From Leptasterias polaris (Eukaryota > Echinodermata > Asteroidea > Forcipulatida > Asteriidae), in NCBI GenBank assembly GCA_037783415.1, contig JAZGTN010000094.1, forward strand, positions 496,001 through 560,000: a DNA stretch of 64,000 bases, written 5' to 3'. Within the stretch, counting starts at the first letter, position 1. Each line of letters begins with the position of its first letter. The notes beneath the pieces were generated by a model that did no database searches, was not told where the DNA came from, and saw only the letters and a program-made list of their open reading frames with translations. Both the position numbers and the translations under genes were made by a program. Shown here piece by piece: positions 1-64,000 of this stretch.

Positions 1-620
1 CTGTGAAACTAGTGAACTGTGATATATGGGTATCTCTATTTGTAAACCCTGTATGTAAGGCCATCAAAGATCGGACTATGATGACTAAAACATAAAAGGT
101 ATATAAAGTTGATCAAGTCTTAACAGTTGATTATATAATTCAAATATTCAAGAGTAGTAAATTAGGACATCACTTGATACATTGCATTTGTTGATTTTTT
201 TCAATTTCAAAGAAATATTCTTCAACACTGAATGAGTATATTTATTTAAAATTAAGTTTAAGTAAGACAAAGTCACTCATCACACCTGCATGAGCCATCA
301 TGAGGCTTGGAAACATTTTCCTTGAAAAAATATGTCCCAGTTGATTATTTATTTAAATCGATTAAACTTAAGCCAGGTAAGATTCTTGTCTTTCAAGCAC
401 ATCCGTAATCTATTGCTACATACAACAAACATCAACACTACTGACTGGCATTTAATCTCATACTTTATTCAACCCTGTGGCTGTGCTAGTGCCATTAATA
501 TTAGTCACCACCAATCATTGACCACACACATGACTCACACACTGCACACACACACGCAGAGTGCAGTCGCGAAATTCTTGAAGAAGAAAAAGTTTTGTTG
601 TCGTTTCTTTATAATTCAAA
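1..620. other. AT-rich sequence without a recognised gene
   Basis: No convincing coding sequence is seen. The only long open frame (332-715) is low complexity, runs through CA-rich and TTA-rich tracts and has no domain. Around 160-235 there is a weak resemblance to the left part of the repeat block at 3800-3870 (a TTAGGNCATCA..TTGAT motif followed by a T-rich tract and TTCAA). This could be an old diverged copy of that block. Confidence 0.4.
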
Positions 621-624
621 TTGT

Positions 625-2870
625 GTTTTGCTATTATTATTATTATTATTATTTTATTCAGAAAGCAATCAACTCAGACAAACCTCAGAACATACAGACA
701 AAAACAGTTGATTAAATCTGGGATAGCCCAAAAAAGCCAATAACTCAGGCTTATTTCCATTGGGGTCCCATATAAAAAACAGATAAACCACAAACAAGAC
801 AAAAAACACAAAAAAACAAAAACAGCAGCCAATGCAATGGAATAAGTAAAACCAAGTAAACAAAGAACAAAAAGAAGAAAAAAACCTACTACCCCCCCCC
901 CTACCCATAAAAACGCCAACAGGAAAAAAAAAACAACAACAACAACAACATTAAAAGTTAATTTAAATTTAAATTTAAACCCTGTCACCCAAATGCAAAA
1001 AACTGCAGGAAACACCCTAAGTGTGCTTCACTCCATTACATTAGCTGTCCGAGAGAGATATGACTTCACTTGTTTCTTAAAAACATGCAAACTGGAAATG
1101 CTTTTAATATTTGAGGGCAGTGCATTCCAGTGTTTAATAGCTGTAACAGAAAATGAGTTTTTACAGGATGAGGTTGGGACAATAAAGTTGTGTTCACTTT
1201 GCCTTGTACTGTAGTTATGACGGTTCGAAATACGAACAAAATTTTCATTAAGATATGTGGGGGTTAGATTAAAAACAATCTTAAAAACGTGATTGAGTTT
1301 CAATTGCGTCACCCTATCTCGGACACTTAACCATCCCAGCCTATCAAGTTCTGCCTGACCAATGTGAGCCCTTGGGTGTTTGTCTAGAATGAACCTAGCC
1401 ATTTTGTTTTGCATAATTTGAAGTTTACTTTTTAATTGAGTGGATAATGCAGAAAACCATGATGAACAAGCATAATCAAAATGACACTGAATCAGGGCAG
1501 AACATAAAATTTTACGTGATTTTTCATTGAGAAAGTTTGCCTGCCTATAAAGAAACTTGAGTCTATCACCACTTTTCTTAATAATCGAGGTAGCAATGTG
1601 CTCTCCTGATAAACATGGGTCTAATGTAACTCCCAAATATTTAACGGAGGAAGCAGCATTAATAGTTTTCCCATTACACCTGACTAAAAATTGATCAACT
1701 TTCTTAAGTTTGCCTTTGGAGCCAAAAAGAATGGACTCAGTTTTACCCAAGTGTAAAGATAATTTGTTATCCACAAGCCACTCTCTACATGATTCTAATT
1801 CTGTACTGAGAGATCTCTCTATAACATTCGGGTCTTTGTCGGAAATCAAAAGAGCACTATCATCAGCATAGAGTAGTAACTTACCCTGGACACTAATTGG
1901 CATGTCATTTACATAACATAAGAATAACAGAGGACCTAATAAACTCCCTTGAGGTATGCCACAGGTTAATCCCATGGATTTGGACTGTGCTTTGTTAACA
2001 TTAACGATTTGATTTCTATTGCTAAGATATGATTGAAACCAATTCACAGATTCAATACCCATGGCCTGTAGTTTTTTACACAGTATAGAATGGTCCACTG
2101 TATCAAATGCCTTTTGAAGGTCGAGTGTAACCATCCCGGTGTAATTACCGAGCGATGTTTGATTGCGAATATAATCAATTAAGTGAATAAGACATGTGTC
2201 AGTCGAAAAAGAACTTCTGAACCCCGATTGCAAATTATAAAGGATGTTGTTATCCCTGAGATACTCTTTCACCTGAACATAGACTGCTCTTTCAAGTATT
2301 TTGGAACATAAATTGAGTATGCTAATTGGCCTATAATTACCGACATCCGATCTACTATTTTTCTTAAACAATGGTTGAACACGGGCAATTTTAAAATCAT
2401 CCGGCACGGTATTGGTTGAAATAGATAAGTTAACAATATGAGTAATGGGTTTTTTCAATACAGTAGCACCGTCCTTCAAAAATTTGGCAGGAATGTTGTC
2501 CAAACCAGTACTTTTGTTCTTGAGATTTTTCAGTTCTGTAAACACAAAATCCTCTGAAACAGGAGATAATTTGAAACCCTTGGAAACAACTCCTTTGTTC
2601 ATATAGTAATCCAAAAACACTTTTGAGTCGGTGTCAAATTTGCCTGTGCTTTTAGGAAGCTTATTTGCCAAGGTGGAAGAAACATTGGTGAAAAAACTGT
2701 TAAAATGATTAGCCACCTTCATACAAAGATACTTACACAAAGATACCAAAAGAAAGTATTGTGTTAATGTTACTGAATCTATACTAATGGTCCCATCAAT
2801 TTGACTTGGTAAATCCATGATTCCTTCCTCCATGGTAAATCTAACCATAGACTGAGCAAGGATCTTACAA
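625..2870 (-). mobile_element. 5'-truncated LINE (CR1/L2-like non-LTR retrotransposon)
   Basis: Minus-strand copy. From its 5' side (~2870) it has an open reverse transcriptase frame, a stop at 1028-1030, then a 3' UTR. The UTR holds GTT repeats (930-950), a TTTAAAT repeat (960-978) and a GGGACCCCAATGG-type segment near 760. It ends at an (AAT)n tract (632-655), as expected for a LINE 3' tail. The apurinic endonuclease and ORF1 are missing, so the copy is 5'-truncated, the usual result of incomplete target-primed reverse transcription. Its truncated end abuts the repeat block starting at 2872. The clade assignment is from protein style only. Confidence 0.8.
1028..2848 (-). CDS. LINE reverse transcriptase (endonuclease region missing)
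   Basis: A 606-residue open frame encoding a non-LTR reverse transcriptase, which copies element RNA at a nicked genomic target. The RT fingers/palm motifs are in order: KNKSTGLDNIPAKFLK near residue 115, YRPISIL near 170, LQKAFDTVDH near 245, GIPQGSLLGPLLF near 290-305, and the catalytic YADDS near residue 326. A thumb/C-terminal region follows, ending with a RHNYSTR..F.VP motif and HWNALP, typical of CR1/L2-group LINEs. The first ~50 residues read poorly and are probably not native, so the methionine at 2848 is just the first in-frame ATG. There is no internal stop, so the copy is fairly young, but without endonuclease it cannot move alone. It is independent of neighbouring genes. Confidence 0.85.
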   Translation of the reverse strand: MVRFTMEEGIMDLPSQIDGTISIDSVTLTQYFLLVSLCKYLCMKVANHFNSFFTNVSSTLANKLPKSTGKFDTDSKVFLDYYMNKGVVSKGFKLSPVSEDFVFTELKNLKNKSTGLDNIPAKFLKDGATVLKKPITHIVNLSISTNTVPDDFKIARVQPLFKKNSRSDVGNYRPISILNLCSKILERAVYVQVKEYLRDNNILYNLQSGFRSSFSTDTCLIHLIDYIRNQTSLGNYTGMVTLDLQKAFDTVDHSILCKKLQAMGIESVNWFQSYLSNRNQIVNVNKAQSKSMGLTCGIPQGSLLGPLLFLCYVNDMPISVQGKLLLYADDSALLISDKDPNVIERSLSTELESCREWLVDNKLSLHLGKTESILFGSKGKLKKVDQFLVRCNGKTINAASSVKYLGVTLDPCLSGEHIATSIIKKSGDRLKFLYRQANFLNEKSRKILCSALIQCHFDYACSSWFSALSTQLKSKLQIMQNKMARFILDKHPRAHIGQAELDRLGWLSVRDRVTQLKLNHVFKIVFNLTPTYLNENFVRISNRHNYSTRQSEHNFIVPTSSCKNSFSVTAIKHWNALPSNIKSISSLHVFKKQVKSYLSRTANVME

Positions 2871-2882
2871 GCACGTATCGTA

Positions 2883-2906
2883 GGACGCCCTGTATTCAGG
2901 GCGTCC
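2883..2906. repeat. Perfect 24-nt hairpin at the start of repeat block A
   Basis: Two 10 bp arms, GGACGCCCTG and CAGGGCGTCC, surround TATT. The same hairpin is present in copy 2 at 11888-11911, right at the left edge of the shared block, so it may mark the terminus of a mobile unit. Confidence 0.6.
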
Positions 2907-3904
2907 CTGAAATCGAGGCAAATCTTTTACCTCTCTGCGCGCGATGTAAACAGTCCCTAGATACAATTTTTGTGGTTTGACTTGCCAAGCAAAGAGTCTC
3001 CTCTCATTTGACCAAAACTTAGAAACATGTAAAGGCTCCACTGGTTAGTTGCACTTGTAAATGCAAAAAGTTGTGGTATTTTAGGCATTTCTGCAAGGTA
3101 CAAAAATATGTCATACTGTCGGGGCCATACAAAAAAAAAATTCCCACCGAAAAAGTTTCATCAAACACTTTTTCAATTCACAATTCACGATGATCAAATC
3201 ATGTGACTGAACATTCTGCTGAGCATTCTGGGGAAAAAATACAGAGGCTTAAAGAAGCCACGTGCCTTATATCATTTTCTAATAGTCTGGATAATTTGTT
3301 TTTGTAACACTCTATCATTTTTGTTATTAATATTAAAATTTAAACATCAGCTTTGTGATTCGATTATCACTGTTTATTTATATGCTTTATTATAAATGTT
3401 AAGAAACATAAAAAGACACAAAACTAAATAAAAATAAGATTTGAAAGCCAAGAATTATTTACATTTATTTTTTTTATTTTTTTTTTTTTAGTTTTTGAAA
3501 AATACCATGGTTATTTTTAAAACTAAATACAAAATACATGTATGTTGAATAAAATGAAGAAAACTGCTGGCTATAGAGTCATACACTAAGTCTCACAGAA
3601 CACTTGTAGTCACTGCAGATGTTTCTTCCACGTATGGCTTCACCCGGACACCATACTTCCTATCTTGTTTGCATCGAAAACAGGTCAAACTCAAAACAAA
3701 TGGGACGCTATTGAAGTCATCGAAGATCGGTGCGTGGTGTGAAAGTTTCAATGTCCATCACGTTTTAATATATGTTTTCATACTTCTTATAAACAAAGGA
3801 AGGTAATTAGGGCATCAGTTGATTATGGAATATTTTTATTTTTTTTCAATTCAAAGAAAAAGGCATACTACATCGAAAACCGGACAGGGGAGGATACATG
3901 TATT

Positions 3905-4610
3905 TACTCCTAGAACTATGAGGTTCATTCCGCTATCGTCTCCATTACCCTCATAGAGTGACATGTACAAAATCCTATTCGAAACTTTTTTCCCTTCACG
4001 TTTCTGCACCTACAGTTAATTTCCCAAACCGGATCACGCCAAAATTAGGCTTTATGTGTTCCTTATACTCTCATCGAGGTCGGGTTGGGTCCAGAAAATC
4101 CACTCCGCAAAACAAAAGTTGCAAAAAGTGATAAATTCTCACCGTTTTCAGAATCCTCGCCTTCCGTTAACAAAATGCCCGCCGTTGAAATTTTTGAGCT
4201 GGTAATGCTGCGTACTACGCTGGTAACAAACCCAACGGTTCACGTATACAATCATAGGCGCAATGCTGGTCCACAACAACCAATGTTCTGTATACGTGAA
4301 TCGTTGATAATCGTTACCATCGTAGCGCGCAGCATTACCAGAAGGAAAATTTCAACTGCGGCCATTTTGTTAACGGAAGGCGAGGATTCTGAAAACGGTG
4401 AGAATTTATCACTTTTTGCAACTTTTGTTTTGCGGAGTGGATTTTCTGGACCCAACCCGACCTCGATGAGAGTATAAGGAACACATAGAGCCTAATTTTG
4501 GCGAGATCCGGTTTGGGAAATTAACTGTAGGTGCAGAAACGATTTTGTACATGTCACTCTATGAGGGTAATGGAGACGATAGCGGAATGAACCTCATAGT
4601 TCTAGGAGTA
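3905..4610. mobile_element. Foldback MITE, copy 1 (Mutator-like)
   Basis: A ~706 bp near-palindrome. The outer ends read TACTCCTAGAACTATGAGG and its complement. The arms run to about 4250 and from about 4290, leaving a loop of only ~40 bp. The right arm lacks ~24 bp (after 4541) that copy 2 keeps. The left flank ACATGTATT (3896-3904) matches the 9 bp target duplication of copy 2; the right flank is a slightly altered version of it. The element is too small to encode a transposase. Confidence 0.75.
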
Positions 4611-5029
4611 ACACGTGTATTAAACAAACTTACCATATCGTGGTCGGCCGGAGAGATTGCACGCTGCTGAAGTTTGTGAAACCATGGAGAAAGGAAACTA
4701 AAGTTATACTACTATACTATTTTAGTACTACTTACTTGTACTAGCTAGATTGTATAAAACAGAACCGAGTTAGTAAACAAAGGGCAGGTTTAGGATTGGT
4801 CTAAAGTTAGTTGAACTCAAAAGTGACGAGTATTTAGAGAGGTTGCGTGACCCCGCAAAAAGTTCGCTGAGGGCGCCGTCGGCCATGTTGAGTACTACTT
4901 CGGTTGCTACGAGTCGTCTGCTCCAGCAGCAGACGCGCGTTTGCAACCGAGAAGGCTTTTTCGACAGACAAATTTGGTGAAGGTTTTCCTTCAGTGTTTT
5001 ATTTGGTCTGTTAATTAAATAATAGAACA

Positions 5030-8000
5030 ATGAAAGTTGATCAGGGCAACATCAAGTACATATTAACTCTGGATAATGCAAGTCAACGCCGATACTGCGA
5101 GAAAATACAACGAATAAACAACAAAGATCCGTACGAATTAAAACCTGCCGACTGGTCTTCAAACATTGAACTTTTCGCAGCAGTGTCTTACCCAGATATT
5201 ATTAATTACTTACTCTATGTTAAGAGTGCATACACTTTAGAGGAATTCAGATCGTTTAAGTCCCTTGATGCATACAACCAGTTTTTATCTGGATGGGTGA
5301 CGAACGTAAAGGTGCACATCGAGGGAAATCTGCACTTGCATACGGCAAAGGTAAAATTGTTAGTAAACAAACTTTGGAGTTGTACTTGTATCCTTTTAAA
5401 CTCTTGATGCCGCCCTTGTGGATTGCAAAACATTGTTATTTACATGATGATATAGGGACGTGCGGTGATAAATACCGGAAAACACCGTACCACCACTGCC
5501 GAACATTAGACAACATGGACATGATGGACAATAAATGTAGTCTTTGAATTTCATTCATTCTGATTCAAGGCAAGCCTGGTGTTACTGTTAGGCTACACTG
5601 TATACTGATTTAGCTGACACAAAGTGTAGGCTGAATACCTATCTTATTGTTTTTAAAAAATTTCATTGACATGATTGAATACAAAATAACTTACTACATT
5701 GTCATTGTACTTGTAGTTGTACTGACACTGATAGCTTATGTATGTACATGATCAAGACGATGGTGCATGCAGATTTACTTTTTAAATTTTGTGATTAAAA
5801 TTTTTTTCAGGTCCTGCACTCTCAATCCCTCAGCGAGAAGCCTTTACAGCCATGGATTATCATACAAAAGGATGGAACAGTGGAAAGTGCTCATTGCAAC
5901 TGTATGGCTGGCTTGGGTGAATCATGCACCCATGTTGCTGCAACCCTTTTTGCTTTGGACGCAGCTGTCAAGTATCGAAACACTAAAACAGTTACTGAGG
6001 ACAAAGCTTACTGGCTGCCAGCAGCCTCCAAGAAGGCAAGAATAATTAAAACTACTCTTAATAATACTGGTAACTGTTTCTGAGTAACTGCAATTTGGAT
6101 AGGATGAGGTAGTAATGAGCTCAGTCAGCATGATCAAAACTTACTTTTGGATAATGATAAACAAACACTCCTGACAAAATATTAATCGTTTTATGGTATG
6201 CCAGTTTTAATCTTCAGTGGCAAGTAAGTTAGAGAAATTATTTATTTATGTCATACATGTATTTCATGTAGGTTCCATTTTCTGAGGTGAGATTCATGGA
6301 TTTTCGGTCCGCAAAGAAGAGGAAATCTGATCTGGACCAAGGACACATTCATGATCTGCACACTGACAAGCTCGTACCTGGCAAAAAGGACTTGGGCAGC
6401 AAGCCTTCAGAAAAAGAAAAGGAAGAATTACTACAGCAAATATACCAAGCAGAACCACAGGCAGCAGTATTGACTGTAGCAAAGAAATACTGCAAAAACT
6501 TTGCACCAAAGTATACCGAACTTCCACCCCGAATGAGCAGTCTTCGGAGTACAAGTTACAACACTCTCACATTCAGTGAACTCTTAACAAAATGTGAAGA
6601 TGTTTTTCACAATCTTCCAAGTATAACTGCAACTATGGTGCAGAATGTAGAGCAGATAACCAGAAATCAATCTGAGTCCTCAGATTGGTTCACTCACCGG
6701 GCAGGGAGAGTCACAGCTTCAAAAATGAAGGCTGCCTGTTCAACTGACCCGGCAAATCCATCCGTGTCTTTAATCAAGGCCATCTGCTATCCCACAGAAT
6801 CAAAGTTTTCTACTGCAGCAACAAGGTAACCAGTCTGATGTACATGTGTACATGTGTTGCCCTTTGTTTTATTTTAAAAAAGTCTGTGATGAAAGTCAAC
6901 ATTGCATATGAATTGATTTCAGACTTGAGAATGTCATCAGATTTTCTGTTGTTTTACAGATGGGGTGTTGAACATGAGAAAGTTGCAAGAGATGAGTACT
7001 GTGATGCAGTTAAACATTCTCATGAAGAATTCCAAATCAAAGAGAGTGGCCTTCACCTTCATGCTGCTTATCCACATCTAGGTGCCTCCCCAGATGGTAT
7101 TGTCTCTTGTTGCTGTTGTGGACATGGTGTGTGTGAAATAAAGGTATGCAGAGACTTTCCTTCTATCATTCAATAATTGTTACAAAGGATTAGCATATAC
7201 CCAATAAACATGATGACAGAAATCTCAAAAAAATTTCTTAGCTGTGCCTAAATTAATCAGAGAAAATTGAAACACCTTGCAATTAAAACACCTTGTTATT
7301 AGGGTCATAGCTCCCCAGCAGTCCATTCTCATATTGGATTCTGTATTTTGTTTTTTCAACATCTTGTGGTTAAACCACCCCCTCTGTGCCCCCTATTTCT
7401 TCCTTGCCTTTTCATACTGACTGCATTTTGCTTTTCACTTCAAACTTGTTTTTTTTACCTTGCTGCCTCTTTTTCTCTGGTGTATTTGTGTATGATTTCC
7501 TTTTTAAGCATTTGATGACTCTGCTAGGGTTGAAATATCGGAACATTCATTAACAGTTTTGCATAGAAAAAATAATTAAAACATAAAATAAAACTTTTTT
7601 TCTTTTTCTTTTTTTATGTATATTGAGTAGTGTCCATACAATATGCGTCAGGCAGATTTATGCAGTGACGAGCTTCCTAAGGATTTCTGCCTAAAACGAC
7701 AAAATGGCCAGTTGTCACTAAATAAGACTCACTCTTACTTCTACCAGGTAATAATGTTTGTTTCGATTTCTAGTAATTTTGGTGCACGCTAGCCAATAAA
7801 GATTTAGAGTGGCTATTCATTACAAGTTATTAAAAAAATAGTGTTAGTGTTTTGGGTCTTAAAGGATAACATGATGGTTTGATTCCTTTTCAGGTACAAG
7901 CACAACTTTTTATCTGTAAAGCAGAGTTTTGTGACCTTATCACGTGGACGACAAAGAGTTTTGTCATTTGCTGGATAGAGCCTGATGAAGAATTTTGGGC

Positions 8001-8262
8001 AAGCATTCAACCGAACCTTCAAAATTTCTTCTGTAGAGGCATCTTGCCGGAATTGTTGGTCAATTGGTATACAACACATGTTTTAACACCCGTGCAACTT
8101 AACACAAAGGTATGCTATTGCCATAAGGAAGATGGAGGGCAGATGATCACGTGTGGCAAAACTGAGTGTAAAATAAAGTTTTTTCATATGAAATGCCTAA
8201 AGTTGAGCAAATATCCGAAGCGCAAATGGATCTGCCCAACATGCAAGAAACCACCCAATTAA
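5030..8262 (+). CDS. SWIM zinc finger / YqaJ-type nuclease / PHD finger protein of the transposon
   Basis: Six exons with matching phases: 5030-5350, 5811-6035, 6272-6825, 6960-7143, 7631-7747, 7894-8262 (stop TAA). Together they encode 589 residues with no break. Domains in order: an N-terminal region with DPYEL and a KSLDAYNQFLSGWV motif; a SWIM zinc finger (C136, C138, C146, H148); a YqaJ-like PD-(D/E)XK nuclease (W-F-T-H-R-A-G-R-V-T near 321-330, WGVEHE at 368-373, GASPDG with D412, E426-I-K428, then a Q-rich QVQAQ helix at 467); and a C-terminal PHD finger (C541 to ~C585). The nuclease probably cuts or trims DNA during transposition; that role is inferred. All nuclease signature residues look present. 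Intron 2 uses a GC donor. Such proteins are often annotated in invertebrates as YqaJ viral recombinase domain proteins. A domesticated host gene is the alternative, but the inverted ends argue for a transposon gene. Confidence 0.82.
6036..6271 (+). other. GC-AG intron of the SWIM/YqaJ gene
   Basis: The exon before it ends AAGAAG and the intron starts GCAAGA; it ends ATGTAG at 6271. Only this junction keeps the frame and joins the SWIM part to the following VPFSEV segment. GC donors are a known minor class that need a strong remaining consensus, which is present here. Confidence 0.65.
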
Positions 8263-8479
8263 GGTTCAAACCTAATTGCATTGACCAGTCACAAAAAATG
8301 AAACTACGAATCAACCAATCTGTAACCTGTGTGAAATTTATTTTGTTTCATATAAATAACAGCATTAACCAATCACATCTGCAACTGTGTGTCAAAAATG
8401 TCAACAAGTCATCAGTATGGAATTCCATAGCTGCCATTTCAAATGGCAGTAATAGAATTTCATTCATTAGTGTAGTCAC

Positions 8480-8560
8480 CATTAACGGCACTGGACACTA
8501 TTGGTAATTACTCAAAATAATTGTTCGTATAAAAACTTACTTGGGGGGTGGTGTTAATTT
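8480..8560 (+). mobile_element. Fragment of a GGCACTG-ended MITE
   Basis: It begins GGCACTGGACACTATTGG, continues with a TAATTACTCAAAATA motif and then AAAACTTACTTGG. The longer copies at 53583-53957 (+) and about 24640-24930 (inverted) share these motifs. Only the left end is kept here; the sequence after ~8556 is unrelated. Confidence 0.6.
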
Positions 8561-9157
8561 CACTGGCTAATCACTTCATACAGTCTTATTTCACTAGACT
8601 ATGGACTTGGTAGCAAATTAAAGAGGATTTAGCACAAATTCATAATATGAGCTCAAAACCCCAAACTGAAAAAAGTACCAAAGTCTCATTCCAAAGGTTC
8701 TGGTCACAAAAGTATATAATATATCAACATTTTCATTTTAAGTTGTACATTAAAACCAATAGTAGTGATTTTGAAAAATATGCATAATATATTAAGATTT
8801 CTATAAAATTTATATTTTATATTATTTATATCTTTACATTGTAATTAATACATTATTTACATTGTATTATTTTATTGAAACTTAGGTTGCAAGGTAAGAC
8901 CAATATAAATTTTTGAGCTTTTGAAGAATTACCTTGGCAAAGATTTTCTGTTTTGAATGAATACTGAAAAAGAAGAGCAACAATAAAAATGATGGATGGT
9001 GGAGTGATTTACAGTCCAAACCCAAATTAAATAAAGTTTCTTCAATAAGCCTATCAAATTCTCCTTGGTTTTTCTATCTCATACTCATTCACCCAAACCA
9101 TTCATATGTACGTACAGTCAACTGAAAAGTTTAAAGGCATTGCAGAGTAGGTTTTTG

Positions 9158-9395
9158 TCGGAGGAGATTTCTTAGGTCTGAAAATAACTGTCCTGCTTAC
9201 ATGTAAGTTCTACTAGGGGCTGGGTAGGAAATCAGCCTGCTCTCTTTAGCTGTATGTAAGTGAAGTTACAAGAAGTCTCTGCTTTATCCACTAAGCTAAA
9301 GTAGTAAGTAGTCCAGACCGATTTCCTACCCTGGCCTGATAGAACTTTAGAATCGAAGGACAGTTCTTTTCAGAATTAAAAAGTCTCCTCCAACC
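9158..9395. repeat. Imperfect foldback repeat of ~240 bp
   Basis: The left arm (GGAGGAGATTTCTTAGG..GAAAATAACTGTCC..GGGTAGGAAATC) is mirrored by the right arm (GATTTCCTACCC..GGACAGTTCTTTTCAG..AGTCTCCTCC). The loop covers about 9230-9320. It could be a small foldback MITE or a hairpin transcript; nothing shows which. Confidence 0.6.
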
Positions 9396-9801
9396 AATCT
9401 ACATTGTATATTTAAGCAAGTCAATACAAACAATCACATAGTAATATTGCAAACCAAATTAATAGCCTTATACAACTGTAAAGTGTTATTAATTGTACAT
9501 GTACACTGATGTCAACAAGTATAAATTTATGTTTACAATTACACAGCTTTTGTAAATTTGAAGTCATCTTGACGTGTATGCAATAAATAGTCTACTGTTC
9601 GCTGCCTCAAATGATGTACATTGTACATGTTGTACTGATGTTTTTTCAAAGCACAAAGTTGGTATGCAAAACAAGTTATTGAAATTCAGTAATGAGCCTT
9701 TTCAGTTGTCAGATGGTGTACTGTAAGTAATATTGCAAATCTTCAAATAAGAGTGGGTGGTTCTAAAAAAAAAAAAACACCTGAAACTCTATTCATGATG
9801 G

Positions 9802-11611
9802 TTATTTCAATGGGACAACTGAAGGACATGCGTTAGTTAAGCTACAGCATACCCTTGCAATTTTATCAATGGGTGCATCTGTCTGACCAGCTCTACGTGT
9901 TACAAGTTCCATCGGTAGGGGTCCACCTAATATCTTATACTTTTGCCTTACAGCACCAATTACTCTCTCAATATGTATTCTTACATTTGCAATTTTTCTT
10001 GTTTCCTCTACTTCAAGTGCAGATAGCTGTTTCTTTCCCTTAGTGAATGCTGGAATTGCTAATCTGGCACAATAAAACCCAACACTTTCTGCAATGTCAA
10101 AACCTCGATCAGCTAGCACAACATCTCCTTTTATTAAGTTGTCTAAAATCCCACTATTTTCTGTCAAATGTTTATCACTGACTCTACCTCCCCTATTGAA
10201 AGTGGGGGGTATATTATTACATTTAAATGTACATCCCTTGTAATTGATGCCTGTTTCTTTGTTGTCTATTTGTCATATAATTGTGCAGAATTTGTGGTTT
10301 GTTTTGGGACTGGAATGGAAGTTCAAACTCAAGTATCATCTCTAAAAAATCTAAAGACTTTCAAAGAAGTCAATAATCTTGGCAGCTATAGGCCTAGTGC
10401 GTACATATCCGTAAAACAAATGCAAACATTTAGGGCAGCTGAGTGTTAAGCTTTATTGTTTCTATAAGATAGTGATGTCTATATGTTCCCTTTTTCTTTT
10501 AAATTTAATTTTAAACTTCCTCAGAAACCAGAGGGTTAGGTTAACTGCAAGAAAATTGCTACAAAATTATGTTACCTTCAAATTCATGTTGTTTATCATC
10601 TCTTGACACTGTGGATGATGTTTTCACTGTGTCCGGTCTTTTTAAGCGACTTCTTCTTTGTCGTCGAGATGCTCTCTCCAAAGACCATTTCAATGTTTCC
10701 TCATTAAATGTACAAGTCTCCAAGTTACGTTTTGGACTCCAGTCTGGGTTTGTTGTGTCATACAGTGCTGCTGGTTTTCCTGCAAAGCAAAACACACATC
10801 AAAAGAAATGTACAATTTGTCTACAGTACATCACTAGTAGTAGTACTACTAGTAGGAGTACAATGTATTGCCATGTACTGTGCATGGGCATGATGATGGG
10901 GCTATCTACTCCCCGAGTCCTTCTCTCCGAGTCCATAAAACCATCTTCAAATACGATATGGCGGCCATCTTAGACATGGTGGCCATCTTGAAAAAAATAA
11001 CAAAAAATTTGAAAATAACAAATAACAAGGACCTCCCTCACCAACTTTTTTAAAAGTCCGGACGAGCAACATCTTATTTATTTTACTTTGCCTAATGTTT
11101 AGGGAACAAAATTAACATTATTAGTACTTTTGGCCAATTTAACATTGACATTGACAAGTTTGACACTACGTGTATATTGTTACTTAAGTTAAGTTATAAA
11201 GAGTAGAAAAAAGAAGTTGTAGTTAATCATCATCTGAATTTCAGAGGATGTAATTCACTTTCACTTCATTCAGCTTAAAAATGGCCATAAACAAAACAGT
11301 CAGACATGGTGACGGTCAGACCATGGAGCATCAGACAATCATAATTTTCTCACCATTGACTTTATTTTCTCTCAATGAATTTCTCAACTTCATGACTTAC
11401 CACTAACAAAGTGATCACTACAAACACGAACGTTGACCAAACTGGACTCTGTAATGTCTGTTCGTCCAATGTTTTTAAGCCATGCAGCCCTCCGATGTTT
11501 CGACAGTTCAACAGATTGTTTGCCTTGGTGCAAAATAATCGACGGTAGCCGAAAAAAAGAAATGCCACGGTCTCGTGGCTTACGATGTTTACACACTGAA
11601 CACTGGGCCAT
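9802..11611 (-). pseudogene. THAP-DDE transposase of the ISL2EU-like element, internally damaged
   Basis: Read from 11611 downwards. Exon 1 (11611-11401) starts MAQCSVCKHR and encodes a C2CH THAP DNA-binding domain (C4, C7, FFRLP, W-L-K, RVCSDHF). It ends in phase 1 at GTAAGT. Exon 2 (10779-10576) begins with the expected GKPAALYDTTNPDW continuation and ends in phase 1. A later exon (to 9802) has the C-terminal half of a DDE_4-type catalytic domain: GGRVSDKH, then LADRGFD with the second acidic residue, then [12 protein letters not shown] with the last acidic residue, ending at a stop. The intervening part (helix-turn-helix and first catalytic Asp) is not found: 10200-10560 has stops in all minus frames. 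The protein should bind and cut the transposon ends; here it is very probably inactive. Confidence 0.75.
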
Positions 11612-11756
11612 TATCATTTTATAACAATAACAAAACTCAGGCCTGGCGGTTGGTGTCGCTGTTGATTGTTTACGTTGCTGCTGGCCAGCTGATTTGGTAC
11701 TCAACATGGCGGCGGGTGTCAAAATCTGACGGTGTGACGTCACGTGAAACCTCTCT

Positions 11757-11880
11757 TATAGAGTGACATGTACAAAATCCTATTCGAAACTTTTTTCCCT
11801 TCACGTTTCTGCACCTACAGTTGAAATTTTTGAGCTGGTAATGCTGCGTGCTACGCTGGTAACAAACCCAACGGTTCACG
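11757..11880 (+). repeat. Partial, internally deleted copy of repeat block B
   Basis: Immediately right of the transposon end, 11761-11821 matches 3953-4018 (from GAGTGACATGTACAAAATCC on). It then jumps to a segment equivalent to 4186-4246 (GAAATTTTTGAGCTGG to TTCACGTAT). The join deletes ~165 bp. It ends exactly where block A of copy 2 begins. Confidence 0.6.
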
Positions 11881-12769
11881 TATCGTAGGACGCCCTGTAT
11901 TCAGGGCGTCCCTGAAATCGAGGCAAATCTTTTACCTCTCTGCGCGCGATGTAAACAGTCCCTAGATACAATTTTTGTGGTTTGACTTGCCAAGCAAAGA
12001 GTCTCCTCTCATTTGACCAAAACTTAGAAACATGTAAGGCTCCACTGGTTAGTTGCACTTGTAAATGCAAAAAGTTGTGGTATTTAGGCATTTCTGCAAG
12101 GTACAAAAATATGTCATACTGTCGGGGCCATAAAAAAAAAATTCCCCACCGAAAAAGTTTCATCAAACACTTTTTCAATTCACAATTCACGATGATCAAA
12201 TCATGTGACTGAACATTCTGCTGAGCATTCTGGGAAAAAAAATACAGAGGCTTAAAGAAGCCAGGTGCCTTATATCATTTTCTAATAGTCTGGATAATTT
12301 TTTTTTTGTAACACTCTATCATTTTTGTTATTAATATTAAAATTTAAACATCAGCTTTGTGATTCGATTATCACTGTTTATTTATATGCTTTATTTTAAA
12401 TGTTAAGAAACATAAAATGACACAAAACTAAATAAAAATAAGATTTCAAAGCCAAAAATTATTTACATTATTTTTTTTTTTTTTTTTTTTTAAGTTTTTG
12501 AAAAATACCATGGTTATTTTTAGAACTAGATAAAAAAATATGTTGAATAAAATGAAGAAAACTGCTGGCTATAGAGTCATACACTAAGTCTCACAGAACA
12601 CTTGTAGTCACTGCAGATGTTTCTTCCACGTATGGCTTCACCCGGACACCATACTTTCTTGTTTGCATCGAAAATAGGTCAAACTCAAAACAAATGGGAC
12701 GCTATATTGAAGTCATCGAAGATCGGTGCGTGGTGTGAAAGTTTCAATGTCCATCACGTTTTAATATAT
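11877..12769. repeat. Repeat block, copy 2, part A
   Basis: Near-identical to 2872-3770, including the hairpin at the left edge, the poly-T tract (12473-12492) and the final GTTTCAATGTCCATCACG segment. It is cut off by the LTR at 12770 and continues as part B at 22893. Confidence 0.8.
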
Positions 12770-13488
12770 TGTAACGATTCCGACCCCCCTTTTTCTTGTA
12801 CCTAGGGGAGAGGAGCCGGTATCATCCGATGAAACTCCAGGGAGAAATGTTATGGGGGAAAACCTTATCTACTCGACATAATCAGACATGTTGAAAACAG
12901 AGGGTTACTGTCAACCAAAGATCTGTATTAATTTATTGTCTCCAACTCCTTATTCATACAACATTCACTTGTAAACTAATGTTGAAACTAATGGTACATG
13001 AGTATAGTTTATTACGGGCCTTCAATTGTATTGGTAGCGTGGACTTCAACCCTATAGTTATAGTCATTACGTGTTGAATAGAATGGTCTTTGTGTCTTTG
13101 GTCTTGTGGTGAGGACAGCTCCAAGAAAAGAGTCCCCGAAAAATGAGTTTGCAGCTGAATTTATAGCCATCAGAAGTGCGTATGCGCAACACACACTTCT
13201 GTTACATACGCGGTGATCAATGCGCACTAAATTATTGACCAATCACAAACACCTTTCTACGGTAGCTTGCTCCACTTCAGCTGGCGCGCGCCCGTACTCT
13301 GATCCTGCGTCACGCGTGTGCCTCATAAAGAATACTCAAGCACAACATGGCGCAGCCACAGAATCGGAACGGCACGTAGCTGGGTGTCACAAGCCTGCAA
13401 AAATATTACTGTAAGGAAAGAACAATAGAAATGAAACATTGAAATAAATAGTTGTCTATCTTAATTACACATGGCGATTTTCGCCACA
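12770..13488 (-). repeat. 3' LTR of the Gypsy-type element
   Basis: 719 bp; starts TGTAACGATTCC on the plus strand and ends CGCCACA. The only open frames (13012-13242 and 13220-13414) recur unchanged in the other LTR and have no domain. In element orientation this is the downstream LTR. Confidence 0.93.
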
Positions 13489-13653
13489 TTGCCGCACACT
13501 TAAAATTCGAATGCGTCCTCGCATTCATTAACTCTCAAGAAGAAAAAGAAAAAAACAAACCAAAACTGCAAAGTTAAATTGACTTTTTGCCTTGGCTTTT
13601 TCACCACATTGCCGCACACTTAAAATTTGAATGCGTCCTCGCATTCATTAACT
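13481..13653. repeat. Direct repeat at the internal side of the 3' LTR
   Basis: The sequence at 13481-13535 (end of the LTR, TTGCCGCACAC, then GAATGCG-TCCT-CGCATTC) recurs at 13601-13653 with few changes, offset 120 bp. It covers the place where the polypurine tract should be, and no clear purine tract is visible next to the LTR. A duplication of the LTR boundary is one explanation. Confidence 0.6.
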
Positions 13654-14976
13654 TTTCAAAAAAAAAATATAAAAAAAAATGCAAAATTAAACTGTGCCAA
13701 TATTAAATAACTTTTAAATTATTTCTGTACAGCTTTATGCCTATTTTCTTGTGATTTCGTTTGTGAAACAAGCATTTTGACAATAGCACTAATTATATTC
13801 AACAACAGTCAGAAGTAGCAAGTAGTATAAACTTAAGACTAGTATTACTATCTAACTAAGAATAGATAGGGGCCTCAACATGCAATAAAAATATATTTAA
13901 AAAAACAAAAAAAACATTTCAACAAATTTGTTATTGATTGACTTTAAACTGTATAAACCAATCAAATCGATAGAACAAGCATGACAAGTTATTAAATCAT
14001 CAAAGTTAAATCAATACAACCATGACACCCGGTGGATGGAATGGAAGCTACACTACTACCATGACTATATACAGTACACAGCTTGCTACCTACTGCTGAC
14101 ATTGACAATGACATGACCGACTGGTGCTGTGTGCTGCTCTGCTCAGCCCCCGTCACGTTTCCAGACCAGGAGTGCAACACATTTTTATTAAATTTTATGC
14201 CATAGTTATGATTAATCGCTATCCTATGTACAGTCGTTTCCACTCCTCAAAGTCAAACTATTTAAGTCAGTTAAGTATTTACATTACCTCTACTCTATGC
14301 CAGTTCAAAGTGTCTCTGTATTTATATAGAGCATGGGAGCAGACATCTTTTCTACACTGGTTTCCCGTTTCTGTACACTTATATTAATGAATGGATATGG
14401 CCGGAGACGCGGCCGTGTACCACTGAATCACACGTCCGGTCCGGGGACCGCTAACTCTGACCAATCAAAGGCTCAAATTCTGCAGGGCTAATTTACATAC
14501 AGCTACCTGAGCTGACCCCCGGGTCAGTCTTAATAAGCTAGCTCAAAAGCGCGGCGGTTCAAATGTCATAATTACAAATCTCGTCTGCCCTAGCTCTATT
14601 ACATTATATAATAGTGTTTAACAAGGAGATGGATTAAAAGAAAGCAACTTATTTTAAACCATCGTTACCGTTCCAGATCCTAACTTAATGAAGAATGCAT
14701 TTTCGAGTACAAATTACACGTAATAGTGTACTAATTAATTTAAGTTTAGAGCGCCATAGTAGTGTGTTGGTCTGAACAAAACATAATTTTTTATTTTATT
14801 TTTTTTTTTTTTTAACGTCACGTTAACAACAGCAACACAAATGTAACGTAGCCTTGATTTTAGGCAATAATTTGAATAAATATACAATACTACTTACAAT
14901 AGTCCCGGACAGGGGATTCTTCAGGTTTGGAATGAAACGAAAGGCTGGCAAAATAAAGACAGTGTTCAATGTTCAT
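13654..14976 (-). other. Non-coding 3' tail of the Gypsy-type element
   Basis: AT-rich sequence between the third ORF and the 3' LTR. No domain is seen in either strand; the small frames at 13992-14387 look random. A T-rich tract lies near 14790-14813. Confidence 0.5.
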
Positions 14977-15972
14977 TCATATTTCGTGTGATGCATGATG
15001 GTGTGATGATGACTCCGTTGCGGTCGACGTGGCACTTGAACTGCGGGCGTATCCCACTTGCCATTGGGGCCTACCGAAGGCGGCGTTTGCCGGGAGGAGG
15101 TACTCATTGAATCGTACAGAGTAAATCTTTCCATCTGGGAAATGGGCAGACTCCACCACCTGCCTGAAGATTACCCCATGGTCAAGCTGGTGTAGCTCAT
15201 TCTCTCTGACCGTATGAAGATTTTGTTCCCTTGCAGCTATCCTGGCCATCTCGACTTCTGCGCCAGCGATTGACCGTGGCGGACCAGTACGTAGCTGGGA
15301 CGACTGTGCCGCTCCTGGGCTTGACTGACGCGGGGCTCCGGGGTTGTTGGCACCAGACTGTCGGCCTCTCTTGGGGGGAGCATCTGGCTCAGTGGGTGGG
15401 GTCGTGGGCGGCAAAGGGGCATTGGCTTTCTTGTCGTCAGCAGATGTATTGAGTTCCGGAAAGAGTTCTCGATCCGGAGTTGTTGGGGCATGGGGCATCA
15501 AGGGGGAAAACCGAGGGCAGTCCGGTGATGAGGCTGGCTGTTGAGACGGTGACCTGGATGGGAAAGGGGAAACCGGTGGAAGTGTGATGACGGCCGGTGT
15601 CATCTTCTCGAGGATTTCTCTCAATTTCTTCTTGTCTGCTGTTGTTGCTGTCTTTGTTGTCCGATCTTCTTTGTCCTCTGCTGTCTTTGATTTCTTGTTT
15701 TCTTTACTCTTGTTGACTTTGTGTACAATGGGGAGGATGACCGTCTTCACTGTTTTGGTGACTACGTCTGCAGACTTTCTCTTCTTATTGACGCTGCCTT
15801 GAGCCCTGCATTCACTTGGATGAACCTTGTGTTGCCTCAGCATGTGTTGTTGCAGAAACCCAAACTGCCGAAAACACTTGCCACAGCGGGGACAATCAAA
15901 CTTTTCTTTTTCTTTCTGTTCTTTGCCGGATTCTTTTCCTTCTCGATGTTTGTCCATATTTCCGCTTCTCAC
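14977..15972 (-). CDS. Third ORF of the Gypsy-type element: C2H2 zinc-finger, proline-rich protein
   Basis: 331 residues, same strand as gag-pol, in the position where some elements carry env. The N-terminus is highly charged (KHREGKESGKEQKEKEK). It is followed by one classical C2H2 finger (C27, C30, H43, H48), a lysine-rich segment (about 60-120), a long Pro/Ser-rich region (about 125-225) and a C-terminal part with VIFRQVVES and GKIYSVRFNEYLLPAN. No signal peptide or membrane segment is visible, so it is not a classical envelope protein. The ORF ends in a His/Ser-rich tail. I do not recognise it. It may be a captured host gene fragment, an element-specific nucleic-acid-binding protein, or part of another element nested inside. 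Its intact frame in a young element suggests it is functional for the element. Confidence 0.7.
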   Translation of the reverse strand: MRSGNMDKHREGKESGKEQKEKEKFDCPRCGKCFRQFGFLQQHMLRQHKVHPSECRAQGSVNKKRKSADVVTKTVKTVILPIVHKVNKSKENKKSKTAEDKEDRTTKTATTADKKKLREILEKMTPAVITLPPVSPFPSRSPSQQPASSPDCPRFSPLMPHAPTTPDRELFPELNTSADDKKANAPLPPTTPPTEPDAPPKRGRQSGANNPGAPRQSSPGAAQSSQLRTGPPRSIAGAEVEMARIAAREQNLHTVRENELHQLDHGVIFRQVVESAHFPDGKIYSVRFNEYLLPANAAFGRPQWQVGYARSSSATSTATESSSHHHASHEI

Positions 15973-16801
15973 CCTGGTGACACTTTGTACAATGTTATCT
16001 CTCTATCTGTCCGCCGACGAATGTGTGTGTGCTTAATATCTTGTTGATCGTTTTTATGCTTGTCACGCACAGGTCCTTTTCTTTCATATTATTATTATTT
16101 GCCGCCACTTTTCATGACGTCACATTTTAGTCGTCTGCTAACTTCAGCCATAGGCCTTGAAGATGTTCCGTCGCATTCTTTCATCACCTTCCTTTGTAAT
16201 CGAACTTTTCTACGAGCACGTCTTATTACTGATTTTTTTTTATTTATTTTTTTATTTCTGTTTATCGTTATTCTCTGTTTTCTTTTATAATTTCACACTG
16301 CAACTATTATGCTGACTCTCATCATCATTGCGGTCTCTCCGCAATCAACGTATGTACGAGGGCGCCCTTCATAATTTCCACTCCGTGCGTGCACTGTGTA
16401 CCAAAAGCACGAGTAATATCACACCATAGAGTCCAGCATTGATTAGGTCCCTCTTCGAAGGTCTAAAGCGTAATGCATTAAACATCTTGAGCACTGTCGT
16501 TGGTGATTTATTTCAAGTTCTGATGGGCTTTTAAAGAATGTTTGCTCCTGGCCAGGGATCAATTTATCTTACCCAAATCCGTGAAAACTTTTTTTTTCAC
16601 CAACTATCTTTGTCGTGCATCGACGTCTCATTTCATGCTTTTTCCACTCCAACCTTTGAATTCTCCTTAATCCCTTGCAATAATTCTTGATTGAATTTCC
16701 GTAGTATGTACTACACTACCCAATATTATTATTTCTTTCTGTTTCTTTGAATCATCAGTACTACTTCTTAGATGTTCACTTGGGCTCGAGCCCCTTGTGT
16801 A
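15973..16801 (-). other. Spacer between pol and the third ORF
   Basis: About 830 bp with T/A-rich tracts (16228-16252) and no recognisable domain on either strand. It could contain a splice acceptor for a subgenomic RNA for the third ORF, but none can be picked with confidence. Confidence 0.4.
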
Positions 16802-17527
16802 TTAATATTTGTATCTTGCCGGCCGTCGGCGTTCTCGCTGACTTCGGCGTCTGTCTTGAATCTCATGGAATTCCGGTTCCTTTGATTGCTTTTTCTCATG
16901 CCGTTGATGGCTTGACAAAACGTTCTCTTTATTTGTCCTTTCCGTCGTCTCCCTGCTTTCTTTATCTTGAACAAGACTTTCGCTATCATCAAGCCGTCTT
17001 TCTGCACCACCTTTACTTCCATTCACCGTCGCTGGAGTTTTTGCCCTTGTCATGTCTTGATACCACTTTGGCGCATTCTCTCCAGTATAAGGTTTTAGTC
17101 TATTGTAGTGTACAATTCTCGGCTTTCCCTTCGCTCCTTTCTGAATTCGATACGTGACGTCACTCATACGCGTTGTTACCACATATGGTCCATCCCACGG
17201 TAATTGAAACTTGGGACAAAGACCTCGTTTTCGTTTAGGGTTATACAACCAGACTACATCTCCTCTGTTATATCCCCCACGATCTGCTTTGTGGTCATAG
17301 TTGCGTTTCTGTCTGTCACTTGCTATCTGAAGATGTTTTCGTGCATATTGATGGACTTGCTCCATACATTCTTGGTGACGAGCTGCATATTCAGTTTGAT
17401 TTTCTTGAGGGTCACTCTTTGGTCTCTCAATGAGTAAATCGACCGGCAATATTGCCTCCCTTCCCATCATCATCTCATTGGGTGTGCAACCGGTCGTTTC
17501 GTGATCAGCAGATCTATAAGCCATCAT
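16802..17527 (-). CDS. pol 3' part: integrase C-terminus with GPY/F domain (shifted frame)
   Basis: 241 residues in a different frame from the upstream pol ORF. It begins inside the integrase core at MMAYRSADHETTGCTPNE, a segment that directly continues the catalytic core in Gypsy integrases. It then has the GPY/F module (WDGPYVVTTRMSDVTYRIQ near 125-145) and HYNRLKPYTG. It ends with a basic tail (RRRSQRERRRPARYKY). No chromodomain is seen. The separation from the upstream frame looks like a single-base insertion between about 17514 and 17545, or a sequencing error. Confidence 0.85.
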   Translation of the reverse strand: MMAYRSADHETTGCTPNEMMMGREAILPVDLLIERPKSDPQENQTEYAARHQECMEQVHQYARKHLQIASDRQKRNYDHKADRGGYNRGDVVWLYNPKRKRGLCPKFQLPWDGPYVVTTRMSDVTYRIQKGAKGKPRIVHYNRLKPYTGENAPKWYQDMTRAKTPATVNGSKGGAERRLDDSESLVQDKESRETTERTNKENVLSSHQRHEKKQSKEPEFHEIQDRRRSQRERRRPARYKY

Positions 17528-20500
17528 GGCATAATGGCAAATAGATGTCCCAGTCTCTCTGGTTACTGTCTACAAACATGGCTAGCATATTTTCAATGGT
17601 TCTATTCGCCCTTTCAATCATTCCATCAGATTGAGGATGAAGTGCTGAGGTTCTTGTTTTATCAATGCCAAGTAGATTGCATATTTCTTTGAAAAGCTGA
17701 GACTCAAAGTTTCTCCCTTGATCTGTATGGAGCTGCATTGGGACTCCATATCTGCAGACGAACTGTTCAACAAAAACCGTTGCTATGGTAGTGGCTTCCT
17801 GATTAGGTATTGCATACGCCTCGGTCCACTTTGTGAAATAATCACCAACGACCAAAATGTATCGGTTACCTCGATCAGTCAGGGGTAGCGGACCTAACAC
17901 ATCCATAGCCACTCTTTCCATGGGTACTCCCACGTTGTAAGTCTTCATTGGGCTTCGACGAGTCTTATTTGGGGACTTTCTTGACGCGCACTTGTCACAT
18001 GCAGAAACGACGAGATTCACATCTCTTTGCCACCGGTTCCAGTAGAATCTGTCTCTTACTCTTTCTCTTGTTTTATTTTGTCCAAGGTGACCACAAGTCT
18101 TATCACTGTGTAATCGTGTTACCAGCCCTTTTCTCAGAGTCTTTGGAAGAACAATCTGCCACTTGACCTGATCACCCGCCGCAGTCTCCCATTGTCGGCA
18201 TAAGATGCCATCACGTATGTGTAATCGTTCCCATTGCGACCAGTAGCTCTTTACTTCTACACCTTCATGTGAGATGTCAGCCCATTTCGGCCGCTCTGTT
18301 ATAGTCTCTTTCCATTGGAGTATTTTACTGATACTTTTGTCTTTTCTCTGTGCATCTTGGAGCTCCTTTGTAGTTATTAAATCTTCTCCGGCTACTCCTT
18401 CTCTTGATTTATCTTGAATGTTGGACGTGACGACTCCACAGAATGGATTGCTCAATTCTATAGGTGTCTTGCTGGTTCTCTCTGTACCTGCACTAATTGT
18501 ATCTTTGCGCTTTCTCGGCTGTCTCATTCCATATTTTATCTCCGGTGTAACACCGTATCTCTCTATCTTGTCACACTGTGTACAATCATTGCAAGGTTTC
18601 CTTGACAGACCATCAGCATTCCCATGTTGCTTACCTGGACGATGTTGGATGTCAAAATTGTAGGTGCTCATAACCTCCAACCATCGCGCAGTTTGTCCCT
18701 CTGGATTCTTGAAATTCATCAGCCATCGAAGTGCTCCGTGATCTGTTCTGATGAGGAATTTCTTGCCATACAAGTAATGATGGAAATGTTTGATGGAAGC
18801 CACTACCGCAAGTAGTTCCTTCCTTGTCACACAGTAGCTTCTTTCAGCTTTAGACAAGGATCTGCTGTAATAGGCGATGACTCTCTCCTCGCCATCTTGT
18901 ACTTGAGATAGCACTGCCCCTATACCTTGATTACTTGCATCCGTGTCTAAGATGAATGCGTCATCAATCATTGGATACACCAGTATTGGAGTTGATATCA
19001 ATTCTCTTTTTAGGCGTTGAAACGCACCTTCACATTCCTTTGTCCAAACAAAGTTAACTTGTGCCTTCTCTGTTAATCGATTCAAAGGTCTTGCAATTTC
19101 GGCAAAATTCCTGACAAATCGTCTGTAATACGAACATAATCCTAGGAAGCTCCGTACTTCAGTGACCGTTGAAGGGGTAGGCCATTTCTCGACTGCTTCG
19201 GTCTTGATCGGGTCAGTCTGAATTCCTTCACTTGACACGACGTGTCCCAAAAACGTCACACTCTGCTGGAAAAGACGGCACTTCTTTGGGCTTAACTTAA
19301 GGCCAGCTGTTCGTAATCGAGTCAGTACCTCTTGCAATCTGTTCAGGGCAGATTTGAAATCATCTCCATAAACAATGATGTCGTCAATGTACAACAAGCA
19401 TGTCTGCCATTGTAATCCTGATAACACTCGTTCCATCAAGCGCTCAAAAGTGGCGGGAGCATTGCATAAGCCGAATGGCATCACATTGAATTCATAAAGC
19501 CCTTGTTGGGTTATGAACGCCGTTTTCTCTTTATCTTTATCTGACATCTCTACCTGCCAGTACCCACTTGCCAAGTCCAAAGTTGAAAACCACTGAGACC
19601 CGGATAAAGTGTCCAATGAGTCATCAATTCTTGGTAAAGGGTAGGAATCTTTGATCGTGGATGAATTAAGTCTTCGATAATCTACGCAAAATCTTATTGA
19701 TCCGTCCTTTTTCTTTACTAAAACAATAGGCGACGCCCAGGGACTTGATGATGGTTCAATGACCCTTCGCTTTAACATCTTGTCAATCTCTTCTTTTGAT
19801 ACGCCCCTTTGATGTATCGGGAGTCTTCTTGCCGGTTGTCTGATAGGTCTTGTCCCTCCAGTATTTATTTCATGCTTGACAACTGATGTCTTCCCAAGAT
19901 CCTCTGAATTTTCAGCAAAAACGTCTTGAAATGTTGCTAAGACTCTTGCCAATTGCGTCTTTTGACTTTGATCCAGTCGTTCGCTGCTTGCCTCGTATAG
20001 TTCTGTCAAATGGTCAGGGATTTCTTGCTTTACTTGAAAGGGCGGTTGCTGTTTTAACGCAGCAATCTGATGATTATCATTTTCTTGAATTACTTTGTCA
20101 CTTTCAACTGGTTCACACATAGCCATAACTGTACCTTGATGCACAATTATCGGTTCATCTCTAAGGTTGAGAACTCTGACTGGTACCAGCTCCTGTTGGA
20201 TATCAACCAAGGCTTTGGCAACCATTACCTCGTGATTCTTTATGAATCTTGATTCAGGCTCAACAATACCAAATTCGATATTTCTATCTCTGTGTTGTAG
20301 TTTTCCGGGCATTAATATCTCTCCTCTTGCCTCAATCGTCACAGTTCGGTCCGCTATCACTCGAGTACACTTGTGAGATTCTGACATTAGGTAAACATGG
20401 CATTTGACTTGTTGATTTTCTATTCGCAATTCGCCTTTCCCCAGATTCAACGAACAATTATACATCTGGAGAAAGTCGTAGCCTAGAATCCCTTCAGGTT

Positions 20501-20852
20501 CAATATCAGCAAGGTACACATCATGGGTCACTGTTTTACTTTGTGTACCAACTTGAAACTCTAGTCCGAGTTGTCCTCGTCCTAAGCAAGGAGCAAGTTG
20601 TCCATTAGCCATTGCCACTCTTATGTCAGTGTAACTTAGGTGAGGTCTTGAATTTTCGGGAATTTTGTAATAGATGTCCGGACGAAGAATAGTCAAACTT
20701 GCTCCCGTATCCACCAGAAAATTTGCTTGAACTCCATTAACTTTAACAATCACCTCGATGCCTTGGGTAGTTATCACATTTGTTGTCGATAAATGCTCGG
20801 TTACTGTCGGTCCATCATCACTCCTTGATTTCCCAGCCGCCTGCTGGACCAC
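17514..20852 (-). CDS. Gypsy-type pol: protease, reverse transcriptase, RNase H, integrase
   Basis: 1,112 residues. Protease: FLVDTGASLTIL (D48-T-G). Reverse transcriptase: FSTLDLASGYWQVEM and catalytic YIDDIIVYG near residue 487. RNase H: DTDASNQGIGAVL near 634. Integrase: HHCC zinc-binding region (H..H..CDKC, about 930-965), then the DDE core with D in MDVLGP near 981, D in HTDQGRNF near 1037 and E in MIERANRTIE near 1077. The frame then stops at 17514 just before the expected core continuation, which resumes in another frame at 17527. The first codon of this open frame is GTG, not ATG, and the frame overlaps gag by 52 bp in the -1 frame. So pol is probably made by ribosomal frameshifting from gag. 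Confidence 0.93.
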   Translation of the reverse strand: MVQQAAGKSRSDDGPTVTEHLSTTNVITTQGIEVIVKVNGVQANFLVDTGASLTILRPDIYYKIPENSRPHLSYTDIRVAMANGQLAPCLGRGQLGLEFQVGTQSKTVTHDVYLADIEPEGILGYDFLQMYNCSLNLGKGELRIENQQVKCHVYLMSESHKCTRVIADRTVTIEARGEILMPGKLQHRDRNIEFGIVEPESRFIKNHEVMVAKALVDIQQELVPVRVLNLRDEPIIVHQGTVMAMCEPVESDKVIQENDNHQIAALKQQPPFQVKQEIPDHLTELYEASSERLDQSQKTQLARVLATFQDVFAENSEDLGKTSVVKHEINTGGTRPIRQPARRLPIHQRGVSKEEIDKMLKRRVIEPSSSPWASPIVLVKKKDGSIRFCVDYRRLNSSTIKDSYPLPRIDDSLDTLSGSQWFSTLDLASGYWQVEMSDKDKEKTAFITQQGLYEFNVMPFGLCNAPATFERLMERVLSGLQWQTCLLYIDDIIVYGDDFKSALNRLQEVLTRLRTAGLKLSPKKCRLFQQSVTFLGHVVSSEGIQTDPIKTEAVEKWPTPSTVTEVRSFLGLCSYYRRFVRNFAEIARPLNRLTEKAQVNFVWTKECEGAFQRLKRELISTPILVYPMIDDAFILDTDASNQGIGAVLSQVQDGEERVIAYYSRSLSKAERSYCVTRKELLAVVASIKHFHHYLYGKKFLIRTDHGALRWLMNFKNPEGQTARWLEVMSTYNFDIQHRPGKQHGNADGLSRKPCNDCTQCDKIERYGVTPEIKYGMRQPRKRKDTISAGTERTSKTPIELSNPFCGVVTSNIQDKSREGVAGEDLITTKELQDAQRKDKSISKILQWKETITERPKWADISHEGVEVKSYWSQWERLHIRDGILCRQWETAAGDQVKWQIVLPKTLRKGLVTRLHSDKTCGHLGQNKTRERVRDRFYWNRWQRDVNLVVSACDKCASRKSPNKTRRSPMKTYNVGVPMERVAMDVLGPLPLTDRGNRYILVVGDYFTKWTEAYAIPNQEATTIATVFVEQFVCRYGVPMQLHTDQGRNFESQLFKEICNLLGIDKTRTSALHPQSDGMIERANRTIENMLAMFVDSNQRDWDIYLPLCHDGL

Positions 20853-22084
20853 GAAGTCGGCTGTTGTCCGTTTCCCGGATGTATCTCTTGTTGGCCCATA
20901 TATCTCTGATGCTTAGGTTTTGGACATTCGCGTGCAAAATGACCTATCTCATTGCAATTCCAACAAACGAGAGGTCCTCTGTTTCTCCCTTCTCTGCGTT
21001 TCCAGCTCTGTCTATCTTGTTTGTATGTCTTGTCACCTTGCTCAGGCGTGGTCACTTTGTCTTGCCGTGCATAATCGGTTTCCTCTTTGTGTGTATTCAC
21101 CATGTTCTTTATTGCGTTTGTCAAACAGCCAAGCTCATTGGACAGTGAGAGAATTTTATTCTTTATTTCCTTGATTTCTGAAGCTTGCTCCTCTTTATCT
21201 TGCTCTGGGAGAACAACTCTCGCTATTTTCCGATTTACTCCACGTTGACGATCGGCCGCTTGAAATGCCTCCAGTTCGACTGCAATACGGACTGCATCAG
21301 CTAGACTCTCTGGCTTGGACTGGAATACTCGCCATCTCACGTCACTTTCAGAGAGTGCGTCAATAAAATGCTCTTTGGCCAATGTTTCTTGTAAGCTGTA
21401 TGTTGCTGTTGGATATGCAAGACGTGTCAGTCGCCTGATCACTTGAGCCAACTCGGGCAAAGTTTCCTCCCTCTTTCGTTGTCTGTTTTTCAACTGTACT
21501 CGAAATAGTTCTTTTTGATTATTTGAGCCAAATCTGTTGTCCAAGGCTGTCACTAAAGCTCTATAATCGTGACGGCTTTCATCATCCAAGTCACTCAAAA
21601 CGCACTGTGCCGATCCCCTTAAGTTGGCTGCGAGATACACGGCTTTGGCCTCATCATCCCAATCATTCATCTCGGATAACATCTCAAATTGAACGGCATA
21701 GTCATTCCAGCAACTGGACCCGTCATAATTGGTTGGCTTTATTTTTACTTTTGCATCACGTTCTCTATTTTCTGGCTTTCTTGTTTGAGCCTTTTGTGCT
21801 TTGTATTCCTTTACTTGTTCTCTTTCTTCATTTGCGCCATTCAACTCTCTCTGAAGGATTTCACATTCTGCCTTCATTTTGTCTAGAACTGCTTGTCCCT
21901 GTTTAATTAATTTCTTTTCCGGGGAATTCTCACTCGAAGTTGACACTGATAGTCTTGAATCACCGCTCTCTGTAATCTTTATTTCATCACTGCTTGCAAT
22001 GGAAATATTATTTCCATCTTCCCCTGAAGCTTCACCCAAGGATTCGTTTTGGATCTCTTGTACTGGACTTTCCATCTTTATCAA
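20801..22084 (-). CDS. Gypsy-type gag polyprotein
   Basis: 427 residues starting MIKMESPVQEIQ. An acidic, Ser-rich N-terminus is followed by a charged helical stretch (about 65-120). The capsid-like region starts at KIKPTNYDGSSCWNDY and includes a major-homology-like segment (KREETLPELAQVIRRL near 205-225). A CCHC zinc knuckle, CWNCNEIGHFAREC, lies near residue 375. It forms the virus-like particle and packages the element RNA. Its end overlaps pol by 52 bp in another frame. Confidence 0.9.
   Translation of the reverse strand: MIKMESPVQEIQNESLGEASGEDGNNISIASSDEIKITESGDSRLSVSTSSENSPEKKLIKQGQAVLDKMKAECEILQRELNGANEEREQVKEYKAQKAQTRKPENRERDAKVKIKPTNYDGSSCWNDYAVQFEMLSEMNDWDDEAKAVYLAANLRGSAQCVLSDLDDESRHDYRALVTALDNRFGSNNQKELFRVQLKNRQRKREETLPELAQVIRRLTRLAYPTATYSLQETLAKEHFIDALSESDVRWRVFQSKPESLADAVRIAVELEAFQAADRQRGVNRKIARVVLPEQDKEEQASEIKEIKNKILSLSNELGCLTNAIKNMVNTHKEETDYARQDKVTTPEQGDKTYKQDRQSWKRREGRNRGPLVCWNCNEIGHFARECPKPKHQRYMGQQEIHPGNGQQPTSWSSRRLGNQGVMMDRQ
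20828..20834 (-). promoter_or_regulatory. Canonical -1 frameshift slippery heptamer (GGGAAAT)
   Basis: In gag frame the minus strand reads CTG GGA AAT, so the heptamer G-GGA-AAT has the X-XXY-YYZ form. A -1 slip gives GGG AAA TCA, which is exactly the pol frame (AAGKSRS). The gag stop lies 21 bp downstream. It sits in the only place where the two frames overlap. Position and phase fit a programmed frameshift site; efficiency and any stimulatory structure cannot be judged here. Confidence 0.75.
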
Positions 22085-22149
22085 TGCCTCTTTACTTCAA
22101 TTTTAAATTCTCTTTTCTTTATTCGTAATTCTTTAATTCACCAGTCTCA

Positions 22150-22173
22150 GAGATCCCACCGCTGCCACCAAAA
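22150..22173 (-). other. Primer-binding region next to the 5' LTR
   Basis: In element orientation the sequence after the 5' LTR is TTTTGGTGGCAGCGGTGGGA. TGGTGGCAGCGG directly after an LTR is a common arrangement for a tRNA primer-binding site. I cannot name the tRNA from sequence alone. Confidence 0.55.
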
Positions 22174-22892
22174 TGTAACGATTCCGACCCCCCTTTTTCT
22201 TGTACCTAGGGGAGAGGAGCCGGTATCATCCGATGAAACTCCAGGGAGAAATGTTATGGGGGAAAACCTTATCTACTCGACATAATCAGACATGTTGAAA
22301 ACAGAGGGTTACTGTCAACCAAAGATCTGTATTAATTTATTGTCTCCAACTCCTTATTCATACAACATTCACTTGTAAACTAATGTTGAAACTAATGGTA
22401 CATGAGTATAGTTTATTACGGGCCTTCAATTGTATTGGTAGCGTGGACTTCAACCCTATAGTTATAGTCATTACGTGTTGAATAGAATGGTCTTTGTGTC
22501 TTTGGTCTTGTGGTGAGGACAGCTCCAAGAAAAGAGTCCCCGAAAAATGAGTTTGCAGCTGAATTTATAGCCATCAGAAGTGCGTATGCGCAACACACAC
22601 TTCTGTTACATACGCGGTGATCAATGCGCACTAAATTATTGACCAATCACAAACACCTTTCTACGGTAGCTTGCTCCACTTCAGCTGGCGCGCGCCCGTA
22701 CTCTGATCCTGCGTCACGCGTGTGCCTCATAAAGAATACTCAAGCACAACATGGCGCAGCCACAGAATCGGAACGGCACGTAGCTGGGTGTCACAAGCCT
22801 GCAAAAATATTACTGTAAGGAAAGAACAATAGAAATGAAACATTGAAATAAATAGTTGTCTATCTTAATTACACATGGCGATTTTCGCCACA
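22174..22892 (-). repeat. 5' LTR of the Gypsy-type element
   Basis: 719 bp and apparently identical to 12770-13488 (same length, same small open frames unchanged). In element orientation it carries the promoter. No TATA-box assignment is safe. Confidence 0.93.
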
Positions 22893-23983
22893 TTATGTTT
22901 GCATATTTCTTATAAACAAAGGAAGGTAATTAGGGCATCAGTTGATTATGGAATATTTTTATTTTTTTTCAATTCAAAGAAAAAGGCATACTACATCGAA
23001 AACCGGACAGGGGAGGATACATGTATTTACTCCTAGAACTATGAGGTTCATTCCGCTATCGTCTCCATTACCCTCATAGAGTGACATGTACAAAATCCTA
23101 TTCGAAACTTTTTTCCCTTCACGTTTCTGCACCTACAGTTAATTTCCCAAACCGGATCACGCCAAAATTAGGCTTTATGTGTTCCTTATACTCTCATCGA
23201 GGTCGGGTTGGGTCCAGAAAATCCACTCCGCAAAACAAAAGTTGCAAAAAGTGATAAATTCTCACCGTTTTCAGAATCCTCGCCTTCCGTTAACAAAATG
23301 CCCGCCGTTGAAATTTTTGAGCTGGTAATGCTGCGTGCTACGCTGGTAACAAACCCAACGGTTCACGTATACAATCATAGGCGCAATGCTGGTCCACAAC
23401 AACCAATGTTCTGTATACGTGAATCGTTGATAATCGTTACCATCGTAGCGCGCAGCATTACCAGCTCAAAAATTTCAACTGCGGCCATTTTGTTAACGGA
23501 AGGCGAGGATTCTGAAAACGGTGAGAATTTATCACTTTTTGCAACTTTTGTTTTGCGGAGTGGATTTTCTGGACCCAACCCGACCTCGATGAGAGTATAA
23601 GGAACACATAGAGCCTAATTTTGGCGAGATCCGGTTTGGGAAATTAACTGTAGGTGCAGAAACGTGAGGGGAAAAAAGTTTCGAATAGGATTTTGTACAT
23701 GTCACTCTATGAGGGTACTAATGGAGACGATAGCGGAATGAACCTCATAGTTCTAGGAGTAACATGTATTAAACAAACTTACCATATCGTGGTCGGCCGG
23801 AGAGATTTGCACGCTGCTGAAGTTTGTGAAACCATGGAGAAAGGAAACTAAAGTTATACTACTATACTATTTTAGTACTACTTACTTGTACTAGCTAGAT
23901 TGTATAAAACAGAACCGAGTTAGTAAACAAAGGGCAGGTTTAGGATTGGTCTAAAGTTAGTTGAACTCAAAAGTGACGAGTAT
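22893..23983. repeat. Repeat block, copy 2, part B
   Basis: Continues the block interrupted by the LTR element; it matches 3771-4833 from TATGTTTGCATA to GACGAGTATT. It contains the more complete foldback MITE copy. After 23983 the sequence is unique relative to copy 1, because copy 1 is followed there by the transposon end at 4836. Confidence 0.8.
23028..23761. mobile_element. Foldback MITE, copy 2, with a perfect 9 bp target duplication
   Basis: A 734 bp near-palindrome flanked by ACATGTATT on both sides (23019-23027 and 23762-23770). The outer ends are TACTCCTAG..CTAGGAGTA. A 9 bp target duplication points to Mutator-like transposase. The arms are ~350 bp and the loop is short, so it encodes nothing beyond mirror-image frames. 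Confidence 0.82.
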
Positions 23984-25560
23984 TATATAGTCTAATCACT
24001 GAAAAAGCCCTCATGCGGCCAAATAATTAAGGTACAAGTCTCGCGCGTAATCGGAACATTGGAGAACTTTTGGTCCCACTTATAAAGTTATAACATGAAC
24101 ACGTGAAGGAAACTAACTCGTGCACTTTAATAACGGGTAGACCGTATGAAATCATAAACATGTACTTGTACTACATAATAGACTGAATTTTTAATTTATA
24201 TTTTTTATTTCATGACTAAAAATAAAATACAGTGTCGGTACGGGACTAGATTCATTTCAAGTCTGAGATCGCAGTTATTTCTCTGCATCAGCCACGCAAA
24301 ATTCCCCCGCAGATTTTTGGCTATCACACGCTCTAAAAGGCAGCGGTTAATCCACAAGAGGGCGCTATTTCAGGAGGCAGGTAGACTAAAAACCACGATC
24401 ACAGACTTGGAACCAAGTCTAGCGGGACAGACACGACTTCATGACACGTTTGCGTTAATACTGGTAACTACAGCATTTTGTGACTAGGCCTAAATATTAT
24501 TGGTCACAAATGCTGTATTTGACCAGAATTAATAATTGTTCAATCTAAACTTACAAAATGTCACAGTTGACACCAAGTTCACTGGTATGACCTGACTTGG
24601 AAATATCCGTGCACTGATGATCGGTGGACACGAAATGAATATTTGGGCTGAATCGGTCATCGAAGTTGCAAGAAAATTAAGAAAGAAAAAACACCCTTGT
24701 TGCACAATTTTGTGTGCTTTCAGATGCTAATAAAAGGCTTCATGCATGAAGTCTTTTATTATTTTAGTGAGAAGTTACCTCTTTCTCAAAAACTATGTTA
24801 CTTCACTGAGAGGGAGTGGTTTCTCACAATGTTTTATACTATCAACCGCTCTCCGTTGCTGGTTACCAAGTAAGTTTTTATGCTAATATATATTTTGAGT
24901 AATTACCAAACGTGTTCAGTGCCTTTAAGCACCTCATGCGCAGGTACTTGGGCGAAATATCTTTTTAATGGGAATAGGCCTAATATACTTTTTTATAATG
25001 TGTTTGTCTATCATTTAAATGTAATATAGAAACTTGAACTCTTCTGAATTGTCCATAATTATCGATCCAAAAATTAGGTCCTAACCTCAAGAATTTGAAA
25101 ACTAGAAACACTTCTGCCGTTGACGGCGTGCGCCAAAATGACTATAGTACTTTGACGTAATGGGTGGGAGTTGCTTTGTTATACTTCCATGCTTGCAGGC
25201 TCCCACATGATATTACATGAGTGATGACGTAAACAGGGCTTTTCTTTCTGAAAAGCACAGAAGCTTGGGTTTCAACATTATTGTTTTTTACACAATTAAA
25301 ATGTGTTTAATCTCAATTTCCTTCTTGATTGAAAATATCATACGAATTTCAGCAACGATCACTAAAAAATTAGTTGCCATTTTCGTTCAATATGGGCCTA
25401 GGTCTTTAAACTTATGAGAAAATTAATAGCTAAAATTAAACAAATACAAAGGGTCAAAAATGTTTTCGTGATTTCGTGTAAGTTGATCTTTAAAGTCACC
25501 TGGAAATATAAGAGTATATAAGAGTATATGTATATTAACAATAAAACAATTTTTTGAGTA
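23984..25560. other. Intergenic sequence with a degraded MITE
   Basis: No gene is recognised. An inverted, partly diverged MITE copy occupies about 24640-24930. The remaining open frames (24212-24487, 25217-25417) lack domains. Confidence 0.45.
24640..24930 (-). mobile_element. GGCACTG-ended MITE, inverted copy
   Basis: Matches the complement of 53583-53957 across most of its length, ending CCAAACGTGTTCAGTGCCTTTAA (split here as CCAAACGTG and TTCAGTGCCTTTAA). The central hairpin reads CTTCATGCATGAAG here but CTTCTGGCCAGAAG in the other copy. The outer part before 24640 is not conserved. Confidence 0.65.
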
Positions 25561-25633
25561 ATTGTTTGTCAGTATTTATATGTTAAAAAAATAGATAAAG
25601 TTGTTTGGGGGCGACTCCGCCCATCCCTTTTAG

Positions 25634-26302
25634 TGACGTCAATCGAGGAAGACTTCGCCTCGATTGAACATCGACCCCACTCGAAATTGCCTGCATTTAC
25701 GTTGTATATACACGTGCAAGTAGCGAGTTCGGATTGTACGTTTCGTTTGGTTATCCAAAAGGGGTTTTTTTCTTGTATTTTTCCAGCGAAAATTGCTGCT
25801 GGATGCAACAAAATGACTAAAGATGGGGTCAGCCAGCATTTTTTTCCTGCAGATCCCAAATAATATAGGCAGTTACGGGCATCGAAAGTTAGGCTAAAGA
25901 GGGCAAAGTGGTCCGGTCCGACGTCGTTTTCAGCGCTATGCAGCGAACACTTGGATAGCCCGGGGATTTTTTCGTTGGTAGTAGTGTGCAAGGGAAGTTG
26001 CAGTGAAGCTTAGGTTACCAGCGAAATGTTTCTGGTGGAAAAACAATACCTCGTATTATCCGTGTTCACGTTATGACCATGCTCGTATCTTCCGTTTTTA
26101 AGACATAGAAACGCGCATGGGACAGTTCGGGACCGGTGAAAAACCTCGTATAAACTGGCGTCCCGTATTAGTCGACTGTACACTGTCCTAGGATTGCATT
26201 GGGTGGTGACGTCCGAATACGAAAACGCATCATACTGATCAGGTACCCAGACGTAATGTACGGGGCCAGACTACACATTTTCTCCTGCCTCGATTGACGT
26301 CA
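25634..26302 (+). mobile_element. Remnant THAP-type DNA transposon with 15 bp inverted ends
   Basis: TGACGTCAATCGAGG at 25634-25648 is perfectly inverted at 26288-26302. Between them lies a decayed THAP domain (next entry). The element is ~670 bp, far shorter than an autonomous copy, so it is an internally deleted relic. The superfamily (P-like or similar) is an inference from the THAP domain only. Confidence 0.55.
25790..25985 (+). pseudogene. THAP domain fossil
   Basis: The plus frame reads AAGCNKMTKDGVSQHFFPADPK, written here as AAGCNK, MTKDGVSQHFFPADPK, then a TAA stop at 25861-25863. It continues in frame with YRQLRASKVRLKRAKW, SGPT and SALCSEHL. This is the THAP pattern (C..., FFP, W, GPT, LCSEH) with the stop where R-W normally follows. 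It would bind DNA in a live element and is not translatable here. Confidence 0.65.
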
Positions 26303-27347
26303 GGAACAGCGCCATGTAAAGGGGGGGGCCTATTTTTTTATTTGTAATTAAAAGAAAAATACAATTTTTTAACCTTAGTAAATTGTTTATTCACATTCCA
26401 CTCATAAAAATGTATATATTAATGACAAAAGCTTTATTTTGAAAAAATACCACTGCCAGGTGCCTTTAATGTTTGAGATCCGAGTAGAATTTTGACGTGG
26501 AACTCTTGTCATGCAAGTTAAATTGATACTAAGATTGATGATGAAAGGAGGATACAGGATCGGAACTCCCTTCGATTAAAAAACAACAATTTGTCCAGGT
26601 TCCTGAAAAAAGGAAGCGGGAGGGCCTTTTATTTGATATTGTTTATTTTTAAGATGGCCGCCAATCCCGCCATACTTTGAAAGTTTCGAACAACCATATC
26701 CTTTTCTGCTTTCAAGGCACAATAACGAAAGAAACATATTAGATAAGATTATTGAACATATTTTTAGTGATTTTTGTTAGTTTTGCTCAGTAATAAAACC
26801 CCTAGGAATAACCATAGAGGTAGAATTTACCTGCATGGCCTAACTCGCTCTCACAAGAATGTAAATGTGTAACTGGACTGGACGATCAGTTTTTAACCAT
26901 GTGACCGGCACATGGTAGTTCCGATTTGCAAGTATTATATTTTCTGATGGATCAGTTGACGTTTTATGTTTTTTAATCTCATTTTGAATTGGTAAAATAC
27001 AAAGAAAATCCATGCGGCCCCAAGGAAGCGTGCGCGGCGGGACGCATAAACAATCGTGTATTTGTTATTTGTTACTTTTAAAATTAAGATGCGGGGAATC
27101 GTTGCTGAAAACCAAAAAACCAAAAAACAAAGCAGTCACCGACTTGGACCCAGTAACTGCGGCACTGTAATCCTTTTTTAAGAAATGTTTGACATCTGCG
27201 GTTCAATTTTGGCAGGTACAGAAACAGCGCCCACTATAAGGCCTCCGCCTACTGCACTGGGTCTCTTTAATGATCAGTATCAGATCACTGACTCGACTAT
27301 CCACATTCTTTTTGATGCATTATAGCGTCCTCTACCGTTTGTTTGAA
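26303..27347. other. Intergenic sequence, nothing recognised
   Basis: AT-rich, with a fragment reading AAGATGGCCGCCAATCCCGCC near 26650 (given as AAGATGGCCGCC plus AATCCCGCC), a style common at DNA transposon ends. No coding domain is seen. Confidence 0.4.
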
Positions 27348-27720
27348 TTGAATACCGAGCTGAAGCTAGCACAGTATTAGGCCCGAAATAGCCAGCCGCG
27401 TATTCCCGGAAAAAACCAGCCGCGTATTCAGAAAATAGAACACATGCAGTACAGTACAGGGAGGTGAACAAATGGCTCATTTTGCTCATTTCTAATGGTG
27501 AAATCGTTATTTTATCCGAACGAATACTAAAAAACAAGCCAAAAATTAGAGTTTTTCTCTCGATAATATTGAAATCATATAACTATAGGTCAATGGAAAG
27601 CAATAAAAATTAAAAAATGTAATACATAAAATGTTAGAAAATAAGCCGCAAACACGGAGACAAATTGAGTGTATGCATAATGTCATAATAGACGTTGTTT
27701 AATTTGAAAACACGTTTTGA

Positions 27721-29025
27721 AAAGAATTTGTACCCTTCGTTATGAATATAAATACATTTTTTATTCCAGAATCTTAAAGACTGATACCCTGGGCATATCA
27801 AATTTTTGAACTGGCTAATTTCGGTCACTAATTAGTGGTTAATTACCCAAATCAATATAGACACCATTTGCCATAGGTAACACGCACAAATGCCTATACG
27901 GTTGAGTCAACTACCTCTGGTAAAGAATTTGTACCCTTCGTTATGAATATAAATACATTTTTTATTCCAGAATCTTAAAGACTGATACCCTGGGCATATC
28001 AAATTTTTGAGCTGGCTAATTTCGGTCACTAATTAGTGGTTAATTACCCACATCAATACAGACACCATTTGCCATAGGTAACACGCACAAATGCCTATAC
28101 GGTTGAGTCAACTACCTCTGGTAAAGAATTTGTACCCTTCGTTATGAATATAAAAACATTTTTTATTCCAGAATCTTAAAGACTGATACCCTGGGCATAT
28201 CAAATTTTTGAGCTGGCTAATTTCGGTCACTAATTAGTGGTTAATTACCCACATCAATACAGACACCATTTGCTATCAATAGCACGCACAAATGCCTACG
28301 GTTGAGTCAACTACCTCTGGTAAAGAATTTGTACCCTTCGTTATGAATATAAATACATTTTTTATTCCAGAATCTTAAAGACTGATACCCTGGGCCTATC
28401 AAATTTTTGAGCTGGCTAATTTCGGTCACTAATTAGTGGTTAATTACCCACATCAATACAGACACCATTTGCCATAGGTAACACGCACAAATGCCTAAAC
28501 GGTTGAGTCAACTACCTCTGGTAAAGAATTTGTACCCTTCGTTATGAATATAAATACATTTTTTATTCCAGAATCTTAAAGACTGATACCCTGGGCATAT
28601 CAAATATTTGAGCTGGCTAATTTCGGTCACTAATTAGTGGTTAATTACCAAAATCAATACAGACACCATTTGCCATAGGTAACACGCACAAATGCCTAAA
28701 CGGTTGAGTCAACTACCTCTGGTAAAGAATTTGTACCCTTCGTTATGAATATAAATACATTTTTTATTCCAGAATCTTAAAGACTGATACCCTGGGCATA
28801 TCAAATTTTTGAGCTGGCTAATTTCGGTCACTAATTAGTGGTTAATTACCCACATCAATACAGACACCATTTGCCATAGGTAACACGCACAAATGCCTAT
28901 ACGGTTGAGTCAACTACCTCTGGTAAAGAATTTGTACCCTTCGTTATGAATATAAAAACATTTTTTATTCCAGAATCTTAAAGACTGATACCCTGGGCAT
29001 ATCAAATTTTTTAGCTTGCTATTTT
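27721..29025 (+). repeat. Tandem 201 bp satellite, ~6.5 units
   Basis: Unit starts (AAAGAATTTGTACCC) fall at 27721, 27922, 28123, 28322, 28523, 28724 and 28925, giving a period of 199-201 bp. Each unit contains CTAATTAGTGGTTAATTACC and TACGGTTGAGTCAACTACC. The last unit decays after 29010. Confidence 0.92.
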
Positions 29026-29685
29026 GTCGCTAATTAGCCACAGTTATACAGGCGCAATTTTCTCCTATCGCACAAATGCGGCAATAAAATGAAAATTACA
29101 TCTTTCCGTGATCAAAAACTGTTTTTACCACTTTGTTTCTTCCCAAACAAAATTAGGAAAAGGTTATTGTTCAACTTTTCAGAACAACGCATACAAATGA
29201 CAAGTAATCAAGAATATTTAAACGTCATGAATTTTATTTAAATTCTGGAAAATAAGTATGAAAATCAATAGCACATGGTAGAAATGAATATGTAAAAATT
29301 ACAATTAGTCATTGTGTATTTATTTCCAATTTATCTTTGTATCAAGATAATGATAAATGCCAACTTATGTCATCACTTTCGAGTAACTTTTCTGGATGTT
29401 TGCTTTTCGTATCATCATTACTAACCGATTTAGTGCTTTGTACACAGAACAATAAATAAAAAAATGAATATCCATTTATAACCCTTTAATATCCAGTTTT
29501 AAAATAAAACTTTGTACAAAAGTAAAATATTCTTTTCTTAATCTTTGTTGTTAACAGACAAGTGAGTTTATCAAACAGAATACTTTCTCTGTGTGTATGA
29601 CATTTTTTGTCAAAACTTGACATCAAGTGACCTTTCTGAAAATCATAATAGAGGAATATTCTGCAACCCATTTATAAATGCGTGG

Positions 29686-30080
29686 TTTCAATAACTAATC
29701 AAGCACATCTCACAATTGTTGTTTTATACATATTGACAAAGAAACGGTATGTAAATAACATTTAAAAACTCTTCAACGTTTTAGATTACAAATACTACAG
29801 AAATGTATCGTCACAATGTTAATTACCAAAAAGAGTCCCATCACTCTTTCGTGTAACGTACAAGACAACTTATCGTGTCCCAAATACACGATAAATTTCA
29901 GTGTACGTTCATTGTAACTTTTCCCTTAACTTTTCCAAAAAAACTTTCACAGAATGTTTCATAAAGCGTTTTTTCAATAACTAATCAAGCACGTCTCACA
30001 ATTGTTGTTTTATACATATTTACAAAGAAACGGTATGCAAATTACATTTAAAATTCTCTAGAGTTTAAGATTAAAAATCT
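29686..30080 (+). repeat. Direct duplication with 286 bp offset
   Basis: 29686-29790 (TTTCAATAACTAATCAAGCA, then an AATTGTTGTTTTATACATAT segment and AAAGAAACGGTATG) recurs from 29972 to about 30080 with a few substitutions. Confidence 0.75.
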
Positions 30081-30109
30081 ACGGAGGCGTATTCCCAGCA
30101 CGTTAAAAC

Positions 30110-30270
30110 CAAAAATATCTCTCTCTTATCATGTACGTACCAGATAACTAATCGTGTCCCAAATACACTATACGTCATCGTGTACGTGCACGAAAGTTAT
30201 CCTTTAACTTATCATGTACGTACATGATAAGTCCAAACCCTTTGTGTACGTACACGATAAGTTTGGACTA
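30110..30270. repeat. Cluster of GTAC-centred palindromes
   Basis: The 24 bases at 30209-30232 form a perfect palindrome centred on GTACGTAC, with arms CTTATCAT and ATGATAAG. Related copies lie at about 30124-30142 and 30240-30262 (GTGTACGTACACGATAAG). Short relatives (TTATCGTG, CACGATAA) occur at 29870-29895. Confidence 0.7.
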
Positions 30271-33061
30271 GCGATAACAGCGATAACAGTAATTCTTGTT
30301 GCGATATCGGCAAAATGAACGTCGCCAATCAAGACTAGAACCTTCGTGAAAACTTAAATTTGACTTGACATACATGCCCGCCCATTGGTTTCAATGTATA
30401 TCTTGCACATGTTTGGAGATGTCCCTCCCTTACTTAACAGCTTTGGGTACCCGCCCTTTTCATTTAACGTATTAACCAATTACCTATTTTTGTTTCTAAT
30501 TGGGAATGGTTGATTCAACCCTCAAAACATGATTTTCAACATGCACGTCTACTCGTGAAAACAATAACTGTTTCGAAGTAGGAAATAAATGTAAGTTTTG
30601 AAACTTTAAACTTGATACAATTTAATATACTCACTGGTTTCTGAATACAACCCACTGAGGCTGGTGGGCGAACCTTGTTCTGTTTTCCGGTGATCCCTGC
30701 CTTCCAACGGATTGCCTTAGCTCGATATAGCCTGAACCAAGAGATGTAAACCTATGTCTTTTCATGGTCCGTGAATTTGAAATTAAATCTGTGCACAGTA
30801 CTTTGTACTTTAGAACTATAAATGGGGTTTTGTTACAAGTTGTACTTGTACTTGTAGACCTACTTGCTGTCACAACCAATGCCCATCACCTAAACATTAG
30901 CTCAGACAAGTAAGAAAACTTGTGCTCACGTCCATAAACTTTGTGCACGTGAGACAAAATCCGGTCCAGCGTCAACTTTGTATATTTTGTGTTGGTTTGT
31001 GCATGGAGGAAGTGTGTTGCGTGGGGGGGGGAAGGGGAGGGGGTGGGGGGGGGGGGTTGCATAGCAACAGTAAGAGACTGATACATTGGGGGGGGGGGTG
31101 CGGGAGAGGCAAATTAATTACATATCTATTATGTTTTTGGGGCAAAATAATATATTTTCAACCTGTAGGCCTACTCTTGTGGACCACTATCAATTCACTG
31201 ACAGATATCTTCCCATGACACGTGATTCTGTGAATGGACAGCAAGTTTCTCACCACTGAAAATACACACTGAACGTATTCGTGTATGTTATGGTACCACA
31301 CAATGTCTGTGTGTGTGAATGCGTGCAAATGTATTACATTTGGTTACAATCGCTCAATGCACAATTGTAAAACCAGTTAATAGGAAGAGCGGTATAACCA
31401 AAGATCTTATATTATAGCGCCACACGTACAAGCGGCGCTTTACGATCTTCTGTTTTTAATCCCCTGCTGCAAGATCAATGGCGGCTTCGACATCGGCAGC
31501 TGGAAACACCAAATGCGCCTTTTTTAATCCAAAGAACACACGTTTGCCCCATAAAGTGAATCGTTCTCAGGAACGTAATTTTGCGCTACATTATAATCAA
31601 ATCCTCTTATGTAATATTAAAACTAATTGACCGAGAGACCCTTTTAAGGGTTAATTTATTGATTTGTTTTATTACCCATAGCCTAATTAGTTTTTGTCCA
31701 CGAATAAATATTGTATTCGTAAGTTTGTTTTACTCAAGAATGTCTGATTCAATGACTCACTAGTACAACGCAGACGCCACGACTTTTTTCGTTCAACATT
31801 TATTGCTCTGATACATTCCCCCCCAACCCCCATCCCCGGTTTTGAAAATATTGGATCTGCCCCTGAACCTTTTCAAAAGGGGGAGGGGAACTGGGCCCTC
31901 CACCCAAAGAACTTAAAACTTTCCCAAAATATTCTGCTGCGCCAAATATCAACAATGCGGCCAAAGCTTTTTGCAGCATTTGTCTGGTCAAGCATATTGC
32001 AAAACGTAAATAGCAAATAGCAAGGCGTGGCGACTGGGGATATGTAAAATAATAATAATTTCTGTCTGCATTTAGAGCACCTCCCAAAAAGTGCCAAATT
32101 CTGATGCCAGTACCATTGGTCAATCCAGGGGGGCGGAAGGGGTAGCGCCACCAGCGCGCCACCTACGTTGAAAATAATCTCATTCGACTATCGCGACGTG
32201 GACTGGTCGAAGCTCCCCACGACGTACAAACGGGACGGATGTGTGTGTGTATGCACAGTACACACTATTTATTTGAATTTACGGTTGCTCTCCGCTGCGT
32301 GCCGTTGAGACTGCCTGGACGAGTCCATTTTATCAGAGGGTAATGTTATCTTCAAATGTTGTAAATTCACAAAATCTTTACACCAGAAAACATTTGTAAT
32401 TTTTTTGGGGCCTTGCCAACTGCTTCAGTATAAATTAACTATTTAATAAACAACATATATTTAACCTAAACGACATGTATAACATATCTGTTTTAGATGT
32501 GTATGTTGCCTCAGAATTAAAATTACCTGTGGCAAATGTTCCCGTCCGTCAACAGAGATCGTTTGAACGCAAAATAAGTATTGGCGGGATCCATTCTCTC
32601 CCAAAAAAACTTTTACAAATCGTCAAATATCTAGAGGATGTACCGAGGGATTTTGATTAAACTTTCAGGAATGAAAGATCTATTCCTAAATATTACGTTA
32701 ATGGAAAAAAATCAGAGGATGAATGAACGATAATTTTTTTCACATTTTGTCGATATTTGTAGCCATTTTAGGGGAGACCATTTGTAACGAAATTCCCACC
32801 TGGACCCATTCATACACGTTAGCCGCTGCAATAAACCAACGGAAAATTTTCGATAATATTTTTACGCACTTTATTTAAAATTAAGCATCTCAACAATTGA
32901 AAATACTCTTACGATATACACTGTTATGTTTTCAGTGCTGATAAAGAGAGAATTTTAACGGTATACATGGATTTCTTTTTGTTTTTTAATGGTCATTACC
33001 TATTTTTAAAATGGAGTGTACCCAAACAGCGATCGCAAATGATTGCGCAACACCCCTTCCG

Positions 33062-33086
33062 CCCCCCCCCCCCCCCCCCCCCCCCC
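33062..33086 (+). repeat. 25-base poly-C tract
   Basis: Uninterrupted C run between ACCCCTTCCG and TGGGTAAAT. A second run of 18 C lies at 35094-35111. Long C runs are assembly risk points. Confidence 0.9.
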
Positions 33087-33494
33087 TGGGTAAATCTGTC
33101 CCCTGGAGATTCCGTCCCCCATAGTAAACTACAATGGGCTGAAGGAGGATGACTCAAAAGAGGGCGCTATCTGAAGAACTTTGTGCACAGTTCGCCACAA
33201 GGGAGGACAGAACCTCCGGGGGGTACTGAATCACCTGTCACACCTACAAACAGTAATTGTTTTTTAAATGGCAACCCTCAATTTGTTGGCAACACATTTT
33301 TTACGACCTTTATTTATTTGTCCACGTAATAGTGAAAGGTACAGATTGAAAGAGGCATATTGATTCGGCCAAGTAGGCAATTGTGAGTATTATGAAATAA
33401 TGCGTCTACATAGTTTTGGTTAATCAATTGCACCAAGATAGCCAGCTCTACAATTTGGTATGCCCAGTGAATCAGTCTTGAAGATAATGTGATA

Positions 33495-33935
33495 GAAAAT
33501 TAATTTTTACTCATAACGAAGGGTACAAATTCTTTACCAGAGGTAGTTGACTCAACCGTAGGCATTTGTGCGTGCTATTGATAGCAAATGGTGTCTGTAT
33601 TGATGTGGGTAATTAACCACTAATTAGGGACCGAAATTAGCCAGCTCAAAATTTTGATAGGCCCAGGGTATCAGTCTTTAAGATTTTGGAATAAAAAATG
33701 TATTTATATTCATAACGAAGGGTACAAATTCTTTACCAGAGGTAGTTAGACTCAACCGTATAGGCATTTGTGCGTGTTACCTATGGCAAATGGTGTCTGT
33801 ATTGATGTGGGTAATTAACCACTAATTAGTGACCGAAATTAGCCAGCTCAAAAATTTGATATGCCCAGGGTATCAATCTTTAAGATTCTGGAATAAAAAA
33901 TGTATTTATATTCATAACGAAGGGTACAAATTCTT
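33495..33935 (-). repeat. Inverted copy of the 201 bp satellite, ~2 units
   Basis: Starts CATAACGAAGGGTACAAATT on the plus strand, the complement of the satellite start. It has two full units and joins unique arm sequence at 33935. Confidence 0.85.
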
Positions 33936-34304
33936 TTCAAAACGTGTTTTCAAATTAAACAACGTCTATTATGACATTATGCATACACTCAATTTGTCTC
34001 CGTGTTTGCGGCTTATTTTCTAACATTTTATGTATTACATTTTTTAATTTTTATTGCTTTCCATTGACCTATAGTTATATGATTTCAATATTATCGAGAG
34101 AAAAACTCTAATTTTTGGCTTGTTTTTTAGTATTCGTTCGGATAAAATAACGATTTCACCATTAGAAATGAGCAAAATGAGCCATTTGTTCACCTCCCTG
34201 TACTGCATGTGTTCTATTTTCTTAATACGAGGCTGGTTTTTTCCGGGAATACGCGGCTGGCTATTTCGGGCCCAATACTGTGCTAGCTTCAGCTCGGTAT
34301 TGAA

Positions 34305-34540
34305 CCGTGTACTCATACGGCTCACATGTCTTGTACCCAATCACTGCTTGTAGTCAATCAATGTTGATTATTTAATAGACACAATGGAACCCAACTATAA
34401 AGAAATTAATTCGCGGGGAACTGAAAAAACATGAAGGGGATCCAACACACAACTTATTTGAGTTACAGTCGCAGTGTCAGTCCTTTCTCTATGGTATTAC
34501 TTAGGGGAGCAGCACCATCGGAAGGAATTTAGAATTTAAA
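34305..34540 (+). promoter_or_regulatory. RTTN: Presumed RTTN promoter and 5' UTR
   Basis: Only 236 bp separate the right end of the foldback element (34304) from the rotatin start codon. No clear TATA box or CpG-dense stretch is seen. Transcription probably starts within this segment or inside the element arm; which one cannot be told from sequence. Confidence 0.4.
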
Positions 34541-34604
34541 ATGTCAGTGCCGTTATTACATACAGTTACAGATGTTGACTTGAGGCCAGTTCTTAATAAA
34601 TTAG
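34541..34604 (+). CDS. RTTN: RTTN exon 1 (start codon exon)
   Basis: ATG at 34541, 21 codons plus one base, donor G|GTAAGC. It encodes [20 protein letters not shown] then L. The split glycine codon joins exon 2 to give [11 protein letters not shown], matching the conserved N-terminus of rotatin. The exon lies 3.3 kb upstream of exon 2; choice of this ATG rests on that junction and the phase. Confidence 0.82.
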
Positions 34605-37600
34605 GTAAGCATCGCTCATCCAACAGTCGTGTGTGTGTAACTGATCAAAATGTTACAAATACAATAATGTAGTGTAGTTGTAGGCGCTGTGTAAAGCCCT
34701 GTTCCGCCCTACTCCTAGAACTATGAGGTTCATTCCGCTATCGTCTAATGGAGACGATAGCGGAATGAACCTCATACCATAGTTCTAGGAGTAGTTCCGC
34801 CCCAACTTGACAATCGTACTAGTTGGGACCGGTCCCAACTTGAGTGTTCAAGTTGAGGCGTCCCAACTGTAGTTGGGAATGGGATAGTACAGGGTACCAG
34901 CGGAGTTCTGGTTGTGTGTGTGAAGTGTGTGGCAAGACTGAAATCAGCACTCTAAATAATTTAGTGCTGACTTTCATTTTCAATTAATTTAGAAATATAT
35001 ATCAGTGCCAGCACCATATTTGAAAAAACAAAAAAACTTAGACCGTTCGTCCCATCCATACGCTGATCGCCGCAGTGGGAGCTCCACACCTCACCCCCCC
35101 CCCCCCCCCCCGACCGCATGTCACAGTCCCCACGATCAATCACTGTATTGTTTCTGCGGAGGCTATCCTGTTGAGTTCTATGGGCGACCCCAACTACAGT
35201 TGGGATGCCCCAACTTGAACACTCAAGTTGGGACCAGTCCAAACTATAGTTGGGACTATTGTCAAGTTGGACGGAACAGCCCCACTTGTGACACTCACAC
35301 TGTGTGGTCAAGCAGCTTGGCCACACAAGTGGGGCTAGGCGCTGTGTGTACTCCTAGAACTATGAGGTTCGATCCGCTATTGTTGTATCGTGGAGACGAT
35401 AGCGAATCGAACCTCTATACTATTATACTATAGTCATACTCATACTATAGTCATACAGTTCTAGGAGAGTAGGAGTAGGCGCTGTGTAGCTCCATCCTAG
35501 AGGTTCAATCCGCTATCGTCTCCACGATAGTGGATCGAACCTTAGTTTAATAGTTCTAGGAGTATCCATGACCATGCTTCCGTCCGTTTTCATGTACCAA
35601 TTGACATGTGACTGAGCATGTGTGCTCATGCGCAAATTGCATAGCAACTCCAATCAACTTCCGCGTCAACTGTACGAACTGCATGTACGAGTGTAGTCTT
35701 TCTCTTAACTTAGTGCAAGACCTTGTTTTGATTTGTTGCTTTTTTTTCCCCCGATCATCCGAGCGGTTCGTGGATAATAGCGCCCTCTCACTGAAAAATA
35801 TTATGATAAATCACAACAAAAAGGCCTTGCAGTTGCACCAAGACTAGCACGAGTGTGACAAAGTTTCTATGTATATTGTGGGCGCTGCCATCTGCATGCA
35901 AGTTTTCACTTACCAAGGATAAAATTTTAAATTCTGGACATGGAATTCCGGAAACAAGGATTTTTAGGAATATGTGAAGAAATATTCACTCCCTTCAGCT
36001 TCCTTCATCAGGTATAAATATGAAAATACTTTGTTATAAAATTTGTTTGCAATGGTCTGGGACCTTTATAGTTGTTTATACCCTGGACTTTGTCGCTTTG
36101 TTTGTATCGGAGTAGTCCAACCTGGGCAATGCTAGACCTAGTAACTAGGGTGCTGTACTCCCTAAAAAAGTGTTGTTATCTTGGGTCCTACTAAAAGCCG
36201 ACAACACGCAGACAACGCCGACAACGCCGACAACAAGTCCAGAGTGCCGACAACACGCCGACAACAGGTTTCAAATACCTCAAAAACAGCAAATAAACCA
36301 AGGATTTATTAAAAATATGTGTACTATGTAATATTAACAAAAATGCAATGGCATAACTTCACGAGAAGTCTGAATTTTTAACCAGAAAAAAATTGAATTC
36401 ACACGGAGTGCGGTCGGACGCCATATTGGCCTAAAATTCCATTATGATACGGGTAAGATGGATTTAGCGCTTACAAAACAACAGAGGGCGGGCATCATGT
36501 GAAGAGTGTATAGTGAAGGTAATAATAATAAAAACCCTGGACGAAATAAAGGAACTATTTTGCAGTATAAATGTAAGATTTTACAATGTAATCATCACAA
36601 TGAACTCAATCGAAAGTCAGATAAGACGCGTCTTATCTGCAGGAAATTACGGTATCTGAAACTCGTTGTCGGCACTCTGGACTTGTTGTCGGCGTTGTCG
36701 GCGTGTTGTCGGTTTTTAGTAGGACCGGTTATCTTCGGTCGTCCCAATCCACTTGGTACAACATGTACAAAGTGGATTGGCACTATTTACAAGGTTAGGT
36801 GCTGTGGTTCTGTACTAGCACCTGCAGACCTTTAGCTTACGGTGACGTGATAATAGAAAGAATCGCTGACGTGATAATAGAAAGAATCGCTGACGTGATA
36901 ATAGAAAGAATCGCTGACGTGATAATAGAAAGAATCGCTGACGTGATAATAGAAAGAATCGCTGATGTGATAATAGAAAGAATCGCTGACGTGATAATAG
37001 AAAGAATTGTTGACGTGATAATAGAAAGAATCGTTGAAAATTCCGCTGGCAATGTAAGTATTGCCAATGTATTCAATTTCAGCCATTTCTGTCAGATTAG
37101 TGACCAAATATTTACCAATTTTAAATTACAAAGCACTTCCGGTTTCCACGGGAAGAAAAGGTCAAATAGGGTCACATTCTGTGTAAGACCCAAAGAGTAC
37201 CTCAAGAGCTTGCAAATCATACAAAGAACTTGTCTTTAGCTATCACGGATAGCTATCAAGATATAAATTTTTGAAACATTTAAATATTAATGTTTTTTTA
37301 AATTATAATTGCGTCATCTATGACGTCATCATCCCGAAAATGCTTCGATTTCATCTACTCACTAAGGTCTAAGAGTATATGTAATGTTTTAAGTCTGTAC
37401 AATGTTTACTTCTTCCGAAATCCTGATGAGAAGGTTCAGTGAAAAGGAAGAGCACAGGAGGGAAAGAAACCCCAGTAAATTAGCTATAGGTTTTCTGCTG
37501 TTGGTCGATTCGAACACCTTAAAAAAAGTACAACAAAATTACCAAAGTCAATTTTATTGAAGAATATTTAAAAAACCAAGTGAAGTTACCACAGTGGATT

Positions 37601-40600
37601 GAAGTTGCAATTTGATTGTAACCCTCCTCCCTGATGTGAGTAATGAAGGTCTTTCTCTACCGATCTGCAACTATCCTTGCCAGCCTCTTCTCTTATTTGA
37701 CTTATTTGACAATAACTTTTCATAGTGCCAACCATTTGTCAAATGAGCCAGATCGAAAAGAATCTTTTTCTGCATCAAGCATGTGGAGCAGTCACTAAAA
37801 TGATGCAGCCTCGTTTAATTTAAGCAGTAACATTTAATCAAAAAGAAAACAGGTTAAACAAATGTCTTTAATGTGAAAGTTAAACCAAATCAAATGCCTT
37901 TTTCCTCCTCTAAACAGGACACAAGTTAGAGGAGATACGTGTGAGGGCATTGCAGAATATCTTGAGTAAATTGGAGCATGGGTTAATCTGTGAATCGGAT
38001 CTTGTTCAGGAAAGGTTTTTACACATAAATCTTTTAGAATGGTTTAATCACAGTCACTGCACGCATAAAGAAGAAGTGCTCAATCTCATCAAGAGATTAA
38101 GTAAGGTATGTGAAATCCCTGCACAATTCTGCTGTTTTTGTGTATTTTAAGCTTGTGTTGTGGATTAAAGTTACTCCATTTGCTCTGTGTGACTGTATAT
38201 AACTGCTTCAGGTTGACTACTTGCTATGTACATGTAGATTATGTGGTCTAATGTACATTATGTCTTTATACAAGTAGACCTACATCCCTGCAACTCACAA
38301 AATAATAGTGCTCTCATGTCATGCATGCTGAAAAATGTTGAACTGCCAAATGTATCTTTCAATTGACATGTCAATGTTACAAATGTGAAAGGCAAGTTGC
38401 TCTAGTTTTCCTAACCTCACTACAGGAAGATGTCAGTTGACAAGGGGGGCACTTCCATGACTGGTATTCATCAAGACTAAATAAGGTGTGCATTATTATC
38501 AACAAAATAATTTGAATCTTATGAACAGCATGGGTCATCGGTCCAGCAGTTTCTTGAGATTGGAGGGCCTAGTTTCATATCCAAACTTCGAGCCGATACT
38601 GATGACTCTCTTCAGTCAATCATTGATGACATCTTAGACAATCTACTCATTTTACCAAATCAAGATGCAGTACCACATACAACAGAATGTATCTATCAAC
38701 ATCAGCAAGCAAACAACAATGGTATTGTATTGTTAACCCCCTCCCCCTCCTCCAGCCCCGACAGAACAAAACAAATAACCCCTCTGAAATAATAGAAAGA
38801 AATATATACCCACCCATTACTAAGTCCATCCAATTTTGACGGTCAGGTTTCCTTTGATTCAGAGGCACTGATTACGTGTCCAATACACATTCCTGTCAAA
38901 ATGTCCACCACAGCTTAATGGTGTGTTGGTTTGAAGTTTCAACTCTGCAGTAGCAAAATGAGTTCAATGTGTTGTTAAATTAGATAATTGATGGAATGAT
39001 GTGCAACATGAATTTTTGAACACATACATTGTTAAACAGGCATAATAGATTTGTTCAGCCTTCAGTATGAGTGACAGGTGTGTTTTTGCACTTAGAAAGT
39101 TGTTTGTCTGATTGATCATTTTAAGTTATTACAAGTGCAAAAGAAATGTAGTTGATATTGAAGCAAACATTAAAAATTAAAGATGTGACAAAATTAATTA
39201 TTTAAAACCTTTGACTCAAAAAGTGTCCTGTGATTTCTGTAGAGTCTGGATTCAAACAAGTCGTTCATGAGATGCAGAGGTCATCAGTTTCAACACAGAG
39301 CACACCATTATCGCCTCAACAATATGGCTATTTCAAAAGTGCCATCAAAAGCAATGTGCAGCACACAACTGGATACAGTAATTCAGTCAACACTGGTAGG
39401 TCAAAGACGACTGGATACAGTAATTCAGTTAAAACTGGTAGGTCAAAGACTACTAGATACAGTAATTCAGTTAAAACTGGTAGGTCAAAGACTACTAGAT
39501 ACAGTAATTCAGTTAAAACTAGTAGGTTAAAGACTACTAGATACAGTAATTCAGTTAAAACTAGTAGGTTAAAGACTAGTGGATACAGTAATTCAGTTAA
39601 TACTGGTAGGCCAAAGACTACTGTATACAGTAATTCAGTTAATACTGGTAGGTCATAGACTACTGGATACAGTAATTCAGTTAAAACTGGTAGGTCATAG
39701 ACTACTGGATATAGTAATTCAGTTAATACTGGTAGGTCAAAGACTACTGGAAACAGTAATTCAGTTAATACTGGTAGGTCATAGACTACTGGATACAGTA
39801 ATTCAGTTAATACTGGTAGGTCATAGACTACTGGATACAGTAATTCAGTTAATACTGGTAGATCATAGACTACTGGATACAGTAATTCAGTTAATACTGG
39901 TAGGTCATAGACTACTGGATACAGTAATTCAGTTAATACTGGTAGATCATAGACTACTGGATACAGTAATTCAGTTAAAACTAGTAGGTCATAGACTACT
40001 GGATATAGTAATTCAGTCAACACTGGTAGGTCATAGACTACTGGATACAGTAATTCAGTTAATACTGGTAGGTCATAGACTACTGGATACAGTAATTCAG
40101 TTAAAACTGGTAGGTCATAGACTACTGGATATAGTAATTCAGTCAACACTGATAGGTCATAGACTACTGGATACAGTAATTCAGTTAATACTGGTCGGTC
40201 ATAGACTACTGGATACAGTAATTCAGTTAAAACTGGTAGGTCATAGACTACTGGATATAGTAATTCAGTCAACACTGGTAGGTCATAGACTACTGGATAC
40301 AGTAATTCAGTTAATACTGGTAGGTCATAGACTACTGGATACAGTAATTCAGTTAAAACTGGTAGGTCATAGACTACTGGATACAGTCATTCAGTCAACA
40401 CTGGTAGGTCATAGACTACTGGATACAGTAATTCAGTTAAAACTGGTAGATCATAGACTACTGGATACAGTAATTCAGTTAAAACTGGTAGATCATAGAC
40501 TACTGGATACAGTAATTCAGTCAACACTGGTAGGTCATAGACTACTGGATACAGTAATTCAGTCAACACTGGTAGGTCAAAGACTACTGGATACAGTAAT

Positions 40601-43600
40601 TCAGTTAAAACTGGTAGGTCATAGACTACTGGATACAGTTATTCAGTTAAAACTGGTAGGTCATAGACTACTGGATACAGTCATTCAGTCAACACTGGTA
40701 GGTCATAGACTACTGGATACAGTAATTCAGTTAAAACTGGTAGATCATAGACTACTGGATACAGTAATTCAGTCAACACTGGTAGGTCATAGACTACTGG
40801 ATACAGTAATTCAGTCAACACTGGTAGGTCATAGACTACTGGATACAGTAATTCAGTTAAAACTGGTAGGTCATAGACTACTGGATACAGTTATTCAGTT
40901 AAAACTGGTAGGTCATAGACTACTGGATACAGTAATTCAGTTAATACTGGTAGATCATAGACTACTGGATACAGTTATTCAGTTAAAACTGGTAGGTCAT
41001 AGACTACTGGATACAGTAATTCAGTTAATACTGGTAGGTCATAGACTACTGGATATAGTAATTCAGTTAAAACTGGTAGGTTAAAGACTAGTGGTTACAG
41101 TAATTCAGTTAAAACTGGTAGATCATAGACTACTGGATACAGTAATTCAGTCAACACTGGTAGGTCATAGACTACTGGATACAGTAATTCAGTTAAAACT
41201 GGTAGGTCAAAGACTACTGGATACAGTAATTCAGTTAAAACTGGTAGGTCAAAGACTACTGGATACAGTAATTCAGTTAATACTGGTCGGTCATAGACTA
41301 CTGGATATAGTAATTCAGTTAAAACTGGTAGGTCATAGACTACTGGATACAGTAATTCAGTTAATACTGGTCGGTCATAGACTACTGGATATAGTAATTC
41401 AGTTAAAACTGGTAGATCATACACTACTGGATACAGTAATTCAGTTAATACTGGTCGGTCATAGACTACTGGATACAGTAATTCAGTTAATACTGGTCGG
41501 TCATAGACTACTGGATACAGTAATTCAGTTAAAACTGGTAGGTCAAAGACTACTGGATACAGTCATTCAGTTAAAACTGGTAGATCATACACTACTGGAT
41601 ACAGTAATTCAGTTAAAACTGGTAGGTCATAGACTACTGGATATAGTAATTCAGTTAAAACTGGTAGGTCATAGACTACTGGATACAGTAATTCAGTTAA
41701 TACTGGTAGGTCAAAGACTACTGGATACAGTAATTCAGTTAATACTGGTAGGTCATAGACTACTGGATACAGTAATTCAGTTAATACTGGTAGGTCATAG
41801 ACTACTGGATATAGTAATTCAGTTAATACTGGTAGGTCAAAGACTACTGGAAACAGTAATTCAGTCAACACTGGTAGGTCATAGACTACTGGATACAGTA
41901 ATTCAGTTAAAACTGGTAGGTTATAGACTACTGGATACAGTTATTCAGTTAATACTGGTAGGCCAAAGACTACTGGAAACAGTAATTCGGTCAACACTGG
42001 TAGGTCATATTATTTTCTTAAACTTTCAAAGTAATTTTGTTTTTGAGAATAACATATTCACAATGAAACCCGACTAAACTAAGTAAAGAAAACAAACATT
42101 CTCATAATTTTTGTTTTCTTTTTCTTTTCTCTTTTGAGAAAGTATGGATTGTCCTTGGCATGGTTGTATGTTAGCCAGTCAACTGACCGTAACCATAAAC
42201 AGGATGTTGTGAAGTTGTTCTTAGTGTTCATTAAAACGTCGATTGTTGATAAGTTTGGAAAAGTTTGGCTGAAAAAGACGTCAACCGATGTGAAGTGGTT
42301 AAGACTTGTTCACCTCAATATCCCTTTCTTTTCGTTAATGTTGTAGGTATTAAAGGTTTGAAGTTTTCTACTTTTCCTTGGCTTGCTTTAACCCCCACTG
42401 ACAGACATGTGTTGATATCAACCAACAGGTACGTCCAGATATTGCACATTTTATTAAACAAGTAATAAATCTTTCTGTAATTATGGTAACTTTTTGACGT
42501 TCTAATTTATCAGAAAAAGAATAAATTTGTTGACATCATTGTTGATTATTATTAACCTACCGATCAGCTTAGAAATAAGTGGGTCTACAGTCTCAGCTTT
42601 TGTAAGAATCTTTCTTTTTGCACTGAGCTGACCAACAATACTCAGACTGAATGGAGGGAAGGCATGCTGTTTTAACGTGTGGTCGAACCAGTGGTCACAT
42701 TACGAAAGACTAGCTGTGTTTCAAGTTTATACATTCAACTGTTAATACAGTGTGACAATTAACATTGACTACTCCCATGTATCCTAAGGGAATGTCATGA
42801 AACATATATAAGTGAACTGTTTCTTCATGGCAATAGAACAAGTTTGATGAAGACATACTATGGAAGCACTATTTGTTTAAGAATGATGATAGACTAATTC
42901 TGATTAACTGCTTCCTTTTTGGAACAACAAATGATTGAGAAGGGACTATCCCAAATAAACAAAGACTAATCTTAATCATAAGAGGCTACCTAAACACTCC
43001 AAATACTGGCCTTAACTTTAAACTGCAACCACTGATTGCATTGGCTATGATGCCCTGCTAAGTTGACTTTAATGCCCCTTCCAAAAATGCACAGGTCAAG
43101 CATGCCCTTTTTTTAGAACAAACTCTTTGATGTACAATTAAGTCGCATGACAATCGACCACCTAGTATTGTGTCTTAAGCCAACTGTAAATTTAGAGCTG
43201 AACAGTTATGACCATTCACCTATATAGAGTAAGTCACTTTCTTTCTAGAGTTGCGTTAAAACAAAAGCTCAATTGGACAGTTTTCAAGTGTCAAAATGCC
43301 AAAGACCTGGGGAAAAAATTGATGTTTCAAAGTGATCAGCAAAAATTGTGCAACATTTTATCTGACATAAGCTAACAATTCTCAATCTTAATGTTTTGGC
43401 TTTGTGCCCCTTTAGTTGGCATTGGTGCTTCCTGGAATTTTGATGAAGCTAAGGTCAAAAGTGGCCTGCCCTGTTTTCCCTTTAGATCAAGGCCTGTCAT
43501 ATAGAGTTATGATTAGATGTTTCAGGCCGATGGTATGTACATGTAATGACCAAATTAAGTTAGCTCAGTAATACACAAGAAGTTGAAGCAATGGTATGCT

Positions 43601-46600
43601 ATGGTGTCTTTTTTAAAAGTGTACACATTGTTTACTCCTCATTAGTTCACTATGTAGTCCCAGACCAAGCCTGGTTCTTACCTCATGTGAATTTGTCAGT
43701 GATGTGGTTCTTAAAGACTTTCCAGCTGAGATTTTCCTACAGAGGCCAAGCATCGCTAAGGTTTGTGTTTTGTTTCAATGCTTGTCACAGTGATTGATAG
43801 TTTCTTGAATAGTTTTTCAGAAATATGCTTTAAAAACATGTTTTTGTTGTAGTGTATTCAGCTTTGAAAAATAACCAATTATAAAAAACGAGAATGGTGC
43901 TGACATAAACTATGTGTACACATTTTCAGGACAAAATGTAACATTTAGTTCCTTTGTAATTAGTCAACAATCTAAAGGAAATCCATATAAAGCGCTTTCA
44001 TATTTGAGTTTCTGTCAATATTTAACTCGTGATATTGTAATTTTAAAATTGGAACTTCATAGCAACTTTCTAGCAAAGTTGACTCCTTGCTTCTGATTGA
44101 TCAACAACAGTGCAATTATATTCTTGTGTATAACACCAAATTAGATCTTTGTCATTTGATTGGAGGATTATACTTGTACATGTAGGTCATGTGCCATTCA
44201 TTAACATTATAAACTCAGCAACTGTACATCTTGGTACATGTAGTGCATTTTCGTCTTATCTTTTTTTATTATTGCATGCTGCCACTCATGGATACTAGTT
44301 AATTACTGCATGTTTTTCACTGCATTTGCATTTAATGCATTTTGTGGGTAATTAGCTGTATCATCAACTGAATTACAGAGTCTGATTTCCTTGCTTGGTC
44401 TAAAGCCATTGAGTAGTGGGGATCATTCTATACCTTTGAGTGCCATGAAATGCTTGAGGGAGTTGTCATCACTTCTTATGTCAAGACATGAATTCTACCA
44501 TGATCCAGCCCTCTACTGTCCCAAACAAGGTCAGTTCTTGTACTTTAGTTGTATTTATAATGTTAAAATGTTTAAATGGGTTAACTCTCGATCCATTCAA
44601 TCAAATGTTTCCCAAATGCTCATTAGTTGCTGTTTTATCAATTTTTCTTTCCTATGTTGTATTTTAAAGATAAAAACATGTACATGAATTGTGCATTTTC
44701 TTAAGACCTTAGTGAAAACAGAGACTTTAGAAAATTGCAAATGATGCCATTCATAATGTCAAGCAGAGTAACTCAATGCCAGTAAACAAACAATGCAAAA
44801 GTTCAGGTCTATAAGGAGCATGCTTGTTGGTAGAACTGTGAATCAGAACAGTACAGATACAGATACTTTTTCCAAACTGCTCTTGTCATTTGGAATGAGA
44901 TCTCTGCCACATTGTGTAAACTACCTCCATTAACACCTTCAAAAGGAAACTTAAATTTCACTTGTTCAAATACTAATTCATGTAGTACTGGTCCTCTGTA
45001 TTCATATAGATATCTTGATCGCTTGTATGCAAGATGCAAGATTAGCATAAATTATTACTATTATAAATGTTCTCATCCAATTCTTTAAATGACTGGCTTT
45101 GATTTATAGTTTGAAACAGATTGTTCCTTTTGTTCCTTGGCCCATCATCAAAGCTTTTTATCGTTGCCTTCTTAGCCTTAACCACAAATTTGCATTCTGA
45201 CTATGGTCATGCCTTACCTTAACATGGTACTTCTTCATTCATTTATTCATGGAGTATTGCATTGAACTCTTATTCATTTGTTTTACTTTACTGAGATCTC
45301 TCGTCAGCGTACTAATTTGACCATTCATCAGGCATTTCCAACACTGCTGTTTTCCTGTCCTAGTTTAATGATGCTTTTACACCTAATTTTCTTTAACGAC
45401 TGCCTCTACAAAAGAAAGATGGATAAGTTCTTTCTAGTGTTTAGGTAAACTTAATACCTACCTACCCAAGGTTTTTATTTAGCACAGGTGATGAATCTGC
45501 TAGCCTCTTTCTTTTCAAAAACTTGGCGCAATGCTAGAACACTACATCCATTTGACCCTTTAGCTGCTTCCAGTGTCTTTTGAATCTTGGTCCTAGTCTG
45601 TACCTCATCCTCTGTGAAGATCATACTCTTCTTTTCCTCTATGCCAATGTCTTCCTGATCACCTTGCACTCCGGGTTGCAAAGCTTCCTCTTCATTCTTC
45701 AAATTAGCAGCCTCATCCTCCTGTACATGGTTGTCAATAATCTCAGGAATATCAGCTTTCACTGTCCTCCTCATCTCTTCTACTTTCATGCTTGTTAACC
45801 AATGATTCAGTGGGAATGTTTTTTAAAATACTGATCTGGTCTACAAGACGCTGGTCGCTTATCTCAAACATTCTTTTTTCTCTCCACATGCTAATTATCA
45901 TCCTTCTCTTTGCTGTTTTATCTGGCTCGCTCTTAATATAACACATTCCATCAGACTTCCTCTCTGGGAGTTCATCTGTAGTTCACCATTAGCTGTTTTA
46001 GCATCACAAAATTGTGAGAGAGTTGTACAGTTTAGTGGAAATAACCTACAGCAATGCTGTATAGTATAGAGACAGCTCATCACTGGATGTGACTGAAATT
46101 TTCTGCAGGATGCAAATTGTGAAGTCTACCCCAAAACAACCATTATGATTATAATTTGTATAACTATTATTGTTATTGTAAAAGACAAAAAACTATTTGT
46201 TTAAAGATTTTGGATCTCGGACAACCTCCTCGGCATCTTCTGGCACTGGAAGAGCATCTTGTTCAACTGGCCAATCAACTCTAAGTTCAGACTCAAGACC
46301 GTCTGTGATTGGACGAAATGAACCTCGCGTTAGAGGGGATGGTAGAGACAGAGATTCACCTAGTTCAGTGTAAGTAAACATTATTGCCCACTCTTCCAAT
46401 ACTAGTGCCACATACATGTAGGCACATGGAGCCTGTGCTTGCCTCTTACACACACAGCTAATGCAAGCAGCTTTCCATGCCATGCCATTGTTTAATGTGT
46501 TTAAATGCAAGGGATTTTGGACACATTACTCCAAATGAATTATCAACAAATGAATATTTTCATTTGTTACAATCATTTTAAAATGAATATATGCATACAG

Positions 46601-49600
46601 TATGCAGGAGCAATTGTAACAACATACACTAGTTTTTGTTTGCTTTCAAGTTTCTTTAAAAAGTGGAATTCTTAGTGTCAAATTTCAAGTTGTGGTCATG
46701 TGACTGAGATCAGGGTTTCCAGTCATTTTTTTATTGACATGAGTTATTTATATTTTTAATTTGACCAAATCCTAACATATTTTTGACGTATTGATAATGT
46801 CATTGATTATAGTATTTTTACGATTACATTTCAAAGAATATTTTATCGACGAAACCATGTTCAAATTCCCTACCACTTTGGCTGCAGAGCTCAAAACCAG
46901 GCTAGTAATTTCTTTTTTGCTTCAACTTCTGGTTTGGAATGGAAGGCAAGGTAAAACTGGGGTCATTTGTATATAACTTTTTAAAATGCTTTCCAACACC
47001 TTTCAAATTATGTAAAGACTGAAAATAACTTCAAAATTTTAAATTTTTTGAAATAATGTACATTGACTTAATTTAGTTTGTGGCATCATCATGATGTCAT
47101 AATGGTCATCTCTGTAATATGTTTTTATTATTTGTGAAGTTTAGTTTGAATTTAATTCAAGCTTTTCAGATGTGTTTTGTCGCCAGACAATTACTATACG
47201 AATAAAGAAGAAGCAATTCAAACATTGACATTAAGTTTTTATCACATCACAAAACCAGGTATTCGGGAACATATTTATGAAATTCTTGTAAACATCACAG
47301 AGTTATCACGAACACTTTTTGGAAGATTAACTGTCAATATCCGCTTGCAACAATGTGAAACAATTTCTCTATAAATAAAACATTTTAAAACTTGTTGGCA
47401 TTGGCTATTGAAGAAACAAAGGTTTAATTGTCATTTCATACGCAAGTCATTTGCAAGTTCCATAGACATTGGCTGCATAGCTGAAATTTAGGCTGTTCAT
47501 TTGTTTCCTGTTGTCACTAGAAGACAAGGTCAAACATTTTACCAGAAAGAAGAGGTTGAGATAATAGTCTCCAAACTGCAGTTGGTTTACTGTCATTCTT
47601 CAGATGACAGACATAATGATATAGAAATGTATAGAAATGTGGAGACAAACCTTAGACAGACACTTGAGATGCCAGGAGCTTCTATGGACACTTTGGAGCT
47701 TGAGTAGCACATTCAAAACAGTATCAAATCTCGTTTGTGCAGCATTTATGATGAAGACCATTACAACCCAACTCTGATTACTTATGGTATCTTCATGTTA
47801 TGTTGTAGAGACTCTAGTCCAATGGCTCCAGAGATCTCCGCTTCTGGTTCAGAAACAGACAGTGAAGATGCAATGATGCTTCAGTTCTCCCAGCTGACTC
47901 TTGCCCAGTTTACTTGCGATGTCCTCGTTCATGTCATTCCACTTCTTAAGACTGTTAACACTGAGATGATAATGTCTGCTGTGTATCTTCTGAGAGAGGT
48001 TTTGAGGTTGATAGAGATATCTATAACAGCTGACATATGGAATGATGAATGTGCTGCAGGCAGAGCATTGGTGAGTAAGCTGATAATTCAATCTCCACAA
48101 TTTTGATTTGAAAGAACTACTTGACTCTTCACAAAGTATTTCAATATCACAATTTAGTTTTAGTTTTCAACCCACACTTTAGTTTTTGTTTTTTAACCGT
48201 TTATAGACCATTCATTTCCATATAATCACGCCCAGACAATATTGTTAGTTTCTTTATTGAAATTTTGTCAGTAAAAATGTCAACATAAATAAAATGAAAG
48301 AGGAAAGTTAGTTTCTTGTTTAGAAATTGGGATACTATGTCAACATACTACGTCAGAAAATTTAATATGTGGCCATGACCTTTACTTTGACCTCTTTATG
48401 TGATAAGAAGTACCGTAATTTCCTGCGGATAAGGTGCTCGGCGCATAAGCCTCAGTACCTCAAATTACCAAAATAAGATTCAAGGGTTAACAAATAAGGT
48501 GCACCGCCGCATAAGACGCAACATATCTTTCACATTATACACGCTCGCCAAGTCCCATACTGCTTGTACATCAACACATGCAGGGGTCATTGTGCTGGTA
48601 TTATAAGCACACTTACCATAGCGCAAAGGGATCGTAATTTTATAATCACAAAGACGAGTAAAGCGTAACTGCTATTTTTTCATTATTATTTTGTTCATGT
48701 TCGTTTTATAACCATAGCTTTACAGTTTTCGTTTTACACAACGAGCGCGCGCAGATACACGTTTTCCCAACGTTTCCCAATGAACTGGCTGCTAGTCTTC
48801 GCTATCTCGCTTTTTTGAATACTACAATACATGCAAGAACCAACGAACGCTTTCTTAATAGTGCTTTCACATTAGGAACATACGTCCTCTGTTGGCGAAA
48901 TTCACAATAACATACAAAAACGACTTGTTTAATAAAGACTAGTACCTGTCATGTGATATAGCAGTGTACTGTGTGCAGCATTGATCGTCGTTCATTCGCG
49001 AGGGTATTGTTATTATTATTGTTGGCAGCAGTATGGCCAGTTTCTTCGTTCTTCGGTTAGTTTCATCAAAAATGTGAACGGTGTAGGTTTTATTTTAAGA
49101 AAAATGTGTAAGATTTCACATGGTTATCACATGATTTCACATGGTAATCATCACAATGAACTCAATCGAAATCAGATAAGGGGCACTGGAAGATAAGACG
49201 CAGTGACTTTTTTTTCCCTTTGAAAGTCAGATATAGACGCGTCTTATCCGCAGGAAATTACGGTAGGTTAAACTTTGCGGCCAATGGGCGTTTTGGTACA
49301 AGCCGCTTGTGGCCGCTATGGTTATGGTCGCTATGGCCGCTAAGGGTTAATAAACAATGACATTATGATAACTGTCACATTCCTGTAATGTTGCAGTTTA
49401 CAAAGCCTCCAAGTCAAATCTGTGAATTCTCAGTTTGAAAAGGAAGCTTTTTTAAAGTAATCCATAATAACCCATTGCCAAAATAAATGACTTCAAAACT
49501 TTGAACAAGCTCAAATTGCTAAAAGATGACTGTAAACTTGTCTTGGGCCAGCTTGTATTGCACTCCATTATGTGAGCCTTTTGTGCTTGCTGGTTACTAT

Positions 49601-52600
49601 TTCCAACCAGCGTTTTAGCTAGCGAGCTGTGCAGCCGTGTTTTGCACGTCCAGTTTTCTGAAAACACGGCCTATTTTTTTAAGCACGGCTTTTGTGCTGT
49701 AAATCAGGCCGTGCACCACATTTGTATAAAATGTCGGCTGAATTGAATGTTTTTCCCTTCAAAAAACATGACAAAAATATTTTTAAAATTTAATAATGTT
49801 GGAGAAAGACATGAAAACATTGTGACTCCGATGCATTTAATAATATATCCCCAAATAAGACGCAAGTTGCAGCATGTGTTAGTCGGGTACCCCATGTTTT
49901 GGTAAACGTTTTCGTGTGTAATTCTTTACACCGAAAGGCGGAATAAACTCTAGGAATCATACCACTCCCTTCGTTATCGCATGGATGCCCCCATTGACGA
50001 TTAGCCGTGTGGGATCTGTAAACTTGCAAGCTGTTTCAACCATAGAGCAAGCAAGTGTTTCAACGGACGAAACAAAGAGGGGAAATAACATAAAAGAAAC
50101 GAAAATTACCGTAACAGATTTTGTCAAGAAGGTAAAGGTTGACTCAAATTTCTCTCATTCTGTTTTTCGTAATTAAGCAGCCGTCAAATGCGATTGAAAA
50201 CATCAGCGGGCGAGTCAAAACTTTATTATTACCAACAATTCTGCTCTGGTCGTGAGAAACAATTATTTTCCTTGTCACAATTAAAAGAAGTGGGAAGGCC
50301 TACGGTGGTCAAGTCTCCGGTATTTTAAGCTTGTGAAAAGGTTCGAAATGTCCGAAATGTCCGAACATTTGTTCTGCCATGGCCGCGATCGTTGTAGATT
50401 TGATGCTCACTTGCCATCATTCACCGCTGTCTACGTACCACCACGCATCACACGCACCGTGCTTGTGGGTGGCACAGACCTATCCTATACACACAACCAC
50501 GTGTTTGTATGGTGCATGCAGCCACATGGTCCAAAGTCCATCTATTCAGCACACTGTGATTGGCTGTAGATAATATCCATATTCATGAAGAAAGCTTGGC
50601 TAGACTCCAACTCGGTACACGTTCACAAGTAAAAAGTACATGTAGTTCAGTCAGTCCGCAGCGCACACAAAATCCGTTCCTTTTCTTTGCGCTGTATGCA
50701 TGGCTCGGACGTGCGTGACCTCTCTTTGAATATTTAATGAGCTGGAACCGTTCGTGGAATTTGTGTAGTTTCTCAGTTTTTAGGTGCTAATTCACCAAAA
50801 TGTTCACACAATTGCTAAGATTAGGAGTATATCATCCATTTTGCTTTGAAAATAATTTACTTCACTGACATTTTAGTGGTGTATTTTGATCGTCAAATTT
50901 TGCTTCAAAACGAAACGAAACGAACACAATTACATCACAATATTTCTCTCTTACACATTCTCCCACACGCCAATACTTACATGGATGAATAGAAAATGTC
51001 ATACTCTGTCAGAAACTAGCTAGTTTCTGTCATAATTTTTTGTAGTCCAGTCAGGGCGCAAAAAATGCTGACGGTAGTCTAAAACGTCGTCCCATAAAAA
51101 GCCGCCATGATCGCACATGTAATTCCTGCATTCTGATTGGTCGAGACGGGCTGTGTGAACTGGCCCGCATGTACACTCATAACACATTTACTGGATTAAT
51201 CGCGACCTCTTTACTACGTTTTTAATAGCTTTGTATTAGCAACAGAAAACCTACTGACCCCATATTTCCGAGTAAACTTTATCTCAAAACCCTTATAATG
51301 CCTATAAATATAATGTTATAAATAACCCAAATTATAATGTCCATTAACACAGAAATCAACAAATTTATTGTCAACCAAATAAAAATGCAAAAAAACATAC
51401 ACGATACAGTAAATACACATACATTAGGTAATCTATATGCAATAAATAAATTGTTCTGCTGCTTCAGCAACTTTCATATAACAACTCTCAGGTAAGTCAG
51501 TAAACAAAATAAAAAATCATTGTCATCATTTTTTTCTACGGCTAATTAAGTGTTTTTGTGCATGGCTTATTTTAACTGACAAAACTTGGAATAATACACT
51601 ACATGTGCATACTTTGAATTTAAATGTCATCTTTTGAGGACCTTAAAAAAGAATAAAGGTTTCACAGCATTTGTGAAAACCCATCATAGATGGTTGTGTT
51701 TTTTTTATATAACTTCCTTCATAGTTCTCGTATTTATAAACACGTCATTAGCAAACAATGAAAGGCAAAGCAAAACCAGTTTGTACAGACATAACCAGAC
51801 TTGGTATGGGACTGGTTGCAAAATACCAACTGTCGAAGAGAGATCGAGTGTGTATTTCCGTAATCCGGCTGAGTTGGCCGAGCTGATGAGGGGCCTTTAT
51901 CGAGTCGGTGGCCATGACGGGGTTGGCTATTGAAACCTGCAAATAAATAAAAGTACAAGAGCGATTGTAAAAAAACCTTTCCGAACATGTTTCCATCTTA
52001 GTTGCGATAATCGTAACTCTTCATGCCGTCGGGAGGTTGGAGGGATACAATTCCGTCAAGAGGATGGAGGGGTACGATTATTGTATCTAGCTTCCATTTA
52101 TACCAATCTTCAGGACAAATATTTTGAAAAACTCACGGAAACAACATTTTAATAGTCCGGCACAATTGAAAATTGTATTACGAAAATGTAAAAACTAAAA
52201 TTGATGATTGATAATTGTGTTGGTTTCAAGGTTGGGGTACAGGATTTGAATTAATGTACATGTAATACTAAAAACAAATGTCTGTTTTTAATCGATAAAT
52301 ATTTTTGCAGAATCCAAAGGTGTTTGAATTTCATACGTAACATGTACATGGAAAAAATGAATCAATGTAAAAACTGCACTACTTAATACGGTGTTCTTTT
52401 GTGTGTTTTTTTTTTTTACAATAATTTTAGCATGGCGGTGCTTTCAATAACTGTCAATTCTTCTTAAAAAGAACAAAAGCCATTGATTGAGTTTGTTATT
52501 ACTTAAAATAAATCAACTTCAATTCAGTCTTCAGAGAGGAATCAATGTATAGAACCCAAAAAATAAAAATAATGTAGATCTCACAAAAATTAGTTTACTT

Positions 52601-55600
52601 TAATTTATTTCCCATTATTAATTGCTATGTGCATTTGTAGTTATTTTATATTCTAATAAAATTAAAATGATTAAATACAATTACAAAGTTAAACTGTGTT
52701 TTGTGTGGATACTAAAAATTATGTAGCTAGCTGTATAGCTTTAGTGTCGTAATTACAGCCTTTTGCATTTATATTGGCCCTGCCTGTCGTTGTATCACAT
52801 GGTTTTACAACGCACACACAACCCACAGGACGTCGTCGTAAACACGGCCGACAAAATAAAAAAATGGCGAAATCGCGCAGATTACTTTCCCTGCTAGAGA
52901 CATGCACGAACTCTCCCACATAGAAAAACACATACCAAAAGACAGCATGTGCATTCATCTACCCGAATCTTAAGTTTTTCCCGACAATTTTTTGTAGTCC
53001 AGTCAGGGCGCAAAAAGTACAGTACCACCTCAAAATAATCCTGAGAAATTACCCTTTGTTTGACAGTGATTAAAGTTAGGTAAATTCCATTAAAAATAGC
53101 CAAAACTTACATCATTAGAAAGGAGATTTCACGACTCAGACTCTCATCACGCCATCTTGTACACACACTACACATGCAGTGCGTTATGGTACGATAAACA
53201 CAGGCCGGTCGAAGTCTTGTTCTTTCACGAACGTTTCTCGCGCGCTCGCTGTGGTTTTCTCTGTGCAAAGAAAATACGGGATTTGACCTCATTAACGCGG
53301 GCGCTGCGGACTGACTGTAGTTGTACAGTGTTGAGGATTTCTGTACTACATACGCCCTGTACTGAGGCTACTAAAACATCGAGAACGTTCGCTGGTTTTA
53401 ACGTTGCCTCCGTGATGCCACCGAAGTGCGGTGTATCATCGGACGTGGTGCTTCGTTAATTTTTCATCAATGCTGAACTGCTTGTTGAATTGCGATGACG
53501 CCGTTGCAAAAAATGTTCTGATTTAATAGATCTTCAATTTCAAATCTATAGAAATGGTTGTTGATGAAAAAACACCATTAAAGGCATGTACACGTTTGGT
53601 AATTACTCAAAATATATATTAGCATAAAAACTTACTTGGTAACGAGCAAGGGAGAGCTGTTGATAGTATAAAACATTGTGAGAAACGACTCCCTCTGAAG
53701 TAACGTAGTTTTTGAGAAAGAGGTAATTTATCACTAAAATAATAAAAGACTTCTGGCCAGAAGCCTTTTATTCCTATCTGAAAGCACACTAATTTGTACA
53801 ACACGGGTGTTTTTTCTTTCATCATTTTCTTGCAACTTCAATGACCAATTGAGCCCAAATTTTCACAGGCTTGTTATTTTATGCATATGTTGGGATACAC
53901 CAAGTGAGAATACTGGTCTTTGACAATTACAAAACGTGTTCAGTGCCTTTAAGGGCAAAAGTTAGGCGATGGCGATTGTTCAATACATAGTAATGCAAAC
54001 TCCGATTCCGTGGTTTCCCCCCACATTCTTCAAAATGTGCACATATCACATGCGGGCCAATGGAAAAGAAATTGCGAGCGAATTAAGTTTGATTTTAGTC
54101 CATCCAGCAAAAAACAAAAACAAAACAGAACACCAGTTTAGGAAAGCACATCTTAATTACCGGTAAACAAAAAAAAATTAAGCTAACATTTTACAATATC
54201 AATTATCATTTTAAAAAAAGGGAGGCAAAACGATTAAAACAATAATTTGACAATAATACATATTATTCAATCAAAAAATTCACAATGACAGCCAATCATT
54301 ATATTAAGGTAATCTGAAATTTGCCAAAAGGTTAAACAAATTATTGTGAAATTTTAAAGATTCTTTGGCCTATGTATTACAATACATCCTTTACAATTGT
54401 TAAATTGTAATTCTTGTGTTATTGATTTTTGTGGTCTAAACAAAGTTTCATCCTAAAGGACAAACAAGTTAATTTCTTAGAATGAACTCCACAAAAAAAA
54501 GTATTTATAGGAGCCTACATTGCAACCCAAATTCAGGGCATCGAATACATCAGCGAATAAGACCGTATACAACCAGTAACTTAAGCTTCCTGCTGGGCCT
54601 TAAAACAATTGATAAACAAAGTTACGTTTTCAAGGTAATTTGAACAAGTTTGTGCACTCTGTGTGGATTTTCGGTGAAAAAAGTTGGACACCCTGTTTTT
54701 CAATTTGCACACCCACTTTTCAAATCCTAGCTAAAACACTGTTTCCAACCTATCTGTAGATCTATGTAATGCAAAGCCTAAAGATCTTCCATCTTGGAAA
54801 TTTCATATGAACCTCATTACAAAAATTATATGTTCAGCAGATGTCGATAGTGAATAGTGAAAGGACTACATACACTGCTGACTGTTTGGACTCAATGATA
54901 GATTAACTTGTTGAATTAGTTTAATCTTAGTAATTAAAGTTAACCCCAGTAATCCGCATCGTCTGTGCTAAGCTTTTTCACTCATTCCACAATCATTGTC
55001 ATTGTTTTTCTACAATCATCAGTCAGTAGTTATGTTTGTTGTAACTACAAACTTGCAAAACTTATAGTTTTTGCATTTATTTCAGTTAAAATGTTTAGTT
55101 CTAATGTTGCAGTATTATACTCTGTGTATTATACTAACTGCATGTTCTGATGGAGTAGTTCAGGTAGTCTCTGTACATATACATGTCTGAGCATAGTTAG
55201 TGTACACTGGTTAATTTATTGATTTTATTTCAACAGATGGATAAGTTATGTGAGAGTTTTGATAACCTTGGTGAAGTCATTCAGTATCATTATCAGCACT
55301 GCCACAATGATGACCATCAAGCGCCTACTATTGTTTCTAAAGATAGTTTGTTTAATCACCGTCTCTCCATGATTGCCATCCTCTCATTGGTCAAGAATCT
55401 ACTGCAACATGTTGTTCCTCTTGACAAGGTAAATTAAACCCATTAAAGTAGTTTGAATCAAAATAAGTAATTCACACAAGTGCCAGTCAGCAGGCAGTCA
55501 TCAAGAGAAGTCACCAACTCTTCAACTATGAAAACTTGTAGACAATTTAAACATATTTACTTTGACTGATAAGTAGTCTCTGTACATGCATGTCTGAGCC

Positions 55601-58600
55601 TGAGATAAGGTGCCCTTAGTTCATTCTCAGTGCCCAGCTGCTCATAACCATTAGGATTCAGGATGGCTAAGTGGTTTACTCAAGGTCTGTGCCGGTTAGT
55701 TGGGTATCTGGGTACCCAAATGCTGATGTCAATACCCAGTTCCCTTTTTTGTATGTTTCATTACTCACAACTTTTAATAAAGTAATAAAAAATAAAGATA
55801 AAAAGACAGGGAGAGAGAAGTGAAAGGGAAGATTGAAGAAACATTCTGCAAATGAAAACAACAATTTGCTATACAACTGCACAGTTGTTATGACTACCGC
55901 GAAACATGTACCAAAATTAGACAACAGGCTGCTGATTGCCTTAAATAGATTTTCACCCCTAAAAAACGGAAAACTGTTGACCAGATAGTACTTCCTAAAA
56001 GCCCTATTTTGATTGATTTTGATACATTTGTATACATGTTTCTATGTGCATACCTAAATATGATGGGACAATTTAGTAAAGAGACTTTAATTTTGAGATG
56101 GGCTTAACTGCAAAAGTGATGCCTTGAACGATGCCATGCCAACAAAAAATGTGAGATCTTGGCGTGTGTGAGCAGTTTTAATTTTGAACTAGGTAAAAAA
56201 TATATTTTAAAACACCTCTAAAATGTCCTAGATTGCATCAGGGAGCATCTAATTAGGGAATAACAGTGTGGGGAGCCGGTCTTCACTGCGTGGTAATGAC
56301 CGGGTTGGTGGCTGGCCGCTGTTAATGTACCGAGCCAAAGGCGAGGTCCATTAACAGCGGCCAGCCACAAACCAAGGTCATTACCACGCAGTGAAGGCCG
56401 CATCCCCCACACTGTTATTGCCATTAATAATTACCTTTAACAAAGAGAAAAAGGGTAATAATCATCAGAATTTGTGATTTTCTTTCGCTGTTAATTTTTG
56501 AAATGTTGCACTCATGTTCTTTAGGCTGTTCAACTTTTTCGTGGCTCCTAGTCCCTTGCACATAATTAACTATACGTGCATATTTTGAAGAATCAGACTA
56601 TGCGCTTTTAAAGTAACAGCACCATAAATAGAAACACTTTGTTTGGTGTACGGCTTTATGCTTTGCATTAGCTTGGTTTCAGGCTCGTACCAGCTACCTT
56701 AAAATGATATATTGTCTGCGCGTTCACGCATACGCGTACACGCGGCACCATCTGTCCTCGTCAAAATAACCAAAAACAATACGCACAAAGAGAACAGTTT
56801 TGATAGTTCCGCACAACCAGCACGGTGCAAACATAACATTGTACTTGTTTAGGGGCCATTTATTTGCTAGTTTACAGAGCCGGTCTTTATATCACATGTT
56901 AATACACCCCCACGTGACCAGTCTTTGACCAATCAAAATGCACAAACTCTCCCAGGCATTTATTAATGTTAATTCATTTTCCCTGGCCCTAAAGCGGCCC
57001 CTGGACCCCACGCTGAAAAGGCTTTATGTAAGCTTGTTCTTCTCATAAAATGCCTTGCGCCATACATGGAATTTAACCTGGCTAGAATGTTGGTTTTTAA
57101 TTATTGTTTGAAACATTGTTGTTTTTTAGGCTGCCGACATCTTACCTGAAGGTTTAGCATTATCAGTGTTTAACGCTGTAATGGATGCAGGCTTGATGCA
57201 CTGTTTACCTCAAGTTAGACTGGTGCTGCTTCCCTTTCTCAAGAAATGTCTACCTAGTAAACATGCCTTGTATAAGCACTCAGCTTCTGTATGTACCTCA
57301 ATGGAGAAGGCTTGCCACTTCATCCAACAGAGCGATCAAAAGGTGAGCTTGTACACAATGGCCAATGTTTCCTCACTGTCAACAAAACTTTGCAGTCTTG
57401 CTTACATTATTTGTAAGCTGGGCTTTACTGTTCACCCCACCATGGTATTGATACAATTACAGATAATGGACCCACAGATACAATCCAAGTGTCCATTTGT
57501 TTCCATACAGGATACACATTTTAAGGGACAGTCCACACATTGGTAGGTGGAATCTCCTCTGTCTAAGAATGTGGGGGTCATTGTTAAGCAGTGAGAATGA
57601 TCAACCTCATTTGCTGCTTACAAATCCTATAAATGTATATTTGAAAGGGGTACTGTCGTCATGATCATAGTTAGCTTGTGGGTGGACATGGAAACATGAA
57701 CTCCCACCTAGTTACTACACATGCGCATTGACCGTCAAATCACAAACAAAAACATTAACTGGTTGAAAGTTCAGAATTTAATGTCTGGCCACAGATTCGC
57801 TGTGATCATGACGACAGTGCCCATTTAACAAATCAAGTAAACCACAAGGGAAACAACATCATTTAAAAAGTAAAGTTTAACAAGTTTGTAATACATAAGG
57901 ATAAATAAATTCATTATTCAAATACAAAAAAAACAAAGAAAATTTCATCTTCTTGTTATTTTTTTCTGATTTAAGAACTTTTTTCAGGGGTGACCTGTTG
58001 TGCATAACTCATGCCAGTTGGATAGATAAACACCATACATGTACATACATTGAAAGAAAGCTGCCATCATAAAAAAGCTATTTTAGAAATGAAATCGGAC
58101 TACAGCATTACAATTAGAATTACATTATATGTTTGAATAAAATTATGATGCGTGGCAATGTACCTTCTTGATGGTTACTATTTTGTTTGTACTACATGTA
58201 TTTATGTCATTCTTTATTCTCTATACTAAGAATCAAAGTATGAAGGAACTTCTTGATTTAGCTGAGGCTAGTCTAATGGGTCTTCATTATCACAAGGTTG
58301 TATCTGTGGTGGATAGATGTGTCCAACTATGTTCAACCATGTAAGTCTTTTATCTTCTAATAGAAATGACAAATAATTGAAATAACCCAAATTGTCTTAC
58401 TAATTTGTTCTAAAATAGACATAATGAGTGTATGCTCCATTTGTGTTTACGATGTCATTCCAGAATTGAAATATTTGGGGATGAAAAACTTTATCTTTTC
58501 ACTTTTATCTAAATTAGACTTCTTTATGTCTTCCTCATGAAAATATGTTGCTGTTATTTTCACCATGTTGAAAAAAATCCTGTTCTTTTATTTGCTTCTT

Positions 58601-61600
58601 TTGTGGTGAGGATACTGTTCCCAAAAGCTCATTGAAATCTATAACTCCAGGGGTTAGCAAAAGGTGGAAACGCCACCATTTCAATGTACCTCCCAAAATT
58701 TGGAGCACGGTTTCAGACGTTTTAGTCAGCGATGAATCTCACCCCTGAACAATGCAAAAATTGAATAATTTATCTTCCAGCAAACTTGAATCCTCTCTGA
58801 TGATTGGTCAACCACAATCAATTTTTTTATTGGAATATATTGCGATGTCATATATATATTGCATACTGTGTATTGAATGAATTACAATTACTGCAACATG
58901 TTTAATTGTAAAACCAAAAACTTAAGGGCACAGGAATCTCTGAGATCACAGAGCTGGGTCTTTATGTCGATGGGCCCATCATATGCATTGGGTCTGATTC
59001 AACATTGGGGTAAGATTAAAGTTCTAAACTTGACTCTATTGTTATAAGTGTTTGAGGGGAGGCTGACATTTTGGTATTGATCCATTTGTAGATGCTGTTT
59101 ATCATCAGGAAATGATGAAGACCTCATGATACAGTCCAGAAAGATCCTACTTCAATTATTAGCTTATCCTGTGGACTCTATACAAACACAAACATATGCT
59201 GCATGTCTGAACATCATCAAGGTAAACACACAGGTTTAGAACTGTGTAATGCTGGGATGATACTTTAATCCCAGATATTGCAGATACCTACCTGAAGGGA
59301 ATACATGACATTAATAGTTTGATCATGAGTCTTGGCCTGTGGGGTGAATCTCTTAACATCCTAGTTAGTGGGTATCTACCACAAATTAAGTAGAGATGGT
59401 GGACGTGTTACTGAAGCTTGTCTTTCTGTTACAGCTTTTTTTATTTTATTTGCTCAACAATCTACAACTTGATCAAATGAGAAGCTTGACCAGTTTATCA
59501 TGTCAATTAACAATGGATAGGTTTTTCTGTGCATCACTAAGAACTATGATTACCACAAAAACATCATATCTCTATACTCGCATTTACTTTATGAAAAACT
59601 AAAAAACCCATTGTTAATTGAGTGACGTGTTCGAGAAGTTCTCTTGATTTGTGTAACCCTACAACAGATACGCCACAACACATGGAACATGAAAAAGTTG
59701 ATGTTGAATCAACAAATCAAGATAAGTTTCAAATTTCACAAAGTGACATGTATCTTCCACTCTAAATATCTGAAAACACCTACACAACATAATTCATCAT
59801 TTCTATTTGAGATCAATATGGCAAGATTCTTATGAAGGTGATATGAAATGCCACCAACTTTAAACAGCCAAAGTACATGACCTGTTGGTTTGAGGCAAAA
59901 CTGATGAACTATATTTGAACTATACTTGTGTGTTAATGAGCCAGATTGTTCTCTCTCATTGTACTTCACAGGATGTTATTAATGTCAAAGAAGCTGTAAA
60001 GCCCAGTCCTGATGAAATGAGACATATTGTATTTCTCTTTGATACACACATTCTATATGAGATATGCTGCTTTGGATTAAAGAATAGTAACAAAGACAAG
60101 GTATGTTCTCAAACAACTTGAGTAGAAAACTTAAAAGTGTATCACATACTTTCTACCATACAAGGCTTTTAGTCTTACTTTAAAACATTTGTGAATTGTT
60201 TGGTAGTTGCATGAAATATTGTGATTATGACAATGTAACACTTTATGCTGAAATTCATTATGCTATTCTGCAATGCAGTATAAATAGTTTTTCTCTGACA
60301 AACTAGACTTGTAGAAACTAGATGGAAGTGCATTACCAATTAAAGAAACAACGGACAACACATAATCCCTCTTTTCATCTAAAGAAGGAATAAAAACTTC
60401 TCTTTTCTTTTATCCCTTTTCATTTGTTAAATAAATAGTTTTTTTCTATTGTACTTTGTTGTGTAATTCCTGTATTTGATGAAAGACAAATGAACTCTTA
60501 ATGTCAACCAGTTATTTGTATACATGTATCATGGGCTGTGGTAGTTATGCATATGTGGCTTGATTATTAATATCATTTTATTTCTCGTCACAAAATTAAG
60601 TAAACTCTAAAAGTGTTGAATAGATGTGGAGAATGCTTAGACCGATGAGGAAAATAAAGAAAACAAATCCTATAGCCAAAAGGTTCAAGTCTGCCAACAA
60701 GATTATTCTTAAAAAGTTCAGAAAAGCATTTTACACAAGGAAATTATAAGAAAAGCATTTTAGTTAAAGTGTCATTGGTTTGATTTTGTTTGGCAAAGGT
60801 GTGTAGGCATGCTGAAGACTTAATGATACATCTCCTACAAGGTAAACTGATAATGGGTTGCAGCATATGGCATGACTTCCTGCAGGCTTGTATACCAGTA
60901 CTGCCTCTACTTCAGGTATAGTCAATCTAGTCAGTCAGTACAGGTTTTTCACACAATATTAATATATTAGTATGCTAAGTCTGAACAAAGAGACCCATTT
61001 ATATCATGTAACTATAACAACAATAATACACAGTTCTTATGTAGGCCTAGCGCGTCTCAAAGGGCTTGTTTATTCTTCTACTATTATAAGATCATTTATT
61101 TACGTAGCACCATGTAAGGTGTTGTGTGGCGCATTTTGCAGCCAATCGTACCAGAAAACTCCGGGGCGAACCCCTTCCTTTAGCGAATAGTGTACTGGAT
61201 TCTTTTACATGCATTACACAACGCACTGGACCTACGGCTTTCTGTCCCATCCAAAGGACGCATCAATAATGGTTCAGTGTCATGCCAAAGGACACAAGTG
61301 CCCTGACCAGGACTTGAACCCACACTCTGCTTGTCAGAAACTCCAGTGCGCATTCAGCGAAGTCCATTCATAAGTTTGCAGGGAGGAATTTTCTTACAGA
61401 CTTTGATTGTTCTCGCTACGTATGAACTGTTTGTTCACAGAGTTGGTTTTATAAAAATTAGGAAAGTAAATCTTTGAAAACAGATAGTCTTTGAGATGCT
61501 GAGTTTATTTTGATGCACCAGACCAAATTACGACACAACAAAATGTTTACTTGTAGGCCGTATCAGACACCAAAAGCCAGCTATCAAGATGTATCCTGGA

Positions 61601-63738
61601 TCTAATACAACCTTCAATCCATTGCAGTCAAGTAAGACAATCTCAAGTCTTGTCTGGTCTTGAAAAGCTAAGAGGTTCATTAAGACTGCTGTTCTGTTCA
61701 GAGCAAAGGTACGTAGTTCAATTGATAGTCACTGTGCTAAGCTGTCCCAAGTTTTTTATTATTTGGGGTTTTTACAAGAAACTTGTAGGCGCCAATAGTT
61801 ATGTAAAATATTAATAACACCTTTATTCACTCTAATGTTGGCTTAATCACAATCCAAAATTACTTATAAAAACAGTAAGTTCATTGTATAACAATCACCT
61901 AACACAATCATTGTCTCTAAAAGACAAGATACTAAAAGTAGACTTTGTTTTGATCACCAAATAGAAATAAGGCAAATGAAATGTTGGTATCTTTGAAAGA
62001 TCTTTTGAAACTTTGAGGTTTGTTTAAAAAAATATATTTTGGTGAAATAACGGAAAGGTCTGTACCCAACTGATTCTTATGTATTGAGAGCAAAGTAATA
62101 TGTTGTGTGGTAATTGATTAGAATGATGATTTTTCTTTTCTTAACCTTTTCCTAGTGTACGTCTTGAAGGAGCTAAGGTTTTGATGTGGTATCTCTCTCA
62201 AGAAGCAGCTAACTCAAGGAAGCTTCCATCGTTAGATATGTACACATTGAAAGATTTAGCTGACCTCCTACTCATGGATCATGCTGTTAGTCTAGACATG
62301 CAAGACACAGGACCTTCAGCCTTTACAGTGAGAGCTCTTATCAATATTTTATTTTTACCGGACCCCCTATGGAATTAATTCTTAGAATTTCCTGAGCAAT
62401 TAGTTTTTTGAGAATATCATTGTCAAAATTAAACCATCAAACCAAGTGAAGACAATAAATATTCTCATAAAATGCTCAGGTATTTCTTTTTCTTTTTCAA
62501 TAAGTTATCATTTTTTTATCGCTGTGACTCCGACCCTCAGCCGAAGGCCACAGCTGATAATTGGCTATGGGGTATGGCATGCTGGACATGTTGGACTAAC
62601 TCCCATGCTGAGAAAAGTGGAAAATAATCAGGGCAGCCTATTGGTCTCTTATAATCCTGGTTTGTTAGACAAAAGGAAAAGGACTGAAAAATGGAATGTG
62701 TATTTACTAAAGCTGTCATTAAAAATCTATTTTAGATTACAAGTGGTCCTTTTTTAGTTTCTAAAAGCAAGAGAAAAGTTTTGATGACGAATTGCCATTA
62801 TTTGTTTTGCATAAGATTGTGAACACACCAATGAAGGACTCTCCAGAAAATACAGTTTTGCAAATTTGGTTAAAGTACTATGCAGGTGGATTTTCATTGT
62901 GTTGTTGCTGCGTCTTATGTTCCTACACTTGTGTACATTTTATTTTAGATTGAGGGCCTTCTACAAGTCTTCGGTATTTTTACAGCTGTAAACAGTGAGG
63001 ATGATCTGAGAAAATCAGCACTGGAGCAGATAGCTATCATTGTTCAAGGTTTACACATACTTTGCAATCTTTATGATTTTTTTCATCAATTGAGATTAAT
63101 CAAACATTTTTTGAAACTGTAGGTATGTTTTGAATAAATAATGGCTGACAATCTGCTGTAAACAGAGATTCAATTTGTGGCTATAATTGATGTACTATTT
63201 GTAATGCCAGAAGATATTAAACTGAGTACAGAGTTATGTATTTACTATAGACTACAAATCTCGTGCATATACAGACAATTTGGAAAACATTAGGTTCTCA
63301 CGTACAGCGCTTTAAGGTGTTCTTGAAAACAAACAAAATTTGTTTTAACAGTTCAAAATAACTGAATGCACATGAGACATACACTTGTATCCATTCCATA
63401 CACCTTGTGTTCTTGATGATCAGCTGTAGAAGGTCATGGTGATGTAACCTCTTATCCAGTGCCTACATGAATCAAAACACATACAAAGTGTTGTTCCTGA
63501 AGTTATCCAGTTTCGGTTTTATTTCTCTGTCATAATTTCTTTTAATCTGTCATATAAAAGAACACAATTTGTTAATTATTAGTTTTGTAAAAGAAGCACC
63601 CCTTGATGGGTATTATTTGTATGTATTGCAGATGTGACTGTACATAAAGCCTTCTTATCGCAAGGTGGTTTAGAGAAGGTGATAGAATGCATACAGCAAG
63701 TAACAAGTGTAACTTTGGATAGCTTCAAGCAGAATAAG
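34541..63738 (+). CDS. RTTN: Rotatin (5' part, 18 exons, continues past the window)
   Basis: Exons: 34541-34604, 37918-38105, 38529-38721, 39243-39395, 42347-42428, 43646-43760, 44379-44529, 47811-48070, 55237-55428, 57130-57342, 58231-58340, 59092-59221, 59972-60100, 60799-60915, 61557-61708, 62156-62327, 62949-63048, 63632-63738. Phases match at every junction, giving 2,628 bp or 876 codons without a stop. Diagnostic segments matching vertebrate rotatin: [16 protein letters not shown] and KEEVLNL (exon 2), [19 protein letters not shown] (exon 5), [15 protein letters not shown] (exon 6), QLTLAQF and TADIWND (exon 8). The protein is rich in armadillo-like helices. In vertebrates it is a large centriole/centrosome protein (~2,200 residues) needed for centriole assembly and elongation, cilia and left-right axis formation. 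Exon 8 start is the least certain (47809 also has an AG). The remaining ~60% lies to the right. Confidence 0.93.
34710..34793. mobile_element. 84 bp foldback MITE with perfect 9 bp target duplication
   Basis: A palindrome with the same ends as the 734 bp copy (TACTCCTAGAACTATGAGG .. CTAGGAGTA), flanked by GTTCCGCCC on both sides (34701-34709 and 34794-34802). It shows that about 40 bp per end is enough for mobility in this family. It is inserted in the left arm of another inverted repeat. Confidence 0.85.
34800..35284. repeat. Inverted repeat built of CCAACTT/AAGTTGG motifs
   Basis: Left arm (34800-34885) and right arm (35186-35284) are inverted copies. Each contains smaller palindromes such as CCCAACTGTAGTTGGG and CCCAACTATAGTTTGG. 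The arms are ~300 bp apart, with an 18-base C run between them. It is probably a foldback MITE. Confidence 0.75.
35279..35334. repeat. GCCCCACTTGTG hairpin
   Basis: GCCCCACTTGTG and CACAAGTGGGGC flank about 32 bases. It overlaps the end of the CCAACTT inverted repeat. Confidence 0.65.
35349..35563. mobile_element. Two adjacent diverged copies of the CTCCTAGAAC foldback MITE
   Basis: The first (35349-35476) starts TACTCCTAGAACTATGAGG and has an AT-rich internal expansion. The second (about 35490-35563) lacks part of its left end. GGCGCTGTGT borders both (35336 and 35478), and also occurs at 34683, so the copies sit in a duplicated flank. Confidence 0.65.
36183..36727. mobile_element. 545 bp MITE with perfect 8 bp target duplication
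   Basis: Flanked by GTTATCTT at 36175-36182 and 36728-36735. The ends GGTCCTACTAAAA are inverted. The subterminal regions consist of repeated GCCGACAAC units (36197-36268) mirrored as GTTGTCGGC (36665-36713). An 8 bp duplication is typical for hAT-type elements. The right interior (36590-36655) contains a fragment of the MITE that is complete at 48411-49265. No ORF. Confidence 0.85.
36840..37036 (+). repeat. 24 bp minisatellite, ~8 units
   Basis: The unit is GACGTGATAATAGAAAGAATC plus GCT (24 bp). Seven units are nearly identical and the last two drift (ATTGTT, ATCGTT). Because 24 is divisible by 3, it yields repeating frames in several phases; these are not genes. Confidence 0.9.
39243..39395 (+). 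CDS. RTTN: RTTN exon 4, ending inside the 42 bp minisatellite
   Basis: The exon starts after TTCTGTAG, completes a split Glu codon, and encodes [15 protein letters not shown], then [27 protein letters not shown] and TGYSNSVNT. Its last 28 bases are the first minisatellite unit. The first donor is ACTG|GTAGGT at 39395/39396, phase 1, which joins exon 5 (GT ATT AAA GGT) to give a clean frame. Later units offer the same donor in the same phase, so the exon could end 42, 84 and more bases further right, up to a stop at ~39656. Which donor is used cannot be told from DNA. Confidence 0.75.
39368..42008 (+). repeat. 42 bp minisatellite spanning the RTTN exon 4/intron 4 junction, 63 units
   Basis: The first unit starts at 39368, the second at 39410 and the last at 41972. 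This equals exactly 62 periods of 42 bp, so there is no net indel over 2.6 kb. The unit is ACTGGATACAGTAATTCAGT, then TAAAACT, then GGTAGGTCAAAGACT (last part variable). Each unit holds the exon end and the donor G|GTAGGT. The first six keep the exon frame open (14-residue repeat [14 protein letters not shown]); from unit 7 a TCATAG variant brings a TAG stop. Common variants are AAACT/AATACT/CAACACT before the donor, and GTAGGTC/GTCGGTC/GTAGATC at it. It also keeps one other plus frame and one minus frame open, purely from periodicity. Confidence 0.95.
42009..47810 (+). other. RTTN introns 4-7: mostly unstructured AT-rich sequence
   Basis: Apart from exons 5-7 and a retroelement fragment at 45475-46000, no repeats or genes are recognised in 42009-42346, 42429-43645, 43761-44378 and 44530-47810. 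Small open frames at 46193-46510 and 47501-47707 have no domain and no supporting splice phase. Confidence 0.45.
45475..46000 (-). pseudogene. Fragment of a retroelement ORF (N-terminal domain)
   Basis: Two minus frames in tandem: [20 protein letters not shown], then RLVDQISIL (45946-45752), followed after a frameshift by [15 protein letters not shown], an acidic linker, and a C-terminal [11 protein letters not shown]. The pattern RM..LW.E...FE.SEQRL.DQ...I, then EIRR, resembles the N-terminal region that precedes reverse transcriptase in some invertebrate non-LTR elements, as I remember it. The frame is broken and no RT follows, so it is a dead fragment. Confidence 0.45.
48411..49265. mobile_element. 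MITE with TACCGTAATTTCCTGCGG ends
   Basis: TACCGTAATTTCCTGCGG then ATAAG at the left is perfectly inverted at the right (CTTAT then CCGCAGGAAATTACGGTA). The subterminal motifs ATAAGGTGC and ATAAGACGC are repeated inside. The style (ATAAG-CGC repeats behind the terminus) is that of hAT MITEs. No matching target duplication was found. A fragment of its right end lies at 36590-36655. Confidence 0.75.
49608..54741. mobile_element. hAT element, 5.1 kb, in RTTN intron 8
   Basis: CAGCGTTTTAGCTAG at the left end mirrors CTAGCTAAAACACTG at the right end. Both follow the hAT rule (CAGNG ends). A perfect 8 bp target duplication TTTCCAAC flanks it (49600-49607 and 54742-54749). No transposase is recognisable in any frame, so it is a non-autonomous or decayed copy. 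Inside it are a younger MITE (53583-53957) and a shared motif (AATTTTTTGTAGTCCAGTCA) at 51036 and 52985. The many 60-100 codon frames inside lack domains. Confidence 0.82.
53583..53957 (+). mobile_element. GGCACTG-family MITE, most complete copy
   Basis: Runs from GGCATGTACACGTTTGGTAA to GTTCAGTGCCTTTAA. It has a central perfect hairpin CTTCTGGCCAGAAG and conserved blocks (AAAACTTACTTGGTAAC, GAAAGCACAC, CAACTTCAATGACCAATTG). It is nested inside the hAT element. Related to 8480-8560 and 24640-24930. Confidence 0.75.
55429..57129 (+). other. RTTN intron 9, with a foldback repeat
   Basis: Contains the foldback at 56260-56417. The rest (55429-56255 and 56425-57129) has no recognised feature; the small open frames are random. 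Confidence 0.45.
56260..56417. mobile_element. Foldback MITE with ~70 bp arms
   Basis: The left arm AATAACAGTGTGGGGAGCCG, then TCTTCACTGCGTGGTAATGA and CTGGCCGCTGTTAATG, mirrors the right arm ending CACACTGTTATT. The centre is ACCGAGCCAAAGGCGAGGT. Arms match with few mismatches. No ORF. Confidence 0.8.
57648..57822. mobile_element. Small MITE, ~175 bp
   Basis: GGGTACTGTCGTCATGATCA is inverted as TGATCATGACGACAGTGCCC with one mismatch. Flanks TATTTGAAA and ATTTAACA are a weak match to an 8 bp duplication. It lies in RTTN intron 10. Confidence 0.7.
57823..60798 (+). other. RTTN introns 10-13, no further features
   Basis: AT-rich introns between exons 10-14. No repeats, RNA genes or coding domains were recognised. 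Confidence 0.4.
61040..61375 (-). mobile_element. tRNA-derived SINE
   Basis: The minus strand starts with a degraded tRNA-like head. The B box reads GGTTCAAGTCC (complement at 61310-61320), preceded by CAGAGTGTGG. The body follows with GTGTCCTTTGGCATGACACT, GGATGGGACAGAAAGCCGTA and GGTCCAGTGCGTTGTGTAA. The same body is familiar to me from SINEs in echinoderms and amphioxus. It lies in RTTN intron 14. Confidence 0.65.
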
Positions 63739-64000
63739 GTATATCAATATCACATTACAACCATCTTGTGTTATGTGCATCGCAATATATTCAGAATGTC
63801 AATAGTAATTGTTCATAGTCTAAACAGTCTCTTATATGGATATTTTGGATGGTGAAGGGATAATCAACACATCTGGAGGAAGTGAGTTGTGTGGAAGAAA
63901 TACCTACATGTAGGTTCAATATCACAAGGTAGTTCAACGCAACATTTTATTAAAGTTACTTTTTGTCTTTCATTCTATGCACTATGATAAACGGCATTTG
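63739..64000 (+). other. RTTN intron 18, cut by the window edge
   Basis: Starts GTATAT after exon 18. The next exon is beyond the window. Confidence 0.7.

Follow-up and report, generated by a model that had tools for sequence, protein, structure and literature searches.

Minisatellites that repeat a splice donor are already known from two human genes, ABCA7 and IFI6. As set out in the available part of a study of ABCA7 (PMC5954066), a VNTR in intron 18 has a 25-bp unit and about 12 to 427 copies between people, and cDNA retaining exactly one unit was found beside the canonical transcript. The same part links VNTR length to exon 19 skipping and lower expression, reports that use of the extra unit does not change with array length, and states that the alternative forms together exceeded the canonical one in 90% of the cases of one brain region. 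The minisatellite of human IFI6 (6-16/G1P3) contains multiple splice donors (Turri, 1995, as described in the accessible part of PMC4526556), and two of its downstream units are used as donors, resulting in three mRNA species. Two further papers on intronic minisatellites (PMC4039745; PMC12783039) describe no donor-born array in their available portions.

A comparable array was analyzed in the rotatin gene (RTTN) of the sea star Leptasterias polaris, within a window of 64,000 nucleotides (contig JAZGTN010000094.1, positions 496,001 to 560,000, forward strand). The preliminary description of this window had taken arrays born at a splice junction to be undescribed, a view to which ABCA7 intron 18 and IFI6, as far as the available portions of these sources go, are human counterexamples. 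Like the ABCA7 VNTR, the RTTN array starts at the donor of an exon and repeats that donor in each unit, which in ABCA7 begins with the GT itself. The 25-bp unit of ABCA7 is, however, not a multiple of three, so that one retained unit shifts the frame, whereas the 42-bp unit of RTTN copies 28 exon bases and stays in frame for seven donors. IFI6 resembles RTTN in that both minisatellites supply many donors, those of RTTN being predicted ones. It differs in its short unit, which is reportedly 12 bp, and in being an interferon-induced gene, whereas in RTTN a 42-bp unit is present 63 times and another array accompanies it. With RTTN, a kind of array for which descriptions were found in two human genes, one a disease-risk locus, gains an invertebrate member. 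The choice among identical donors has been studied mostly with few engineered copies. RTTN offers two natural ladders, one of 62 GT-bearing copies with seven positions that would be productive and one of 42 identical copies with a stop past the first, and ordinary RNA reads, sorted by the donor used at each junction, would be a direct measure of position preference.

The assignment of the gene to rotatin, and of a coding exon 4 to its place before the array, agrees with the preliminary description. A Pfam RTTN_N domain (PF14726, E=1e-25) covers 97 of 97 profile positions, and alignment to the rotatin of Asterias amurensis (P0001) matched 2289 of its 2290 residues over 91 kb; RTTN looks intact in this assembly. 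By the same alignment, coding exons 1, 2 and 3 lie at 34541..34604, 37918..38105 and 38529..38721, all on the plus strand. Coding exon 4 (39243..39395, plus strand), with an AG|AG start and a G|GT end, was found by tblastn as the counterpart of P0001 residues 149-200 (placed at 39242-39397). Its identity to P0001, 71%, is the lowest among the alignments of exons 1 to 7 (81-100% in the others), and a change of length in such a weakly conserved exon is therefore plausible. Intron 4 (39396..42346, plus strand; 2951 bases) extends from the donor CTG|GTAGGT to the acceptor TTTCTTTTCGTTAATGTTGTAG|GTATTA; the array makes up its first 2614 bases, and the acceptor (42346|42347) lies 337 bases beyond the array. 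Coding exon 5 (42347..42428, plus strand) is 100% identical to P0001 residues 200-226, which tblastn placed at 42346-42426.

The join of exons 4 and 5 translates as ...VNTGIKGLKFSTFPWL, the counterpart in P0001 being ...VSTGIKGLKFSTFPWL, and the unit-1 junction reads VNTG|IKG here and VSTG|IKG in A. amurensis. P0001 runs HTTGYSNSVSTG|IKGLKF without an extra 14-residue repeat, and GYSNS occurs in P0001 only, among the 167 proteins listed. When the junction is compared in this relative, the annotated A. amurensis rotatin thus joins at the position of donor 1 (CTG|GTAGGT, 39393..39401, plus strand; 7 of 9 consensus matches). Since both the exon tail and the unit-1 junction match that protein, donor 1 is regarded as the ancestral one, and orthology to the annotated protein makes it likely that the same donor is used in this animal.

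The last 28 bases of exon 4 (39368-39395) form the exonic part of unit 1 of the 42-bp minisatellite at 39368..42009 on the plus strand, for which TRF gave 62.9 copies, 93% matches and 0% indels. Cutting the array every 42 bases yielded 63 units in register, the last of them incomplete (38 of 42 columns up to the TRF end, followed by unique intron). The unit copies the exon 4/intron 4 boundary and is composed of 28 exon bases and 14 intron bases. Both the exact register of 63 copies and this origin of the unit had been proposed from the sequence earlier and are borne out. Nineteen columns of the unit vary. Unit 1 (CAGTCAACACTG) and unit 63 (CGGTCAACACTG) are alike at C21/C24, as expected for the two ends of one duplicated junction, and the same state is also present in 11 inner units. 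Identity between units six apart is frequent (its level was reached by the maximum over 30 lags in 21 of 1000 shuffles), and the longest same-lag run of identical units is three, a length reached by 69 of 500 shuffles; block duplication, that is, a higher-order repeat, has left no more than a faint trace within the array, if any. Open frames of 503, 352 and 330 aa also lie inside the array and are by-products, since the 14-codon unit contains no stops in those frames.

The array rests on one assembly, which would suit the idea that its copy number is an assembly artefact. This is nevertheless highly improbable: none of the 63 units carries an indel, the 19 variable columns go with runs of no more than three identical units at any one lag and not with long copied blocks, and both flanks of the array belong to RTTN, the array being the single locus found in a search of the 630-Mb genome.

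The first unit contains the authentic donor of exon 4, as judged from the annotated orthologous protein, and the downstream units carry usable-looking donors. All units but one keep the donor GT (62 of 63), the exception being unit 19, which reads AT (40152..40153, plus strand; unit-by-unit reading), and the unit-1 9-mer is present in 43 of 63 units, with donors 1, 2, 3 and 7 carrying one and the same 9-mer. The ladder of near-identical donors in one phase noted at the outset is thus confirmed. Of the 3656 plus-strand GTs in the rest of the window, 71 score at least 7/9 against the donor consensus. Pairing of donor 1 with the 5' end of U1 amounts to -8.8 kcal/mol, fourth among the 16 RTTN donors scored, and the donors of units 4 and 5 are weakened to -5.3 kcal/mol. 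Its sequence is not enough to distinguish donor 1, since 42 other units share its 9-mer.

The array also shows a likeness to the origin of new introns from a duplicated proto-splice site, in which a small tandem duplication carries an AG/GT motif. In that case the duplicated motif gives both ends of the new intron, whereas in RTTN an existing donor is multiplied. A new intron of this kind was rejected by eye, as no pyrimidine run precedes the AG|GT of the unit (GGTAG|GTCA). As a donor, the same site has 4-5 of 9 matches in the six commonest forms of the unit.

Units 1 to 6 contain no in-frame stop, and unit 7 brings the first one, a TAG (39656..39658, plus strand), which predicted transcripts from donor 8 or later would meet. 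Translated joins to exon 5 are open from donors 1 to 7 (units 1-7, 39368..39661, plus strand), with 0 to 6 extra 14-residue repeats, and closed from donors 8 and 9, the two donors past the seventh for which the join was translated; the frame had been read correctly in the preliminary description. From there it was proposed that rotatin isoforms could arise by donor choice and that expansion of the array could change RTTN splicing efficiency. As an isoform generator, the array would have donors 1 to 7 used on purpose, so as to produce a selected, variable 14-residue repeat. Such a function would go along with a unit length that is a multiple of three, with the shared 9-mer of donors 1, 2, 3 and 7, and with the absence of stops from all of units 1 to 6 when only 18 of the 63 units, not just the first six, are stop-free. 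It is nevertheless quite improbable. In units 1-62, an amino acid or stop is altered by 14 of 20 variant changes, compared with 95 of 126 possible single changes, and 6 of 20 are synonymous, compared with 31 of 126 possible; amino acids are not spared, and no selection on the repeat peptide is seen in these changes. In addition, the donors of units 4 and 5 are weak, the stop-free units at the 5' border could simply preserve an earlier state, P0001 has no repeat, and the second array of RTTN, with its unit of 70 bases, is out of frame.

On balance, though without strong conviction, the array is regarded here as a minisatellite that is tolerated at a small cost, with splicing mainly from its donor 1, and not as a dedicated isoform switch. 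It would have been seeded by a short duplication in tandem at the exon 4/intron 4 junction and enlarged in whole steps of 42 bp, through slippage or unequal exchange, with variants spreading through its middle. The spliceosome would commit mostly to the 5'-most donor, the one that is transcribed earliest and that ends the shortest form of the exon. Donors 2 and 3, and to a lesser degree donors 6 and 7, would yield proteins of low abundance in which this weakly conserved exon is 14-84 residues longer. Transcripts from later donors would end their reading frame after residue 286, and nonsense-mediated decay would probably remove them. In experiments with duplicated donors, the downstream donor can win. 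The constant use of the extra unit across array lengths in ABCA7 speaks against a cost that grows via donor competition.

Beyond the window, RTTN contains a second array, made of 42 copies of 70 bp, that begins within the final 16 bases of exon 35. Its donor, CAG|GTGAGA, is found in 42 of 42 units, and reading past its donor 1 hits a TGA at once in the frame of the exon, so that RTTN apparently lives with a ladder of unproductive extra donors. The donors past unit 7 of the first array might be imagined as a brake, by which a regulated share of RTTN transcript is led into nonsense-mediated decay. Beyond the TAG at 39656, the 9-mer of donor 1 recurs in 39 of the 56 units that begin with unit 8, which would be in keeping with such a brake, as would the immediate stop in the second ladder and the drop of ABCA7 expression with VNTR length, given in the available part of its source (PMC5954066). 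However, four of the six donor columns +1 to +6 vary, with no sign that donor bases are better kept than other bases of the unit, and the ABCA7 authors state, in that same part, that the exon 18 and unit-retention transcripts are not the cause of lower expression (PMC5954066). A regulated brake is considered rather unlikely.

With two arrays in one gene, a preference of minisatellites for donors comes into question. TRF gave 20 rows for RTTN, of which seven arrays were left after ten overlapping rows and three arrays of fewer than five copies were taken out, and two of these seven start within the last 30 bases of an exon. Under random placement, with exon ends approximated by tblastn, at least two arrays fell at donors in 89 of 20000 trials; once the initial 42-bp array is discounted, at least one of the other six did so in 8.9% of placements. 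The arrays do not overlap RTTN exons in general more often than by chance (2 of 7 do, with about 3 expected under random placement). Among the units of 19 arrays, both RTTN arrays included, donor motifs are not enriched, since 5 of 19 match at least 7/9 positions, against 3.5 expected, and 1 matches at least 8/9, against 0.5 expected. At the edges of two other motif-bearing arrays, no coding exon was recognized by eye. The preference is suggestive only, and a general tendency of minisatellites in this genome to arise at splice donors, with each of the two rotatin arrays grown from the last exon bases and the intron start, is unlikely. If it were true, the ladders would be a natural experiment on donor choice, in which a vital gene runs on the 5'-most of dozens of identical donors.

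The last alternative weighed is that exon definition fixes donor 1 fully, the other donors being ignored and the array being intron filler. It would agree with P0001, which is joined at the donor 1 position in both RTTN arrays, with the commonness of minisatellites (an array of at least five copies with a unit of at least 12 bases in 7 of 12 sampled 10-kb stretches), and with RNA folding, by which donor 1 comes first or second in openness among the 63 donors in four settings. This openness is owed in part to a unique G at unit column 42, and removal of the array in silico makes donor 1 neither clearly more nor less open. However, openness does not carry over to the second array, whose donor 1 ranks 10th, 38th, 25th and 42nd of 42 in the four settings, and structural openness was rejected as a general rule of donor choice. 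Both human cases, as far as the available parts of their sources go, also use downstream units, and a completely ignored ladder is accounted doubtful. The inner five-unit stretch does not fold better than shuffles (z -0.78), and the stretch of exon 4 with the first units does (z -2.54), 3 of 200 shuffles being as good.

The joined exons 2–5 of the gene that carries the 42-bp minisatellite (array 1) match the Pfam profile RTTN_N across its full length (E=1e-25). The closest protein, among the best 120 of 582 matches, is a rotatin-like protein, P0001 of Asterias amurensis, at 82% across the part used as query, and the next seven, at 43–46%, come from hemichordates, echinoderms, amphioxus and a limpet. 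With P0001 as the query, a brittle star protein came next at 55%, and Patiria miniata matched at 75% over 46% of the query (best 120 of 655). On these matches, the most probable source of the window is a sea star close to Asterias. Mapping of P0001 placed RTTN coding exons 1, 2, 3 and 5 from 34541, 37918, 38529 and 42347, respectively, and exon 4 at 39243-39395. When the window was extended by 80 kb of its contig, alignments to P0001 covered 2289 of the 2290 residues across 91 kb, and 4 of the 47 alignments contained a stop, each read as an alignment overrun past an exon edge; RTTN therefore looks intact despite its arrays. Exon 4 is 71% identical to P0001, the lowest value among the exon 1–7 alignments (others 81–100%), which makes tolerance of extra residues there plausible.

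The exon 4/exon 5 junction of P0001 reads NVQHTTGYSNSVSTG/IKGLKFSTFPWL, while joining the donor of unit 1 (donor 1) to 42347 in this genome gives NVQHTTGYSNSVNTG/IKGLKFSTFPWL. Judged by this orthology, unit 1 is the end of exon 4. The match indicates that the seed peptide is ancestral coding sequence and that the annotated junction of the relative corresponds to that at donor 1. Together with the RTTN_N match, it upholds the preliminary description, according to which the unit copies the exon 4 donor boundary of RTTN. The C21/C24 state, found in 13 of the 63 units, is common to units 1 and 63, as expected if these formed opposite ends of a single duplicated junction.

The array itself lies where it had been placed. 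Tandem Repeats Finder (TRF) located it at 39368-42009 (period 42, 62.9 copies, 93% matches, 0 indels), and 42-base cuts yielded 63 units, all exactly in register. The last has 38 columns up to the TRF end before unique intron begins. Units 2–62 share a mean pairwise identity of 93.2%. With unit 63 excluded from the last five columns, variation affects 19 of the 42 columns, 11 among the 28 exonic ones and 8 among the 14 intronic ones. The 5′ edge (141 bases) matched this locus only in the whole assembly (630 Mb, 334 contigs), in a DNA search that passes over very common words, and an assembly search with exons 2–4 returned one copy, with no second copy or haplotype of the RTTN locus. The intron sequence just beyond the array (42007-42302) resembles 40 other genome places among those scored (73–96% over 50–159 bases), which means that dispersed repeats adjoin its 3′ end.

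GT is kept in 62 of the 63 units, and the 9-mer of donor 1, CTG/GTAGGT, which matches 7 of 9 consensus positions, is present in 43. Since so many sites share it, donor strength alone cannot single out one for the cell. An equal or better consensus match was found at 71 of the 3656 other plus-strand GTs in the window. Pairing of donor 1 with the U1 5′ end was −8.8 kcal/mol, and exons 1, 9 and 11 scored better among 16 RTTN donors; exons 17 and 18 were left out because their alignment ends had no credible site nearby. Translated joins of donors 1–7 to exon 5 are open and add between 0 and 6 copies of a 14-residue repeat. Of the later donors, 8 and 9 were tested, and their joins contain the TAG (39656-39658), which comes after residue 286; donors beyond 9 also lie downstream of this stop. 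The earlier statement that units 1–6 keep the frame and a stop follows is thus borne out. Overall, 18 of the 63 units contain no stop themselves; the openness of the first six, at the 5′ edge, may reflect either an older state kept there or selection for harmless donors. Six of 20 variant changes are synonymous, compared with 31 of 126 possible changes, and no coding constraint was seen in this comparison.

We lean slightly towards reading array 1 as a tolerated minisatellite. Its seed would have been a small duplication at the exon 4/intron 4 junction, with later growth in whole units; splicing would proceed mainly from the 5′-most donor and, at a low level, from the following few. Orthology and the intact gene point to donor 1, and the use of later donors is suggested by analogy with two human cases. 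In ABCA7, a 25-bp VNTR of about 12 to 427 copies directly flanks exon 18 and contains its donor; a transcript retaining one unit exists, longer VNTRs are accompanied by increased exon 19 skipping and decreased expression, and use of the extra unit is constant across VNTR lengths, as described in PMC5954066. In IFI6, two downstream repeat units act as donors and give three mRNAs (PMC4526556, citing Turri 1995). Donor-repeating arrays are accordingly a known kind, and the suggestion that an array growing from a splice junction is undescribed does not hold against these accounts. The RTTN case differs in that the array 1 unit includes 28 exon bases and preserves the frame by its length, and in that one gene has two arrays. 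No such array appeared in the titles or abstracts of 15 of 85 papers touching on rotatin and 10 of 290 on sea stars, which is weak evidence given these small numbers and the scarcity of subscription papers among those covered.

The second RTTN array (array 2) lies outside the window on the same contig at 585389-588332 (positions 5389-8332 of stretch L023) and has 42 copies of 70 bp at 98%. Its start falls within the final 16 bases of the exon for P0001 residues 1626-1690, which is exon 35 provided that each tblastn piece is one exon. The exon end and donor at its start read ACCAAAGCTTGATCAG/GTGAG, and CAG/GTGAGA occurs in all 42 units. P0001 here reads SLIRLIDV, fitting the first donor joined to the next exon (ATTGATTGATGTTGAG). 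Read-through of the first donor meets an immediate TGA in the exon frame (SLIR*). The 70-bp unit is out of frame. Array 2 has the more uniform units of the two arrays and is therefore probably the younger one. RTTN thus carries two donor ladders and still looks intact. Folding favours donor 1 in array 1, where this donor ranks first or second among the 63 under four settings. In array 2 the argument fails, since donor 1 ranks 10th, 38th, 25th and 42nd of 42 there; folding is therefore not the rule for the choice of donor 1.

Five other RTTN arrays have at least 5 copies (units of 24, 40, 31, 31 and 32 bp); all are intronic, and their distances to the closest exon range from 120 to 2542 bases. 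This genome has many minisatellites, with an array of at least 5 copies in 7 of 12 sampled 10-kb stretches. Random placement of the seven RTTN arrays put at least two of them at donors 89 times in 20000 trials; with array 1 taken as given, at least one of the other six is expected at a donor in 8.9%. The seven showed no excess of overlap with exons as such (2 vs about 3 at random), and donor motifs were not enriched in the units of 19 arrays (5 vs 3.5 expected). The case for a preference of minisatellites for splice donors in this genome is at most suggestive.

The 24-bp array in RTTN intron 1 (36843-37037; 8.1 copies, 97%) is open in several frames, with DVIIERIA repeats. Two 31-bp arrays of like unit lie in the RTTN intron that follows exon 30, one at 9104-9460 of the neighbouring stretch L022, beginning 120 bases beyond the exon, and the other running from L022:9813 into L023:635; no donor motif was found in their unit. 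Elsewhere in the window are a 25-C run (33062-33086), a 201-bp satellite of 6.6 copies (27721-29037) and, 4.4 kb from the latter, a 2.5-copy array (33439-33936) whose unit is by eye its reverse complement. On another contig (C306), dynein motor exons form an inverted pair with equal scores 18 kb apart (363753-368107 and 385989-390343), explained either by recent duplication in inverted orientation or by an effect of the assembly.
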